From assembly GCF_013004105.1 (NCBI RefSeq), contig NZ_CP053085.1, forward strand, positions 2,046,001-2,110,000: a DNA stretch of 64,000 nucleotides, read 5' to 3'. Made by a program: the position numbers and the translations under genes. Source of the DNA: Gemmatimonas groenlandica. GTDB taxonomy: Bacteria > Gemmatimonadota > Gemmatimonadetes > Gemmatimonadales > Gemmatimonadaceae. This document shows positions 1 to 64,000 of the stretch, piece by piece. Every line of letters begins with the position of its first letter. The first letter of the stretch is position 1. The notes beneath the pieces are model-generated. The model did not search any database. It was not told the DNA's origin and saw only the letters and a program-made list of their open reading frames with translations.

Positions 1-341
1 CACCACGAGCAGAAGCCCTTCAGCACGATGAACTCGCCGTACTTGAGCCGCAGCGTGAACAGCACCGCCGGCCAGATCATCAACTGCATGAGCGTATTCG
101 GCCACGTCTCGTCTTCATACTTGGCCATCGTGCCGATCGTGGCGGCCACGAACAGCATCGCGTAGCCCACGGCGCCGATCAGGGCCACGTCGACGCCCAG
201 AAACCACCCGTAGCGGCTGCCCTGCACATACTCGCATCCCCCGGCGCTGCTGCAGCCGAGTGCGCCGGTGAGGCCGAGCTTCCAGAGATGCAGATAGAGC
301 GCGACCAACCCGGAAATAAGGCTGCCCAACGCGATGCCCAT
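1..341 (-). CDS. Vitamin K epoxide reductase (VKOR)-family membrane protein, C-terminus cut by window edge
   Basis: Reading leftward from an ATG at 341, the translation is open to the window edge (about 113 residues) and begins MGIALGSLISGLVALYLHLW. It shows the VKOR pattern: a first transmembrane helix, then a Cys pair (LGCSSAGGCEYV), SRYGWFLGVDVALIGAVGY, further hydrophobic helices, and the start of a FCSW segment where the family's CxxC redox motif sits at the cut end. Bacterial VKOR homologues re-oxidise periplasmic disulfide-forming proteins (DsbB-like role) using quinone. An upstream in-frame GTG could add four residues. The C-terminus is missing, so a fused thioredoxin domain cannot be excluded. 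Confidence 0.75.
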   Translation of the reverse strand, partial: MGIALGSLISGLVALYLHLWKLGLTGALGCSSAGGCEYVQGSRYGWFLGVDVALIGAVGYAMLFVAATIGTMAKYEDETWPNTLMQLMIWPAVLFTLRLKYGEFIVLKGFCSW

Positions 342-442
342 GCGCTGTGTCACGTGAGACGAGGTATGAGACGAGGTGAGGGAGGTCCGAACGACGGCGA
401 GACTCTACCGCGTAAGATGCCCTGCCCGTACCTTCGCGCGCC

Positions 443-796
443 ATGACGCCTTCTCTGACGCCTTCTTCGACTGATCACGCGGCGCAGATTGCCGCCACGC
501 GCACCCTCGCCCGAACGCGCTGGCGGGTGGCCGCGATCCTGACGCTGCTCATGGTCGGGGTCTACTTCGGCTTCATTCTGCTAGTGGCGTACCGCCCGGC
601 CCTGCTCGGCGGGCTCGTGAGCGACGGCCTCTCCCTCGGCATTGTGCTCGGGGCGCTGGTCATCGTGTCCGCGTGGGTCCTCACGTTGGCATACGTGCAG
701 TGGGCCAACCGCGTGTATGACCCGGCGCTGGCCGCCCTCCGCGCCATGCCCGGCGCGGAGTCCGCCGCCCGCAACGCCCAGGGAGGCGCCCAATGA
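443..796 (+). CDS. DUF485 family inner-membrane protein (YjcH-like)
   Basis: This 117-residue protein has a short hydrophilic N-terminus, then two transmembrane helices (about residues 28-52 and 58-84) and an amphipathic tail. The length, the two-helix layout and the 4-bp ATGA overlap with the sodium:solute symporter gene downstream match the DUF485/YjcH proteins encoded with acetate permease ActP. Its exact role is unknown in the family; it is usually treated as a helper or co-expressed subunit of the symporter. The assignment rests on layout and context more than on a strict motif. Confidence 0.8.
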   Translation: MTPSLTPSSTDHAAQIAATRTLARTRWRVAAILTLLMVGVYFGFILLVAYRPALLGGLVSDGLSLGIVLGALVIVSAWVLTLAYVQWANRVYDPALAALRAMPGAESAARNAQGGAQ

Positions 797-2319
797 CACT
801 CGGAACTCCGGATCCGGTGGCGATCGGCTTCTTCGGCGTCTTCATCGCCATCACGCTCGGCATCACCTATTGGGCGGCCCGCCGCACCCAAACGGCCGAT
901 CACTTCTATGCCGCCGGACGCTCGGTCACCGCCGGCCAGAACGGCTTCGCGCTCGCCGGCGACTACATGAGCGCGGCGTCGTTCTTAGGCATCGCCGGCC
1001 TCGTGTCAACCAGCGGTTTCGACGGCTTGATCTACTCCACCGGTTGGCTGGTGGGCTGGCCCGTCGTGCTGTTTCTCATCGCCGAGCCGCTGCGCAATCT
1101 CGGTCGCTACACTTTCGCCGACGTGGTCGCCTCCCGGCTCGATCCGATGCCGGTGCGTATCAGCGCCACCATCGGTACGCTGGCTACGATTGCGTTCTAT
1201 CTCATCGCGCAGATGGTCGGTGCCGGCAGTCTCATTCGCCTGCTCTTCGGCATTCCGTACGAAACGGCTGTCGTGATTGTGGGCTGCGCGATGATGGGGT
1301 ACGTGCTGTTCGGCGGTATGCTCGCGACGACGTGGGTGCAGATCGTGAAGGCCGTACTGTTGCTGGGCGGCGCGGCCACTCTGGCCATCATGGTGCTCGC
1401 CAAGTTCGGCTTTGATCCGCGCGCGTTGTTCGCCGCAGCGGCCGCCAAGTACGGCGCCGGTGTGCTGGCGCCCGGAAAGTTGGTCAGCAATCCGCTCGAC
1501 GCGATCTCGCTGGGCATGGCGCTCATGTTCGGTACGGCAGGACTGCCGCACATCCTCATGCGCTTCTACACCGTGCCCGATGCCCGCACGGCGCGACGCT
1601 CGGTGTTCATCGCCACGGGATTGATCGGCATGTTCTATTTGATGACGTTCGTGCTGGGCTTCGGGGCCATGGTGCTCGTCACGCCCGAGTCGATCAAGGC
1701 GATCGACGCCGGCGGCAACATGGCGGCGCCCATGCTGGCCGAGTTGCTCGGTGGACGCGCCTTCTTGGGCTTCATCGCGGCCGTGGCCTTCGCCACGATT
1801 CTGGCGGTCGTGGCCGGCCTGGCGCTCTCAGGAGCCGCCGCGATCTCGCATGACATCTGGGCGAGCGTGATTCGCAAAGGCCACCCGAAGCCAGGCGAAG
1901 AGATCAAAGTGGCTCGCATCGCCACCATCGGGCTGGCCATCGTCGCCATGGTATTGGGCATCGCGTTCAAGGGACAGAACGTCGCGTTCATGGTCGGACT
2001 CGCGTTTGCCATCGCGGCCAGCGCCAACTTCCCTGCGCTCGTGCTCAGCGTGTTCTGGCGCCGTACCACCACGGCCGGCGCGGCGAGCAGCATGATCGTG
2101 GGCGCCACCTCGACGCTTGTGCTCATCGCGCTATCGCCCGCGGTGCAGATCGATCTGCTGCACCACGCGACCGCGATCTTTCCGCTCAAGAATCCGGCGC
2201 TGGTCACGATTCCATTGTCGTTCGCCACCGGCATTCTGGTATCGCTAGTGCGCCCCGATCCGGCCAGTGAAGCCCGGCATGAGGCGATCGAAACCCGCCT
2301 GCTGCTGGGTGCCGACTAG
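793..2319 (+). CDS. actP: Sodium:solute symporter, acetate permease ActP-like
   Basis: The 508-residue protein has about 13 hydrophobic segments typical of the SSS family. Typical features are the early GRSVTAGQNGFALAGDYMSAASFLG stretch (residues about 37-60, read in two halves), the LPHILMRFYTVPDARTARRS region after helix 6, and the loop ending GEEIKVARIATIGLAIVA. These are hallmarks of cation/acetate symporters, which import acetate and other short monocarboxylates with Na+ or H+. It overlaps the DUF485 gene by 4 bp, implying translational coupling. A short inverted repeat (TGCCGA at 2310-2315, TCGGCA at 2325-2330) spans the stop codon. Confidence 0.9.
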   Translation: MTLGTPDPVAIGFFGVFIAITLGITYWAARRTQTADHFYAAGRSVTAGQNGFALAGDYMSAASFLGIAGLVSTSGFDGLIYSTGWLVGWPVVLFLIAEPLRNLGRYTFADVVASRLDPMPVRISATIGTLATIAFYLIAQMVGAGSLIRLLFGIPYETAVVIVGCAMMGYVLFGGMLATTWVQIVKAVLLLGGAATLAIMVLAKFGFDPRALFAAAAAKYGAGVLAPGKLVSNPLDAISLGMALMFGTAGLPHILMRFYTVPDARTARRSVFIATGLIGMFYLMTFVLGFGAMVLVTPESIKAIDAGGNMAAPMLAELLGGRAFLGFIAAVAFATILAVVAGLALSGAAAISHDIWASVIRKGHPKPGEEIKVARIATIGLAIVAMVLGIAFKGQNVAFMVGLAFAIAASANFPALVLSVFWRRTTTAGAASSMIVGATSTLVLIALSPAVQIDLLHHATAIFPLKNPALVTIPLSFATGILVSLVRPDPASEARHEAIETRLLLGAD

Positions 2320-2594
2320 ACAACTCGGCAGGAATTTCCGCATCGGTCCCGGCGGGATAAGCCGCGTGGGACCGGACGAAATATCCGGCAAAGTCTGCCG
2401 CCTTGCTTGGTGTACCGAGTGTCGGCCGGTGTGTCGAAAGGCTACGTAAGGGAAAGAATGACAGACACTTACCGTACAGAAACTGGACGGTGCAGCCCGA
2501 TCGCTGCGCTTCATATGGATGAGCGGCACGCCCGTTGCATTGGTGACGGGAGCCACACGTACGATGCGACGTAGGTGGGAATTCCTTCGGACCG
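2320..2594. other. Intergenic region upstream of the diguanylate cyclase, with structured stretch
   Basis: No convincing gene is present in these 275 bp. After the actP stop there is a nested inverted repeat, GGTCCC (2345-2350) with GGGACC (2368-2373) enclosing CGGC/GCCG, so the RNA could fold into a stem-loop acting as a terminator or leader structure. There is no T-run after it. The rest presumably holds the promoter of the diguanylate cyclase gene, but I cannot pick clear -35/-10 boxes. I see no match to a known riboswitch core. Confidence 0.35.
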
Positions 2595-3941
2595 ATGGAG
2601 GTTTCGGAATCCCGACAAGCATCAACCCCTCTGTTCATGTTCGATCGACTCGCTCTTCGCACCCCGTTCTGGGGCGTCATCACTATCCTCGCGTTCGCGG
2701 CCGTCGGCCTGTCGGCCAGCGCGTCGTTCGATGCCGTACCCAACTTCGTGGAGGCGGCGCCGCTGCTGTCGGCCGCTGCGCTCATCGTGGCAATCGCCGG
2801 ATGGCGTCTGCTCCACCGCGAATTGCTCCATCGCATGCAGGAAGACGAGTCGCTGCGCGATCGGGTTCGCCGCCTGCAGGACGCCATGCAGTCGAACGTG
2901 GACGGCATGTTTCTGCTGCGCGCCGTGCGCACGGCGGCTGGCGAAGTCACCGACTTCGAAATTGCCGATGTGAACAGCAGCGGCGCCGCAACGCTCTATC
3001 GGACGCGCGAACAGCTGGTCGGTCGCCGCATCCGCGAGGAGCTTCCCACGCCGCTGGCCGACATGCTTTTTGAGCGCTACGTGCATGCGCTCACGCTGCG
3101 CACCGCGGTGGTGGAAGAGCTTCGCGTGGACCGCCGCGCGGTTGCCGCCAGCTGGCTCTTTCATCAGGCCACACCGACTGCCGATGGATTGGCCGTGACG
3201 GTGCGCGACGTCTCCTCGCGCAAGCGTGATGAACTTCGTATGCGGAAGGCGTGCCTCACCGACGACCTCACGCGCCTGTACAACCGTCGTGGCTTCATGG
3301 CCTTGGCCGAGCAGCATCTGCGGATTGCGCGCCGTCAGGGCAAAGACGCGGTCGTCATGTACGTCGACATGGACGAATTCAAGCAGCTCAACGACAGCCA
3401 CGGCCACGCCACGGGTGACCGTGCCCTTATGGCCGTCTCGCGCCTGCTGCGAAGCACGGTTCGCGACTGCGACGTGGTCGCGCGCATGGGTGGCGATGAA
3501 TTTACGATTCTGGCGCTCGATGCCGACGTGATGGGTGCGCGGGCGATCCAGAAGCGTCTCGATGAACGGCTCGCACTGTTCAACGCGTCGGGTGAATTGC
3601 CGATGCCGCTCTCGCTGACCGTGGGACATACGCGCGTCCGGCCGAGCGACACGTCATCGGTGAGCGAGCTGCTCGCCCGCGCCGACCAGCTGCTCTACGC
3701 GCGCAAGCGTCGTCGACAATTGACGAAGGCGGCGGAAGCGCGCCATCGCGAGCACGCACCTCAGCGCGCACCGCGACGCGCGCCGCAACTCACGCCGATG
3801 CCGATCCCTGCCGAGGTGGCCGCGATCGCACGCGCCGCCGCGATGGCGCTGCCGAATGCGGCGTCGCCGATGTCGTCTTCGATGGCGACTATGACTCCGC
3901 CGGCCGTCGCCGGAACGTTTTTGCCCACCCACGCGGCGTAG
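2595..3941 (+). CDS. Membrane-anchored PAS-GGDEF diguanylate cyclase
   Basis: The 448-residue protein probably makes cyclic di-GMP. Two N-terminal hydrophobic helices (about residues 22-45 and 54-72) anchor it. A PAS-like sensor region follows (about 90-205), then the linker LTDDLTRLYNRRGF that opens the GGDEF domain. The intact signature ARMGGDEF lies near residue 298. An RDCD motif sits exactly five residues upstream of GGDEF, which is the product-inhibition I-site RxxD. After the domain there is a low-complexity Arg/Ala/Pro/Met-rich tail of about 80 residues. The chosen ATG gives MEVSES; an in-frame ATG at 2637 (MFDRLALR) is a good alternative. No EAL domain is present. Confidence 0.9.
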   Translation: MEVSESRQASTPLFMFDRLALRTPFWGVITILAFAAVGLSASASFDAVPNFVEAAPLLSAAALIVAIAGWRLLHRELLHRMQEDESLRDRVRRLQDAMQSNVDGMFLLRAVRTAAGEVTDFEIADVNSSGAATLYRTREQLVGRRIREELPTPLADMLFERYVHALTLRTAVVEELRVDRRAVAASWLFHQATPTADGLAVTVRDVSSRKRDELRMRKACLTDDLTRLYNRRGFMALAEQHLRIARRQGKDAVVMYVDMDEFKQLNDSHGHATGDRALMAVSRLLRSTVRDCDVVARMGGDEFTILALDADVMGARAIQKRLDERLALFNASGELPMPLSLTVGHTRVRPSDTSSVSELLARADQLLYARKRRRQLTKAAEARHREHAPQRAPRRAPQLTPMPIPAEVAAIARAAAMALPNAASPMSSSMATMTPPAVAGTFLPTHAA

Positions 3942-3953
3942 GCACAACGGGCG

Positions 3954-3995
3954 ACGCCCATCGGCATGCGCCCATCGGCACGCGCCCATGGGCAC
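3954..3995 (+). repeat. Three tandem copies of a 14-bp unit
   Basis: Just downstream of the diguanylate cyclase stop, the 14-bp unit gcgcccatcggcac occurs three times head to tail (3954-3967, 3968-3981, 3982-3995) with one to three mismatches between copies, plus a partial GCGC start of a fourth. It lies directly before a terminator-like hairpin. No coding function is apparent, although the reading frame of the next gene is open through it. Confidence 0.7.
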
Positions 3996-4010
3996 GCGCA
4001 GCACAGCTCA

Positions 4011-4053
4011 CCTCGGCGCTTGACCCTGACAGGGGCAGGCGCCGAGGTTGTTT
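4011..4053 (+). terminator. Rho-independent terminator after the diguanylate cyclase gene
   Basis: A perfect 9-bp stem CCTCGGCGC (4011-4019) / GCGCCGAGG (4039-4047) has a loop containing a second small pairing (CCCT/AGGG), and it is followed by TTGTTT. This fits an intrinsic terminator. It ends only 2 bp before the aldehyde dehydrogenase ATG at 4056, so transcription of that gene must either read through or use a promoter embedded here. Confidence 0.7.
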
Positions 4054-4055
4054 GT

Positions 4056-5471
4056 ATGACATTCCGCGCAGTGAATCCGGCGACCGGCATCGCCTTGTAT
4101 GAGTTCCCGCCGCTCACGCCGTTCGAACGCGAGGCGTTGATCGAACGCGTGCATCGCCAACAGCAGCAGTGGCGTCACACCAGCCACGCACAGCGGGCGC
4201 AATTCGTGACGGCGCTCGGCAAGGCCTTGCACGGGCATCGTGAAGCGCTGGCTGAGTGGCTCTCGCTCGAGATGGGCAAGCCGATCGTGGCCGCCCGCGC
4301 GGAAGTCGACAAGTGCGTCTCGCTGTGCGACCAGGCACCGGCGCTGGCGCAGGCCGCGCTGTCCGATGACGTGATCCTTCACGATAGTGTGAGCGATGTA
4401 CGCGTTCAGTACGCGCCGCTTGGGTCACTGCTCGCCATCATGCCGTGGAATTTTCCGTACTGGCAGGCGCTGCGATTTGCCGTGCCCACGTTGTTGGCCG
4501 GCAACGGGGTGCTGATCAAGCCCGCCGGCTCCGTGCCCGGTGGCGCGCGATTGCTCGATACGTGTTTCGCTGAAGCACGCGCAGCCGCACGGACTGACGA
4601 TGCATCGATGCCTGACGCGCCGTGCCATATGGCATTCATCGAGGTCGAGGCACTCGATGGGGTCATCGCCGATGATCGCATCGCGGGCGTGACGCTGACC
4701 GGCAGCGATCGCGCCGGCCGACACGTGGCGTCGGTGGCAGGACAGCATCTCAAGAAAGTCGTGCTCGAGCTGGGCGGCAGTGATCCCTTCATCGTGCTCC
4801 CTGACGCCGACGTCGCACTCGCCGCCGCACAAGCCGTGGCCGCCCGCACCGTGAACTCGGGACAGTCGTGTATTGCGGCGAAGCGCTTCATCGTGTGCGA
4901 CGCCGTGTACGACGAGTTTCTCGAGCACTTCGTGAAGGGCATGCGCGACCTGCGCGTTGGCGATCCGCGCGATGAAGCCACGCAGATCGGGCCGATCGCC
5001 ACCGAGAGCGTGCGCGATGGCCTCGCGAAGCAGGTGGCCGACTCGATCGCGGCGGGCGCGCGTGCCCTCGTGGGTGGCTCGGCCGAAGGACTCGCCGGAT
5101 TCTTCTATCCGCCCACGGTGCTGGTGGACATTCCCGACGACGCGCCGGCGTCGCGCGAAGAGCTGTTCGGCCCGGTGGCGTCGGTGTTTCGCGTGGCCGA
5201 TATCGACACGGCGATCATCAAAGCCAACGACACACCCTTCGGACTGGGGGCCAGTGTGTGGACGCGCGATCCGGCGCTCGCCACGCAATGCATCGAAGCG
5301 ATCGACGCCGGCATGGTGTTCGTGAACGAGATGGTGGTGTCGGACCCGCGTTATCCGTTCGGCGGCGTCAAGCAATCCGGAATGGGCCGCGAACTCGGCC
5401 CACTCGGATTCCGCGAATTCACCAACCCGAAGGCGGTTCGACGGGCTCGTCTTCCTGAAGCCCCTCGATGA
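4056..5471 (+). CDS. NAD(P)-dependent aldehyde dehydrogenase, succinate-semialdehyde dehydrogenase type
   Basis: The 471-residue enzyme oxidises an aldehyde to its acid; succinate semialdehyde is the most likely substrate by family resemblance. Visible motifs are the cofactor-binding MPWNFPYWQALR, the general-base Glu in VVLELGGSDPF, the catalytic Cys in NSGQSCIAAKRF, and the C-terminal FGGVKQSGMGRELG and REFTNPKAV. The reading frame is open 30 codons further upstream, but that stretch contains the terminator and short repeats, so the ATG at 4056 (MTFRAVNPATG) is chosen. Its 3' end overlaps the convergent kinase gene by 53 bp. Confidence 0.9.
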   Translation: MTFRAVNPATGIALYEFPPLTPFEREALIERVHRQQQQWRHTSHAQRAQFVTALGKALHGHREALAEWLSLEMGKPIVAARAEVDKCVSLCDQAPALAQAALSDDVILHDSVSDVRVQYAPLGSLLAIMPWNFPYWQALRFAVPTLLAGNGVLIKPAGSVPGGARLLDTCFAEARAAARTDDASMPDAPCHMAFIEVEALDGVIADDRIAGVTLTGSDRAGRHVASVAGQHLKKVVLELGGSDPFIVLPDADVALAAAQAVAARTVNSGQSCIAAKRFIVCDAVYDEFLEHFVKGMRDLRVGDPRDEATQIGPIATESVRDGLAKQVADSIAAGARALVGGSAEGLAGFFYPPTVLVDIPDDAPASREELFGPVASVFRVADIDTAIIKANDTPFGLGASVWTRDPALATQCIEAIDAGMVFVNEMVVSDPRYPFGGVKQSGMGRELGPLGFREFTNPKAVRRARLPEAPR

Positions 5472-7200
5472 GTCTCCGCCACCACGGACGCTGATCTTCC
5501 GCACGGCGCGTCGCGCGCACCACCTGTCGCCAAGCGATACGCATTTCGAGGGCATCCGCAAAGCGATCCTCCACCCGCGCCGCCAGTCCGTTCAACAGCC
5601 ACCCACCGAGCGCTTCGGGGAAACCATCTTCCTCGAGTCGTGCCGGCAACGTGCCGGACAGCTGCTGCGCCAGAATCGTCTCCGCTGGTCCGTCGCCGAA
5701 CGGCGCGCGTCCGGTGATGACGAAATAGACGATGCTCGCCAGCGCATAGCAGTCGGTGGCCGGCCCCTGCGCCTCACCGAGCAATTGCTCCGGCGCGGCG
5801 AACGACGGCGTGCCCGAAGTGCCGGCACCTTCTTCACCGAGGGCGTACGCGATACCGAAGTCACCGATCCGCCACCGGCGATACCGATCGATGAGAATAT
5901 TCTCCGGCTTCAGATCGCGGTGAATGATGCCGCTCGTGTGCGCGGCATGCAGCGCTTCGAGCACTTCATCCACCTGCGGCGCGATTTCTTCGAACTGACG
6001 CGGTCCACTGCGCGACACGAGACTGGCCACCGATCCGCCTTCGGCCAGCTCCATCGTGTACCACACAATGTCGCCGCGACTATCGGTATCGTAGATCGGC
6101 ACGATGGCCGCGTGCGCAAGCTGCGCCGCGAGTCGTGCTTCACGACGGAAGCGCGCCACCGCCGTGTCGTCCTTGGCGATGTGCGGATGCAGCACCTTGA
6201 TGGCCACTTCGCGCGACAGCGACAGGTCGCGCGCGCGCCACACGCTACCGAACATGCCGCTACCGAGCGGCGACAGAATTTCGTAGTCGTCGGCCGTGGC
6301 CCAGCGCAGTCGCGCTTCCGCCGAGTCGAGCGCCGGCGGCAACTCGTCTCCCTCGGGCGCGATCATCACCTGCCGGACCGACACGTGGCGGTCCATGTCA
6401 CGCAACATCGCTGCGATGCTCGGGAACCGGTCTTCCGGCTTCGGCGCCAGTGAACGCTCCAGCACCGCCGCCAAGGCCTGCGGACAGTCCGGGCGCAGCA
6501 GGGAAATGGGCGGCACGTCGTGCTCTGGCGGCGTCTCGCCGGTCAGCATCGTGAACAGCATCGCCGCCAGCTGCCACTGATCCGACGCCGGCGTCGGGCG
6601 CCACTCGGCGTCCGACCACTCCGGCGGCCAGGGCGTGTAAGCGGCGTCGGGCTGGAACCCGGCCGGACGCTGATCGCGCGGCAGCACCCATTCCCAACCC
6701 AGCACCCAGAGTCGTCCACCCGGCGTGAGCCAGATGGTGCTCGCCGAGATCGCCCCGTGCGCGGCGCCGGTGTCGTGTAGATAGGCGAGCGTGCTCCCGG
6801 CCTCGCGCAGCACCTGCAGCGCGAACGGGATCGCTTCAGGCCCCAACCGGGTCACGCGCGAATACACGGTTTCCCCACCGATCCAGCGGCGAAGATAGCC
6901 CGGACCACGACGGCTCTCCTGATACGAGGCCCAGTAGTGGTACGTCGTGGGGATCGACGGGTGATTGCGGTGAGCGAGTGCGCGCGCCTCGTTCTTCAGC
7001 CACTCGTCTTGACTCGAATCCGGCGCACTCACCAGCGACAGCGAACGCCCGAGCGCGTCGATCACTTCCTGATAGTGCCGATGCTCGCGCTGGATCGCCT
7101 CGTGCCCCCACGACCAGCCGGGGGGCAACGACCACGCCTCGAGATGCGGCGCCGGCGACGTGGTTTGCCGATGGTCGGGAAGAGGCGTGGACTGACTCAT
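5419..7200 (-). CDS. Ser/Thr protein kinase with tandem pseudokinase-kinase domains
   Basis: The 593-residue protein has two kinase-like halves. The N-terminal half (about residues 25-270) resembles a degenerate kinase: the catalytic loop reads HGAISASTIWL instead of HRDxKxxN, and GWEW stands where DFG is expected. The C-terminal half (about 305-560) is complete: glycine loop GSGMFGSVWRARD, ATP-binding Lys in VAIKVLH, catalytic HRDLKPENIL, DFGIAYALG, and TPSFAAPEQL. No transmembrane helix or PASTA repeat is seen, so it is probably cytosolic. The first domain may regulate the second. It overlaps the 3' end of the aldehyde dehydrogenase gene convergently. Confidence 0.88.
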   Translation of the reverse strand: MSQSTPLPDHRQTTSPAPHLEAWSLPPGWSWGHEAIQREHRHYQEVIDALGRSLSLVSAPDSSQDEWLKNEARALAHRNHPSIPTTYHYWASYQESRRGPGYLRRWIGGETVYSRVTRLGPEAIPFALQVLREAGSTLAYLHDTGAAHGAISASTIWLTPGGRLWVLGWEWVLPRDQRPAGFQPDAAYTPWPPEWSDAEWRPTPASDQWQLAAMLFTMLTGETPPEHDVPPISLLRPDCPQALAAVLERSLAPKPEDRFPSIAAMLRDMDRHVSVRQVMIAPEGDELPPALDSAEARLRWATADDYEILSPLGSGMFGSVWRARDLSLSREVAIKVLHPHIAKDDTAVARFRREARLAAQLAHAAIVPIYDTDSRGDIVWYTMELAEGGSVASLVSRSGPRQFEEIAPQVDEVLEALHAAHTSGIIHRDLKPENILIDRYRRWRIGDFGIAYALGEEGAGTSGTPSFAAPEQLLGEAQGPATDCYALASIVYFVITGRAPFGDGPAETILAQQLSGTLPARLEEDGFPEALGGWLLNGLAARVEDRFADALEMRIAWRQVVRATRRAEDQRPWWRRLIEGLQEDEPVEPPSGW

Positions 7201-7239
7201 GGCAGACAGTTTAATGCCCCGAGCGAAGTCATGTGCTGG

Positions 7240-10200
7240 TCAGGAGCTAGTTGCGCGTCGGAGCGTAAGTCGAACCGTCGTTCCTGCCCCCGGAGTGCTC
7301 GTCAGCCCGATCGTCCCGCCCCACCCTTCGATCAGCCGGCGGCTGATGGCCAACCCCAGGCCGCTCCCGCTCGTCCGCGTCGAGAAGTGCGGCTCGAACA
7401 CCTGCGGCAAGACGTCGGCGGGGATGCCCGTGCCATCGTCTTTCACGTCGATTACCACGTGCGTGGCCGTTCCTTCCACGTTCACCGACACCGTTCCGGC
7501 ATCGGCCAGCCTGGCGTTCTCGAGCACGTTCAGCAGCACTTCCTTCAGTTCGTCCCGCTGGGCCAGGGCCACGACCTGCTCGGCCCCCGGCTCGGGGGCG
7601 TCGATGTGCCAGCGTATCCCGGCCTCGCGCTCTCCGTCTTCGCCCAATCGCTCCAACGCCATCACGTCCAGCACCACCGCCGCGACATCCACCGGCACCG
7701 CCGGTGTGCGATCCTCGGGCGCGGTGCCGTACCGGCTGAACGCCCGCGCGATCTCATCGAGATGATCGATCTCGGCCAGCACCCGTGACACGTTGGTATC
7801 GAGGATCACGCCGAAATCGCCGCGCTTGTCGCGATACGCGCGCAACAAATGCTGCACGCCGAGACGAATCGGCGTGAGCGGATTCTTGATTTCGTGCGCG
7901 ACCTGCCGCGCCATTTCCCCCCACGCGAGCACGCGTTGCGCCGATGCGAGTTCGGTTACGTCGTCGAGGGTCAGCACCGCACCGCTCGGCAGCCGCGTGA
8001 GTCGCGCGCGCATCTGCCGGCCAAGCACCAACAGCTCGAATGCTTCTTCGTCATTCGTGCTCGTCAGAAACGCCTTGGAGCGCTCCACGAGTGGGGCGAG
8101 CGTGACCGGCAAGGATTGCAGCGCGACCCCAGTCGTGCGTAGCGACACGCCGAGCATGGCCTCCGCCCGCGGATTCGCGATCAGGATATCGCCACCGGGC
8201 GCGGCCCCACTCGATGCGGACCGTAACGCCAGCACACCGCTGGCCACGTGCTGAAGCACGGCCTCGGTGCGGCGTTGCGCCGCTTCGAGTGCCGCGCGAC
8301 TGGTGGCGAGATCATCCGCCATCCGGCCGAATGCTCGATACACCGGCGCAAATTCCGTGGCGGGCGCGGTGCCGAGGGCGGGTGCACGTCCACCGGCGGC
8401 AATGGCCAGCGCCGCCTCGCGCAGCGCTCCCACCGGCCGCGCCAACGACCGCGCAGCGAGCCCACTTGACCAGAGCGCGGCCAACGCGCCGAGCATCGTC
8501 GCGAAGAGCAGCAGGATACCGAGATCTTCGCGACGGGCATCGAGCGCAAACTCATCGCCGCGCGCCGGTGTGGCCAGGACCGATGGACTGGACGGCGCGA
8601 GATACCGGAAGCCCACCAGCGTGCGCGCGTCGCCGACGACGATGCGTCGAGTCGTGAACACGTCGTCGGAGCCGAAGTCGTCCGTCCGGTAGTCGCCCGT
8701 GCCAAGCGAAACCGGCAGCAATCGACCAAGAGGCGCGAGGGCATCGAGCAACGAATCGCTGGCCGTGACGAGCTGTCCGTCGCGATACAGGAACAACGGC
8801 GCGCCGGTACTCGAGGGAGCCGTCCCCACCGATCGTTGCTCTTGTTCGGCGGCAGCGACGCGCAGCGTTTCACGAACGAGCAACTCGCGCGCGGCGCGAT
8901 CATCGTCCTGGAGTCGGTACCATGCCCAGGCGGCGAAGATCGTCGCCGGTACGATAAAGAACGCGAGCAGCGCGCCGCTCAATCGCACGCGGTACGAACG
9001 CGACCACCGCACGCGACGCAATCGCAGCAGGCGACCTAGGGCACCATCGGCGAGCGCGGTAGCCGACCAGAGCAGCATGACGGCGATGACATCGAGCAAC
9101 ACCAGCAGGGCGCCTCGCGGCAGCAGTACGTCGAGGGTGCGGAGATCCACTTCCACGTGCACACGCCGCACGTCGATGCCCGCACCGGCCACGCCATCGG
9201 CGTGCATCGCGTCGCCACGTCGACGCCATTCGAGCGGATGCGCGATTGTATCGCCGGCCAAGGGCACGGCCAGCGCCAGCCGGTAGGGCGCCTCGGTGCC
9301 GCGCGCCCCGGTGACGCCGGTGAACGCCGCGAACGGATCGAGCGGCAACAGACGCGTGCGAGGCGGCACGGCGATGGTCGTCACGACACTATCCGGCGCG
9401 GGAACGGCGGCCACCAGCAACGTGGTCGGTCCGTCACCGACGGCGCGGATTTCCACAACCCCGCTCTCGCGCGCCATTGTCGCGATCACCGCCTGCGCGC
9501 CGATCGTATCGTTCACCGGCGCGAGGGAGAGCTCAGACACCGGTGTGGTGGTGTTGCCCGGCACCCAGCGTGCCAATCGCGCCGGATAGCCGGCGAGCGC
9601 GAGTTCACTCGCGGCATAGCGTCGCAGCAGCGCGTCGGTACTGCGCACCGGACGCGTTTCCTCACGCATCGCCGTCGCGAACCGTTCGAGCAGCCGATAC
9701 GCGTTTTCGTCGACGGCTTCGATGCGCTCGAGGTCGTGCTGCGCGAGCGACATCCGCGCGCGCACGGTTGCGCCCCACGTCAGCGTTGCCGCTCCCGCGC
9801 CGGCCACCACCGCGGCCGCCGCGACCTGCGCCAGGCCACGCCGAGTAAGCGCCAGCGAGCCGATCGCCGCCACCCAAAGCGCCGGATACCACGACGGCCA
9901 TCCCCCCGGCGCATCCCAGAGGATCGGTGCAATGACGCCGGTAATGAGGGCGAGTAATGGAGCGACGCTCGATGGCAGACCGCGACGCGGGCCGAGCGCG
10001 GCCTGCCCCGCCGCCGCGCCGGCGAGCAGAATAGATACGCCGGCCAGCGCCAGCGCGAGCTGCCACGCGATCCATAACCCAAAACCCGCGCCGGCTGCGG
10101 GCAGCGCGATGCCGCGGGCCAGATCGCGCAGCAGGAACGGCCCGCCCGATGCGACGATGATGACGACCGCCGCCGCGATCCATCGGGACGGCCTCTGGAA

Positions 10201-11341
10201 CGACGTGCGCAGCACGAGCAGCAGCACGGCGAGGGCGAGCGCGGTCGTCATGAGTAGCGCGGCCACGTTCGACGTGAGTGGGCCACCCATCGCCGCGAAA
10301 TAGCTCGCGGGGTCAAACAGGGAGGACACGTTCGACAACGCGGTGAGTGGCGCGACCGCGATCGCGAGCGCGCACCGCCGCCGCCGCGGCGGCCGCGACC
10401 CGCTGTCCGGTGCGCGCTGGCCGGCGCCACGCGCCGATGAGCATGCCGAGCAGCGCAAGGCCGAGCGACAGATTGGTACGGGCTCGTGCGCGCTGCAGCA
10501 GCGAGAGCTGGGTCTCCCCCTCCGAGAAACTGAGCGCCCGTACTCGCGCCAATCGATTCGGTCCATCCGGCACTACCACCACCGTCGAACCGGCGGCCAC
10601 GTTGGTCGAGTCAGGTGATTCGATGATCGTATGCGCCACATCGACACGGCCGGACAGCGTGCGCAGCAGCGGCCGGGCAAAGCGATCCGCCGGCGGGGCT
10701 GACGACACCAACGCCACCGCTACGGCCTCAACTCGCCCATCGGCAGAGCGGGCGCGGGCCACTAATGAAGTGTGGAAGGCGCCGTCCACGAGACGCACAC
10801 CGACTGGTGCTCCTGGCATGATCGATGTGCGGGTCTGCCCCGCGCGCGCCACCAGCGCGCCGTTCCGGAACACCAGCAGCGCCGACTCCACGGCACCCTC
10901 CAACGGAGGCGTCGCCACGCTCAGCGTGTCCAGCACCCGCTCTTCAGCGACGCGACGTAACGTCGACGCGACGTCGGTCAGGCTGGCGGCCACGCGTTGC
11001 GCCCGATCCTCCCGTTCTCCTGCCGACCACGCCGACCAATCCCGACGAACGGAGAAGAGTGTTGCCGTTTCGCCCACCGCCACGGTGACCGTGATCGCGA
11101 GTAGCGCGACGGTTGCCGCGGCAAGACCACGCGGGCGTCGCAGTGTGGGTAGCATCCAGACCGCACACGCGCTCGCCACGAGCGCCACGACCAGCGACGC
11201 CCAACCCGGCGCCTGCTGCCAGAGCGCGCAGGCGATGATCGCGGTGCTGGTCGACGCGACCCATCCCAAGGGCCACGAATCGGCGCGCGGCGCGCGGGGT
11301 GAGGAGAACATGGCCCCACAATACCCCGCGAACCCCACCAT
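7240..11341 (-). pseudogene. NtrY-like transmembrane sensor histidine kinase, interrupted by a frameshift
   Basis: Two overlapping minus-strand frames together make one long sensor kinase. The upstream frame (11341 to about 10390; start MVGFAG, or MFSS at 11311) gives membrane helices and a periplasmic sensor region. The downstream frame (about 10390 to 7240) gives more helices, a HAMP-like region, a PAS-like region, the phospho-acceptor box HEIKNPLTPIRLG, and the ATPase boxes NVLENARL, DDGTGIP and SGLGLAISRRLIEGWGG. The switch lies in a GC triplet-rich stretch near 10380-10400, where one extra base (or two missing) changes frame. The layout is NtrY-like. No response regulator gene is adjacent. 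It could be a true pseudogene or a sequence error. Confidence 0.8.
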
Positions 11342-11378
11342 GGCGAAGGGGCGGCCCCTGTCCGGTTATCTTTCCTCT

Positions 11379-12149
11379 ATGCCCCTGTTTCGCCGACTCC
11401 GGCGTCTTCCCCCCTTGGCACTGCCGTTCGTCACCATGCTGGTCGCCGCTCCCCTGCTGGCGGCGCCGTGGCCAGCGCCGACGCCATCGGCATCAGGCGC
11501 GCAACCGCCGGCGCAGGCGCGGCTCGACGTCGGCAGCTTCACGCTGCTGTTGAATGGACAGCGCGCAGGACGCGAGCAGTTCTCGGTGCAACGGATCACG
11601 TCGCAGGACGGCGGCACGCTCGAAGTGCGATCCGAATCCGCCATCGGCGATCGCCGGGTCGCCATGCGCCTCGAGACCGATTCGGTCGGGTCGCCTGTCC
11701 GCTACTCTGTCGAGGAACGACGCGGTGCCGACGTGACGCTGCGCCTCGGCGGTCAGCGGGTACGCGGCCGCTTCGCGACGCTGGCCCGCAGTTCGACCGG
11801 CGAAGCGGCACGCGAGTATCTCTTGCGTCCCGGCGCGGTCGTCATAGAGGAAGATGGGATCGTGCAGTACGCGCTGCTGGTGCGCGACCGCACGCTGACC
11901 GACGGCGCCGGTGTCACGCTTCCCAGTTTGACCCCGATCGCCAACACCCAGGGTGCCGTCCGTGTCGTACTCGAGACGAGCACGGATACGATCGTCGTGG
12001 CCGGCGCACGACGCGAAGCCCGTCGGTGGAGGGTCGCGGCGAGCAGCGGCGACGTGCGGCTCGTTTGGGCTGACTCCGAGGGGCGATTGCTGCGACTCTC
12101 GATTCCCGCGCGTAACCTCGAGGCCCTCCGAGACGACGTGCCGCGCTGA
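11379..12149 (+). CDS. Secreted protein of unknown function
   Basis: The 256-residue product starts at ATG 11379 (MPLFRRLRRLPP). It has a signal peptide with hydrophobic core LALPFVTMLVAAPLLAAP and a low-complexity Pro/Ala linker, followed by a beta-rich domain (GSFTLLLNGQRAGREQFSV, and later TLTDGAGVTLPSL). I do not recognise a named family; the alternating hydrophobic pattern suggests an envelope beta-sandwich or lipid-associated protein. The frame is open far upstream (to 10347), but that part is the complement of the sensor kinase. It is divergent from that kinase, and a TolC-like gene follows. Confidence 0.7.
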   Translation: MPLFRRLRRLPPLALPFVTMLVAAPLLAAPWPAPTPSASGAQPPAQARLDVGSFTLLLNGQRAGREQFSVQRITSQDGGTLEVRSESAIGDRRVAMRLETDSVGSPVRYSVEERRGADVTLRLGGQRVRGRFATLARSSTGEAAREYLLRPGAVVIEEDGIVQYALLVRDRTLTDGAGVTLPSLTPIANTQGAVRVVLETSTDTIVVAGARREARRWRVAASSGDVRLVWADSEGRLLRLSIPARNLEALRDDVPR

Positions 12150-12241
12150 CGCGGTCGACTCGCGTGGCCAGCCTTCGTCTGGACTCCGTGGTCTTATTCG
12201 CTGAAACCATCCCGGCTCGGGGTGCGTACGCCCCCCTGTCT

Positions 12242-13753
12242 ATGTCCTCCACCCGCTTCGTCCCCATGAGAATTCACGCATTCGCGCTCGCGCTCGGCCT
12301 GGCTGCAGTCGGGACCGTTCCGGCGCTCGCCGCGGCGCAGACCGCCCCTGCTCCGGGGGCTGTCATCACGTTGACAGACGCCCTCGCACTCGCGCGCCGG
12401 AATAATCCTGCGCTGCAGACCTCCACCAATGCCCGACGCACGGCGGCAGCCGCCGTCCGCAGCGCGAAAGGCGCGTTCCTGCCCAGTGTGAATTCGAGCT
12501 TGGGCGGCGGCTATCGCGAAGGACGTCAGACCTTTTTCCAGGGTCAGGCATTCGGTTCCACGAACGATCAGCTGTCCACCGACGCGGCGGTCAGCGCCAA
12601 CCTGCAGCTCTCGCTCGCCACGCTGAACGACAAGCGCGCAGCACAGGCCAATCAGAACGCGACCGAAGCCGACATCGCCGCCGCCGAGCAGCGGGTCCGC
12701 AACGAAGTCACCAATCAGTATCTCACGGCGCTGCAGGCGCAGGCCCGCGCCGCCCTCCAGGATACGTTGCAGGCCACCACACAGACGCAGTTGCAGTTGG
12801 CCCGCGCGCGTCTCCAGGTCGGTTCCGGCACGCAGCTCGACGTGCAGCGCGCCGAAGTGGCCGATGGACAGCAGCGCGTGGCCTCGCTGAACGCGCGCAA
12901 TCAGGCGGCCATCGAGATCGTGCGGCTCTTCCAGGCGATCGGCATCGATGCCGCGCCCGACGCAAAGCTCGACGCCAACCTCGCGGCCCCGCCGGCGATC
13001 GATCTCGCCGCCATTCTCGAAATGGCGCGTCGCACCAATCCGGCGCTCGGCTCGTTCCGCGCCCGTGAAGAGTCGGCCCGCCGCTCGCAGGCGTCGGCGC
13101 GCAGCGCGTACTTTCCGTCGCTCTCGCTGTCGGCCAACGTCTCGGCCTTCACGAACCGCTTCACCAATACGGGACTGCTGATCAGCCAGAGCCAGGCCAG
13201 CACGCTCGGCGCCAAAGCCTCGTGCATTCGCAGTGAGGAAGTGCGCGATCGCCTCGGCCTCACGAACAATCTGGCCCAGTGTAATGCGATCACCTTCACG
13301 CCGTCGCAGGAAGACGCGATTCGCACGGCGCAGAGCAAGTACCCGCTCGACTTCACGCGCAATCCGTACTCGCTGTCGGCGTCGTTCTCGCTGCCGATCT
13401 TCAACGGCTGGCGTCGCGAGCAGCAGGTCGAGCAGGCCAGTGTGCAGCGCCGCAATGCGCAGAATGATGTGCGCGGACAGGAGCTGCGCGTCACGGCCGA
13501 CGTGACGTCGGCGTACCTCTCGCTGAGCACGGCCCGGCAAACCGTCGTGCTGCAGGAACAGAACGTCCGCACCGCGCGCACCGCACTCTCGCTGGCGCAG
13601 GAACGCTATCGCGTCGGCGCCATCAGCATCGTGGACCTCGTACAGGCCCGCGGTGACTACGAGCGCGCCGAGACCGACCGTATCACTGCTGTATACGATG
13701 TACAACGGGCATTCGCGGCGCTTGAAAATGCCGTCGGCCGTCCCATCCGCTAA
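12242..13753 (+). CDS. TolC-family outer-membrane efflux protein
   Basis: About 503 residues. An N-terminal signal peptide (MRIHAFALALGLAAVGTV, ending ALAAAQ) precedes two OEP repeats, each with long coiled-coil helices rich in Ala, Gln, Arg and Glu. Family-typical phrases are ITLTDALALARRNNPAL, GSGTQLDVQRAEV, YSLSASFSLPIFNGWRRE and YRVGAISIVDLVQARGDYE. It forms the outer-membrane channel of a tripartite exporter whose adaptor, ATPase and permeases follow. Starts at 12242 (MSSTRF) and 12266 (MRIHAF) are both possible, and neither has a clear ribosome-binding site. A two-Cys insertion (SCIRSEEV and AQCNAITF) lies near residues 327-350. Confidence 0.9.
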   Translation: MSSTRFVPMRIHAFALALGLAAVGTVPALAAAQTAPAPGAVITLTDALALARRNNPALQTSTNARRTAAAAVRSAKGAFLPSVNSSLGGGYREGRQTFFQGQAFGSTNDQLSTDAAVSANLQLSLATLNDKRAAQANQNATEADIAAAEQRVRNEVTNQYLTALQAQARAALQDTLQATTQTQLQLARARLQVGSGTQLDVQRAEVADGQQRVASLNARNQAAIEIVRLFQAIGIDAAPDAKLDANLAAPPAIDLAAILEMARRTNPALGSFRAREESARRSQASARSAYFPSLSLSANVSAFTNRFTNTGLLISQSQASTLGAKASCIRSEEVRDRLGLTNNLAQCNAITFTPSQEDAIRTAQSKYPLDFTRNPYSLSASFSLPIFNGWRREQQVEQASVQRRNAQNDVRGQELRVTADVTSAYLSLSTARQTVVLQEQNVRTARTALSLAQERYRVGAISIVDLVQARGDYERAETDRITAVYDVQRAFAALENAVGRPIR

Positions 13754-13765
13754 CAGAGACCAGTC

Positions 13766-15052
13766 ATGACGAAAGGCGTAAAGTTCGGGATCGGCGGCGT
13801 CGTAGTGATCGCCGTTGCAGCCCTTGCAGTGATCAGCGCGAAGAAGAACAGCACGAAGCCGGTGGAAGTGCGCACCGAAGCCGTTGAAGCCCGCGACCTC
13901 GTGGCCTCCGTCACGGCCAGCGGACAGATCCAGCCGCGCACCAAGGTTGATGTGTCGGCCGACGTAACCGGCAAGATCGTGCGTCTTTCCGTGAAGGAAG
14001 GTGACATCGTGAAGAAGGGCCAGTTCCTGTTGCAGATCGACCCCGAGCAGGTCACGGCCGCCCTTCAGCGCTCCGAGGCGTTTCTCGCGTCGTCGCGTGC
14101 CCAGTCGGCGCAGTCCCGCGCGAGCCTGCTGCAGGCCCAGCGCAACTACGAGCGCTCGCTCAAGATCAAGCAGCAGTCGCCGGAACTCGTCAGCGACGAA
14201 CAGCTCGAGCAGCTCAAGACGCAGGCCGACGTGAACAAGGAATTGGCGGCGGCCGCCAGCTTCAGCGTTGACCAGGCCGTGGCCTCGGTGCGCGATGCCC
14301 GCCAGGCGCTCAACCGCACCACGATCACCGCGCCGATGAGCGGCAAAATCACTCGCCTGAACGTCGAAGAAGGCGAAACGGCGATCATGGGTACGCTGAA
14401 CAAGGACGCGGCGACCCTCATGACGATCAGCGATATGAGTGTGCTCGAAACGAAGGTGAAGGTCGACGAGACCGACGTCGCACGCATCAGCGTGGGTGAC
14501 TCGGCCCTCATTCAGATCGACGCCTTCCCGGACACCACCTTTGTGGGCCGTGTGGTCGAAATCTCGAATAGCTCGGTCACGAAGTCGGCTGCCGCCAACA
14601 CCGGCGACCAGGCGATCGACTACGAAGTCCGCGTCGAGCTCGTGAACCCGCCGCAGGACACCCGCCCCGACTTCTCGGCGACCGCGAAGATCGTGACGGC
14701 GTCGCGGACCAAGGTGCTCAGCATCCCGATCATCGCCCTGACGGTGCGTGAGAACGAGAATCTCCCGAACGGCGACTCGGCCGTGACGGTAGGCCGCCAG
14801 CCGGCGAAGGAAGTCGGCAAGCGTGACGTGGAAGGCGTGTTCGTGGTCGGTACCGACAACAAAGTCAGCTTCCGCCCCGTAAAGGTCGGAATCGCCGGAG
14901 AACGTCATTTCGAAGTGCTCGACGGACTGAAGAGCGGCGAGACCATCGTGGCCGGCACCTATCAGGCGATCCGTGAACTCAAGGACGGCGCCATGATCAA
15001 GACGGCGAAGGTGGAAGAGAAGAAGGCGCCAGCAACCGGAAAGAAGCCGTGA
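13766..15052 (+). CDS. MacA-like periplasmic adaptor (HlyD/RND membrane-fusion family)
   Basis: The 428-residue protein has one N-terminal membrane helix, then a split biotinyl-lipoyl domain ([20 protein letters not shown] and, after the hairpin, [19 protein letters not shown]). A long coiled-coil hairpin lies between them, and beta-barrel and membrane-proximal domains end in [20 protein letters not shown]. This is the adaptor that links a MacB-type permease to TolC. It starts 12 bp after the TolC-like gene and overlaps the ATPase gene by 4 bp (GTGA), so the three are clearly co-translated. The cargo is not indicated by the sequence. Confidence 0.9.
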
Positions 15053-15855
15053 GCAACACTCTCGACGATATCGGACTCAGCACCACGGGGGAGCGCCAGG
15101 CGGTTACGACCGCCGCTGGTGCCGCCCCGGGACAGGACTGGGTCATCGTGACCCGTCAGCTGAAGCGACAGTACGACATGGGTGGCGAAATCGTCCGCGC
15201 ACTGCGCGGCGTCGATCTCGCCATCCGGCGCAACGAATACGTAGCCATCATGGGACCCTCGGGCTCGGGCAAGTCGACGCTCATGAATCTCATCGGCTGC
15301 CTCGACACGCCGAACGAAGGTGAGTACTGGCTCAACGGCATGCTGGTGAGCACGATGACCGACGATGCGCTCGCCCGCGTGCGCAACAAGGAAATCGGAT
15401 TCGTATTCCAGACCTTCAACCTCCTGCCCCGCGCCTCGGCGCTGCAGAACGTCGAACTCCCGCTGGTCTACGCCGGCATTTCGGCCGACGAGCGGAAGAA
15501 GCGCGCCACCGAGGCACTCGAGCGCGTGCAACTCGGTCAGCGTATGCATCACCGGCCCAACGAACTCTCCGGTGGTCAGCGTCAGCGCGTCGCGATTGCC
15601 CGTGCACTCGTGAACCGCCCGTCCATCCTGCTCGCCGACGAGCCGACGGGTAACCTCGACTCGCAGACCTCGGAAGAGATCATGCGTGTGTTCGAGGAAC
15701 TCGCAACGCAGGGACAGACCGTCGTCATGGTCACGCACGAACCGGACATCGCCGTGCACGCCAAGCGCATCATCGTGCTGCGCGACGGCGTCATCTCGAG
15801 CGACGAAACGCGCGCGCAGTACGCGGCCAAGATCTCCGGCGAGCGCGTACACTAG
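15049..15855 (+). CDS. MacB/LolD-type ABC transporter ATP-binding protein
   Basis: The 268-residue ATPase starts at a GTG inside the adaptor stop. It has Walker [14 protein letters not shown]-loop [10 protein letters not shown], signature [15 protein letters not shown], Walker [14 protein letters not shown] and H-loop VMVTHEP, the pattern of the MacB/LolD/FtsE export class. A hydrophilic N-terminal extension of about 30 residues precedes the domain. It is the only ATPase in this operon, yet eight separate permease genes follow. It presumably energises all of them, because none of the permeases carries its own nucleotide-binding domain as MacB does. Confidence 0.93.
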
Positions 15856-15895
15856 TACGTTCGGCGAGTCGTTCCGACACACGGTAGTATCGCCA

Positions 15896-15922
15896 CGAGG
15901 CGCTCGGTATCCGGGCGCCTCG
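15896..15922 (+). terminator. Hairpin between the ATPase and the first permease gene (possible attenuator)
   Basis: A perfect 8-bp stem CGAGGCGC (15896-15903) / GCGCCTCG (15915-15922) has an 11-nt loop and is followed by TTGTGG. The 149-bp gap here is the only sizeable gap in the export operon; the other junctions are 2-23 bp. A partial terminator would lower permease expression relative to ATPase, adaptor and channel, but the missing strong T-run makes this uncertain. Confidence 0.5.
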
Positions 15923-16004
15923 TTGTGGTCTCAGGAAGGCGAAACTCTGACCGGCGCACGCCGTAAATCCTCGCAGACCCCACGCGGCGCGAGGCGCTCT
16001 CCCC

Positions 16005-17252
16005 ATGCAGTTTTTCGAAGCCATTCGATTGGCCCTCAACACGATCCGTGTGCAGAAGCTCAAGAGCGCGTTTACGCTGCTCGGTGTCTGCATCGGTGTG
16101 ATGTTCCTGATCTCCGTCGTCTCGATCGTCGAGGGGATGGGGCGGTACATGGAAGAGGACCTGATCGGCAAGCTGATCGGCGTCAACACGTTCGAGTTGC
16201 GCAGTCGCCCCAACATCAACATCGGCGACATGGATGAGGCCACCTGGGAAGAGTACCGGCGACGGCCACGACTCGAACTAGTCGATGTTGCACCGGTCAC
16301 CAGCGCACTACCGACCGACGCCAAGTGGTACATCACCAGCGAAGATCAGGTCGCCATCACCTCCGCGACCAGCGGGAAGCCGCGTACCACGCGGGTGTTT
16401 GCGGTGGATGGTCAGTATTTCGACGTGAAGAATCTCGGCGTGACCGCCGGCCGCATTCTCTCGGAGCAGGAGCTCTCCCGTGGTGAGAAGTCGGTGGTGA
16501 TCGGCATCGATGCCGCCGAACGACTTTTCCCCGGTCTCGATCCGCTCGGTCGCGAACTCAAGATGGGTGGCGTCCCCTATCGCGTGGTTGGTGTGGCCGA
16601 GTCGCAAGGCAAAGCATTCGGTATGTCGTTCGACAACTTCATCGTGACGTCGTGGCGTTCACCGGCGCGCCGATTGCTCAACTCGCGGCCGAACATTGTC
16701 GATGCGGTGGCGATTCAGTCGCCAAGCCCCGAGGCGATGACCGAAACCATGGAGATCGTGCGGTCGGTGATGCGCGCGCAGCGTCATCTCCGTCCGTCGC
16801 AGAAGGACAACTTTGCGCTGCAAACCGCCGACTCGGCGCTGGAGTTCTGGAACAAGATCAAGAGCTATCTCGTGCTTGCCGGCATCGCGCTCCCCGCGAT
16901 CGGTCTCGTGGTCGGTGCCATCGTCATCATGAACATCATGCTCGTCGCCGTCTCCGAACGCACACGAGAAATCGGCATACGTAAAGCACTCGGTGCCAAG
17001 CGTCGCGATATCCTGATGCAGTTCCTGATCGAAGCTTCGACCCTTGGCATCGTGGGCTCGGCGATCGGCGTCGCCCTCGGCATCGGTCTCGCCGAAGGGA
17101 TCTCGGCGTTCTCTCCGCTGCCGGCCAGCGTGGCACCGTGGTCCATCGTGGTCGGAATCGCGCTAGGTGCCGGCGTCGGTGTGGTGTCCGGCGTGTATCC
17201 CGCCAGTCGCGCGTCGCGGCTGGATCCGATCACGGCCCTGCGGCAGGAATAG
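16005..17252 (+). CDS. MacB/FtsX-family permease, type A, copy 1
   Basis: A 415-residue permease with the MacB layout: one N-terminal helix (FTLLGVCIGVMFLISVVSIV), a MacB_PCD-type extracytoplasmic domain (about residues 45-285), and a C-terminal FtsX domain of three helices with IVIMNIMLVAVSERTREIGIRKALGAKRRD and the ending YPASRASRLDPITALRQE. The N-terminus RLALNTIRVQKLKSAF defines what I call type A in this operon. It is separated from the following type-B gene by only 3 bp, suggesting an A/B heterodimer that moves substrate from the membrane or periplasm toward TolC. Confidence 0.9.
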   Translation: MQFFEAIRLALNTIRVQKLKSAFTLLGVCIGVMFLISVVSIVEGMGRYMEEDLIGKLIGVNTFELRSRPNINIGDMDEATWEEYRRRPRLELVDVAPVTSALPTDAKWYITSEDQVAITSATSGKPRTTRVFAVDGQYFDVKNLGVTAGRILSEQELSRGEKSVVIGIDAAERLFPGLDPLGRELKMGGVPYRVVGVAESQGKAFGMSFDNFIVTSWRSPARRLLNSRPNIVDAVAIQSPSPEAMTETMEIVRSVMRAQRHLRPSQKDNFALQTADSALEFWNKIKSYLVLAGIALPAIGLVVGAIVIMNIMLVAVSERTREIGIRKALGAKRRDILMQFLIEASTLGIVGSAIGVALGIGLAEGISAFSPLPASVAPWSIVVGIALGAGVGVVSGVYPASRASRLDPITALRQE

Positions 17253-17255
17253 CAC

Positions 17256-18509
17256 ATGTCTGCATTCACTACGCGCCTGTCCGCCGTCGCCGAGGGCGTA
17301 CGTATCGCGCTCGATGCCGTACGCGCGAACAAAGTTCGCGCCGGTCTCACGATTCTCGGTATTGCCGTGGGTGTGTTCGTCGTGGTCGCCATATCAGCCG
17401 CGATCCACGGTATCAATCAGTCGGTGGCCAGAGACTTCGCGAGTACCGGGCCGACGACGTTCTTCGTATCTCGCTATCCGATCAGTTTTGAAAATTGTGA
17501 CGGCTCCGACGGTACCTGCGCGTGGCTCCGTAACCCGCCTATCCGCCCGAACGAGATCGAAAGCCTTCGGCGCCTGCCAAGCATAGAGTCCGTGGGCGAG
17601 CGACTGGATTGGGGGACGAAGGTCAAGTATCGCGAGCGCGAATTGCCGTCGGCGAGCATCGAAGGCTACAGTGCCGAGTGGACCACGATCAGCGCCCCGG
17701 AAGTATATCCGGGTCGGGCCTTCACGAGCGCCGAAGCGCGTACGGGCGCGCGCGTCGCGGTGATCACCACGCTGATGGCCACGCGGCTGTTCGATGGATC
17801 CGATCCGATCGGCAAGTCGGTCACACTGAACGGCGTGCCGTTCGAAGTGATCGGCGTGTACAAGGACAACAGCAGCTTCCTGTCGGGCGGTGAACGCCCG
17901 AAGGCCGTGATTCCCGTGCAGTCGCTCATTCGCTACGTGGGGGCTCGAGCCAGCGGGATCTCGCTCGCGGTCAAGCCACGCGAAGGCGTCGCGCGTGACA
18001 TCGCCCTCGATGACGTGACGGCCACTCTGCGCGGTATGCGCGGAACGCGGCCGGGCGGCGAGTCGTCGTTCGCCATCATCACGCAGGACAAGTTGCTCGA
18101 CACGTACAATAGCATCTTCGGCATGTTCTTCTTGGTCATGATCGCGCTGTCGGCGGTTGGCCTGATTGTCGGTGGCGTTGGTGTCGTCGCGATCATGATG
18201 ATCTCAGTCACCGAACGGACCCGGGAAATCGGTGTGCGCAAAGCGCTCGGCGCGACCAAGGCCACGATTCTCTGGCAGTTCCTGGTGGAGGCGGCCACGC
18301 TCACCGGCATTGGCGGTGCCATTGGTCTGTTCGTGGGATGGCTGGGCGCGCTCGGCATCCGGAGCTTCACGCCCATTGAGGCGAGTATCCCACCGATGGC
18401 CGTTGTCGTGGCGCTCGGCGCCAGTGCAGTGACCGGTATTCTCTTCGGCATGCTGCCCGCCAGTCGCGCGGCGCGTCTCGATCCCGTCGAAGCGCTTCGC
18501 TACGAGTAA
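17256..18509 (+). CDS. MacB/FtsX-family permease, type B, copy 1
   Basis: 417 residues, with the same four-helix permease plan as its neighbour but of a distinct subtype. The N-terminus reads GVRIALDAVRANKVRAGLTI then VGVFVVVAISAAIHGINQ, and the end is LPASRAARLDPVEALRYE. The extracytoplasmic domain carries a short Cys-bracketed motif, NCDGSDGTC (codons at 17496-17519), which recurs in two other type-B copies and may form a small disulfide loop. The FtsX core ISVTERTREIGVRKALGAT is intact. It has no ATPase domain and depends on the upstream ATPase. Confidence 0.9.
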   Translation: MSAFTTRLSAVAEGVRIALDAVRANKVRAGLTILGIAVGVFVVVAISAAIHGINQSVARDFASTGPTTFFVSRYPISFENCDGSDGTCAWLRNPPIRPNEIESLRRLPSIESVGERLDWGTKVKYRERELPSASIEGYSAEWTTISAPEVYPGRAFTSAEARTGARVAVITTLMATRLFDGSDPIGKSVTLNGVPFEVIGVYKDNSSFLSGGERPKAVIPVQSLIRYVGARASGISLAVKPREGVARDIALDDVTATLRGMRGTRPGGESSFAIITQDKLLDTYNSIFGMFFLVMIALSAVGLIVGGVGVVAIMMISVTERTREIGVRKALGATKATILWQFLVEAATLTGIGGAIGLFVGWLGALGIRSFTPIEASIPPMAVVVALGASAVTGILFGMLPASRAARLDPVEALRYE

Positions 18510-18520
18510 TCGGAGACCAC

Positions 18521-19756
18521 ATGCCTTTCATGGAAGCTGTCCGGCTAGCCCTCGCCACGATCCGCGTGCAGAAGCTCAAAAGCTTTTTCACGCTCATCGG
18601 CGTCACCATCGGCGTGATGTTCCTGATCGCCGTGGTGTCGATCGTCGAGGGCATGAGTCGATACGTGGAGAACGATTTCGCCGGTAAGCTGTTCGGCGTG
18701 AACACGTTCACCCTGCGTCGGTGGAATGACTTCAATACCGACGACAATCTCGACTGGCGCGAGATTCAGCGTCGGCCGCGGTTGTTCGCGTACGACGCGG
18801 ATCTGGTGCGCTCGGTGCTGCCTCCAGGATCTTCGTCGGCGATCACGAACGAGACGTTCATGAACGCGAACTCGCCCTTCGCCCGTCCTCGACAGGTACA
18901 GGCCGTCGCGACGGAAGCCGCCTACTTCACGATCAAGAAGTTCAACGTCACGCTCGGGCGTGCCTTTGGTCCGCAGGAAGTGAACATCGGCGCGCGTGTG
19001 CTCGTGATCGGTGTCGACGTGGCCGAGCACTTCTTCAAAGGCCTCGACCCGATCGGCCGCGAGCTGCGCATGAACGGCGTGCCCTATGAGGTGATCGGCG
19101 TGATCGAAAAGCAGGGATCGGTGTTCGGCTTCTCGCTCGATAGACTGGCGATTGCGCCGTACACGAGTCCCCTGCACCGCGCGATCCGGCCGCGGGGGGA
19201 CATCGAAGCGATGATCGTGCAGGCCCCCACCAAGGATCTAGTATCCGACGGTATGGATGCCGCGCGCGAGGCGTTGCGGGCCTCGCGAAAGATGCCTCCT
19301 GGCAAAGCTGACAACTTTGCGCTCGAAACACAGGACGAAGCGATGGCCTTCTTTGACGGCATCAAGTCGAAGATGGTCATCTTCGGCACGGCGCTGCCCG
19401 CCATCGGTCTGGTCGTCGGCGCGATGGTGATCATGAACATCATGCTGGTGGCAGTTGCCGAGCGGACACGTGAGATCGGCGTGCGTAAGGCGCTTGGTGC
19501 GCGACGCCGTGACATCATGTCGCAGTTCCTCGTTGAATCGGCTACGCTGAGCGTGGTAGGCGCAGCAATCGGCATCGGGCTGGGGATCGGCTTGGCGGCG
19601 ACCATTGCCGCGCTGACACCACTGCCGGCGGCGGTGGCACCGTGGTCGATCGTGGCGGCACTGGTGGTCGGTGCTGGCGTAGGCATTGCGGCCGGTATCT
19701 ACCCGGCGAGCCGGGCAGCCCGGCTCGATCCCATCACAGCTTTGCGGCAGGAATAG
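18521..19756 (+). CDS. MacB/FtsX-family permease, type A, copy 2
   Basis: 411 residues and close to copy 1 along its whole length: EAVRLALATIRVQKLKSFF, GVMFLIAVVSIVEGMSRYVE, the periplasmic FKGLDPIGRELRMNGVPYEV, and the FtsX core VAERTREIGVRKALGARRRD ending in YPASRAARLDPITALRQE. It follows the first B gene after 11 bp and precedes the second B gene by 2 bp. Its periplasmic domain differs most from copy 1 around residues 60-130 (for example NDFNTDDNLDWREIQRRPRL), which is where substrate or adaptor specificity would be expected to lie. Confidence 0.9.
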   Translation: MPFMEAVRLALATIRVQKLKSFFTLIGVTIGVMFLIAVVSIVEGMSRYVENDFAGKLFGVNTFTLRRWNDFNTDDNLDWREIQRRPRLFAYDADLVRSVLPPGSSSAITNETFMNANSPFARPRQVQAVATEAAYFTIKKFNVTLGRAFGPQEVNIGARVLVIGVDVAEHFFKGLDPIGRELRMNGVPYEVIGVIEKQGSVFGFSLDRLAIAPYTSPLHRAIRPRGDIEAMIVQAPTKDLVSDGMDAAREALRASRKMPPGKADNFALETQDEAMAFFDGIKSKMVIFGTALPAIGLVVGAMVIMNIMLVAVAERTREIGVRKALGARRRDIMSQFLVESATLSVVGAAIGIGLGIGLAATIAALTPLPAAVAPWSIVAALVVGAGVGIAAGIYPASRAARLDPITALRQE

Positions 19757-19758
19757 CG

Positions 19759-21024
19759 ATGCGATTCGTGGACCGTATTCTCCTCGCGTTGGAAGGCATC
19801 GGCATGGCGCTCGATGCTATCCGGGCCAATAAGGTGCGCGCCGGTCTCACGATTGCCGGGGTGGCGATCGGTGTGTTCGTGGTGGTGGCGATGGGCGCCA
19901 CGGTGCATGGCATCAAGCAGAGCTTCCAGTCCGACCTCGATGAGTTCGGCGCCACGTCGTTCCAGGTGAGACGGCGCGGCGTGGGCATCAACACTTGCGA
20001 CGGCTCCGACGACAGCTGCCCGGAACGGCGCAATCCGGCCATCTCGCTCGTCGAGTGGCGCGCGATTGCCGATCTCCCCGAGGTGGAGACGGCCACGGCC
20101 TGGTTGTCGGGTCAAAGCAACTTCGATTACCGCGATCGCCACGTGACCAACGTGGGCTACGACGCGCAGAGCACTGACTGGATCAAGACCGACGTCGCCG
20201 ACATCTCGCCAGGCCGAAGCTTCTCCGGCTCGGAGCATGATGCGGGCGCTCAGGTGGTCCTTGTGAACGACACGCTGAAGAATCGTCTGTTCGGCGACTC
20301 CGACCCGATCGGCAAGCAGATCGCCATCGAAGGGAAGCAGTTTACGGTGATCGGCGTGTTTCACACCAAAGCCGGCTTCCTGAAAACGATGGATGGGCGC
20401 GGCCCCGATAAACCGCGCGCCATCCTGCCCATGATGACCGCGTACCGGCACCTCGACGTGTGGCGTCGGGGACTCATGATGATGGTGAAGCCCCGCGGTA
20501 ACGTGGCGCAGGCGCAGGTGATGGACGACGTGACCGAGCTGCTCCGTTCGCGCCGCGGTTTGAAGCCGGGACAGATCAACAACTTTGCCCTGGTCGCTCA
20601 AGACCGGATGATGGAGACGTTCGACCAGCTGTTCGGCGCGATCTTCATGGTCGGGCTGGCGTTGTCGGCGGTCGGACTGCTAGTGGGCGGCGTGGGGGTG
20701 ATCGCGATCATGATGATCTCCGTGACCGAGCGAACCCGTGAAATCGGCGTGCGGAAGGCCTTGGGAGCCACTCGTGCGACGATCCTGTGGCAGTTCCTCG
20801 TCGAGGCGGCCACCCTCACGTCGATCGGCGCCTCGGTGGGGCTCATCATCGGCAGCATCCTCGCGTGGGTCGTGCGGACCAACACACCCGTTCCCACGTC
20901 CATTCCAGCTTCTGCGATCATCACGGCGATCGCGGCCAGTATCGCCACCGGCGTCATCTTCGGCATGCTGCCCGCACTGCGTGCCTCTCGCCTCGATCCG
21001 GTGGAAGCGCTGCGGCACGAATAG
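19759..21024 (+). CDS. MacB/FtsX-family permease, type B, copy 2
   Basis: 421 residues from ATG 19759 (MRFVDRILLALEGIGMALD), two bases after the previous stop; the frame is open upstream, but that part lies within the preceding gene. Type-B signature: IRANKVRAGLTIAGVAIGVF. The motif TCDGSDDSC (19996-20019) matches the Cys-bracketed element of copy 1. FtsX core VTERTREIGVRKALGATRAT, end LPALRASRLDPVEALRHE. It is predicted to be the partner of the type-A gene just before it. Confidence 0.9.
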   Translation: MRFVDRILLALEGIGMALDAIRANKVRAGLTIAGVAIGVFVVVAMGATVHGIKQSFQSDLDEFGATSFQVRRRGVGINTCDGSDDSCPERRNPAISLVEWRAIADLPEVETATAWLSGQSNFDYRDRHVTNVGYDAQSTDWIKTDVADISPGRSFSGSEHDAGAQVVLVNDTLKNRLFGDSDPIGKQIAIEGKQFTVIGVFHTKAGFLKTMDGRGPDKPRAILPMMTAYRHLDVWRRGLMMMVKPRGNVAQAQVMDDVTELLRSRRGLKPGQINNFALVAQDRMMETFDQLFGAIFMVGLALSAVGLLVGGVGVIAIMMISVTERTREIGVRKALGATRATILWQFLVEAATLTSIGASVGLIIGSILAWVVRTNTPVPTSIPASAIITAIAASIATGVIFGMLPALRASRLDPVEALRHE

Positions 21025-21047
21025 CAGAGGGCGGCTATTATTCAGGG

Positions 21048-22289
21048 GTGAAGACACGAGACGCCATTGGGCTGGCACTGACCCAGATTCGAGTTCAGAA
21101 ACTCAAGAGCGCCTTTACCCTGCTTGGGGTGACCATTGGCGTCATGTTCCTCATCGCCGTGGTCTCCATCGTTGAAGGGATGGGCCGATACGTCGAAGAG
21201 GATTTTGCCGCGCGCCTGATCGGCAGTAACACCTTCACGTTACGACGGTTCAGCAACGTGGGGCCCGGCGGGAATCGCGGCTTTGATGCGCGTTCCGCCC
21301 AGCGACGACCGCTGATCCGCATGCCGGATGTCGATGCAGTTCGGGCCGCGATCCCGGCCACGATGACGTCCAGCATCGCGAGCGAGACGTTCAAGTACGC
21401 ATCCGCGCCAGGCGCTCGTCCGCGTCAAGTGCAAGCCGTGGCGACCGACGCGAACTATTTCGACATCAAGAACTTTCCGGTGACCGTTGGCCGGGCCTTT
21501 ACCGATCAGGAAGTTCGCGCCGGCGCGCGCGTGATCGTGATCGGCACGGAAGTCGCTGAGCACTTTTTCCCGGGCCTCAATCCGGAAGGCCGCCAACTCC
21601 GCGTCGCGGGCGTTCCGTTTACCGTGATCGGCGTTATCGAGAAGCAAGGATCGGTGTTCGGATTCTCACTCGATCGCAATGCAATCGCGCCATACACGTC
21701 GCCGATGGGCCGCATCATCCGTCCGGCGCGGGACGTCTCCTCGCTCATCGTGCAAGCCCCAACGCAAGCCGATCTTCCCGACGGGATGGAGGCGGCGCGC
21801 GGTGCGCTCCGCTCCTTGCGCGGACTTCGAGCGGGAGAGCCGGACGACTTCGGCCTCATCACACAGGACGCCGCCTTCGGTTTCATCAAGCAGCTGAAAG
21901 GACGCCTTGTGCTCTTCGGCACGGCGCTGCCGGCGATCAGTTTGGTCGTTGGTGCCATGGTGATCATGAACATCATGCTGGTTGCCGTTGCCGAGCGCAC
22001 GCGCGAGATCGGCGTGCGGAAAGCACTCGGTGCCAAGCGGGCTGATATCATGTCGCAGTTTCTCGTCGAGGCGGCCACGCTGAGTACGCTCGGTGCCGCG
22101 ATCGGTATCGGATTGGGAATTGGCCTCGCAGAGATCATCTCGGTGCTGACCCCGCTCCCGGCGGCCGTCGCGCCCTGGTCGATTGCTGCGGCATTGGTAA
22201 CCGGTGCCGGGGTCGGCATTGCCGCCGGGCTGTACCCCGCCAGTCGCGCCTCGCGTCTGGATCCCATCACGGCGCTACGCCAGGAGTAA
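21048..22289 (+). CDS. MacB/FtsX-family permease, type A, copy 3
   Basis: 413 residues from a GTG at 21048 (preceded by CAGGG), reading VKTRDAIGLALTQIRVQKLK. The longer open frame upstream lies inside the previous permease gene. Type-A features are GVTIGVMFLIAVVSIVEGMG and periplasmic EGRQLRVAGVPFTVIGVIEK; the FtsX core VAERTREIGVRKALGAKRAD and end YPASRASRLDPITALRQE follow. It is nearest in sequence to type-A copy 2 (shared EKQGSVFGFSLDR and IAPYTSP), so these two A copies probably came from a more recent duplication. Confidence 0.9.
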   Translation: MKTRDAIGLALTQIRVQKLKSAFTLLGVTIGVMFLIAVVSIVEGMGRYVEEDFAARLIGSNTFTLRRFSNVGPGGNRGFDARSAQRRPLIRMPDVDAVRAAIPATMTSSIASETFKYASAPGARPRQVQAVATDANYFDIKNFPVTVGRAFTDQEVRAGARVIVIGTEVAEHFFPGLNPEGRQLRVAGVPFTVIGVIEKQGSVFGFSLDRNAIAPYTSPMGRIIRPARDVSSLIVQAPTQADLPDGMEAARGALRSLRGLRAGEPDDFGLITQDAAFGFIKQLKGRLVLFGTALPAISLVVGAMVIMNIMLVAVAERTREIGVRKALGAKRADIMSQFLVEAATLSTLGAAIGIGLGIGLAEIISVLTPLPAAVAPWSIAAALVTGAGVGIAAGLYPASRASRLDPITALRQE

Positions 22290-22293
22290 TCGT

Positions 22294-23550
22294 ATGAATC
22301 GATTCTTACTGGTCTTCGAAGGCGTTGGGATGGCGCTCGAGTCCATCCGGTCGAACAAGGTGCGCGCGGCCCTGACTATCGCCGGCGTGGCCATCGGTGT
22401 GTTCGTGGTTGTTGCGATGGGCGCCGTCGTGAACGGCATTCGCGCGTCGTTTCAGCAGGACCTCGAACAGATCGGCGCGACCACGTTTATCGTGCAGCGA
22501 CGGAGTTCGGGCATCAGCGGGTGCGATGGTACCGACGAGAAGTGCCCGGATCGGAGCAACCCGCCGATCTCGTTTGCCGAATGGGACATGATCAAGCGCA
22601 TTCCGGGCGTCGAGAATGTCATCGGGGTGCTTGGCGGCCAAGGCAACTTCGCCTATCGGAACAGCCGCGTGGACAACGTGGGCTATGACGCGTACAGCGT
22701 GGAATGGCCATCGGTCGACGCCTCGGATATTTCCCCGGGACGCAATTTCACGCGCGCCGAGTACGACGCCGGACAGCCGGTGGTGCTCGTGAACGACACC
22801 CTCAAGGCGCAGTTGTTTGGCGAGTCGGAAGCGATCGGTAAGCAGATCATGATCAGCGGCCGACAGTTCACGGTGATCGGCATCTACGCGCCGAAAGCCG
22901 GCTTTCTGAAGTCACTGGAGGGAAAGGGTCCCGACACCCCGCGGGCGATCATTCCCATTCAAGCGGCCGTGCGCAGTCTCGATGTATGGCGCAACAATCT
23001 CAGTCTGTTGGTGCGTCCGTCGAAGTCGGTGACGCAGGGCGAGGTGATGGACGAGGTACTGGCATCCATGCGCGCGCGCCGCGGCTTGCGCCCGGGCGAC
23101 CGCGCGACGTTCTACCTGGTCGAGCAGGATCGCCTGATGGATACGTTCAACCAGCTCTTCGGCGCGATCTTCGCCGTGGGGTTGGCGTTGTCGGCCGTGG
23201 CGCTGCTGGTCGGCGGTGTCGGCGTCGTCGCCATCATGATGATCTCGGTTACTGAGCGCACGCGTGAGATCGGTGTACGCAAGGCGCTTGGTGCGACGTC
23301 AGGCACGATTCGCTGGCAGTTCCTGGTGGAGGCGGCCACCATGACCAGCATTGGGGCGTTCGTCGGCCTCGGGCTTGGCGCGTTGCTCGCGTGGGTCATC
23401 CGTACGAACACATCGATTCCGGCCACGCTCCCCGGCAGTATTGTAGCCACCGCACTCATCGCCAGCGCGGTCACGGGCGTTGCCTTCGGCATGCTCCCGG
23501 CGATGCGCGCGTCGCGGCTGGACCCGGTGGAGGCACTCCGGCACGAGTAG
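22294..23550 (+). CDS. MacB/FtsX-family permease, type B, copy 3
   Basis: 418 residues from ATG 22294 (MNRFLLVFEGVGMALESIR), four bases after the previous stop. It is close to type-B copy 2: IAGVAIGVFVVVAMGAVVNG, the shared VDNVGYDA/VTNVGYDA segment, and KQIMISGRQFTVIGIYAPKAGFL matching the KAGFLK segment of copy 2. It carries the third Cys motif, GCDGTDEKC (22522-22545). The FtsX core and LPAMRASRLDPVEALRHE end are intact. Copies 2 and 3 of both types therefore look like a duplicated A-B pair. Confidence 0.9.
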   Translation: MNRFLLVFEGVGMALESIRSNKVRAALTIAGVAIGVFVVVAMGAVVNGIRASFQQDLEQIGATTFIVQRRSSGISGCDGTDEKCPDRSNPPISFAEWDMIKRIPGVENVIGVLGGQGNFAYRNSRVDNVGYDAYSVEWPSVDASDISPGRNFTRAEYDAGQPVVLVNDTLKAQLFGESEAIGKQIMISGRQFTVIGIYAPKAGFLKSLEGKGPDTPRAIIPIQAAVRSLDVWRNNLSLLVRPSKSVTQGEVMDEVLASMRARRGLRPGDRATFYLVEQDRLMDTFNQLFGAIFAVGLALSAVALLVGGVGVVAIMMISVTERTREIGVRKALGATSGTIRWQFLVEAATMTSIGAFVGLGLGALLAWVIRTNTSIPATLPGSIVATALIASAVTGVAFGMLPAMRASRLDPVEALRHE

Positions 23551-23559
23551 CCGCTCACC

Positions 23560-24804
23560 ATGCGCTTCTCCGACATCATCCGCCTGTCGCTCCTGCAGCT
23601 GCGCGTGAACCCCATGAGAACGGCGTTCACCCTGCTGGGCATCGTGGTGTCGGTCGGTTTTCTGGTGGCGGTCGTGGCGATCATCCAGGGGATGAACGCG
23701 TATGTGAAGGAGAACATCGCCGACGCGATGATCGGCATGAACACCTTTCAGGTCCGACGGTTGCCGATCAGCCTCGGGCTCTTCACCGACGACCAGTTCC
23801 GGCTGCTGCAGCGGCGCCCGCGCGTGGATGAGCGCGACGCTGCGGCGGTTCGCGAGGCACTCCCCGACGCGCTGGCGATCTCGCTGCAGTCCGGTTGGCC
23901 GACACCGCAAGCGGACGTCGTGTGGCGCGACCGCACAATTGGCAGCGTGCAGATCTTCGGCGTCACCGCCGGCTATCAGGTCGTGCAGGACTATCGCTTC
24001 ACCGAAGGACGGCCCCTCAGCGACATCGACGTGCGTGAGCGGCGCAATGTGATCGTGGTCGGTGCCGATATCGCGCAGAAGCTCTTTCAAGGCGCGTCCG
24101 CCATCGACAAGGATGTGCGCCTGATGGGGCAACGCTACACGATCGTGGGCGTGGTGGGGCGGAAGGGCCGCGTGCTGGGGCAATCATTCGACGGCTTTGC
24201 CCTGATGCCGATTTCCGCTTTTGAAGCGATCTACGGGCGACGGCAGAACACGACGATCTCGGTCAAGATGCGCGAGGCGACCGAGGTCGGCCCGGCAATG
24301 GCGCGCGCGCAGGAAGCCATGCGACTCGCGCGTCGCTTGCGTCCATCCGATCGCGACAACTTCGATGTCGGCACCGCCGATGCGCTGGTCGATTTCTGGA
24401 AGCAACTCACCAAGGTGCTCTTCGCCGTGGTCCCCGCCGTCGTGGCGATCGGTATTCTCGTGGGCGGCATCGTCATCATGAACATCATGCTGATGGGCGT
24501 CACGGAACGCACGCACGAGATCGGACTGCGGAAAGCCGTGGGGGCGACATCGGCCGATGTGCGACGGCAGTTCCTCGCCGAGGCGGTGGCGCTGGCGATC
24601 TGTGGTGGTCTACTCGGTGTCGCCGCAGGCTGGGGTCTGGCCGCCGTCATCGCGGCGTTCTCTCCGCTGCCCGCCCGCGTCTCGCTGTGGAGTGTCGGTC
24701 TGGCGCTGTCACTTGGTGCCGGCGTTGGCGTGCTGTTTGGCGTGTACCCGGCCTCGCGAGCCGCCAAGCTCGATCCGATCACCGCCATGCGCGCGGAGAC
24801 CTGA
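23560..24804 (+). CDS. MacB/FtsX-family permease, type A, copy 4 (divergent)
   Basis: 414 residues. The type-A plan is kept but the sequence is more divergent: LLQLRVNPMRTAFTLLGIVV, VAVVAIIQGMNAYVKENIAD, and a periplasmic domain containing WPTPQADVVWRDRTIGSVQIF. The FtsX core reads GVTERTHEIGLRKAVGATSAD, with His replacing the usual Arg, and the end is YPASRAAKLDPITAMRAE. It pairs with the last type-B gene, which starts 3 bp after its stop. This pair is the outlier among the four and may be the oldest member or have a different cargo. Confidence 0.9.
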   Translation: MRFSDIIRLSLLQLRVNPMRTAFTLLGIVVSVGFLVAVVAIIQGMNAYVKENIADAMIGMNTFQVRRLPISLGLFTDDQFRLLQRRPRVDERDAAAVREALPDALAISLQSGWPTPQADVVWRDRTIGSVQIFGVTAGYQVVQDYRFTEGRPLSDIDVRERRNVIVVGADIAQKLFQGASAIDKDVRLMGQRYTIVGVVGRKGRVLGQSFDGFALMPISAFEAIYGRRQNTTISVKMREATEVGPAMARAQEAMRLARRLRPSDRDNFDVGTADALVDFWKQLTKVLFAVVPAVVAIGILVGGIVIMNIMLMGVTERTHEIGLRKAVGATSADVRRQFLAEAVALAICGGLLGVAAGWGLAAVIAAFSPLPARVSLWSVGLALSLGAGVGVLFGVYPASRAAKLDPITAMRAET

Positions 24805-24807
24805 GTC

Positions 24808-26055
24808 GTGAGCCTCCGAGTCGGTGCATTTGGCGAGAACCTGCTCATCGCGTTCGATGCGATTCGGGTGAACAAGCTGCGCTCGTCGCTCACGATTCTC
24901 GGCGTGGTCATCGGCGTGGCAACCGTCATGGCGATGGCCGCCATCGTGGAAGGCATCCGCTCACAGATCGTGACGACGATCGAGGTCGCGGGGCCCACCA
25001 CGTTCTACGTGATGAAGAAGTTCTCGCAAACGCCGCTCAATCCGGACAACCTCCCGAAGGAGGTGCGCATCCGTCCGGATCTCTCGGAAACCGAGGCCGA
25101 ACGACTGCGCCGGCTGCCGGAGATCGCGTACGCCTCTCTGTGGGCACAAACGCTGGCGCGCATCGAATCGGAAGGTGTGCGTTCACAGTCGATGGCCATC
25201 TTCGGAGCCGACGACGGCTTCACCCGCATTCAGGGCGGCGAACTGGTGGAGGGCCGCTGGTTTACGCGCAACGAGCTCAGTTCTGGAGCACCGGTGGTCG
25301 TGCTTCAGGATGAAACGGCGCGTCGTTTGTTCGGACGCGAGCGCATGCTGGGACGGCAGGTACAGATTGGTGGGCGTCCGCTGGTCGTGATCGGACTATG
25401 GCAGGAACCTGGCAACATCTTCGCACCGCCCGGGCAGGCCGTCGGCGCGGTGGTGCCATACAAGTTCATGGCCCGCAGCTACACGATCGACAAGACCAAC
25501 GCGCTCTGGATTCCGGTCAAGCCACGGGCCGGTGTGAGCGTGGCAGATGCGCAGGGCGCGGCAGTGATGGCGATACGCGAAATGCGCGGCCTGCGACCAG
25601 GCAGTACGAACAGCTTCGACCTGGTGACACAGGACCAGATCCTCGACACGTTCAATGGCATCACGAGTGTGTTCTTTCTCGTCATGATCGTGCTGTCCGG
25701 CGTGGCCCTGCTGGTGGGCGGCATCGGGGTGATGGCCATCATGACGGTGTCGGTGACGAGCCGCACCCGCGAGATCGGTGTGCGCAAAGCCCTGGGCGCG
25801 ACACGCAACGACATCCTGCTGCAGTTTCTCATCGAGGCCTGCACGCTGACGGGCATCGGCGGGCTGATCGGAATTCTCGTCGGCCTCGCGCTTGGCCGCG
25901 TGGCGTCCTTTGCGCTCGAGATCTCGGCGCCAGTGCCCGTGTCGCTCACGGTGATTGCCGTCGTGGTGTCGGTCGGCATCGGCATCATCTTCGGGCTGGT
26001 GCCAGCCCGCCGTGCGGCAAGGCTCGACCCGATCGAATCATTGCGCCACGAGTAG
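24808..26055 (+). CDS. MacB/FtsX-family permease, type B, copy 4 (divergent, no Cys motif)
   Basis: 415 residues from a GTG at 24808. The N-terminus LLIAFDAIRVNKLRSSLTIL is type B, followed by GVATVMAMAAIVEGIRSQIV. The CDG(S/T)D..C element found in the other three B copies is absent; the region reads PTTFYVMKKFSQTPLNPDN instead. FtsX core VTSRTREIGVRKALGATRND, end VPARRAARLDPIESLRHE. This is the last gene of the export operon. Its stop is 10 bp from the convergent puhE stop, so the operon abuts the photosynthesis cluster with almost no spacer and no obvious terminator. Confidence 0.9.
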   Translation: MSLRVGAFGENLLIAFDAIRVNKLRSSLTILGVVIGVATVMAMAAIVEGIRSQIVTTIEVAGPTTFYVMKKFSQTPLNPDNLPKEVRIRPDLSETEAERLRRLPEIAYASLWAQTLARIESEGVRSQSMAIFGADDGFTRIQGGELVEGRWFTRNELSSGAPVVVLQDETARRLFGRERMLGRQVQIGGRPLVVIGLWQEPGNIFAPPGQAVGAVVPYKFMARSYTIDKTNALWIPVKPRAGVSVADAQGAAVMAIREMRGLRPGSTNSFDLVTQDQILDTFNGITSVFFLVMIVLSGVALLVGGIGVMAIMTVSVTSRTREIGVRKALGATRNDILLQFLIEACTLTGIGGLIGILVGLALGRVASFALEISAPVPVSLTVIAVVVSVGIGIIFGLVPARRAARLDPIESLRHE

Positions 26056-26065
26056 ACCGCCCGAC

Positions 26066-26938
26066 TCAGTATCCGCGCACGTCGAGAAAGGCTTGCCAGA
26101 ACGGCAGCGAGACGGGCGTACCGAGCACCGCGAGTTCGAGCACGCCAAGTACGCCCAGGACCGACAGCAGCATCATGCCTTGCCGTCGTAGTGGCGAGGG
26201 GTCGCGCAGCGCATGGATGATGGTACGCAGCGTGAAGGCGATCAGCAGCGCCACCGTGATCGGGAGCAACCAGCTGTTGCGTTGCGGGCCGAAGTATGAC
26301 TCGAGATAGGCGAGCGGCTCCGGGAAGAATCCGCGGCCGGGATTCTCGACGCCGAAGAAAATGTTGATGCTGGCCGCTTGATGCGTTGCCCAGAAGAGCA
26401 CGAGCGCCCACCAGCCCGCGCGATTCACACGACGCGCCGTGAGATAGCCCGTAATGGCGAGCACCCCCAGCATCGCGAGCTGATACCAGAACATCGACAA
26501 CACGGATCGCACCGCCAACGACCAACTCGGCGATTCGGCGGGAATCGGCACCATCAACGACGCCGGCCCCACCAACCATCCGCCGTAGAAGGCCACTTGG
26601 ACCCACGTCCACAGGAACGCCGCGCCCAGGAAACTGCGCCGCGCGCCGGACGCGGTCCCACGGTCGCGTTCGAGATACAGCAGCCACGCTCCCCAGACCG
26701 CCATCGCACTCGCCAGCACCAGACCGAGCACGCGCGTGCCCGTGGACCGTTCGAGCGCGAAAATAAGTCCGGTTGCCGCCCACCAGAAAAACACGACGAC
26801 CACGAGCGAGCGCAGCGCCACGCGGACGGACGTTTCACGGGTCGCGATATCGGTGTCGTACAACATCGACGGATGTCGCACGCGTACCAGCGACTGCCAG
26901 GACCACATAGTGCGCGGCGCCACCGGCGTCTCATGCAC
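26066..26938 (-). CDS. puhE: PuhE, photosynthetic complex assembly protein (DUF3623)
   Basis: A 290-residue polytopic membrane protein with about 8 hydrophobic segments. The phrase WATHQAASINIFFGVENP followed by GRGFFPEPLAYLESYFG is diagnostic of PuhE, found only beside reaction-centre genes. In purple bacteria it affects bacteriochlorophyll supply or reaction-centre/antenna assembly. A GTG at 26938 overlaps the bchD stop (GTGCATGA) and is the most plausible start; the open frame extends further, but those codons lie inside bchD. About 35 extra residues precede the usual first helix. An ATG giving MWSWQS is an alternative start. Confidence 0.85.
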   Translation of the reverse strand: MHETPVAPRTMWSWQSLVRVRHPSMLYDTDIATRETSVRVALRSLVVVVFFWWAATGLIFALERSTGTRVLGLVLASAMAVWGAWLLYLERDRGTASGARRSFLGAAFLWTWVQVAFYGGWLVGPASLMVPIPAESPSWSLAVRSVLSMFWYQLAMLGVLAITGYLTARRVNRAGWWALVLFWATHQAASINIFFGVENPGRGFFPEPLAYLESYFGPQRNSWLLPITVALLIAFTLRTIIHALRDPSPLRRQGMMLLSVLGVLGVLELAVLGTPVSLPFWQAFLDVRGY

Positions 26939-28847
26939 GATCAGATCCCTCAGCCATTTGCATGGCGGTACGTACCAATCCACCCAGCGCCTTGGCATTC
27001 GCCGCCGGCAGCAGGACGTACCGCGCGCGCATCGCGTCGGCCACGCGACGCGCGACCGGTTCGCCACGCGCGGACGTATCCACGAACAGCGCCGGAATGT
27101 GCTGTTGGGCAAAGCGCGCGCTGGCCGCCAACGCATCACGCTCGGCACCAGGACGCCCCGGCGTGCCATCTCGCGCAATGTTCGCGCGACCATCCGTGAG
27201 CATCACCACCAACGGCGCACTCCCCGCACGCTTGGCGCCCAAGGCTTGCTCGAGCGCCGCCTCAATGGCGTGCGCCAGCGGCGTCCCGCCACCGCCGGGC
27301 AGTGCCGCCAAGACCTTCTTGGCCCGGGCGAGGGCACGCGTGGGCGGCAACAGCAACTCGGTGTCCTTTCCTCTGAATGCGATCAAGCTCACGCGATCGC
27401 GCCGCGCGTAGCTCTCAGCCAGCAGCATCTCGACGGCGCCCTTTGCCTCCGCAAGTCGATTCAGTGCCGAAGAGCCCGAGGCGTCGACCACGAACAAGAC
27501 GGTCGTGCCGGTCTTCTCGATATACCGACGAATGCGGAAGTCTTCACGACGAATGTTCACGCGCGGTCGCGCCTTTGTCGTCGGCGTCGCCGACAACAGC
27601 GCCGCTGCTGCGGCCTGCTTGAGTCGTGCACGCTGCCACGGTGCGGCGGCCCGCAGTGTCTCCAGCAAATGCAACCGGGCGCCACCACGTGGCAGTCCAC
27701 TGCGCGACCCGCGTGGACGACCGCGCAGCATATTCTGCTTTTCCGCGCCGACGCGTCCTTGCATCGAGCCACCGCTCACCTTCTCCAACAGCTGCGCGAG
27801 CATGCCCGGCGGGAGCGCTGACGTCACCGCTTCCCGCAGTACGTCGGTGCTGCTCGACGGCGGCGACGGCGCATCATCGTTCTGCTCCGACTCGTCGGAA
27901 TCCGCGTCGGGCGGTTGCTGGTCGGGCGGCGTGGGCGGCTCCGGCGCGTCGGCGGACTCGCCGTCCTTCGCGGAGGGTGGCTCTGGCGGCGACGACGGTG
28001 GCGGCTCACCCGGCTGCTCGTTGTCGTTGGCCGGCTCCTCGGGCGGCGGCGGCAGTCGCGTGGCACGAGGTGCCAGCACCAGTGCTGCGGCGACCTCGGC
28101 GTCGGCCTCGGTGATCATGAGCCGTCCGTGCAGGGCCGCATGCGCACGGGCACAGCGCAGCGCCATCAACGGTGCACGCACCGAGTCGATGCCGAACGCG
28201 TCGGCCGTTTCACAAAGCGCGGCAATCCACGAGTCGTCGACACTCACCGACATCACGCGATGCCGCGCGTCACGGGCCTGACGTTCCCAGGAGGCGACGG
28301 CGAGTTCATCGGTGTCATCGAGCAATGCTTCGGACGCTGATCCGCGCATGCGCACGACGAAAGCCAGTCGATCGCGCAGCGCATCATGCACGGACTCGTC
28401 GTCGATCGACTCGTCCATAACGATGGCACAGATGCGGGCGGCGTGGTGCTCACCGATCCCGTCGCGCGCCACCTGCACTTCCGCATAATCGAGCACTTCA
28501 CACAGCGCCGTACGCGCCGCGACCGAGAGTCGTTCGGCCATCGGCACGACGATGACGCCGCCGTCGGCCGCCGCCAGCACACCACGCTCGGCCACCAGTG
28601 TCCCGGTGGATAGCGTCGCGGCGAGATCGACGCCACCGTACAAGCGATCGGGCGTCACACTCGACGGCACGCGGCGGAGCGGCGCGCCGTCGGGGAGCGC
28701 GCGCTGGACCAGCAACGAAAACGACCGCGCCTGTTCGTGCAGCGGATGATCGAGCATCGCGCCGCCCAGCCCGCGCGCATCGACCGCCAGCAGCAACGCC
28801 GTCAGCGCGGGGCCACCGCGCGGCAGGTCAGCGACCGCCGACGACAT
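26931..28847 (-). CDS. bchD: Magnesium chelatase subunit D (BchD)
   Basis: With BchI and BchH, it inserts Mg2+ into protoporphyrin IX, the first committed step to bacteriochlorophyll. The 638-residue protein has an AAA-like N-terminal half without a good Walker A, an acidic and proline-rich linker (about residues 270-340, for example EEPANDNEQPGEPPPSSPPE), and a C-terminal VWA domain with the metal-binding DASGSSALNR and MLTDGRANIARDG. The start ATG at 28847 ([12 protein letters not shown]) lies inside the end of bchI, a 20-bp overlap; the open frame continues 21 codons further up. puhE is coupled downstream. Confidence 0.92.
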   Translation of the reverse strand: MSSAVADLPRGGPALTALLLAVDARGLGGAMLDHPLHEQARSFSLLVQRALPDGAPLRRVPSSVTPDRLYGGVDLAATLSTGTLVAERGVLAAADGGVIVVPMAERLSVAARTALCEVLDYAEVQVARDGIGEHHAARICAIVMDESIDDESVHDALRDRLAFVVRMRGSASEALLDDTDELAVASWERQARDARHRVMSVSVDDSWIAALCETADAFGIDSVRAPLMALRCARAHAALHGRLMITEADAEVAAALVLAPRATRLPPPPEEPANDNEQPGEPPPSSPPEPPSAKDGESADAPEPPTPPDQQPPDADSDESEQNDDAPSPPSSSTDVLREAVTSALPPGMLAQLLEKVSGGSMQGRVGAEKQNMLRGRPRGSRSGLPRGGARLHLLETLRAAAPWQRARLKQAAAAALLSATPTTKARPRVNIRREDFRIRRYIEKTGTTVLFVVDASGSSALNRLAEAKGAVEMLLAESYARRDRVSLIAFRGKDTELLLPPTRALARAKKVLAALPGGGGTPLAHAIEAALEQALGAKRAGSAPLVVMLTDGRANIARDGTPGRPGAERDALAASARFAQQHIPALFVDTSARGEPVARRVADAMRARYVLLPAANAKALGGLVRTAMQMAEGSDRA

Positions 28848-29871
28848 CGCCCCACAACTCCGCGATGGCGCGCTCGACGCGGGTGGTCGACCCGGCATCG
28901 TCGAGCACATTCCGGCGCAGCCGATGACGGAGCGCCATCGGCGCGATCCGGCGCAGATGCGTGAGTGTCACTGCTTCGTCACCGTCGTACGCGGCCATCG
29001 CCCGCGAGGTACGCAGCAGCGTGAGCTCGCCGCGCAGGCCGTCGGTGCCGAGCTGCGAACAGAGCGTCGCGGCGCGCTCGAGCACTTCATCCGACACGAC
29101 CAACGCGTCGAGTCGCGCCCGCGCTTTCTCGAGATGGCGACGGACCTTCGCGTCGGCTTTGTGCCAATGCGTCATGAACGCCACCGGATCGCGATCGAAC
29201 GCGTCGCGGCGCTTGATGACGTCGATGCGGGTTGCGATGACCGTCGGCGTGCGCACGTCGACGGCCAGACCGAACCGATCGAGCAACTGCGGGCGCAACT
29301 CGCCTTCTTCCGGATTGCCGCTGCCGACGAGCACGAAGCGGGAGGGGTGGCGAATGCTCACGCCTTCGCGCTCCACCACGTTCTCACCGGTCGCCGCCGC
29401 GTCGAGCAACAGGTCGACCAGGTGATCCTCCAGCAGGTTCACTTCGTCGACGTACAGGAAGCCGCGATGCGCGCGAGCCAGCAGTCCGGGCTCGAAGGCC
29501 TTTTCGCCGGTCGTGAGTGCCTTTTCGAGATCGAGCGCCCCCACCACGCGATCTTCCGTGGCGCCGAGGGGAAGGTCGACGACCGGGACGGGAGCAAGCG
29601 CGGTCTTGGTGTGACCTCCCGATACCGCGCGCGCCTGACACTCATCGCAGCGGGCCCCGTTGGCCTGCGGGTCACAGCCGTAGCGGCAGCCGGCCACCAC
29701 TTTCATGGGCGGCAGCAGCCCGGCGAGGGCGCGCACGGCGGTCGACTTGCCCGTACCACGATCGCCGAAGACCATCACCCCACCGATCGAGGGGTCGACA
29801 GCCACCAGCAACAATGCCAGCTTCATCTCGTCCTGGCCAACGATCGCGCTGAACGGAAAGACCGGTCGCAT
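28828..29871 (-). CDS. bchI: Magnesium chelatase ATPase subunit I (BchI)
   Basis: The 347-residue AAA+ ATPase drives Mg insertion together with BchD. Motifs are Walker [33 protein letters not shown], Walker [15 protein letters not shown], and [19 protein letters not shown]. After Walker A there is a Cys-bearing insert, CRYGC then CDEC (residues about 61-79), suggesting a metal-binding knuckle. Comparable inserts occur in some other BchI lineages, to my recollection, but not in Rhodobacter. The gene begins a leftward bchI-bchD-puhE unit, divergent from crtF; the shared 147-bp region holds a PpsR-type site. Confidence 0.94.
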
Positions 29872-29971
29872 GCGGACTCAAAAAGGTTCGTGAGGCGGTC
29901 ATGACGTGACCAATCCCCCATCCCCGACGATAGGATCAGGGACTCGGCGTCGCAAGAGCTTTACAGTCATG

Positions 29972-30012
29972 TGTACACTTTTCTTGACACTCCCGATTCC
30001 GCTGCTTATCCT
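29972..30012 (+). promoter_or_regulatory. PpsR-type operator overlapping a sigma70-like promoter for crtF-bchCXYZ
   Basis: TGT (29972-29974), 12 bases, then ACA (29987-29989) is an exact TGT-N12-ACA PpsR/CrtJ site. It covers a perfect -35 TTGACA (29984-29989), which is followed after 17 bp by TATCCT (30007-30012), a fair -10. Repressor binding here would block polymerase. Transcription is predicted to begin near 30018-30020, at the GTG start of crtF. The same site could also affect the divergent bchI promoter. Confidence 0.72.
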
Positions 30013-30018
30013 CGGCCC

Positions 30019-31254
30019 GTGAACCCTCCCGAGCAGGCCCTGACGGCCCCGCAGGCACCGGCCTTGGCAACCGAGCGCCCTAGAACGCCAAGCACCGCGC
30101 AGTCCGCCCATGGACTGGGCGCTGTTGCAGTCGCGCCTCCGCCCGCTTGGCACGAGCGGATTCGCGACCGCTTCAACGCGCTCGTCGCGACCGACCGGTT
30201 CCAGCGATGGAGCGCCCGATTCCCGCTCACCCGTCCAGTGACGATGCGGCGATCCCGGGCGTTGTTCGATATCGTGTCGGGGTTTGTCTACACCCAGACG
30301 TTGCTCGCCTGCGTGGAGCTCGACCTGTTCGCCTATCTAGCGGGCAGCGCGCGAACGGTGGATGAGATCGCCGACCATACGAACCTCTCGCGGGCGAGTA
30401 CCGAGCGGCTGCTCAATGCGGCCGTGTCGCTTCGACTGCTGATGAAGCGCCGCCACGGCCGCTACGCGCTCGGTGCCCTGGGGGCGCCGCTGGTGGGAAA
30501 CACTGGCGTACTGGCGCTCATCCGGCACCACCGGATGGCGTATCAGGATCTCAGCGATCCGGTCGCCCTGCTGCGCCAAGGTGCGGATTTCCGCACGGAA
30601 CTCTCGCGCTACTGGTCGTACGCCGACGCCCCGCGCCCGCAACAGATCGACGACGCCCGCGTCGCGGCGTACTCCGAGATCATGGCCGATACGCTCCCGC
30701 CCGTCGCCCATGACGTCCTCGATGCCTATGACCTCTCGAAGCATCAGTGCCTGCTCGATGTAGGTGGTGGCGAGGGGGTGTTCCTGTCGCTGGTCGGCCA
30801 GAGGCACCCGGCGCTGCAGCTGCGCCTGTTCGATCTCCCCGCGGTAGCGGCGCGCGCGAAGACGCGGCTCGGCCAGGCCGGCTTTGCGAATCGGGTGGAC
30901 TGCCACGGCGGCAACTTCCACGCGGATGCCCTCCCCGTTGGCGCCGACGTCATTTCCTTGGTCCGCGTGCTGCTCGACCATGACGACGAGTCGGTGTTGC
31001 GTCTGCTCAAGCGGGTGAAGGCGGCCCTGCCCAGTGGTGGCGTACTGCTCATCGCCGAAGCGATGGCCGGCGTTCGCGGGGCCGAGACGGTGGGCGACGC
31101 CTACTTCTCCTTCTATCTCATGGCGATGGGGAAAGGCCGGGCGCGCCGGGCGTCTGAGCTCCACCAGATGTTACAGGCGGCCGGATTCCGGCGCAGCCGC
31201 GAGGTCTCCACACGCTTCCCGATCCAAACGGGACTCATCGTCGCCGACGCCTGA
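30019..31254 (+). CDS. crtF: CrtF-like carotenoid O-methyltransferase
   Basis: A 411-residue SAM-dependent methyltransferase of the acetylserotonin O-methyltransferase class. It has an N-terminal dimerisation/winged-helix domain (FVYTQTLLACVELDLFAYLA, DEIADHTNLSRASTERLL), SAM motif I LLDVGGGEGVFLSLV, and the later LIAEAMAG and FYLMAMGKGRARRASELHQM typical of CrtF. CrtF methylates the 1-hydroxyl of acyclic carotenoids. Position directly before bchC-X-Y-Z matches the purple-bacterial crtF-bchCXYZ order. The frame is open to an ATG at 29971, but that start would lie on the operator and promoter, so GTG 30019 is chosen. The N-terminal ~50 residues are Pro/Ala-rich. Confidence 0.85.
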   Translation: MNPPEQALTAPQAPALATERPRTPSTAQSAHGLGAVAVAPPPAWHERIRDRFNALVATDRFQRWSARFPLTRPVTMRRSRALFDIVSGFVYTQTLLACVELDLFAYLAGSARTVDEIADHTNLSRASTERLLNAAVSLRLLMKRRHGRYALGALGAPLVGNTGVLALIRHHRMAYQDLSDPVALLRQGADFRTELSRYWSYADAPRPQQIDDARVAAYSEIMADTLPPVAHDVLDAYDLSKHQCLLDVGGGEGVFLSLVGQRHPALQLRLFDLPAVAARAKTRLGQAGFANRVDCHGGNFHADALPVGADVISLVRVLLDHDDESVLRLLKRVKAALPSGGVLLIAEAMAGVRGAETVGDAYFSFYLMAMGKGRARRASELHQMLQAAGFRRSREVSTRFPIQTGLIVADA

Positions 31255-31323
31255 CGAATAGCCGTTTCTGCGTGGCCGGCGGTGCAACGCCGGGTGAATC
31301 CCGACAAATCCACTTCATCAACG

Positions 31324-31355
31324 TTGACAGCCTCTGGTGTCAACAACACGTTACA
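31324..31355 (+). promoter_or_regulatory. PpsR-type operator upstream of bchC
   Basis: TGT (31338-31340), 12 bases, ACA (31353-31355) is an exact TGT-N12-ACA match ending 3 bp before the bchC start codon. It overlaps an inverted repeat TTGACA (31324-31329) / TGTCAA (31338-31343). The TTGACA could be a -35, but I see no good -10 at the right distance. The 104-bp crtF-bchC gap and this site suggest bchC has its own regulated start in addition to read-through from crtF. Confidence 0.65.
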
Positions 31356-31358
31356 CTT

Positions 31359-32327
31359 GTGAAGACCACTGCCGTCGTTTTCGAACAGCCTCAACAGCTA
31401 TCCGTGCGCGAGCTAACCCTGGTGCCCGCCACCGAGACCGATGTGCTGGTACAGATGCGCTGGTCCGGCATCAGCACGGGTACGGAGCGGATGCTCTGGA
31501 CGGGCACGATGCCGCCCTTCCCCGGCCTCGGCTATCCGCTCGTGCCGGGCTACGAAGGCGTTGGCGAGATCATCGACGCCGGCCCGGAGTCTGGTCGGGC
31601 CATCGGTGAACTGGTGTACATCGCAGGCTCGCGTGGTTTTACCGACGCGCGCGGGCTGTTCGGTGGGCAGGCCTCGCTGGTCGTCGTCCCCGGCGCCAAG
31701 ACCGTGGTGCTCGACGCCGGGCTCGGTGAACAGGGCGCCTTGTTTGCGCTCGCCGCTACGGCGCACAACGCGCTCTGTGCGGTGGCTCCCGGCGTGTCAC
31801 CGCGCGACGTCCCGGAACTGTTGCCGGAACTCATCGTCGGCCACGGGGCACTCGGTCGACTCATCGCACGACTGGTGGTACTGTACGGTGGCAAGCGGCC
31901 TACCGTGTGGGAGATCAACCCGGTGCGGATGGACGGCGCGCGCGGATACGATGTGATTCACCCCGATACCGACACGCGCCGCGACTATCGCACGATCTGC
32001 GAAGTGAGCGGGGCGAATGGCTTGATCGACGCGCTGGTCGCCCGCATGGCCCCCGGCGGCGAGATCTGCCTGGCGGGCTTCTATAGCGAGCCCGTGAGCT
32101 TCACCTTTCCGCCCGCGTTCATGCGACAGGCACGCTTTCGCATCGCGGCGCAGTGGAAAGAGTCCGACCTGCAGACGATTGCGGCGCTGGCCAACTCAGG
32201 AGCGCTCGCGCTCGACGGGTTGATCACGCACCGCGAAGCAGTTTCCCGTGCTGCCGACGCCTATACGACCGCGTTCGGCGATCCCCACTGCGTCAAGATG
32301 ATCCTCGACTGGAGAACGGCTGCATGA
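31359..32327 (+). CDS. bchC: Bacteriochlorophyllide a dehydrogenase (BchC)
   Basis: The 322-residue enzyme of the zinc alcohol dehydrogenase/MDR superfamily oxidises the 3-hydroxyethyl group to 3-acetyl, giving bacteriochlorophyllide a. Visible are MRWSGISTGTERMLWTG and GLGYPLVPGYEGVGEI near the N-terminus and a nucleotide-binding segment VGHGALGRLIARLVVLYGG in mid-protein. The start is GTG 31359 (VKTTAVVFEQPQQLSV); earlier in-frame codons lie in the operator region. The ATGA overlap with bchX and the order C-X-Y-Z support the call. Confidence 0.92.
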   Translation: MKTTAVVFEQPQQLSVRELTLVPATETDVLVQMRWSGISTGTERMLWTGTMPPFPGLGYPLVPGYEGVGEIIDAGPESGRAIGELVYIAGSRGFTDARGLFGGQASLVVVPGAKTVVLDAGLGEQGALFALAATAHNALCAVAPGVSPRDVPELLPELIVGHGALGRLIARLVVLYGGKRPTVWEINPVRMDGARGYDVIHPDTDTRRDYRTICEVSGANGLIDALVARMAPGGEICLAGFYSEPVSFTFPPAFMRQARFRIAAQWKESDLQTIAALANSGALALDGLITHREAVSRAADAYTTAFGDPHCVKMILDWRTAA

Positions 32328-33340
32328 GTGACAACGGTACCAGCTCCACCAACGGCGCCCTGCATCAGCTGCACTCCAGTGTGCGCGATGAAGCCGCTAC
32401 CGCTCCCGACGCGGTGCACACCGGTCCGGTCACCAAGGAGACGCAGATCATCGCGATCTACGGCAAGGGCGGCATCGGCAAGAGTTTCTCGCTGGCCAAT
32501 CTGTCGTACATGATGGCGCAGCAGGGGAAGAAGGTCCTGCTCATCGGCTGTGACCCGAAGAGCGATACGACGTCGCTGCTGTTCGGCGGTCGCGCCTGCC
32601 CCACCATCATCGAAGTGTCATCGCGCCTGAAGCTCGCGGGCCAGCAGGTGTCCATCAGCGACGTCTGCTTCAAGCGCGATGGTGTGTTCGCCATGGAGCT
32701 CGGCGGTCCCGAAGTGGGCCGCGGCTGTGGTGGACGCGGCATCATTCACGGCTTCGAGATTCTCGAGAAGCTCGGCTTCCACGAATGGGGCTTCGACTTC
32801 GTGCTGCTCGACTTCCTGGGTGACGTGGTGTGCGGTGGCTTCGGCTTGCCGATCGCGCGCGACATGTGCCAGAAGGTGATCGTCGTCGGCTCCAACGACC
32901 TGCAGTCGCTGTACGTCGCCAACAACGTGTGCTCGGCGGTGGAGTACTTCCGCAAGCTCGGTGGCAACGTGGGCGTGGCCGGCATTCTGATCAACAAGGA
33001 CGACGGCACCGGTGAAGCCGAAGCGTTCGCGGAGAAGGCGGGCATCCCGATCCTCGCGAAGGTTCCGGCCAACGACGACATCCGCAAGAAGAGCGCGAAC
33101 TACGAGATCATCGGCTTCCCAGGCGGTGAGTGGGGCCCGTTGTTCGGTGAACTCGCGCAGGCCGTCGCCGACGCGCCGCCGGTGCGTCCGAAGCCGCTCA
33201 CGCAGGACGAACTGCTCGGACTGTTCGCGGCCAGTCAGGTCGGTGGCAACGTCGTGCTCGAACCGGCCACGATGTTCGACCTCGTCGGTCGTGAAGAGGT
33301 GACCAAGCCGTCGCTCGAAGTCGTGTACGACACCGTTTGA
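32324..33340 (+). CDS. bchX: Chlorophyllide a reductase iron protein (BchX)
   Basis: The 338-residue NifH-like ATPase donates electrons to BchYZ, which reduces the C7=C8 bond of chlorophyllide a. A hydrophilic N-terminal extension of about 40 residues is followed by P-loop [15 protein letters not shown], the switch region IGCDPKSDTTSL, and the two 4Fe-4S cluster Cys ligands in GRGCGGRG and [11 protein letters not shown]. Start ATG 32324 overlaps the bchC stop as ATGA; the frame stays open within bchC. It is distinguished from BchL by the FGGRACPTI segment and by its bchYZ neighbours. Confidence 0.95.
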   Translation: MSDNGTSSTNGALHQLHSSVRDEAATAPDAVHTGPVTKETQIIAIYGKGGIGKSFSLANLSYMMAQQGKKVLLIGCDPKSDTTSLLFGGRACPTIIEVSSRLKLAGQQVSISDVCFKRDGVFAMELGGPEVGRGCGGRGIIHGFEILEKLGFHEWGFDFVLLDFLGDVVCGGFGLPIARDMCQKVIVVGSNDLQSLYVANNVCSAVEYFRKLGGNVGVAGILINKDDGTGEAEAFAEKAGIPILAKVPANDDIRKKSANYEIIGFPGGEWGPLFGELAQAVADAPPVRPKPLTQDELLGLFAASQVGGNVVLEPATMFDLVGREEVTKPSLEVVYDTV

Positions 33341-33353
33341 TCACGAGGCTGTC

Positions 33354-34967
33354 ATGAGCAATCACTCCAGCGGCGAAATCGTATACGACGACGCGGGCAA
33401 TACGCCCACGGCGAACGATGCCGACCAGCCCACGTCACGCGTGCTGCCTGTCATCGACGGCAGCGCGATCAACACCGCCGCGACCGCCGCCGACGGACTC
33501 GGATGTCACGCCGGTGCCGACGAAATGTTGGCCGCCGCGAAAGCGGCCGGGAAGAGCGAAACGCTCGACCGCTACGCCGCCGACTACCCGAAGGGACCGC
33601 ACGATCAGCCGCAGAGCATGTGCCCGGCGTTCGGGTCCTTGCGCGTCGGACTGCGTATGCGCCGCACGGCGACGATTCTGTCGGGCTCGGCCTGCTGCGT
33701 GTACGGCCTCACGTTCACGTCGCACTTCTATGGCGCGCGACGCACGGTGGGCTACGTCCCGTTCAACTCCGAGAGCCTCGTGACCGGCCAGCTGTTCGAG
33801 GACATCCGCGATGCGGTGTTCAAGATGGCGGATCCGGCGCTCTACGATGCGATCGTGATTACAAATCTCTGCGTGCCCACGGCGTCGGGCGTTCCGCTGC
33901 AGTTGCTGCCGAAAGAAATCAACGGCGTGCGCATCATCGGCATCGACGTGCCGGGCTTTGGCGTGCCGACGCATGCCGAAGCGAAGGACGTGCTGGCTGG
34001 TGCCATGCTGCGCTATGCGCGCACCGAGGCCGAGCTCGGACCGGTGGCCGCGCCGCGCGCCGGCGTGAGCGAGAAGCCGACGGTCACGTTGGTCGGAGAG
34101 ATGTTTCCCGTGGATCCGATCGGCATCGGCATGATGCTCGAGCCGATGGGACTCGCGGCCGGCCCGGTGGTGCCGACGCGTGAATGGCGCGAACTCTATG
34201 CCGCGCTCGACTGCGTCGGCGTGGCCGCGATTCATCCGTTCTACACGGCGTCGTATCGTGAATTCACCGCCGCCGGACGTCCGATCGTAGGCTCCGCGCC
34301 GGTCGGCTATGACGGCACCGAAGGATGGCTCGAAGCGATCGGACAGATGGCCGGCGTGTCGCGCGATCACATCGATGCGGCCAAAAACAAGTTCCTGCCG
34401 ATGATCAAGGGTGCCCTCGCCAAGATGCCCATCAAGGGTCGCATCACGATGTCGGGTTACGAAGGCTCGGAACTGCTGGTGGCGCGACTGCTGGTGGAGA
34501 GCGGCGCCGATGTGCGTTATGTCGGCACCGCCTGCCCACGCACGCCGTACAGCGAAGTCGATCGTGAATGGCTCGCGGCCCGCGGGGTGCACGTGCAGTA
34601 CCGCGCGTCGCTCGAACAGGACCTCGCGGCGTTGCATGAGTTCAAGCCCGACCTCGCCATCGGCACTACGCCAGTGGTACAGAAGGCGAAGGAGATGTCG
34701 GTGCCGTCGCTGTACTTCACGAACCTGATTTCGGCGCGTCCGCTGATGGGGCCCGCTGGTGCCGGATCGCTCGCCACCGTGGTAAACGCTGCCCTCGGCA
34801 ACAAGGCGCGCTTCGACACGATGACCGCGTTCTTCGAGGGCGTCGGTACGGGCTTCGCGAGCGGCGTGTGGGAAGACGTGCCGCAGGATCATCCCGAGTT
34901 CCGCGATCACTACAAGCGCCATCTCGCCAAGCTGGCGAAGGCGCGCAAGGCGCAGGAGATGGTCTGA
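33354..34967 (+). CDS. bchY: Chlorophyllide a reductase subunit Y (BchY)
   Basis: The 537-residue NifD-like subunit of chlorophyllide a reductase. Family features are [52 protein letters not shown] and [20 protein letters not shown]; the conserved cysteines bind the shared 4Fe-4S cluster. The N-terminal ~45 residues are acidic and variable. The gene follows bchX after 13 bp, and its stop shares a base with the bchZ start (TGATG), so Y and Z are made in equal amounts as expected for a heterotetramer. Confidence 0.95.
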
Positions 34968-36418
34968 TGCTGGTGCTCGATCATGATCGCGCTGGTGGGT
35001 ACTGGGGTGCGGTGTACGTGTTCACCGCGATCAAGGGATTACAGGTCGTCATCGACGGACCGGTGGGGTGCGAGAATCTCCCGGTCACCTCGGTGCTGCA
35101 CTACACCGACGCGCTGCCGCCGCACGAGCTGCCGATCGTCGTGACCGGCCTGGGCGAAGACGAACTCGGACGCAACGGCACCGAGGGCGCCATGCGCCGT
35201 GCGCACAAGACGCTGGACCCCGAACTCCCCGCCGTCGTGGTGACCGGTTCGATCGCCGAGATGATCGGCGGTGGTGTCACGCCGGAAGGCACGAACATTC
35301 AGCGCTTCCTGCCGCGCACCATCGACGAAGATCAGTGGCAGGCCGCCGAGCGTGCGCTGTACTGGCTGTGGACCGAGTACGGATTGAAGAAGGGAATCGC
35401 GCCGAAGCGTCGCGAGAAGAAGGAGGGCGACAAGCCGCGCGTGAACATCGTGGGCACCATCTACGGCTACTTCAACTCGGCCAGTGACCTCGCGGAGATT
35501 CGCCGCTTGGTGGAAGGGATCGGCGCCGAAGTGAACATGGTCTTCCCGATGGGCAGTCATCTGGAAGAAGTGCCGCGCTTGGTCGATGCCGATGTGAACG
35601 TGTGCATGTATCGCGAGTTCGGCCGCATGTTGTGCGAGGCCTTGGAGCGTCCGTATCTCCAGGCGCCGATCGGCTTGCACAGCACGACGAAGTTCTTGCG
35701 CACGCTGGGCGAGATGCTGGGCCTCGACCCCGAGCCGTTCATCGAGAAGGAGAAGCACACGACGATCAAGCCGTTGTGGGATCTCTGGCGCAGCGTCACG
35801 CAGGACTTCTTCGGCACGGCGAGCTTCGCGATCGTGGCGAACGAAACGTACGCCCGCGGCGTGCGCCACTTCCTGGAGACGGAGATGGGACTGCCCTGTA
35901 CGTTCGCGTTCTCACGCCGTCCCGGGGTGAAGCCCGACAATCAGGCCGTGCGCGAGGCCATCCGCACCACACCGCCGCTCATGATGTTCGGCAGCTACAA
36001 CGAGCGGATGTATCTGGCGGAAACCGGCGCGCGCTCGATGTACATCCCGGCGTCGTTCCCGGGGGCGATCATTCGTCGTCACCTAGGCACGCCGTTCATG
36101 GGCTACTCCGGCGCGACGTACCTGATTCAGGAAGTGTGCAACCAGCTGTTCGACGCCTTGTTTCACATCCTGCCCTTGGGCACGGACATGGACAAGATCG
36201 ACGCCACGCCCGCGCGCATGCACAAGGAGCTGCCTTGGGACGACGAGGCCAAGAGCACGTTTGATGAAATCGTGGAGACGTATCCGATCCTGATCCGCAT
36301 CAGCGCCGCCAAGCGCCTGCGTGATCTGTCGGAAAAGGATGCACGAGACCTAGGCGACGGTGTGGTCACTCGCGATCACGTCCTGGCATCACGAAGAGGC
36401 CTAGCCGGCGTGAGCTGA
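34967..36418 (+). CDS. bchZ: Chlorophyllide a reductase subunit Z (BchZ)
   Basis: The 483-residue NifK-like partner of BchY. It begins [19 protein letters not shown] and contains [57 protein letters not shown] and [20 protein letters not shown], all characteristic of BchZ. The longer open frame upstream lies in bchY; the ATG at 34967 overlaps the bchY stop by one base. It is the last gene of the crtF-bchCXYZ unit and is followed 18 bp later by a very strong hairpin. Confidence 0.95.
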
Positions 36419-36436
36419 GCTGCACTCCCTCCTTGA

Positions 36437-36481
36437 AAACGAACGCGGGACGCAAACGATGTTTGCGTCCCGCGTTCGTTT
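36437..36481 (+). terminator. 21-bp perfect stem-loop after bchZ
   Basis: The left arm 36437-36457 (core GAACGCGGGACGC) pairs perfectly with the right arm 36461-36481 across a 3-nt GAT loop. Such a long perfect stem 18 bp after bchZ would end transcription or protect the 3' end of the mRNA. Only a short T-run follows on the plus strand (GTTTCCG), while the minus-strand side ends GTTTTC. It may serve both convergent units (crtF-bchZ and bchO). Confidence 0.75.
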
Positions 36482-36492
36482 CCGCGCTGTGG

Positions 36493-36572
36493 ACTCTTAG
36501 CGCTTTTTACTCTTAGCGCTCTTTACTCTTAGCGCTCTTTACTCTTAGCGCCTTTCACTCTTAGCGCCGTTC
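36493..36572. repeat. Five tandem copies of a 16-bp repeat
   Basis: The unit actcttagcgctcttt is repeated five times without gaps (36493-36508, 36509-36524, 36525-36540, 36541-36556, 36557-36572); copies 2 and 3 are identical and the rest differ at one to four bases, mostly in the last six. Each unit contains the core TTAGCGC. The array fills the space between the bchZ hairpin and the bchO stop codon and reaches into that stop. There are no spacers, so it is not a CRISPR array. Its function is unknown. Confidence 0.85.
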
Positions 36573-37440
36573 AAGCCGTCCCCCCGCCAATCCACTCCGC
36601 CACTTCCTCCGCCCGTTCTTCCATCAGCAGGTGTCCGCCTTCCTCCACCCGGTAGGTCGCGCCTCGCACACTCGCCACCGCACGCCGCAGCGCCGGTTCC
36701 GGCACCCAGCGATCCCGTCGCCCCGCGATGATATCCAGCGGCGTGTCCAACGTCGCCAGATCGCGCATGAGCGTGGGCAGGTCCCATCGCGCCATCATGG
36801 CCAGCGCCGCGTGCACGTGCGTGGGCATGCCGCAGAGCATCTCATAGCGCGACAGCTGCGCCGGCGTGAGCGTACTCCCCGTGCTCGCCAGCATCGCGCG
36901 AATGATCCGCGTGCCCGCGGCCAGCTTGGCGGCACTGTGCGCCACCGTAGCGCTTTCGACCACGGTTCCGATGATTGGCGCGATCAAGCTGACATACCAC
37001 GCCGGTGGGGCCACCAAGGCGGCGCACAGCCCCACAATCCGCGCGGGCGCGATGCCGCGCTGCAGGGCCATGCGCAGGAGTACCGGCACCCCCGCCGAGT
37101 GCCCGGCGGCCACCTGCGGGTGGAGACGCAGGGCGTCGAGTAGCTGCTGGAGGGCGCGGGCCATACCGTCGATGGTGTACACATCTCGCGCCCGCTCGAC
37201 GGCTGGCGGCACGACGGTGAAGCCATGACCGGGTAAATCCGTCGAAATGACCGTAAACGACCGCGCCAATGCGGAAGCACAGCCGGCCCAGGAGTGCGTA
37301 CTGCCGCCTGTCCCATGCACGAGAAGCACAGCGGGGCCACTTCCCTGCTGCTGAAAGTGCCAGCGGATGCCGTCGAGCTCGAGAAATCGGGAATGCTCGC
37401 GGCCAGGCCAGTCCGCCGGCGGTTCGATCAGGGTCGACAC
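36571..37440 (-). CDS. bchO: BchO, alpha/beta hydrolase associated with magnesium chelation
   Basis: A 289-residue alpha/beta hydrolase. The start WPGREHSRFLELDGIRWHFQ is the BchO hallmark. Further features are the oxyanion-hole segment LLVHGTGGSTHSWAG, DLPGHGFT, the nucleophile elbow AAGHSAGVPVLLRMAL and a C-terminal EEGGHLLMEE with the catalytic His. BchO is encoded in photosynthesis clusters and is thought to assist Mg chelatase, though its reaction is not established. Here it is separated from bchID and stands alone on the minus strand, divergent from puf. Their 195-bp shared region carries a PpsR-type site. Confidence 0.88.
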   Translation of the reverse strand: MSTLIEPPADWPGREHSRFLELDGIRWHFQQQGSGPAVLLVHGTGGSTHSWAGCASALARSFTVISTDLPGHGFTVVPPAVERARDVYTIDGMARALQQLLDALRLHPQVAAGHSAGVPVLLRMALQRGIAPARIVGLCAALVAPPAWYVSLIAPIIGTVVESATVAHSAAKLAAGTRIIRAMLASTGSTLTPAQLSRYEMLCGMPTHVHAALAMMARWDLPTLMRDLATLDTPLDIIAGRRDRWVPEPALRRAVASVRGATYRVEEGGHLLMEERAEEVAEWIGGGTA

Positions 37441-37513
37441 GGTACTTTCAGGGGATGAATCGGGGCGAAGTCAGGAAGTGACCGAAAAATCGGCGAAAAA
37501 GCGTAAATTCTTC

Positions 37514-37545
37514 TTGACGCTTTGAAGTGTAAGGTCCAGTTTACA
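37514..37545 (+). promoter_or_regulatory. PpsR-type operator upstream of the puf operon
   Basis: TGT (37528-37530), 12 bases, ACA (37543-37545) is an exact TGT-N12-ACA site about 90 bp before pufB. Just upstream, TTCTTGACGC (37511-37520) includes a -35-like TTGACG and repeats the TTCTTGAC word seen at the crtF and bchF/aerR control regions. No convincing -10 could be fixed. The placement matches PpsR/CrtJ control of antenna and reaction-centre genes in purple bacteria. Confidence 0.65.
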
Positions 37546-37566
37546 CCCGTCAACTGAAGGTAGTTG

Positions 37567-37615
37567 GCCGAGGCTGTGTGAGCTCGGCACCCCCGCCGCG
37601 CGGGTTGAGCGCGGC
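37567..37615 (+). promoter_or_regulatory. Two stem-loops in the puf 5' leader
   Basis: GCCGAG (37567-37572) pairs with CTCGGC (37583-37588), and GCCGCGC (37595-37601) pairs with GCGCGGC (37609-37615). Both lie in the expected untranslated leader just before the pufB ribosome-binding site (GGAGG at 37630-37634). Leader hairpins commonly stabilise puf mRNA in purple bacteria, so the same role is inferred here. Confidence 0.5.
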
Positions 37616-37635
37616 AACTCGCATTTTTCGGAGGC

Positions 37636-37770
37636 ATGATGGAAAAAGGCGGAATGACTGAGGACGAGGCCCGGCGTTTTCACGGCTACTTCGTGACCGG
37701 TACCCTCGGCTACATCATCGTTGCTGCAGTCGCGCATTTCCTTGCGTGGCAGTGGCGTCCGTGGTTCTAA
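37636..37770 (+). CDS. pufB: Light-harvesting beta polypeptide (PufB)
   Basis: A 44-residue antenna beta subunit: MMEKGGMTEDEARRFHGYF at the cytoplasmic end, one transmembrane helix (TGTLGYIIVAAVAHFLAW), and the ending QWRPWF. The His in VAAVAHFLAW is the ligand of the long-wavelength bacteriochlorophyll, and the upstream FHGYF His is the second conserved beta-chain His. The aromatic C-terminus is the usual hydrogen-bonding region. GGAGG lies just before the start; the second ATG at 37639 is equally usable. This is the only beta gene in the window, although two alpha genes follow. Confidence 0.93.
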   Translation: MMEKGGMTEDEARRFHGYFVTGTLGYIIVAAVAHFLAWQWRPWF

Positions 37771-37793
37771 CCCTCTGATTCGGAGCACAACGA

Positions 37794-37964
37794 ATGCACA
37801 GAATCTGGCAGGGCATGGATCCACAGATCATCATGAGCGGCCTCGGATTTTTCCTGGCTGGCCTTGCGCTGATCATCCATATGTGGGCCTACAGCATCAC
37901 GGGTTGGCCGAAGTACAAGAAGGCGCAGTACAACGCGCAGACGCCTCCGACAGCGGTCCGCTGA
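37794..37964 (+). CDS. pufA: Light-harvesting alpha polypeptide, first copy (LH2/outer-ring-like)
   Basis: A 56-residue antenna alpha subunit: MHRIWQGMDPQIIMSGLGFF, a single membrane helix, the bacteriochlorophyll-ligating His in LALIIHMWAYS, and a hydrophilic tail (GWPKYKKAQYNAQTPPTAVR). It lacks the FDPRR segment typical of LH1-alpha and has MDPQ instead, so it resembles a peripheral-antenna alpha chain. In Gemmatimonas phototrophica a second antenna ring surrounds LH1; this chain is a good candidate for that outer ring. A ribosome-binding site GGAG lies about 10 bp upstream. It follows pufB by 23 bp. Confidence 0.88.
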   Translation: MHRIWQGMDPQIIMSGLGFFLAGLALIIHMWAYSITGWPKYKKAQYNAQTPPTAVR

Positions 37965-38049
37965 CCTTTTTGTCAGCCTGACCCCTGCTGCGTGACGGTA
38001 GCCTCCGTCATGGTGGAAGGGCTCCTACACCTTCTCTCGAGGTTTTGTT

Positions 38050-38265
38050 ATGCACCGCATTTGGTTGATGTTTGACCCACGCCGCGTGATGGTCGCCATG
38101 GTCGGCTTCCTGGCCGTGCTCGCGCTGGTCATTCACTTCATCCTGCTCAGCTCACAGCGCTATTCGTGGATCGAGAATGGCACGCTGTCAGCTGCCCAGG
38201 CGCCCGTCGGGGCATCGGCGCCAGCCGCTGCGGCAGAAATGTCGCCGCTTCCGCCAGGCCGATAA
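38050..38265 (+). CDS. pufA: Light-harvesting 1 alpha polypeptide, second copy, with Ala/Pro-rich tail
   Basis: A 71-residue alpha subunit with the classic LH1 pattern: MHRIWLMFDPRRVMVAMVGF, the ligand His in VLALVIHFILLSSQRY, and SWIEN after the helix. It matches core-antenna alpha chains of purple bacteria more closely than the first copy. Unusually it has a further ~25-residue tail (AAQAPVGASAPAAAAEMSPL) on the periplasmic side. The 85-bp gap from the first alpha gene contains two small hairpins (GCTGAC/GTCAGC at 37960-37977 and TGACGG/CCGTCA at 37993-38010), which could set the ratio of the two products. Confidence 0.92.
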   Translation: MHRIWLMFDPRRVMVAMVGFLAVLALVIHFILLSSQRYSWIENGTLSAAQAPVGASAPAAAAEMSPLPPGR

Positions 38266-38282
38266 TTCGTCGCGCGTCGTAG

Positions 38283-38325
38283 CCGGGATGGCGCCTCGCA
38301 CGTGTCAGTGCGACGCCATCCCCGG
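38283..38325 (+). terminator. Large intercistronic hairpin between pufA and pufL
   Basis: GGGATGGCG (38285-38293) pairs with CGCCATCCC (38314-38322), and inside it TCGCAC (38296-38301) pairs with GTGCGA (38308-38313), leaving a 6-nt loop. Two more outer pairs form past a bulged C. A hairpin at this place is known in purple bacteria to protect the pufBA part of the transcript from 3' decay, so antenna exceeds reaction centre. A partial-terminator role is also possible. Confidence 0.75.
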
Positions 38326-38390
38326 CCGACGCCAGCGCGTCGTTCCCTCCCCCCCGTTCGTCCATCTCTGCGCGTCCGGAGAGATCGCCC

Positions 38391-39215
38391 ATGGCGATGC
38401 TGAGTTTTGAAAAGAAGTACCGTGTCCGCGGTGGTACGCTGATCGGCGGAGATCTGTTCGATTTCTGGTTCGGTCCGTTCTACGTGGGCTTCTTCGGGGT
38501 CACGACGATTTTCTTCGTCACACTCGGCACGCTGTTATGCGTGTGGGGCGCGGCGATGGGACCGACGTGGAACCTCTGGCAGATCAGTATTGCCCCACCC
38601 GATCTCAAGTACGGTTTGGGGCTTGCCCCGCTCCGTGAAGGCGGGCTGTGGCAGATCATCACCTTGTGTGCACTTGGCGCCTTCGGCAGTTGGGCGCTGC
38701 GTCAAGCCGAGATCAGTCGAAAGCTCGGCATGGGCATGCACATCCCGTGGGCGTACGGCGGTGCCGTGCTCGCCTACGCCACACTCGTCGTGATCCGACC
38801 GATGCTCCTTGGAGCTTGGGGGCACGGCTTTCCGTACGGGATCTTCTCGCACTTGGATTGGGTGTCGAACGTGGGGTACCAGTACCTCCACTTCCACTAC
38901 AACCCGGCGCACATGATCGCCGTGACCTTCTTCTTCACCAACTGCCTCGCCCTGGCGATGCACGGATCCTTGATCCTGTCGGTGACGAATCCCAAGAAAG
39001 GCACGCCCGTCGGGACCAGTGAAACTGAAAACGTTTTCTTCCGCGACCTGCTCGGCTACTCGATCGGCGCGATCGGCATCCACCGTCTCGGCCTGTTCCT
39101 CGCGGTCGGCGCAGCGGTTTGGAGTGCGATCTGCATCGTGATTTCCGGCCCCTTCTGGACGAAGGGCTGGCCTGAGTGGTGGAATTGGTGGCTCAATCTT
39201 CCGATCTGGCGCTGA
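38391..39215 (+). CDS. pufL: Photosynthetic reaction centre L subunit (PufL)
   Basis: The 274-residue five-helix membrane protein binds, with PufM, the special pair, accessory bacteriochlorophylls, bacteriopheophytins and quinones. Landmarks are the N-terminal [20 protein letters not shown], the accessory-BChl region [18 protein letters not shown], the special-pair and QB/Fe region ([18 protein letters not shown], then [18 protein letters not shown]), and [12 protein letters not shown] with the last iron-ligand His. The ATG at 38391 has GGAGAG upstream; an ATG two codons later is an alternative. Length is normal for the family. Confidence 0.96.
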
Positions 39216-39226
39216 GGCGAGGGCAC

Positions 39227-40405
39227 ATGCTCGAATACCAGAACCTCTTCACGCGCGTCCAGGTCCGGACGGTTCCCGAAGCCGGCATCGAGATCGACGA
39301 ATCGACCGGGACGCGCTACGGCACCGGGACCTTCTCGTATCTCGCCGGCAAGTTCGGCGACGCGCAGATCGGACCGATCTATCTCGGATGGGCAGGCGTC
39401 CTGTCGCTCATCTTCGGCTTCATGGCCTTCGAGATCATCGGTCTCAACATGTGGGCCTCGGTGGGCTGGGACCCGGTGGAGTTCATCCGCCAACTTCCCT
39501 GGCTCGCGCTCGAACCACCCCCACCGCAGTATGGCCTGCGTGTCCCGCCTCTCGCGCAGGGTGGCTGGTACCTGATGGCCGGATTCTTCCTGACGATCAG
39601 CATCCTGCTCTGGTGGGTTCGCGTGTATCGTCGGGCCCGCGCCCTCAACATGGGCACGCACCTCCCGTGGGCCTTTGCCAGCGCGATCTTCCTGTACTCC
39701 ACGTTCTTCTTCCAGCCGCTGCTCGTCGGTAGTTGGAGCGAGATGGTGCCCTTCGGCATCTTCCCGCACTTGGATTGGACGTCGGCGTTCTCGATTCGCT
39801 ACGGCAACCTGTACTACAATCCGTTCCACGCCCTCTCCATCGCCTTCCTGTACGGTTCCGCCGTGCTGTTCGCGATGCACGGCGCCACCATTCTGGCGGT
39901 CGCCCGGTTGGGCGGTGAACGCGAGATCGAACAGATCACCGATCGTGGTACTGCGGCCGAACGTTCCATGCTCTTCTGGCGATGGACGATGGGCTTCAAC
40001 GCCACGATGGAATCGATTCACCGCTGGTCGTGGTGGTTCGCCGTGCTGACGACATTCAGCGGCGGTATCGGCATCCTGCTCACTGGCACCGTGGTCGACA
40101 ACTGGTACCTCTGGGGCGTGAAGCATGGCCTGGTGGCACCGTACCCGGCGCAGAACACCCTGACCGAAGAACAGCAGCAGCTGCTGCGTGGTCGGTATCA
40201 GGGCACCGCTCCGGATTCCTTCCCGTCGTATGTCGCTCCGCAGCCCGCGATGATGCTCGATTCGACCGCCATGATGGCTCCGGCGGACTCGATGAAGGCG
40301 GATTCCACTAAGGTTGATTCCGCCGCGGCGCCGTCCGCGCCGGCCGCTGCCGCTCCGCCACCGGCCAAGCCGCCCGCCCCGTCCGTCGGAGGGAAGACGC
40401 CATGA
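39227..40405 (+). CDS. pufM: Photosynthetic reaction centre M subunit (PufM) with C-terminal extension
   Basis: 392 residues, some 70 longer than usual. The core has five helices with [59 protein letters not shown], the iron-binding Glu region EIEQITDRG, and [13 protein letters not shown]. After about residue 310 the chain continues as a hydrophilic tail ([16 protein letters not shown]) and then a Pro/Ala/Asp/Ser stretch ending [15 protein letters not shown]. The C-terminus of M faces the periplasm, where it could contact the cytochrome. Start ATG 39227 lies 11 bp after pufL; the frame is open within pufL. Confidence 0.95.
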
Positions 40406-41523
40406 GCATCCTTCGACGTTCAATCGGCCTCGTGGCCCCGCTCGCGCTGCTCTCCCTGGGCGCGTGCGGTGATACGGCGACTGATTCCGTGCAGGTCGGC
40501 TATCGCGGCACTGGCATGGAGCAGAACTACGATCACGGCGACCTGAAGAAGCAGTTCGCGCAGGTGAAGATCCCCACGCCGCTTCCTCCGGCTGGTGAGT
40601 CACCACCGGGTCCGCTTCCGTGGCAGAACGTGCAGGTGCTGAACGACATCTCCGTCGGTGAGTTCAACCGCACGATGGTGGCCATGAGCACCTGGGTGGC
40701 CGGCACCGGCAACTGTGCCTACTGCCACAACATCGCGAACCTCGCGGCCGACACGCTGCCCAACGGCAAGCCCCTGTACACGAAGCTCGTGGCCCGTCGC
40801 ATGCTGCAGATGACCCGCCAGATCAACGGCCAGTACTCGCAGCACGTGAAGAACACCGGCGTCACCTGCTACACCTGTCACATGGGCAAGCCGCTGCCGA
40901 ACGGCCTCTGGTTCTACTCGAGCCAGACGGACTATCTGCGGCACTATCTCGATCGGGATGGCGCGCGTGTCGTGACACGGGATGTGGCGCCGTCCAACGC
41001 GAATCGCAGCTCGGTGAAGCAGACGGAATGGACGTACGCGCTCATGATTTCGCAGTCCCGCTCTCTCGGCGTGAACTGCACGTACTGCCACAACACCCGT
41101 CAGTTCGCCAGCTGGAAGGAAGCACCGCCGGCCCGCGTTACCGCGTACCATGGCATTCTCATGCTGCGTGACGTAAACCAGAACTACCTGTCGCCGCTGC
41201 AGCCGGTCTATCCGTCGGTGCGCCTCGGCACGCAGGGCGATGCTCCGAAGGCGCAGTGCGTGACGTGCCACAACGGCAACTATAAGCCGCTGTACGGGGC
41301 GCAGATGGTGAAGGACTACCCTGCCCTCTGGGGTCGGGCGGATTGGAACGGCGTGCCCTTCCAGGGGCTCTCGCCGAAGGCGGACACCACGTCTGCCGGT
41401 GCGGCTCCGGCCGCTCCTGCCGCCGCCGCACCGGTACCGGCCGTGAAGCGCAGCAGTGCGCGGACCGTGCCTGCGCCGACCGTGATTGGCGGTGCCGTGG
41501 GCAGCCCGAACACGCCGAAGTAA
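40402..41523 (+). CDS. pufC: Tetraheme cytochrome subunit of the reaction centre (PufC)
   Basis: The 373-residue periplasmic electron donor to the photo-oxidised special pair. A signal sequence ends in the lipobox LSLGAC, so it is probably lipid-anchored. Four CxxCH heme motifs are present, at about residues 105 (CAYCH), 156 (CYTCH), 226 (CTYCH) and 286 (CVTCH), with axial Met candidates in the MLQMTRQ and ALMISQS segments. The last ~45 residues are Ala/Pro-rich, as in PufM and the second PufA. It overlaps pufM by 4 bp (ATGA) and ends the puf operon. Confidence 0.95.
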
Positions 41524-41574
41524 GAGCAGTACCGCGCTTCCGCGCACAGGGCCCCTGGCCCACCGCGCGATCGA

Positions 41575-41606
41575 CCCCGTAGTGCCGACTCGGTACTACG
41601 GGGTTT
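41575..41606 (+). terminator. Rho-independent terminator of the puf operon
   Basis: CCCCGTAGT (41575-41583) pairs perfectly with ACTACGGGG (41595-41603), with an extra CCG/CGG pairing inside the loop, followed by TTTCG. It lies 51 bp after the pufC stop. The remaining ~170 bp up to the VWA gene show no further gene and presumably hold that unit's promoter. Confidence 0.75.
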
Positions 41607-41777
41607 CGCGTATCGGCAGTGTGCGGCAGACATCCGGATCGTGACGCACCAACGTAGAGTTCCTGTATCCGCGCGTGACGTCGTCGTCCACGAAACCTCC
41701 GTCGCCCCGTCCGCATTCATCTCGCGAGAGCCGGTGCATCGGCCGCCCCCTTTTCCGCCCTCCGAGCGAGCCTTCCC

Positions 41778-42419
41778 GTGTCCACCCGTCGCCTTCCCGT
41801 TTACATCCTCGCCGACGTTTCCGGCTCGATGCAGGGTACCCCCATCGAGTCCGTGAAGTCCGGGATCCGGCAGCTCCATCGCGATCTGCTCGGTGATCCG
41901 CAGGCGATCGAGAGTGCCTATCTCTCGGTGCTCACGTTCTCGAATTCCGCCCAGCAGCTCGTACCGCTGACGGAAGTCGCGATGTTCAATCCGCCGGAGT
42001 TGCAGGCCAGCGGACAGACGAACTTCGGAGACGGCCTGCGCCTATTGCTCGAGGTGTTCGAGCGCGAGTTGGTGCGCACCACAGCCGATCAGAAGGGTGA
42101 CTGGCGTCCGCTGGTCTTTATTCTCTCCGACGGCGCGCCCACCGATGTCGACTGGCCCGTCTATGCGCAGCAGCTCCGCGAACGGCGCCCGGCCAACATC
42201 ATCGCCGTCGCGTGCGGCGACCAAGCCGATGTCGAGGCGCTCAAACAGGTCACCGAGATCGTGATTCAGATGCAGGACATGTCGCCCGACGCCTTCAAGG
42301 CCTTCTTCCGCTTCGTGTCGGCGTCGGTGAAACAGACGAGCGCGAAGGTGGGCGCGATGGCCGACGGCGGTGGCATAACGCTGCCGCCTCCGCCGCCCGG
42401 CATCACGATCGTACCGTAA
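41778..42419 (+). CDS. TerY-like VWA-domain protein of a kinase/phosphatase triad
   Basis: A 213-residue, almost single-domain von Willebrand A protein. It opens RRLPVYILADVSGSMQGTPI with the metal-ion (MIDAS) motif DVSGS, then ASGQTNFGDGLRLLLEVFE with the conserved Thr, and VFILSDGAPTDVDWP; the tail is Gly/Pro-rich. This is the TerY type, encoded with a PP2C phosphatase and a kinase in the TerY-P triad, as here. Start is a GTG at 41778. It has no membrane helix and is probably a cytosolic scaffold. It lies between the puf and puh gene groups but has no known photosynthetic role. Confidence 0.88.
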   Translation: MSTRRLPVYILADVSGSMQGTPIESVKSGIRQLHRDLLGDPQAIESAYLSVLTFSNSAQQLVPLTEVAMFNPPELQASGQTNFGDGLRLLLEVFERELVRTTADQKGDWRPLVFILSDGAPTDVDWPVYAQQLRERRPANIIAVACGDQADVEALKQVTEIVIQMQDMSPDAFKAFFRFVSASVKQTSAKVGAMADGGGITLPPPPPGITIVP

Positions 42420-42423
42420 ACGC

Positions 42424-43470
42424 GTGCCCGACGAAACTTCGGAATCCGAGACACGCGATACGCTGCTACCCGAGGTCCCGGTGGCAGCACCGGTGGCCGC
42501 GGAGCCCGCGCGCGCCATCTGGACGGTCACCCCGCCGATCTCGCCGTGGTGCCCTGCGGAATGGAGCGCGCATCTCGACGCGGTCGCTCCGGGGCTGGTG
42601 CGCCCCGACGCGCACGGCCCACTGGCCGAGGCCACCGGCATGCGCGCGGCCCGCGACGGCTGGTCGTTGCTGGTGGCCTCGCGACGCGGCCGCCTGCACG
42701 CGCATCGTGGCGATCATCGGGAAGATGCCGGTCAGCTGCTCCTCTTCGATCACGGCTGGTGCGCCGCAGTGGCCGATGGCGCGGGTTCAGCCACGTACAG
42801 TCGCCTCGGCGCCGCGATTGCCACGCACGTGGCGACGCACACGGTACGGGAGACCTTGCACCACGGACACGCCGACACCACGCAACCGTCGCTGCTGGGT
42901 CGCGCCCTCGAGGCCGGTGCCACGGCGGCCAATCATGCGCTACGCGACTTCGCCGCGAAGTGTGGGCTCGCGCTGCGCGATCTGCGCACCACGTTGCTCG
43001 TCGCCGCGCATCACGGCGGCCGAATCGGCTTACTACAGGTGGGCGATGGCGCGTCGGCGTGGCTCAACGCCGATGGCACCGTCTCCCAACCACTCAGCGG
43101 GGCGATCACCGAGTTCTCGGGCGAAGTGGCGCACTTTCTTCCCGACGATGGCGCCATCGAACACTTGGTGCAGTCGTTGGTGATCCGCGATGCGGCGCAC
43201 TGCGCGGCACTCATACTCGCCACCGACGGCGTGGAAGATCCGTGGTATCCGTTCACGCGGCATGCGGGCCCGCTCTACGCGCAACTGCTGCATGGCGTGA
43301 ACGACGCCGTGAGCGCCGGCGGTGTGACGTCGTCGCATCCGGCCCCGGTGTTGAGCGCCTCCGATCCGGTGCATGCGCTCATCGAGTGGCTGGCCTTCGA
43401 GAAGCGCGGCGAGAATGACGATCGCACGTTGTGCGTGATCCGCCAGGACGGCGTCGCATGGGCACCGTAA
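42424..43470 (+). CDS. PP2C-like Ser/Thr phosphatase of the TerY-P triad
   Basis: 348 residues from a GTG 4 bp after the VWA stop. A PP2C-like fold is visible: AAVADGAGSATYSRLGAAIA (metal-binding Asp-Gly), TLLVAAHHGGRIGLLQVGDG (the GDG element) and ALILATDGVEDPWYPF (the DG element). The ~95-residue N-terminal part contains WCPAEWSAHLDAV and is not recognisable. It is the second member of the VWA/PP2C/kinase triad and would remove phosphates placed by the kinase downstream, with which it overlaps by 13 bp. Confidence 0.88.
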   Translation: MPDETSESETRDTLLPEVPVAAPVAAEPARAIWTVTPPISPWCPAEWSAHLDAVAPGLVRPDAHGPLAEATGMRAARDGWSLLVASRRGRLHAHRGDHREDAGQLLLFDHGWCAAVADGAGSATYSRLGAAIATHVATHTVRETLHHGHADTTQPSLLGRALEAGATAANHALRDFAAKCGLALRDLRTTLLVAAHHGGRIGLLQVGDGASAWLNADGTVSQPLSGAITEFSGEVAHFLPDDGAIEHLVQSLVIRDAAHCAALILATDGVEDPWYPFTRHAGPLYAQLLHGVNDAVSAGGVTSSHPAPVLSASDPVHALIEWLAFEKRGENDDRTLCVIRQDGVAWAP

Positions 43471-44882
43471 GCTGTCGCCTGACCGATGGGCGTGTGCTGC
43501 AGCTGGAAGACGAACCGGTGGGCACCGGCGCCGAGAAGCGAGTGTTCCTCACCCGTGATCGGCAGTATGCCGTGGGCTTCTACTACGGGTCGCTGAGCGA
43601 TCGCCGTGAGCGCGTCGATCGGCTCACGCGCATTCTCACGAACTACAATCCCACCCTCGCCGCCAACGGCGCCTACTGGACACCGTACTACTCGTGGCCG
43701 GTCGGCATGGTGGACGGCGAGCACGCCGTCCCCACGGACTTCGTGCGCAAGCAGCAACTGGTGTGGCCACCACTCGGTGTCGTCACGCCCACCTATCGCC
43801 CCAACTTCTACTTCGCCGATCGTTTCGGCACGAAGCAGGAGAAAGAGGTGCGTTGGTTCACCGGCGGTAAGGCATCGAAGTTCGTGCCGCAGGCCGAAGC
43901 GGGATCACTGCTCACGCGTATGCAGATTGCCGTGCGTTTGGCGCGCGCGGTGCGTCGACTGCATATGGCAGGACTCGCACACGCCGACCTGTCGAACAAG
44001 AACGTGTTGGTCGATCCCAAGGCCGGCGACGCGTGCATCATCGACATCGACTCACTCGTGGTGCCTGGTGTGGCGCCGCCATCGGTGCTCGGCACACCCG
44101 GGTACATCGCACCTGAGGTGCTGGCCAACAAGGCGCAGCCGTCGATCGCGACCGACAAGCACGCGTTGGCGGTGCTGCTCTACGAGCTGTTACTCGAACG
44201 CCACCCGCTGCAGGGCAAGAAGGTGAACAGCTCGCGGTCCGCCGAGGAAGACGAAACGCTTTCCATGGGCGCGCAGGCGCTGTTCGTGGAGCATCCCACC
44301 GATCGGCGTAATCCGTCGGTGAAAGCCATCGATGTGCCATATACGCGCCTGGGCCCGGCCTTGGCCCAATGTTTCACGCGCACGTTCGTGGATGGATTGC
44401 ATGCACCTTCCAAGCGCGCGGATGCTGCCGAGTGGGAGCTGGCGTTGTATCGCACGATGCAGCGCATGCACCCGTTGCCGTCGGGCAAGTGGACGATTGT
44501 CGGTGCCGGCTTGCCGAATACGTCGTTGCGTGGCGACGAGCGACTGGCGGGCACCCCGCTGGTCGCGCAGCTCTGGCGTGACACCGATCGCGGCATGGTG
44601 GACGAGAAGGATCAGCTCGTGCTCTGGCATCACCTCATGCTGCACGACTGGCATCTGTGTCTCGGCACACTACCGGATGAGCGGGCGGATCGCACACCGC
44701 GCGGGTACGTGGCACAACACGGTGGCAAGTGGTGGCTGGTGAACACCAGCGACACGCCGTGGTATGTAGAGGGCGGCGCGGCCATTGGCCGCAATGCGTC
44801 GGTAGAGTGCGTGAGCGGGCTCGCGTTGCGTATCAGCGATGCGGTCCCGGCGCGCGTGCTGCGCTTCAGCCACGTGGGCTGA
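43458..44882 (+). CDS. Atypical protein kinase of the TerY-P triad
   Basis: 474 residues from ATG 43458 (MGTVSCRLTDGRVLQLED), inside the phosphatase 3' end. The kinase core is atypical: GTGAEKRVFLTRDRQYAVGFYYG for the N-lobe (no clear VAIK Lys), GLAHADLSNKNVLVD in place of HRDxKxxN, and CIIDIDSLVVPG in place of DFG, then LGTPGYIAPEVL. This variant is usual for TerY-associated kinases and may still be active. A ~130-residue C-terminal region (TPLVAQLWRDTDRGMVDEKD onward) is separate and unrecognised. Two membrane proteins follow, possibly its targets. Confidence 0.85.
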   Translation: MGTVSCRLTDGRVLQLEDEPVGTGAEKRVFLTRDRQYAVGFYYGSLSDRRERVDRLTRILTNYNPTLAANGAYWTPYYSWPVGMVDGEHAVPTDFVRKQQLVWPPLGVVTPTYRPNFYFADRFGTKQEKEVRWFTGGKASKFVPQAEAGSLLTRMQIAVRLARAVRRLHMAGLAHADLSNKNVLVDPKAGDACIIDIDSLVVPGVAPPSVLGTPGYIAPEVLANKAQPSIATDKHALAVLLYELLLERHPLQGKKVNSSRSAEEDETLSMGAQALFVEHPTDRRNPSVKAIDVPYTRLGPALAQCFTRTFVDGLHAPSKRADAAEWELALYRTMQRMHPLPSGKWTIVGAGLPNTSLRGDERLAGTPLVAQLWRDTDRGMVDEKDQLVLWHHLMLHDWHLCLGTLPDERADRTPRGYVAQHGGKWWLVNTSDTPWYVEGGAAIGRNASVECVSGLALRISDAVPARVLRFSHVG

Positions 44883-44917
44883 TTCCGACCTCGGACTCGA
44901 TCCCCTCTTCGCGTCTC

Positions 44918-46293
44918 ATGACACCGCCTGTCCCGCCGCTTGGCTCGCCGGCCGTTCACGATTCCGACGCATTTCAGCGCGTGGGGCGCGCGCTGATCAC
45001 GTGCTGGCCGCTGTGGTCGGCGGAACCGGACGTCGGCGATCGCGCCGTGCGCGTAGGGAGGCAACGCAATCGGCTACTCGACGAGACGGGCAGTGATCAT
45101 CGTCCGCTGGTCGACTTGCTGCTCGACCTCGGCCACACCATCCGCCCCACGCTGCAACGCATCACGCTCACGCCACTCTCGGCATCGGCGTGGGACACGG
45201 CCCGCGCGCCGATGGTGCATCAGATCGTATCCACCCGGTATCTGCAGCCCGACGTGGCCCGTTGGGCGGTCGATGTGTGGGGGCGAGCGCTCGGTGTGTC
45301 CCCCGCACCGGCACCGACGGCGCGTTCGCTCATTGCGTCACCGCAGCTTCGGACCTCGGAGCCGGTGCCGTATGCCGCGGCGACGGGTGCCGCCGGCGCG
45401 GCGGCGGCCACCGCGAAAGCGACGTTGGCGCGCGCCACCACGCGCTTCGGGACCTGCCGCCGCTGCCCAGCACGCCGAAACCGCCGCGCCCGAATGCGCC
45501 GTCATGGGCCGGCGGGCCAGCGTCGTTCGGCGTCGGCGCCAAAGTGAAGCCCGCAGCGAGGTCGGCGCTGGCCAGCAGTGGACGACTCGTGCCCGGCGCA
45601 TACCGCGTACAGGGTCCGAAGTATCAGCCGGTGGAGCGACTGGCAGCCCTGGTCCTGACGGGCATGCTGTCGATCATGCTCATTGTGACGATTGGGCAGA
45701 AATTTGGTCCGCAGACGCGGCGTTCGGGGAACGTCATCACAACTCGAGCTGAGGCCCCAATGCCCCGTACAGCCACGATCGCACCGGGACCCTCCACCGA
45801 TTCATCGCCGGCACGATCGGGCCCGGAAACGGCCGCGGCGGCCCCGCACGAGCCTTTCACCAGCGCGACGGAGAGGGCCACCGCACCCAATGTCCCGTTC
45901 GTCTCGCCGATGCTGGCCGGTGTGGCGGGTCGCTACCGCGTGACCCAGCGCATCCGCTCCGTGGACGGCAGCTCCAGCTGCGAATCGGTGGCGAGCGCGC
46001 TTGGCGTGGGGCGCGAAAGCGAAGAGCGTATCACGCACGTGCCGGGGCGCGCCGCGTTCCGGCTCGATTCGCGCGGCGTCGCGGGAACGCTCGACTCCGA
46101 GGGGCGCTTTGTCGCCGGGCCCCTGTCGGGGACCACGAACAACATTCCCTGGCAATTCCGGATGCGCGGTCGCTTTGTGTCCAACGGCTTCATCGGCGAG
46201 ACGGAGACGTACACGCAGGCGATTCTTCGCTGGGGGCGTACGCAGTCGTGCGTGGTGACCGCCGACTTGAGCGCGATCCGTCTTCCCGAGTGA
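44918..46293 (+). pseudogene. Membrane-anchored triad-associated protein, split by a frameshift
   Basis: The N-terminal half reads from ATG 44918 (MTPPVPPLGSPAVHDSD) and the C-terminal half is in another frame from about 45450 to 46293. Joining them needs one extra base, most simply a fourth G at the GGG 45449-45451, giving ...TTRFG-DLPPLPSTPKP. The restored protein (about 458 residues) has an N-terminal helical domain (RNRLLDETGSDHRPLVDLLL ... DVARWAVDVWGRALG), a Pro-rich linker, a transmembrane helix (AALVLTGMLSIMLIVTIG) and an extracytoplasmic beta-rich domain with SSSCESV and a second Cys near the end. It is a paralogue of the next gene. It may be a pseudogene or contain a sequence error. 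Confidence 0.7.
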
Positions 46294-46302
46294 GCGCCTG
46301 AC

Positions 46303-47931
46303 ATGACGGCATTCGCCGATCCGCGTGTGCGCATGCGCGACGCGCTGCGCCAGCTCGTGGAACAGGACCCCACCGCGTGGGATGGGCCCTCATTGCTAAT
46401 CCTGCGCAACCGGCTGCTGGATTTCACCGGCAGTGACGCGCGTCCCCTGGCCGAACTGCTCATCGAAGCGCTGCGCCGCGGCTTCCGTGAGCGACTGCCG
46501 GAGGGCGCGTTGGAATCGGCGCGCTGGGACGCGCTGGTGGCGCCGTTCGTGATGCAATGGTCGGCCGAACGGTTCGTGCAGCCGGACATGGCGCGCTGGG
46601 CGGTGGAGTGCTGGGGCTACGCGCTGCGTACGATACAACCCGAGCAGCTCCGCATCGCGCCACCGCCCAAGCGAGAGCCGATTGCCGCGCTGGCCGCGCG
46701 ATTGAATGCGACGGCCGCCTCGAGTGGTGTGCAAGCCGCCCGCAGCGCTGGGCTCCAGCTTGCGGGCGCGCCACGCGCGAACCCGCGCGGGCCTACACGA
46801 GCCGCGCCGGCGCGTGTCGTGGCGTCGGGACCAGCGCGCAGCGCCACGCCGTACAAGCCGTACACGCCGTACAGCCCCCGGGCGCGGGTCGCTGCGCCGG
46901 CGATGAATCCGTGGATCGCACGCGGCATGGTCGGCGTGCTCGGGCTCATGGGACTGGGTGTGATCGTGCAGGCCGCGATCGCGACCCGGAATGCACCGGC
47001 GGTGCCGACGGAGCGTGTCGCGACAGTATCGGTCGCCCCGCCAACCGCCGATGCTCGCGCGGGTGCGGCCAACGCGCTGGTGCCCACGATTTCCAATCGC
47101 GTGGTGCCGCCGAGTCTGACCGGCGGCGTGACGATCAATGCACCGGCGAATCCCGGCGTGCCGTCGATCACCCGCGCGATGCTCCCTACCGGCGCCGATA
47201 GCGGACGGATGCTGTTCGTCGATCCCGCCCGTCGCGCTGTCGGCGATTCGCGGCAGGCGAACATTCCGATGGTGGCGTCGCAAGCCACGTACGACGAGGT
47301 GCACCTCGAGGACGGTACCACGATGCGCGGCCGCGTGGAGATCGTGCGGGCCGGTGCGGTGATCTTCCGCGACTTGCGCACCGGGCTGCGTCACGAGCTG
47401 CGCAAGGAAGAGATCAACGAAATCATCACGGAATTCGGGACGCCGGTGCGCTTCCGCGCGAACGCGGTGCGTAGTGCCGGTGGCCCGCCACGTACGCGCG
47501 CCATGGTCACGGCCGCGACCAATGCGGGGCTGCGCGCGCGCGGCGTGGGCGGATCCTATCGCATCCGCTACGCAGCGCCGGTAGCGGTGGGCTCCAGCGA
47601 ATGTGCGTCGGTATGGAGCCGCGCGCCTGATGCGGTGGACCGCGCCATCGTGCGCCATTTGCCGGGCGCCGACACGCTCACGCTGGCTTTCGATGCCGGC
47701 GACAATTTTCCGAGCAATGTCGATGCCGACGGATTCTTCGCGTCGACGTTTCGCATCGTGCCCGACCAGGCCCGCACCAGCACCGCGCTCACCACGCGAC
47801 TCACCGGTCAGTTCCGCGCCAACGGCTCGCTGGCGCTCACGGTGAACATCGTCTTCTTCCGTCGCGTGCGCAGCGGCGCCGATCTGGCCTGCACGGTGAC
47901 CGTAAAAGCAGAAGGCCAGCGCGAGTCCTAG
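46303..47931 (+). CDS. Membrane-anchored triad-associated protein (intact paralogue)
   Basis: 542 residues with the same plan as the gene before. The N-terminal helical domain contains LLILRNRLLDFTGSDARPLA and DMARWAVECWGYALR; it resembles the domain ending AVESWALALG that I recall from kinase/VWA-linked effectors. A linker rich in Ala, Pro and Tyr (PYKPYTPYSP), a membrane helix (GVLGLMGLGVIVQAAIA), a small beta domain (DEVHLEDGTTMRGRVEI) and a C-terminal domain with SSECASVW and a distal ACTVTV Cys follow. Its function is unknown; it is a likely substrate or output of the adjacent kinase and phosphatase. Confidence 0.75.
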   Translation: MTAFADPRVRMRDALRQLVEQDPTAWDGPSLLILRNRLLDFTGSDARPLAELLIEALRRGFRERLPEGALESARWDALVAPFVMQWSAERFVQPDMARWAVECWGYALRTIQPEQLRIAPPPKREPIAALAARLNATAASSGVQAARSAGLQLAGAPRANPRGPTRAAPARVVASGPARSATPYKPYTPYSPRARVAAPAMNPWIARGMVGVLGLMGLGVIVQAAIATRNAPAVPTERVATVSVAPPTADARAGAANALVPTISNRVVPPSLTGGVTINAPANPGVPSITRAMLPTGADSGRMLFVDPARRAVGDSRQANIPMVASQATYDEVHLEDGTTMRGRVEIVRAGAVIFRDLRTGLRHELRKEEINEIITEFGTPVRFRANAVRSAGGPPRTRAMVTAATNAGLRARGVGGSYRIRYAAPVAVGSSECASVWSRAPDAVDRAIVRHLPGADTLTLAFDAGDNFPSNVDADGFFASTFRIVPDQARTSTALTTRLTGQFRANGSLALTVNIVFFRRVRSGADLACTVTVKAEGQRES

Positions 47932-47940
47932 CGCTGGCCT
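47913..47940. terminator. Bidirectional terminator between the triad operon and puhC
   Basis: AGGCCAGCGC (47913-47922) pairs perfectly with GCGCTGGCCT (47931-47940). The stop codon of the plus-strand gene lies inside the loop and the first base of the right arm. On the minus strand the stem is followed by TCTGCTTTT, so it suits the end of the long bchF-puhC operon best. It lies between two convergent units 30 bp apart. Confidence 0.75.
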
Positions 47941-47961
47941 GTCGTCACACGGTCCCGACGA

Positions 47962-48447
47962 CTACTTCGACTGCACCAGCAATCGATCGAACGATTCGAC
48001 CTGGGTGGGCCCGAAGCTGGTCACCGTCACACTCTGCTTGGTGGCGGGGTCGTGGAGGACGAGCCGTCCGTCGACATAACGCACCAGCCGGAACGGCACT
48101 TCGGGGCCGATGCTCGCGGCACGGCGTTCGCGCGTGAGTGCGCGCATCGCACCGCGGAGAAAATTGTTGGTGCCGGGGCCAAGCTCGGCGGCCACTGTGT
48201 TGGTGGTCGCGTCCATCACCGTGATCGCGCCGCCGGGAACGTCGACGAAGCGCAAGGATCGCTCAGCCAGCACGGCCGTCGGAACTTCCCGGAACGCACC
48301 GAAGCCAAAAATCCGCGCCGAGATAGCGAGCCCGAACACGAAGACGACCAACGCCGCCGCCATGATAAGCGCCGGCCGGGGAACGATCAGCGGCCGGGCG
48401 TCGGGGCGTGCGCCCGGTTCCTGCTCGAAGTGAATGGGCGCGTTCAT
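47962..48447 (-). CDS. puhC: PuhC, photosynthetic complex assembly protein
   Basis: A 161-residue single-span membrane protein: cytoplasmic N-terminus, helix ALIMAAALVVFVFGLAISAR, then a periplasmic beta-rich domain with RSLRFVDVPGGAITVMDA, FLRGAMRALTRERRA and GPEVPFRLVRYVDGRLVLHD. These segments are typical of PuhC, needed for normal reaction-centre/LH1 assembly in Rhodobacter. It overlaps puhB by 4 bp (ATGA) and is the last gene of the leftward bchF-puhC operon. Confidence 0.92.
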   Translation of the reverse strand: MNAPIHFEQEPGARPDARPLIVPRPALIMAAALVVFVFGLAISARIFGFGAFREVPTAVLAERSLRFVDVPGGAITVMDATTNTVAAELGPGTNNFLRGAMRALTRERRAASIGPEVPFRLVRYVDGRLVLHDPATKQSVTVTSFGPTQVESFDRLLVQSK

Positions 48448-49103
48448 GCGGGCTGCGGTGCCAAATGTGGGTCACTCGCCGAAGCGCGAGAGGAATCGGC
48501 GGGCGCTCGCATCGCGCCTTCGGACGCATCAGCCACGGCCTGTGCCAGCAACGTGCCGATACGCTGCGCGTCGCGCAGTCCGCGCAGTACAGGCTGCGGC
48601 TGATTGATCGAAAACACGCGGCAGTGCGGCCACAGCGCGATGTAGGCCAGGCGATTCGGCTTGGTCAGCGTGAGCACCACCTGCCCTGTGCCGTCCTTGA
48701 AGACACCGACGCCAGCCGAATCGAGGATCGTGAACGGGACGTTGATCGACATTTCGAAGACCATGCCCAGCCGCAGGACCAGTCGCTGCGAGGTGATGGC
48801 GTACCACGATGTCCGGGCAACGACACCCGAGATCACGAAGACGATGGCCAGGACCAGCGCGGACAGCCCGACGCGAACCAGCAGGCTCACCAGAAAGTCC
48901 TGCGAGCTGAAGGCCAACGTGGTCGACGTAGCCCACACGATGGTCATCACGGCGAAGTAGGCCGCGAGCAGACGCCAATGAAACACATGCTTGGCGATCG
49001 GAAGGGCCTCTGGTGCGCCCTGCCAGAGGATATGCTCCCCCTCCGGCAGCGCGTGCGGCACGCCACGGATGTACTGCGGCGTGCCGTCTGCGCCGGAACT
49101 CAT
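48444..49103 (-). CDS. puhB: PuhB, photosynthetic complex assembly protein
   Basis: A 219-residue membrane protein. The N-terminal VPHALPEGEHILWQGAPEAL, followed by helices and a PH-like domain (TSWYAITSQRLVLRLGMVFE, SINVPFTILDSAGV, FSINQPQPVLRGLRDAQRIG), identifies PuhB, which assists reaction-centre assembly. The ATG at 49103 overlaps the puhA(C) stop (ATGA); the frame is open further upstream inside that gene. The Ala/Asp/Ser-rich C-terminal tail is variable. The tight packing puhA-B-C agrees with the purple-bacterial order. Confidence 0.92.
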   Translation of the reverse strand: MSSGADGTPQYIRGVPHALPEGEHILWQGAPEALPIAKHVFHWRLLAAYFAVMTIVWATSTTLAFSSQDFLVSLLVRVGLSALVLAIVFVISGVVARTSWYAITSQRLVLRLGMVFEMSINVPFTILDSAGVGVFKDGTGQVVLTLTKPNRLAYIALWPHCRVFSINQPQPVLRGLRDAQRIGTLLAQAVADASEGAMRAPADSSRASASDPHLAPQPA

Positions 49104-49642
49104 ATGATCGGCTCGCTCCGTTCGGCCATGGCGTAGAGATGACCGCCGGCGTAGTAGGCGCAAACCATATCTTCTTCGAGGAGCGTGATCTGATCATCGC
49201 GCTTCAGGGCCGGCACGTTGGCGAACTGGGCGGCCGTGATCGCCTTCACGAGCAGCTTGTCGTTGCCCCAGAGCCCGAAGTTCGGCCACTGCACGAATCC
49301 GGCGGGGAGCATCACGCGCCGCTCGCTGCCGGTCAGCTGCACTTCGTAGTAGGTCACCTGCGGCTCGGCGCGATTCACCCACAGCTCGATCACCGTACCG
49401 GCCACCTGCTTGTCAGCCGCTACCACCGGAAGTCCGCGCGGATCCGGATCGCCCTTGGCGATCGAGTACGTCGGATCGAGACGCATAGGCACGATCTTGG
49501 CCGTGTTGTGGAACGTCATGTCGGGCGTGTCGGACCGATTGGCCCACGACGAAGGACCGACCCCGTCGATCATCGGATCGCCGGTCGGAATGAGCGCCGA
49601 CCCGTTGTAGCTATCCGCCGGAACAGCCTTGATATCGGACAT
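49100..49642 (-). CDS. puhA: Reaction centre H subunit, cytoplasmic part (PuhA C-terminal piece, separate gene)
   Basis: 180 residues corresponding to residues from about 70 to the end of a normal H subunit: PTGDPMIDGVGPSSWANRSD, DPDPRGLPVVAADKQVAGTV, then RDDQITLLEEDMVCAYYAGG and LYAMAERSE. The C-terminal domain caps the cytoplasmic side of L and M and controls proton uptake to QB. It has no membrane helix of its own; that helix is encoded by the preceding small gene, whose TGA shares its last base with this ATG (TGATG). The H subunit is therefore made as two coupled polypeptides. Confidence 0.92.
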   Translation of the reverse strand: MSDIKAVPADSYNGSALIPTGDPMIDGVGPSSWANRSDTPDMTFHNTAKIVPMRLDPTYSIAKGDPDPRGLPVVAADKQVAGTVIELWVNRAEPQVTYYEVQLTGSERRVMLPAGFVQWPNFGLWGNDKLLVKAITAAQFANVPALKRDDQITLLEEDMVCAYYAGGHLYAMAERSEPII

Positions 49643-49842
49643 CAGTGCGTCCCCTCGCCGCTGGTCGGGCGATGAATGTAGGTCTTCTTTTCGGGCATCG
49701 CCGGCCAGCCTTCACGCGGACCCTGAGGCGATTCGAGCGGATACCCTTCGCGCTTGTCTTCCCGACGGATGTAGATGATCAACCCGAAGAAGAACAGCCA
49801 GAACGCATACAGTGCGATCTGCGCGCCATCGATGTATTGCAT
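49642..49842 (-). CDS. puhA: Reaction centre H subunit, membrane-anchor part (PuhA N-terminal piece, separate gene)
   Basis: 66 residues matching the N-terminus of a normal H subunit: [20 protein letters not shown] with one transmembrane helix, then [20 protein letters not shown] (compare the family's REGYPLE signature) and [11 protein letters not shown]. It stops where the linker to the cytoplasmic domain would begin, and that domain starts in a different frame at the overlapping ATG 49642. The clean stop/start overlap argues for a real gene split, not a sequence error. An open frame upstream to 49947 lies mostly in lhaA; ATG 49842 fits the family start. Confidence 0.92.
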
Positions 49843-49870
49843 AGGTCGACTCCGGTACGAAGGGTGACGG

Positions 49871-51322
49871 TCAGGCCGGTAGATCGGCAAGGCCGAAGGA
49901 CCGCGGCGTCGCATCGGCCGGGGCACGACTGGCCCTCCGACGAGCAACTAACGGCCCGAGTGCGACGAGTGTCGCGAACAGCGAGAAAATCTCGAGGTGA
50001 TACACCACCGAATACGGCACCGAGGGAACACTCATCCCCGGGCCCAACGCGCCCCGCTCCACCAGATGCGACAGCCAATCTTTGAGGAGCCCACTGAGGG
50101 CGAACGACAACCCTTCCGCGGTCGCGAACACCGCGCCCCACGCGCCGAGCGCGATGCCGTGCTGCGACGCGTCCTTCAACTGCATCGCGAACGACAACGT
50201 ACCGACACCGAACAACCCTTCACCAAAGCCGATCAGCCCGACGCCAATGCGAAAGAGCAGCGCAGAATCGAGCGGCGCGGCGAACACGATCATGGCAAAG
50301 CCAATGATGCCGCCCAGCGCGCCAAGGGCGGCCAGCCGGATGGGATCGCGCTGCCGACGCAGCAGCTCGGCCGACAGGGCGAAGGCCGCGACGGCCCCCG
50401 CTGCCATGATGGCGGTGAGCATGGTGGTCTGCGACACCGTGAGATGCAGGATCTCACCACCGTACGGCTCCAGCAGGACGTCCTGCAGATTGAACGCGAA
50501 GAAGCCGATGCCTGACGCGACCAGCAAACGCACCGCCTGCCCGCCGCCGGCGAAGGTACGCCACGCATCCCGGAAGCGTGGCCGGATCTCGTCCTTCGTG
50601 TATTCCACGACGCCCTTCACGCGCGCTTCCTGTTTCCACAGGGAGACCGCGTTACAGATCACGGTGAAGACCGCCGTCCCCTGGATGACCTGAATCAGCT
50701 TGAGCGGTGTGAAGTCGCGCAGGAACTGCTCGAGGACGAGCGCCGAGATCAACGTGCCGAGCAGCATCATGAGATACATGAGCGCAATCACGCGCGGGCG
50801 CTTGTCCTCACGCACCACATCGGTCGCCAGCGCGAGGCCGGCCGTCTGTGTGGTGTGGGCACCAGCACCGACGAGCAGGAAGGCCAGCGCCGTGCCGGCG
50901 TATCCGATCCAGGCCGGCCCCCGTCCACCATGCTCGGACAGCACGAGCAGCGCGAACGGCATGATGGCCAGGCCACCGAACTGCAACTGGGTGCCGAGCC
51001 AGAGGTACGGCACCCGCTTCCAGCCGAGGATGCTGCGATGCGTATCGGAGCGGAAGCCGACCAGCGCCCGCAGCGGCGCCACGAGCAACGGGATCGCGAG
51101 CATGATCGCCACCAACGACGCGGGGACGTTGAGCTCGAGGATCATGACACGATTGAGCGTGCCGACGAACAACGTCTGCACCATGCCGACCGACAGCTGA
51201 AAGAGCGCCAGTCGCATGAGGCGCGACAATGGCACCTCGGCGGTGGCGACATCGGCAAAGGGCATGAATCGACCCGAGAGGCTCGACAACCCTTTGACGA
51301 AGACATCTGCTGGATTTGGCAT
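49871..51322 (-). CDS. lhaA: LhaA/PucC-family light-harvesting assembly protein
   Basis: A 483-residue, 12-helix major-facilitator-type protein of the bacteriochlorophyll delivery (LhaA/PucC) family. Typical segments are [58 protein letters not shown], and the mid-protein [20 protein letters not shown]. Members chaperone LH1 or LH2 assembly. In purple bacteria lhaA lies between bchM and puhA; here the small orf and acsF intervene between bchM and lhaA. A second pucC-like gene is not seen in the window, so this protein might serve both antenna rings. Confidence 0.92.
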
Positions 51323-51337
51323 ATCGTGTGTTCGCGC

Positions 51338-52423
51338 CTACCAGACGGGCTGCATACGCACATCGGCCGGCAACGCCTGACGATGTGGGGGACGGAGATA
51401 CAGCTGCACGAAGGTGAGCGCATTCGCTCCCTTGAGCAGCACCACCTTGACCTTCGAGAAGAACCCGCCTGCCGCCTCGGCCTTCCGCATGGCATCCGTG
51501 TTGCGCCACATCCGGTCCATCAACGCCCAGAAGGCCTCGCTCTCGGTATCCACCGTATCGGGAAACACCTGACGGCTGATCTGGTTCGTGAGCGTGATGA
51601 CGCGACGATCGTAGTCGTCGACATCGATGCCCATATGCTTGAAGAACGGCGCGCGCGCGTGGTCGCGCACGTACATGGTGCAGAACACGGCCAGCAGGAA
51701 GAAGCGGATCCAGAGCTTATTGCGCCCTTCCAACAGTTCTGGGTTGGAGCGCATCAGCACGGCAAACGCCTCACCGTGACGGAACTCGTCGAGGCACCAG
51801 TTCTCGAACCACTTGAAGATCGGGTGGAAACGCTTGTCTGGCTGCTTCTCGAAGTTGCGGAAGATCGTCACATATCGCGCGTACCCGATCTTCTCGGAGA
51901 GGTACGTCGCGTAGTAGATGAACTTCGGCTGGAAGAACGTGTACTTCTTCGCCTTCGTGAGGAAACTGAGATCGACGGCGACGTCGAAATCGTTCAACGT
52001 GTGATTGATGAAGCCGGCGTGCCGTCCTTCGTCCCGGCTCATGAAGCCGAAGAGCTCGCGGACTTCCGGATTCTTGATCCGCTTCTTGATCTCGGCGTAC
52101 AGAATGCACCCACTGAATTCCGCCGTCACCGACGACACGAGGAATTCGATGAACTGCTCGCGCAGTTCGGGGTCCATCGCCGAAAGATCCGCGTCGAATT
52201 CTTCGTTGCGCTTGAAGTGGTTCTTGTTGGGATCCCGACGGAACTCCGCCAGGATGTCATCCCACATCTGCTGGTGCTCGGTCTTGATCTTGAGGGCGTC
52301 GATCTTCGCGAAATCCGTGGTATAAAACCTCGGGCTCAGAATCGCGTCCTGCTGGGCGTTCTTGGTGCTGTCGTTCACGTTGTCATACGCGCGAACGGGC
52401 AACTCGGTAGCGGTAGGGTACAT
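51338..52423 (-). CDS. acsF: Aerobic Mg-protoporphyrin IX monomethyl ester cyclase (AcsF)
   Basis: The 361-residue di-iron oxygenase uses O2 to form ring E, giving protochlorophyllide. The di-iron ligands are visible in ELREQFIEFLVSSVTAEFSG, YAEIKKRIKNPEVRELFGFM with SRDEGRHAGFINHTL, and LDEFRHGEAFAVLM. Its presence implies bacteriochlorophyll synthesis under oxygen; the anaerobic BchE is not in this window. It lies 16 bp after the small 111-residue orf and 15 bp before lhaA in the bchF-puhC operon. Confidence 0.95.
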   Translation of the reverse strand: MYPTATELPVRAYDNVNDSTKNAQQDAILSPRFYTTDFAKIDALKIKTEHQQMWDDILAEFRRDPNKNHFKRNEEFDADLSAMDPELREQFIEFLVSSVTAEFSGCILYAEIKKRIKNPEVRELFGFMSRDEGRHAGFINHTLNDFDVAVDLSFLTKAKKYTFFQPKFIYYATYLSEKIGYARYVTIFRNFEKQPDKRFHPIFKWFENWCLDEFRHGEAFAVLMRSNPELLEGRNKLWIRFFLLAVFCTMYVRDHARAPFFKHMGIDVDDYDRRVITLTNQISRQVFPDTVDTESEAFWALMDRMWRNTDAMRKAEAAGGFFSKVKVVLLKGANALTFVQLYLRPPHRQALPADVRMQPVW

Positions 52424-52439
52424 AAGTGGGTCTGTTTCC

Positions 52440-52775
52440 TCAGCCTTCGAAGCCGACGTCGTACAGTTCGTAGAGCTCGGTGCCGCCGGTCAATTTCACG
52501 AACTGCCGACGCAACCAGCTGGCGCGCTGCACGGTGGCCCGGGAGGAATACGTGCGCTGCGTTCCGAACGGAATGCGCGTCGGCGTATTGTGGACCAGCA
52601 CCTCATCACCGGGATCGACTTCCACGCCGTCCAGATCAACATGCGCGTGAAAGTGATCGTGCGTCGACTCGAGATCGATCGTACACGCCACCTCCACCTT
52701 GCGCTGCATCACGAACCACGCGCCGGCCGAGGCCGCGCCGATCCCTGCCAGTATCCAACCCAAACCATCGATCAC
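52440..52775 (-). CDS. Small membrane-anchored protein between bchM and acsF
   Basis: 111 residues from a GTG at 52775 with a good ribosome-binding site (GAGGGAA, about 7 bp upstream). One N-terminal helix (GWILAGIGAASAGAWFVM) is followed by a soluble domain with the notable DGVEVDPGDEVLVHNTPTRI and PFGTQRTYSSRATVQRA. I recall a similar PGDEVLVH..PT..PFG protein in proteobacterial photosynthesis clusters near acsF/puhC, so it is likely a conserved cluster protein of unknown function. I could not verify this. It is translationally packed in the operon (25 bp from bchM, 16 bp from acsF). Confidence 0.8.
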   Translation of the reverse strand: MIDGLGWILAGIGAASAGAWFVMQRKVEVACTIDLESTHDHFHAHVDLDGVEVDPGDEVLVHNTPTRIPFGTQRTYSSRATVQRASWLRRQFVKLTGGTELYELYDVGFEG

Positions 52776-52800
52776 GTCGTTCCCTCGAAACCAGAAGTCG

Positions 52801-53603
52801 TCAGCGCCGCGGGGCGTGTGAGCCCCCCAACGAACTGTGGTGCAACGCAATGGCCATGGAACGATAAAATCCACGCTCCACGAGCCGTGTCCCAACCATA
52901 CCCCACGTATCAAGGACCGGCGAGCCCAGAAGCCCCGTCCGGAACGCCCTTTCCGACACCGGCACGATCGCCGGCGCCCGGTCGGCCCGCGGAAACAGCC
53001 GCCCGACCGCCCGAAGGGCCACCAGCAACGGCGTGCCTGGCACCACGGTAATCAGCATACGCTCGCGAACCCGCGGGGCCAGAGTACCCAGGGCGGCGAT
53101 CATCTCGGGGAGATCGTAGTGGATCAGGGAGTCCATCGCCACCAGATGGTCGAACGTACCAAGGGACGGATCCAGCATATCCCCGCTTCGGAAGTCGATG
53201 TCGACGCCCTCGGCTTCCGCCCGCTCCCGCGCATGGTCGACCAGCGTGGGCGACAAGTCGATCGCGACCACCTCGGCCCCCCGCTTGGCCAGATCAATGG
53301 CGAGCGTACCCGTGCCGCAGCCCGCATCGAGGATGCGCACGCCGTGCAGGTCGGGACTCAACCAGGCCAGAAGGGTGTGCCGCATCTGATCTCGACCGGC
53401 GCGCACCGACGCCCGGATCTTGGAGACCGGCGCATCGGAGGTGAGCGTCTTCCACGCCGTTGCCGCCGTGCGATCAAAATATTCCCCGATCCAGGCCCGC
53501 CGCTCGAGGTACGACACCGATGTGGCGTGCGAACCCCCAGGTGACGTTCCGTCGAACGACGGACCTGGATTCGTGGAAACCTCAGGAGAGATGCGAGTGG
53601 CCA

Positions 53604-53604
<1 letters not shown>
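52801..53604 (-). CDS. bchM: Mg-protoporphyrin IX O-methyltransferase (BchM)
   Basis: The 267-residue enzyme methylates the ring-C propionate of Mg-protoporphyrin IX, the substrate step before AcsF. SAM motif I is ILDAGCGTGTLAIDLAKRGA, followed by VVAIDLSPTLVDHARERA; RRAWIGEYFDRTAATAWKTL near the N-terminus and LTSDAPVSKIRASVRAGRDQ are BchM/ChlM-like. The ATG shares a base with the bchL stop (TAATG). The ~20-residue N-terminus before YLERRAW is variable. Confidence 0.93.
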
Positions 53605-54521
<917 letters not shown>

Positions 54522-54525
54522 CTAA

Positions 54526-57500
54526 TCATGCGTACACCCCCTCCAGACGGTCTTCGAGGTCCGCTGCCGCATTGCGCAGCGCCTCGAGCGTCGCTTCATC
54601 GGGGGACCAGAACCCGCGGTCGTTCGCTTCCAGCAGACGCTGCGCCAACCCCGACGCGGCATCCGGATTCGCCTGAGCGAGACGCTCGCGCATGGCATCA
54701 TCGAGCACAAAGGTCTTCGTCGCTTCAGCGTACACCCACTCGGGCACGGCGCCCTTGCCGCCCGTCGCCGACCAGCCGAACGTGGTGATCACGTGGCCCG
54801 CGATGTTACGCGCGCCTTCGTAGCCGTACTCCAGCTGGCTCTCGTACCACCGCGGGTTGAGCAGCTTGGTGCGCGACTCGAGTTCGACCTGTTCGGTCAG
54901 CGTGCGCACCTTGCCCTGCGCGTTGTTGTAGTCGCCCACGTACACGGCCGGCGCTTCACCGCCACGCTGCTGCGCGATCACGCGCGTCATGCCACCCAGC
55001 GACTCGACGTACTGGTCGATGTCGGTGGCGCCGAGGTCGACGGAGTCGAGCCCTTGGAACGACAGCGTGGCCTGCCCAAGCGCCCGCTTCATCAGCGCCG
55101 GCTGGCACGACGGACGGCCGTCGGTGCCGTACGCGAAGCCCTTCCGCTGCACGAACAGATCGGCCAACTCGTCTTCCTTCTCCCACTTGCCGGTGTCGAT
55201 CAGCAGGTTGACGTTCGAGCCATACGCGCCGTCGGCGTTGGAGAACACCCGAAGCGCGGCGGTGGCGAGATCACATCCCGTCTCCTGCATGGTCTCGAGC
55301 GCGTGCTTCCGAATGAAATTCTGCGACGGGTCTTCATCGGCCTGCGCGCAGATGAGCGCCGCCTCGGCCAGGAGCTTCACCTGCAACGGCAGCAGGTCGC
55401 GGAAGATGCCCGACAACGTGACCACGACATCGACGCGAGGACGGCCAAGTGACGTGAGCGGCAGCAGTCGCGCGCCCGTGAGTCGGCCGACGGCGTCGAA
55501 ACGCGGCACCACGCCCATCAGCGACATCACCTGCGCCAGCGGCGTGCCCTCGCTCTTCATGTTGTCGGTGCCCCAGAGCACGACAGCGACCGACTCCGGC
55601 AGCGAGCCGTTGTCGGCCACGTAGCGCGCCAACAGCTGCTCCGCGCGCACGCGCCCTTCGAGCATCGCTACCGCGCTCGGGACGCGGTACGGATCGAAGC
55701 CGTAGATGTTGCGTCCCGTGGGGAGCACCTGCGGATTCCGCAGCAGGTCGCCACCCGGCGCCGGTGACACGTACCGCGCGTCGAGCGCGCGGAGAATACC
55801 GGCGACCTCACGATCCTCGCTGAGCATGGCATCGAAGCCGCCGAGCGCTTCGAGATGCTGCTGGAGGGCGCGTTCGTCGGCGATGCGCAGACCTTGCGCC
55901 TTGGCTCCGCTGATCGCCGCGCGCAGTGCCGTCCGCACGTCTTTCGTCTCCACGAGCGATCGCACCGTGGCGCGGACCAACTGATCGACTACTTGCACCG
56001 TGTCGTCGGAGGCCGCACGTGTGCTCTGCCCCGCCACGACCGTATCACCGATCGGCGGCAGTTCCAGCTCCGGACGACCCGATCGCGCCATCTCCACCAG
56101 CACACCGGCCCGCGCCTCGGGCGTCATCGGCTCGCCGACCACGTGCAGGCCCATCGGGATGAGTTCGTACTCGAGCTCCAGCAACCGGTCACGCAGCGTC
56201 GTGACGCGCGCATCCGCTTCGCTCGCCGTCCACGCCGGCTCGGCGTCGGCCAACTCCACGGCGGCGGCTTGCTGTTGGATCAGCTCGCGCAAGGACGAGG
56301 CTTCACCGGCTTTCGTCTGATCGAGCGCGCGCCAGCGATCGAGCGTGCTCTTGAGATCGAGCAGACCGCGATACAGGCCGGCATTCGCGACCGGCGGCGT
56401 GAGATACGACACCAGCGTGGCGTTGCCGCGGCGCTTGGCCAGCGTGCCTTCGGACGAGTTGTTGGACGCGTAGAGATACACGTTCGGCGCGTCACCGATC
56501 AGACGATCGGGCCAGCACCGATCATCGAGTCCCGACTGCTTGCCCGGCATGAACTCGAGCGCGCCGTGGGTCCCGAAGTGCAGAATGGCGTCGGCCGCGA
56601 AGTCTTCGCGCAGCCAGCGGTAGAAGGCGCTGAAGGCGTGCGTCGGCGAGAAACCACCTTCGAAGAGCAGGCGCATCGGATCGCCTTCCCATCCGAAGGA
56701 CGGTTGCACGCCGATGAACACGTTGCCGAGCTGCAGCCCCATGACCTGGATGGACTGGCCGTCCGACAGCTGCCGACCGGGGGCCGGGCCCCACGTCTTC
56801 TCGATCTCCGCCAGATACGGCTCACGACGCACGTGGTCGTCGGTGCGAATCGTGGTGTGCACATTCGCCGGCGCGCCGTACCGCTCGCGGTTGCCACCGG
56901 TGATCCGCTCGCGCAGATCGTCGGCGCTCGACGGCAGTTCCACCGTGTATCCCTGTTCCTTGAGCGACGCGAGGACGCGTTGCATGGACGGGAACACCGC
57001 GAGATAGGCCGCGCTCCCGGTGTTGCCAGCGTTCGGCGGGAAGTTGAAGAGAATGAGCGCGATCTTGCGCTGCGCGCGATCCTTTCGACGCAGGGCGACC
57101 AATTTGGCCACGCGTTCGGCCACCCGGTCGATACGCTCGGGGATCGGCTCCGACGCCGCCGCCTTGCCCGGCTGCGGTTCGCCCTTGCCACCGAACACGG
57201 TCGGCACGATGGCGCCGTCGAGCTCCGGAATCGCGATCTGCAGGGTCGCCTGCAGCGGATTCAAGCCGCGCGCGTCGTTCCGCCACTCCTGAATGGTCTG
57301 AAATTCAAGCGTCTGCAGCGTGATATAGGGCACGTCGAGGCCCTTGAGTACTTCCTGCGCCGCTTCGGAGTTGTTGTACGCCGGACCGCCCACGAGCGAG
57401 AAGCCCGTGAGGTTGATCATGGCATCGATCGTTGCCTGTCCCTGGCCGTTCGTGAAGTACTTCGCGACTGCCGGGCGCGCATCGAGCGCCGACGCGAACG

Positions 57501-58362
57501 CCGGCACCACGCGCAATCCCTTGGACTCGAGGGCCCGAACGACTGCCGCGTAGTGCGCCACGTTGTCGGCCAGCAGATACGACCGACCGACGAGGACGCC
57601 CACCGTGCCTACGTCCGCGCCACGATGACGCGGCAGATCTTCCATGCGTTCCGTCATTCCGCGATTCGCCAGCGCGGGATGCCACAGACCGACTTCGGGG
57701 TAAGCTTGCGGCTGCTGCGGATTCAGCTTGCCGCGCAGCGCCTTGCGCGGACCGTCGGCGTAGCGATCGATGGCATACTTCACCATCTGCTCGATGTTCT
57801 CCGCCGTGCCGGCAAGCCAGTACTGGATCAGCAACAAGTAGGCACGCACATCCTGCGCGGTGCCCGGAATGAACTTGAGAATCGACGGCAACGTGCGCAG
57901 CGCCGACATCTGCCGCTCGCCACTCGACTTGCCGTCGCCGCGCGAGCCGCGGAGTTTCTTGAGCAGGTTGATCGGCGAGAGCGGTGAGCGCGACTCCCCG
58001 CCGCTCATATCGAACTTGCCAAGCTTCGTGCATTTTACGAGCTCCGGCGTACACAGCGCGCAGAGCACGGCGTCGGCTGCGTCGCGACGCGCCAGCACCG
58101 CTTCGTACACCGCATTCGCGTACTCTTCCTGGAAGAGCTGCGTGCAGACCACGATGTTCGCCTGCGCGATGTCCTGGCGCGCCCGCTCGGCGGCCAGTGG
58201 ATCACTGCCGAAGTCGGCGGCCACGTGCATCGTGATCGTGAGACCCGGGATGTCGCGTACGAGTGCAGCACCGGCCCGCTCGAAGGCGTCAGCGAGGTGC
58301 GCGTCGAGCGTCGTGATCGCAACGCGGATCGGGATGGGCTTTACCACGGGGCTAGCGGCCAT
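54526..58362 (-). CDS. bchH: Magnesium chelatase subunit H (BchH)
   Basis: The 1278-residue porphyrin-binding catalytic subunit of Mg chelatase, of normal length. Family landmarks include [20 protein letters not shown] split over residues about 470-490, [53 protein letters not shown], and the C-terminal [23 protein letters not shown] 58362 ([17 protein letters not shown]) is chosen; earlier in-frame codons lie in bchB, whose stop it overlaps by 11 bp. This is the only bchH in the window. Confidence 0.96.
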
Positions 58363-60088
58363 AGTGTGCCTTGGCGTCGTACAGGGTGTCCACGCTGATC
58401 TCGGCGATACCGTTCTCGTGGGCGTACTTCTCGGTATTCCGACGGACCTTGCCACGCACGAAGAACGGAATCTTTTTCAACTCCGCTTCGGCCGGTGCAA
58501 GCCAGCTGGTGACGGTCGGCGCGACCGCGACAGCGGCCACGGCATCCATCTCATCTTCCTCTTCCGCGAAACCGACGGCACTCGCCGCTTCCGGGGCTTC
58601 CAGTTCGATCGCGGCGCGCGCCGTAAAGGGCGTTTGACGTTGGCCGCCCAGCGTCTCTCCGCGCGCCGGACGGTCTCCCGCGGTCGCAGCTGGCGACGCG
58701 TGCAGATGCGAGGGCGTCGCACCGTCGGCGAACTCGAAATCGTCTTTGAACATGTGCAGCAGGTGCTCTTCGAGGCCCATCATGAGCGGATGCACCCAGG
58801 TATCGAAGATCACGTTGGCGCCTTCGAAACCCATCTGCGGCGAGTGCCGGGCCGGCACGTCCTGCACGTGAATCGGCGCCGAGATCACGGCGCAGGGCAC
58901 GCCGAGCCGCTTGGCGATGTGGCGCTCCATCTGCGTGCCCAACACCAGCTCGGGCGCGAGTTCGGTCACGCGCTGCTCGACGGCGAGATAGTCGTCGCTG
59001 ATGAGCGCTTCGACGCCGAGGGCGGCGGCAAGATCACGAATCGGCCGCGCGTACTCACGCGAGTACGTGCCGATGCCGACGACGGTGAAGCCCAGTTCGT
59101 CCTTCGCCATGCGGGCGGCGGCCATGACGTGCGTGGCGTCGCCGAACACGAATACGCGCTTGCCCGTGAGATACGTGGAGTCGACCGAGCGCGAGTACCA
59201 CGGCAACAGCGAACGGCTGGCGTCCACCTGCGCGGAGCCGGCGCGTTCGCGATCGAGCAAGGCCGACACGTCGACGCCGGCCACCTTCCCCACTTCTTCC
59301 ACGAACTCGCGGGTCGCGAGCACGCCGATCGGTACAGTGCGCACGGTGGGCTGCCCGAACGTTTTCTGCAGCCAGCGCGCGGTCGTCTCCGCCACTTCCG
59401 GATAGAGCACCACGTTGAAGTCGGCCTGCGGCATCGACTGAAGGTCCTTCACCGTGGCGTTCAACGGTGCGCAGACATGCACGTCCACACCGATGTCCTG
59501 CAGCAGCCGCGTGATCTCCCGCACGTCGTCGCGATTGCGGAATCCGAGCGCGGTGCCGCCCAGCAGGTTGCAGCGCGGCCGGCGGTTCTCACGAGCGGTC
59601 ACCGTCACCACGCTTTCGCGCGGTGGTGAACCGGCCGGCGGTGCGAGCGGCAGCAGCAGCGTGCGGACGAGATGATAGAACGTCTCGCTGGCGCCCCAGT
59701 TTTCCTTCTTGGAATAGGCGGGCAGTTCGAGCGGCACGATCGGAATCGGCAGCGACATCCCCATCGCGAGCGATCCCGGCTGATCCTGAATCAGCTCGGC
59801 GGTGCATGACTCGCCGACCAGCATGGCGTCTGGCTTGAAGCGCTCGTACGCATCGCGCACGGCCGACTTGACCAGCTCCGCCGTGTCGCCGCCGAGGTCG
59901 CGCGCCTGAAACGTGGTGTACGTGACGGGCGGTCGCGAGTCGCGCCGCTCGATCATCGTGAACAGCAAGTCGGCGTAGGTATCGCCCTGCGGCGCATGCA
60001 AGACGTAATGCACGCCCTTCATCGAGGTCGCGATACGCATCGCGCCCACGTGCGGCGGGCCTTCGTACGTCCAGAGCGTCAATTCCAT
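58352..60088 (-). CDS. bchB: Light-independent protochlorophyllide reductase subunit B (BchB), with long linker
   Basis: A 578-residue NifK-like subunit; with BchN and BchL it reduces protochlorophyllide in the dark. It begins [18 protein letters not shown], has Asp at residue 36 (the unusual cluster ligand of BchB), and contains [15 protein letters not shown] and [20 protein letters not shown]. The C-terminal substrate-lid domain ([20 protein letters not shown]) is joined by an Ala/Glu-rich linker (roughly residues 435-510) that is longer than usual. ATG 60088 matches the family start; the frame is open a little further into the bchN gap. Confidence 0.95.
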
Positions 60089-60098
60089 GCCGTGATCC

Positions 60099-61907
<1,809 letters not shown>

Positions 61908-61938
61908 CTACCGGGGGTTCGCGTTCCCAGATGAGACG

Positions 61939-61996
61939 AGATTACGGAATTGCGCAGAAGTTGTCAAGAAAAGTTTACGTCAACCTTTCTTGACAA
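61939..61996. promoter_or_regulatory. Palindromic PpsR-type operator in the bchF/aerR divergent control region
   Basis: TTGTCAAGAAA (61961-61971) and TTTCTTGACAA (61986-61996) form a perfect 11-bp inverted repeat with a 14-nt centre. Read from either strand, each arm gives TGT-N12-ACG, one base off the PpsR consensus. The arms also contain perfect -35 boxes (TTGACA) for both directions. On the bchF side TTGACA (61967 down to 61962) is followed after 17 bp by TAATCT (61944-61939); on the aerR side TTGACA is at 61990-61995 with weaker -10 candidates near 62011-62018. One repressor array could thus close both promoters. Confidence 0.72.
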
Positions 61997-62094
61997 TCCT
62001 TTGAGATAGTCACAATGTAGGCAAGTCAGTCGATCACGCTGAAAAAGGCGTTCCGATCGGGAATTCGTTCTTGCGCCCAGGAGACTACGCGGCA

Positions 62095-63036
62095 ATGTTC
62101 GGCGCTTCCCTCCAGCCTGCCGCTTCCGGTCGCCCTCCGGTGATCCGCGGCCCGGGCACAAGCCACGACGTGATGGAATCGCCTACGGCCCCCCGTCGAT
62201 CCGACCGCCTCGAGCGCACGATAGAGAATGAGCTGGTGCCTCGCCTGTTGGCTAGCCACCGGGCTGGGCCTGTGTCACCGGCCCTCTCTATGGCCATCGC
62301 CCGGGAGCTCTCGGAGCACGACGTGGACACGTTCGTCGCGGCGATTCGCAGCCCGGATAGCGAGCGGGCCGAACAGTTTATCCGGGCCGTGCTGGCCGAA
62401 GGTGCGTCGGTCGAGGCGGTGTACCTCGATCTCTTGGCCCCGTCGGCCCGTCGACTCGGCGAGATGTGGGAGAGCGACGAGTGCGATTTCGTCGAGGTGA
62501 CGGTGTCGCTGGGACGCATGCAGCGCCTGCTCCGTGACTTGTCTCAAGTGTTTTTGGCCGACGCGTCCCGCACGGAACCGGTCGGCAGTGTGGTGCTCAC
62601 CTGCATTCCCGGCGAGCAGCACACCCTGGGGATCATCATGGTCGGTGAATTTCTGCTCCGTGACGGGTGGCGTGTGATGGTCGGCGCCCCGTGGTCGGAA
62701 AGTGATCTGCTCACCATGGTGGGAACCGAGTGGTACGACGTCATCGGATTCTCCGTGGGGAGCGAAAGTCGCCTGCCGCTGTTGAAGCGCGATATTCGGC
62801 GAATCAAGTCGGCGTCGCGGAATCCGCACGTGCAGTTCCTGGTCGGTGGCCAGGTGTTCAGTGATGATCCGAGCCTCGCCGACGAAATTGGCGCGAACGC
62901 GATTGCCGGAGACGCCCGTGAGGCGGCGCCGATCGCGCGTCGACTGCTCGAGGCCTCAAGACGCGCTGCGTTCGATGCGCCTCGGGAGGCGATAGGCGAT
63001 CATGGCAAGTTCAGTGACGCCCTTGAGCGCGACTGA
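62095..63036 (+). CDS. AerR/PpaA-like cobalamin-binding antirepressor of PpsR
   Basis: About 313 residues from ATG 62095, with GGAG 12 bp upstream; a TTG at 62071 and an ATG at 62173 are alternatives. The C-terminal half is a B12-binding domain: VVLTCIPGEQHTLGIIMVGE with the candidate cobalt-ligand His, LLRDGWRVMVGAPWSESDLL and VQFLVGGQVFSDDPSLADEI. The N-terminal half (LERTIENELVPRLLASHR; LAPSARRLGEMWESDECDFV) is the helical module of AerR/PpaA. These proteins modulate CrtJ/PpsR in response to light and B12. It overlaps the ppsR start by 35 bp, so both are co-expressed. Confidence 0.88.
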   Translation: MFGASLQPAASGRPPVIRGPGTSHDVMESPTAPRRSDRLERTIENELVPRLLASHRAGPVSPALSMAIARELSEHDVDTFVAAIRSPDSERAEQFIRAVLAEGASVEAVYLDLLAPSARRLGEMWESDECDFVEVTVSLGRMQRLLRDLSQVFLADASRTEPVGSVVLTCIPGEQHTLGIIMVGEFLLRDGWRVMVGAPWSESDLLTMVGTEWYDVIGFSVGSESRLPLLKRDIRRIKSASRNPHVQFLVGGQVFSDDPSLADEIGANAIAGDAREAAPIARRLLEASRRAAFDAPREAIGDHGKFSDALERD

Positions 63037-64000
63037 CGCCGGGTTTGGCGACCTCGACGCCAAGACCGCGGCTTCGCTGCTCGCCGTAGCGGGGGATATT
63101 GCCCTCGTCATGGATAGCGCGGGCGTCATTCGTGACGTCGCGCTGTCCGGCGCGGAGTCCCAGTTCGACGGCGCGACGCAGTGGATCGGTCGCCCGTGGA
63201 TCGAGACGGTCACGCCTGACAGCCGAGCCAAGATCGATACGCTCCTGAAAGAGGCGCTCTCCTCCGGCGTGTCGAAACGCCGTCAGGTGAACAATCTCCT
63301 CATCGACGGCATCGATGTCCCGATGTCGTACACCGCACTGCGGATGGGGCGCGACGGTGGACTCATCGCGGTCGGCCGCGATATGCGCCACGTCTCCGCC
63401 CTTCAGCAGCGCCTGGTCGAGGCGCAGCAGGCCATGGAGCGGGATTATTGGCGCCTGCGACACGTCGAGACGCGGTATCGGCTGCTCTTCCAAATTGCCA
63501 GCGATGCGATTCTCGTCATCGACGCCACGACGCTCAAAGTGCTCGACGCCAACTCGGCTGCGGGTCAGGTGTGGGGGGATACGCCGGATCGCCTGATCGG
63601 GCGCACCTTCCCGTTTGGCGCGGATGCGGCCGGCACGCACCTGCTCGAGGAACTCACCGCCACGGCGCGCAGCGCGGGCCGAGCCGGCGACGTGTTGGTC
63701 ACGATCGCGCCCGGGGGACGATCGTATCACGCCTCGGCGTCGTGCTTCCGTCAGGAATCCGCGACCCTGTTGCTGGTGCGCCTCGCGGCGGCGGACGTGG
63801 GGCCCTCGGTGAGCGCGGCCGCCGATTCCCCGCTCCGCGTGATCGATTTGATCGAACGCTCGCCCGACGGGTTTGTCGTGACCGATCTCGAGGGCCGCGT
63901 GTTGACCGCGAATCGCGCGTTTCTCGATATCACGGAACTCGCCAGCGAAGAGCAGCTCCGCGGCACGCTGTTTTCGACTTACATCGGTCGACCGGGCGCT
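63002..64000 (+). CDS. ppsR: PpsR/CrtJ photosynthesis repressor, C-terminus cut by window end
   Basis: 333 residues are visible from ATG 63002 (MASSVTPLSATDAGF), open to the window edge. The N-terminal domain has AGDIALVMDSAGVIRDVALS and WIGRPWIETVTPDSRAKIDT, diagnostic of PpsR. A coiled-coil linker (LQQRLVEAQQAMERDYWRLR) and PAS domains (RYRLLFQIASDAILVIDATT; SPDGFVVTDLEGRVLTANRA) follow. The Fis-type helix-turn-helix expected at the C-terminus lies outside. PpsR represses photosynthesis genes under oxygen by binding TGT-N12-ACA sites, which are present in this window. GGGAGG lies about 13 bp before the start. Confidence 0.93.
   Translation, partial: MASSVTPLSATDAGFGDLDAKTAASLLAVAGDIALVMDSAGVIRDVALSGAESQFDGATQWIGRPWIETVTPDSRAKIDTLLKEALSSGVSKRRQVNNLLIDGIDVPMSYTALRMGRDGGLIAVGRDMRHVSALQQRLVEAQQAMERDYWRLRHVETRYRLLFQIASDAILVIDATTLKVLDANSAAGQVWGDTPDRLIGRTFPFGADAAGTHLLEELTATARSAGRAGDVLVTIAPGGRSYHASASCFRQESATLLLVRLAAADVGPSVSAAADSPLRVIDLIERSPDGFVVTDLEGRVLTANRAFLDITELASEEQLRGTLFSTYIGRPGA

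Follow-up and report, generated by a model that had tools for sequence, protein, structure and literature searches.

MacB, a type VII ABC permease with structures from E. coli, A. baumannii and A. actinomycetemcomitans (5nik, 5gko and 5lil), carries its ATPase fused to the permease and belongs to the MacAB-TolC pump. In LolC/LolE, two different permeases form one transporter (excerpts of PMC9595528). The ADOP family (TIGR03434) comprises paired MacB-like permease units and is modelled as one chain of 803 positions. In M. tuberculosis FtsX, a cell-division signal transducer, a C73-C78 disulfide lies beside a short helix (63-69) and is called essential to the hook shape while locking RipC; the two Cys are close in sequence to F61, which belongs to a partner-binding Phe cluster (both in excerpts of PMC10694151).

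Here we analysed a window, that is a stretch of 64,000 nucleotides of Gemmatimonas groenlandica DNA, with an array of MacB-like permease genes (Table 1). Like the components of the MacAB-TolC pump, genes for an adaptor, an outer-membrane factor and a MacB-type ATPase share one cluster with the permeases and would encode a tripartite pump. Unlike in MacB, the ATPase is a separate gene and two permease types, A and B, alternate in tandem. This alternation is strict among relatives, where we counted 147 A-to-B and 73 B-to-A neighbours and none of the A-A or B-B kind. Both the MacB_PCD and the FtsX domains scored above the Pfam cut-offs in the seven permeases scanned (all except A3). Against the E. 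coli-type MacB model NF007826 (>966 bits), the five permeases scanned reached 143.6 to 193.9 bits, over the permease part only. The array resembles ADOP in its paired units, which are separate genes here and not one chain; the same five permeases matched TIGR03434 partially, at 112 to 148.9 bits, below the cut-off of 622.3 bits. RNA families gave no match in the window at gathering scores.

Table 1. Genes and Cys-bracketed loops in the window
Feature	Position	Strand	Basis or remark
VKOR-family gene (disulfide oxidase family), cut by window edge	1..335	-	VKOR 1.1e-19, above cut-off
TolC-type outer membrane factor (OEP), start codon uncertain	12164..13753	+	OEP 2.4e-52
MacA/HlyD-type periplasmic adaptor	13766..15052	+	HlyD_D23 5.9e-21; RND_mfp above cut-off
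ABC ATPase (ABC_tran) of the array	15049..15855	+	best NCBIfam match is the MacB ATPase part, below cut-off
A1, type-A permease	16005..17252	+	adjoins B1, likely partner of B1
B1, type-B MacB-like permease, 417 aa	17256..18509	+	MacB_PCD 1.6e-35, FtsX 9.3e-20
B1 loop CDGSDGTC, C81-C88	17496..17519	+	translation, alignment
A2, type-A permease	18521..19756	+	Pfam domains
B2, type-B MacB-like permease, 421 aa	19759..21024	+	Pfam domains
B2 loop CDGSDDSC, C80-C87	19996..20019	+	translation, alignment
A3, type-A permease	21048..22289	+	sequence comparison; outside Pfam scan
B3, type-B MacB-like permease, 418 aa	22294..23550	+	Pfam domains
B3 loop CDGTDEKC, C77-C84	22522..22545	+	translation, alignment
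A4, type-A4 permease	23560..24804	+	adjoins B4, likely partner of B4
B4, type-B4 permease, Cys-free loop present	24808..26055	+	separate clade

The Cys-bracketed loop and its place in the predicted MacB fold

By translating the three loop segments of Table 1, we confirmed the motifs that a preliminary description of this DNA had read there as nine-residue strings, the leading N, T or G of which lies one codon 5' of the quoted starts. The three motifs share one alignment position, and B1, B2 and B3 hold two Cys each, all inside the motif. As had also been claimed, the motif Cys are absent from the loops of A1 to A4 and of B4; A1, A4 and B4 have one Cys each elsewhere (residues 29, 348 and 345, respectively) and A2 and A3 have none. 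A degenerate DNA pattern of the motif matched three times in the 5.18 Mb genome, each time within the B1-B3 genes, with no match on the other strand and none for a reversed control.

An AF2 model of B1 (mean pLDDT 91.6) has the same fold as the MacB structures. When it was compared with the PDB, MacB-family structures ranked at the top (5xu1_M with Z 32.3 over 382 residues, 5gko_A with Z 23.3), and a LolC/LolE-type fold was matched as well (9rld_E, Z 25.6). In the model, the loop lies between a strand (69-72) and a helix (98-105), with residues 73-88 free of helix or strand and residues 81-90 forming a less certain part (mean pLDDT 77). The model identifies the Cys-bracketed loop as beta1-alpha1 of the porter domain in a MacB fold.

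This loop opens with Tyr-Pro in both E. coli MacB and B1, Y315-P316 of the former being aligned with Y74-P75 of the latter; F320 of MacB is matched by position only. Y315 and F320 are putative substrate-patch residues that mostly face the interdomain interface, in a patch called only "plausible" (excerpts of PMC8277102). Unlike B1-B3, the aligned MacB loops lack Cys. The Hook with which LolC recruits LolA lies elsewhere, as it is formed by a hairpin within the Sabre domain (residues 167-179; excerpts of PMC8277102) and not the porter beta1-alpha1 loop. FtsX, itself a type VII ABC permease, is comparable in that its extracellular domain has a disulfide and a short helix near its start. From the residue order in the same excerpts on FtsX, we infer that its disulfide sits at the same beta1-alpha1 junction. 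There are differences, since FtsX has four residues between its Cys and the B loop six, the helix precedes the Cys in FtsX and follows them in B, and FtsX transduces a division signal whereas a tripartite pump is encoded here.

Conservation of the Cys pair in the own family and beyond it

We then measured how constant the Cys pair is among relatives, for which the motif did not serve as the seed of the scan; the loci fetched through the motif itself (L020-L049) were left out of every conservation count. The own-family sample consisted of the window and 79 loci, obtained by keeping the top 80 of 408 relatives in order of similarity to B1, a choice that favours near kin. In full-length type-B frames (coverage of at least 85% and at least 200 bits), residues 56-110 held exactly two Cys in 127 of 128 cases, none in one and a single Cys in none. 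In the same sample and residues, Cys were found in 0/127 type-A, 0/36 A4 and 0/29 B4 proteins. Untrimmed open frames contained C-x6-C somewhere in 2/129 type-A and 5/34 B4 cases, none of which fell in residues 56-110 after trimming. Before the length filter, both Cys were present in 127/132 type-B frames. Among the other five, the whole loop was lost in L096, a member of the own family, and in L104, which the full-length set does not include because it is too short; L086 lacked sequence at this place, and L100 and L107 proved to be other permeases (122 and 51 bits, respectively). Judged from these alignments, the own-family type-B clade is marked by the Cys pair almost without exception, far beyond chance. 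The DNA pattern of the motif was found in 129/395 Gemmatimonadota genomes, a figure that is not a loop count as the pattern also allows other codons at the Ser/Thr position, picks up stray frames and has matches in some of the reversed controls.

In other families, 119 type-B proteins were compared, with 112 coming from stronger matches and 7 from weaker matches (75 stretches). Both Cys were present in 4 of them, neither in 115 and a single one in none, which brings all type-B proteins to 131 with both, 116 with neither and 0 with one (n = 247). The weaker matches yielded 63 B4-type and 7 type-B proteins with Cys in 0/70 loops, after dropping two repeats of earlier proteins and four pieces beginning past or within the loop. 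The pair was in none of these 63 other-family B4-type loops, and 4/37 other-family type-A proteins had one Cys in residues 51-115. Therefore, the earlier statement that the motif occurs only in type-B permeases is true among the proteins examined if limited to the B clade, B4-type proteins being without it (0/29 and 0/63). Likewise, conservation of the Cys in wider alignments, on which the preliminary description had made its reading depend, holds inside the own family and fails outside it. A plasmid search with B1 returned 44 records, all below 60% identity, and the pair was in 0 of the 8 of these that were read. In eight homologues from other phyla the loop was shorter and residue-by-residue equivalence was loose.

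In one sister family, Ser stands at both Cys positions. The form S-DGSDE-x-S, or a close variant of the same length, was found in 52/112 other-family type-B proteins, all 52 of them from this family; the label was assigned by a motif that we defined, and 56/112 match neither the Cys/Cys nor the Ser/Ser form. In a tree built from 29 B4 proteins and 240 of the 247 type-B proteins, the pair changes state five times, four of which are forced by well-supported branches. A quick IQ-TREE tree likewise gave five changes, and the two positions change jointly in 4/4 independent pairs; the sign test (p 0.125) is without significance because the joint change rests on 4-5 independent events. Since the acidic turn is also found in Cys-free form and the two Cys are gained or lost together, an intrachain disulfide is the best reading, and the disulfide-closed loop suggested in the preliminary description is supported by these counts and changes.

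A proposed structural disulfide and the alternatives

Together, these data make it fairly probable, in our judgement, that a structural disulfide closes the acidic turn of the type-B loop and that the resulting rigid tip faces the cleft in which A/B heterodimers handle cargo or a partner. The bond would join C81-C88 in B1, C80-C87 in B2 and C77-C84 in B3, closing an eight-residue turn of the porter beta1-alpha1 loop (the length is eight in 126/131 Cys-pair loops). It would be formed in the periplasm by the VKOR and DsbA-like proteins of the genome, in which we found VKOR and four Thioredoxin_4 (DsbA-like) matches; the VKOR-family gene of the window is a possible source of the oxidising power. 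The disulfide would stiffen the loop, whose flanking residues are mostly bulky and would point into the cleft that separates the two periplasmic domains, the presumed site at which cargo or a partner protein is handled. Position -7 (counted from the first Cys) is Y/F/W in 83/126 loops and R in 37, this charged residue being as common there as F; position -3 is F/I/L/M in 124/126, and a W stands two residues after the second Cys in 78/126. As the periplasmic domains close upon ATP binding, the staple would preserve the shape of the tip. Since the sister family works without the bond, the disulfide is not essential to this type of pump.

Contact with cargo or a partner in the porter cleft is favoured because the E. 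coli MacB segment to which the loop aligns bears the two putative substrate-patch residues. Contact with the adaptor, also proposed earlier, is a less favoured possibility; according to excerpts of PMC5985334, each MacB carries two MacA domains on the Sabre domain and one on the porter domain.

The bond could also be real and yet a mere fold-stabilising ornament of a variable loop, with no role in cargo or partner handling, which we regard as a minority possibility but the most serious of the alternatives. The loop sits at the second insertion hotspot of porter domains (excerpts of PMC8277102), MacB-family structures differ from one another in a loop with helix P-alpha-1 (excerpts of PMC5673888), and L096 and L104 have lost the Cys-bracketed loop. 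Against this, the flanks are strongly conserved, with R at position -8 in 119/126 loops and, after the second Cys, N in 117/126 and P in 122/126.

The preliminary description had further proposed a metal-binding loop, for example for calcium, in which acidic side chains would be the ligands and the Cys would act as a clamp, a reading that we consider improbable. Most Cys-pair loops do have two (45/131) or three (74/131) acidic residues, all 52 Ser-type loops have three, and the Ser/Ser consensus DGSDE resembles the calcium motif of LDL-A modules. However, the acidic residues do not keep to set positions: counting from the first Cys (position 1), residues such as N, G, V, A and T also occur at positions 2, 5 and 6 (position 5 being D, G, E, V, A, T or S among the 131 loops), nine of the 131 loops have one acidic residue, and deeper families retain little of the acidic core. 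In addition, both Cys positions are Ser in the sister family. The LDL-A calcium module itself has six Cys in three disulfides and is ruled out, as B1-B3 have two Cys each.

There is an equally small chance that the pair is a reversible redox switch, sensing periplasmic redox proteins or acted on by them and thereby gating the pump. The Cys are strictly paired and the VKOR and DsbA-like genes are at hand, but redox-active CXXC sites have two residues between the Cys, whereas we counted six in 126/131 loops, seven in 3 and five in 2, and the Ser/Ser forms of the sister family are what is expected of a structural bond. Intermolecular disulfides, whether linking two protomers or reaching the adaptor, are very unlikely, as they have in their favour two probably exposed Cys and nothing further, and against them the absence of Cys from residues 56-110 of the type-A, A4 and B4 partners (0/192) and the fit of two Cys six residues apart, gained and lost jointly, to an internal bond.

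Returning to the stapled tip, the alternation of A and B genes would give A/B heterodimers with the tip on the B side only. It is conceivable, though we hold it doubtful, that the loop is a specificity tip: only the B protomer of the asymmetric heterodimer would then recognise cargo or partner, successive A/B pairs would be different pumps sharing one ATPase, adaptor and outer-membrane channel, and the unstapled A4/B4 would have another task.

In the titles and abstract starts of the literature matches listed, none dealt with this Cys loop or with these permease arrays. Cargo recognition by MacB-type pumps is called little known in excerpts of PMC5985334 and awaits data according to those of PMC8277102. 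The Cys pair tells which subunit of the alternating A/B pairs is which, and the putative disulfide-locked loop at the candidate substrate patch, set against the Ser/Ser turn of the sister family, offers natural variants for testing whether this loop handles cargo or a partner.

The permease array and its surroundings

Between positions 16005 and 26055, eight separate MacB-like permeases of ~415 residues each alternate A-B as four A/B pairs, and the whole array is operon-like, with a single outer-membrane factor, a single adaptor and a single ATPase beside them. In related loci (79 loci, from the best 80 of 408 relatives, some on short contigs), the gene order was a single A B* pair in 24/79 and A B* A B* A4 B4 in 21/79, B* being a type-B permease carrying the Cys pair, and 28/79 terminated with an A4/B4 pair. 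Neighbouring permeases were A-to-B in 147 cases and B-to-A in 73, and never A-A or B-B. From gene order alone, we infer that the A and B permeases may pair as heterodimers.

Since photosynthesis-type genes directly follow the array, the host seems to be a Gemmatimonas that is phototrophic. A locus titled Gemmatimonas phototrophica shows 98% identity to B1 over residues 1-351.

Features of the array and of the neighbouring region (window coordinates)
Feature	Start	End	Remark
VKOR-family gene	1	335	minus strand; crosses left edge; ~17 kb from first Cys loop
TolC-type outer-membrane factor		13753	
MacA/HlyD-type adaptor	13766	15052	
ABC ATPase	15049	15855	one copy
A1 permease	16005		
B1 permease	17256		
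A2 permease	18521		
B2 permease	19759		
A3 permease	21048		
B3 permease	22294		
A4 permease	23560		
B4 permease	24808	26055	array end
Photosynthesis-type genes	26066	60139	DUF3623, VWA/AAA protein, O-methyltransferase, two nitrogenase-like oxidoreductases (one with PCP_red), CobN/Mg-chelatase subunit
Putative gene	46303	47931	542-residue open frame in photosynthesis-type region; no Pfam match at E 0.001

Distribution of the Cys pair

The preliminary description had noticed the strings NCDGSDGTC (17496-17519), TCDGSDDSC (19996-20019) and GCDGTDEKC (22522-22545) in B1, B2 and B3. All three are present there at one common alignment position, and they hold every cysteine of each protein. A degenerate DNA pattern of the motif matched three times genome-wide, always in this array, and its reversed control did not match in the genome. 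Elsewhere in the genome, a further full-length MacB-like permease (L012) is Cys-free between residues 56 and 110.

By scanning species genomes with the B1-B3 alignment, with two C-terminal-domain stretches as seeds and the loop not used, we kept the 79 loci and added the window proteins. In this set, 127 of 128 full-length type-B proteins carry precisely two Cys between residues 56 and 110, the remaining one has none and a single Cys never occurs; the same residues are Cys-free in type-A (0/127), A4 (0/36) and B4 (0/29). When a tree was computed with the loop columns removed, a fully supported branch separated each of B, A, A4 and B4 from the rest. Thus, the Cys pair in three of the four type-B copies of the window reflects a clade rule: B4 belongs to another clade, no examined member of which has the Cys. 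The initial observation is borne out, and the case is stronger than its author could have known. In two own-family type-B proteins, L096 (10567-11823) and L104, the loop was lost by deletion, not substitution.

Among type-B proteins of other Gemmatimonadota families (n=119), 4 have both Cys, 115 none and 0 a single one, and B4-type proteins have a Cys-free loop in 63/63. A Ser form, S-D-G-S-D-E-x-S or a close variant of equal loop length with Ser occupying both Cys positions, was found in 52 of 112 other-family type-B proteins. By genome handles, these 52 and the four Cys-bearing proteins all belong to a single sister family, f2. Codon use at the Ser positions varies, some codons lying one base from a Cys codon (TCC, TCT, AGC, AGT) and others two (TCG, TCA). 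In deeper families mostly DG then W..(N/K)P remain, and some lack even these. The acidic turn is thus more widespread than the Cys pair, and it is probably the older of the two. Among plasmid-borne homologues in other phyla, 0/8 have the pair in the loop (8 of 44 examined).

With 240 type-B and 29 B4 proteins, the Cys pair changed state five times on the tree, four of these forced by starred branches, and likewise five times on an IQ-TREE quick tree. Both Cys changed jointly in 4/4 independent contrasts, a number too small for a sign test to reach significance. One of the four f2 proteins with both Cys, L162 (genome G154), was placed within the own-family clade and may therefore reflect transfer or contig misbinning.

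Loop position and a possible disulfide

In an AlphaFold2 model of B1 (122-row alignment, mean pLDDT 91.6), the closest solved structures to which are MacB-family permeases, strand 69-72 precedes the loop and helix 98-105 follows it. A short helix (89-92) comes directly after the second Cys, and pLDDT averages 77 over residues 81-90. In the porter subdomain, the Cys loop is the beta1-alpha1 loop, a site reported as a hotspot for insertions in porter domains (PMC8277102). The difference reported between A. baumannii MacB and isolated domains is a loop with helix P-alpha-1 (PMC5673888), which we infer to be the same loop. In the sequence alignment, B1 Y74-P75 pairs with E. coli MacB Y315-P316 (numbers counted from chain positions in the alignment), and by position only we read B1 F78 as a possible counterpart of F320. 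Y315 and F320 are listed among the residues of a plausible erythromycin site, mostly in the porter domain and facing the interdomain interface (PMC8277102).

The number and spacing of the Cys do not support an LDL-A module or a CXXC site. The metal site suggested earlier is not supported, as the acidic residues change position and 9/131 loops have only one. The loop may contact the adaptor. The proposed disulfide-closed loop is borne out as far as sequence can tell: the pair is best explained as an intrachain disulfide, since the Cys are never singly present, the domain is exported and the genome has a VKOR-family gene and DsbA-like matches (four, elsewhere in the genome). Such a disulfide would keep in shape the acidic turn, whose flanking residues are mostly bulky (Y/F/W seven positions before the first Cys in 83/126, F/I/L/M three before it in 124/126 and W two after the second Cys in 78/126), and the stapled turn would sit at the presumed cargo-handling cleft of MacB. 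M. tuberculosis FtsX is a good parallel, with a C73-C78 disulfide and a short helix that are called essential for its hook shape while locking RipC (PMC10694151). The Cys-loop permease belongs to a known permease type, of which it represents a variant specific to this lineage.
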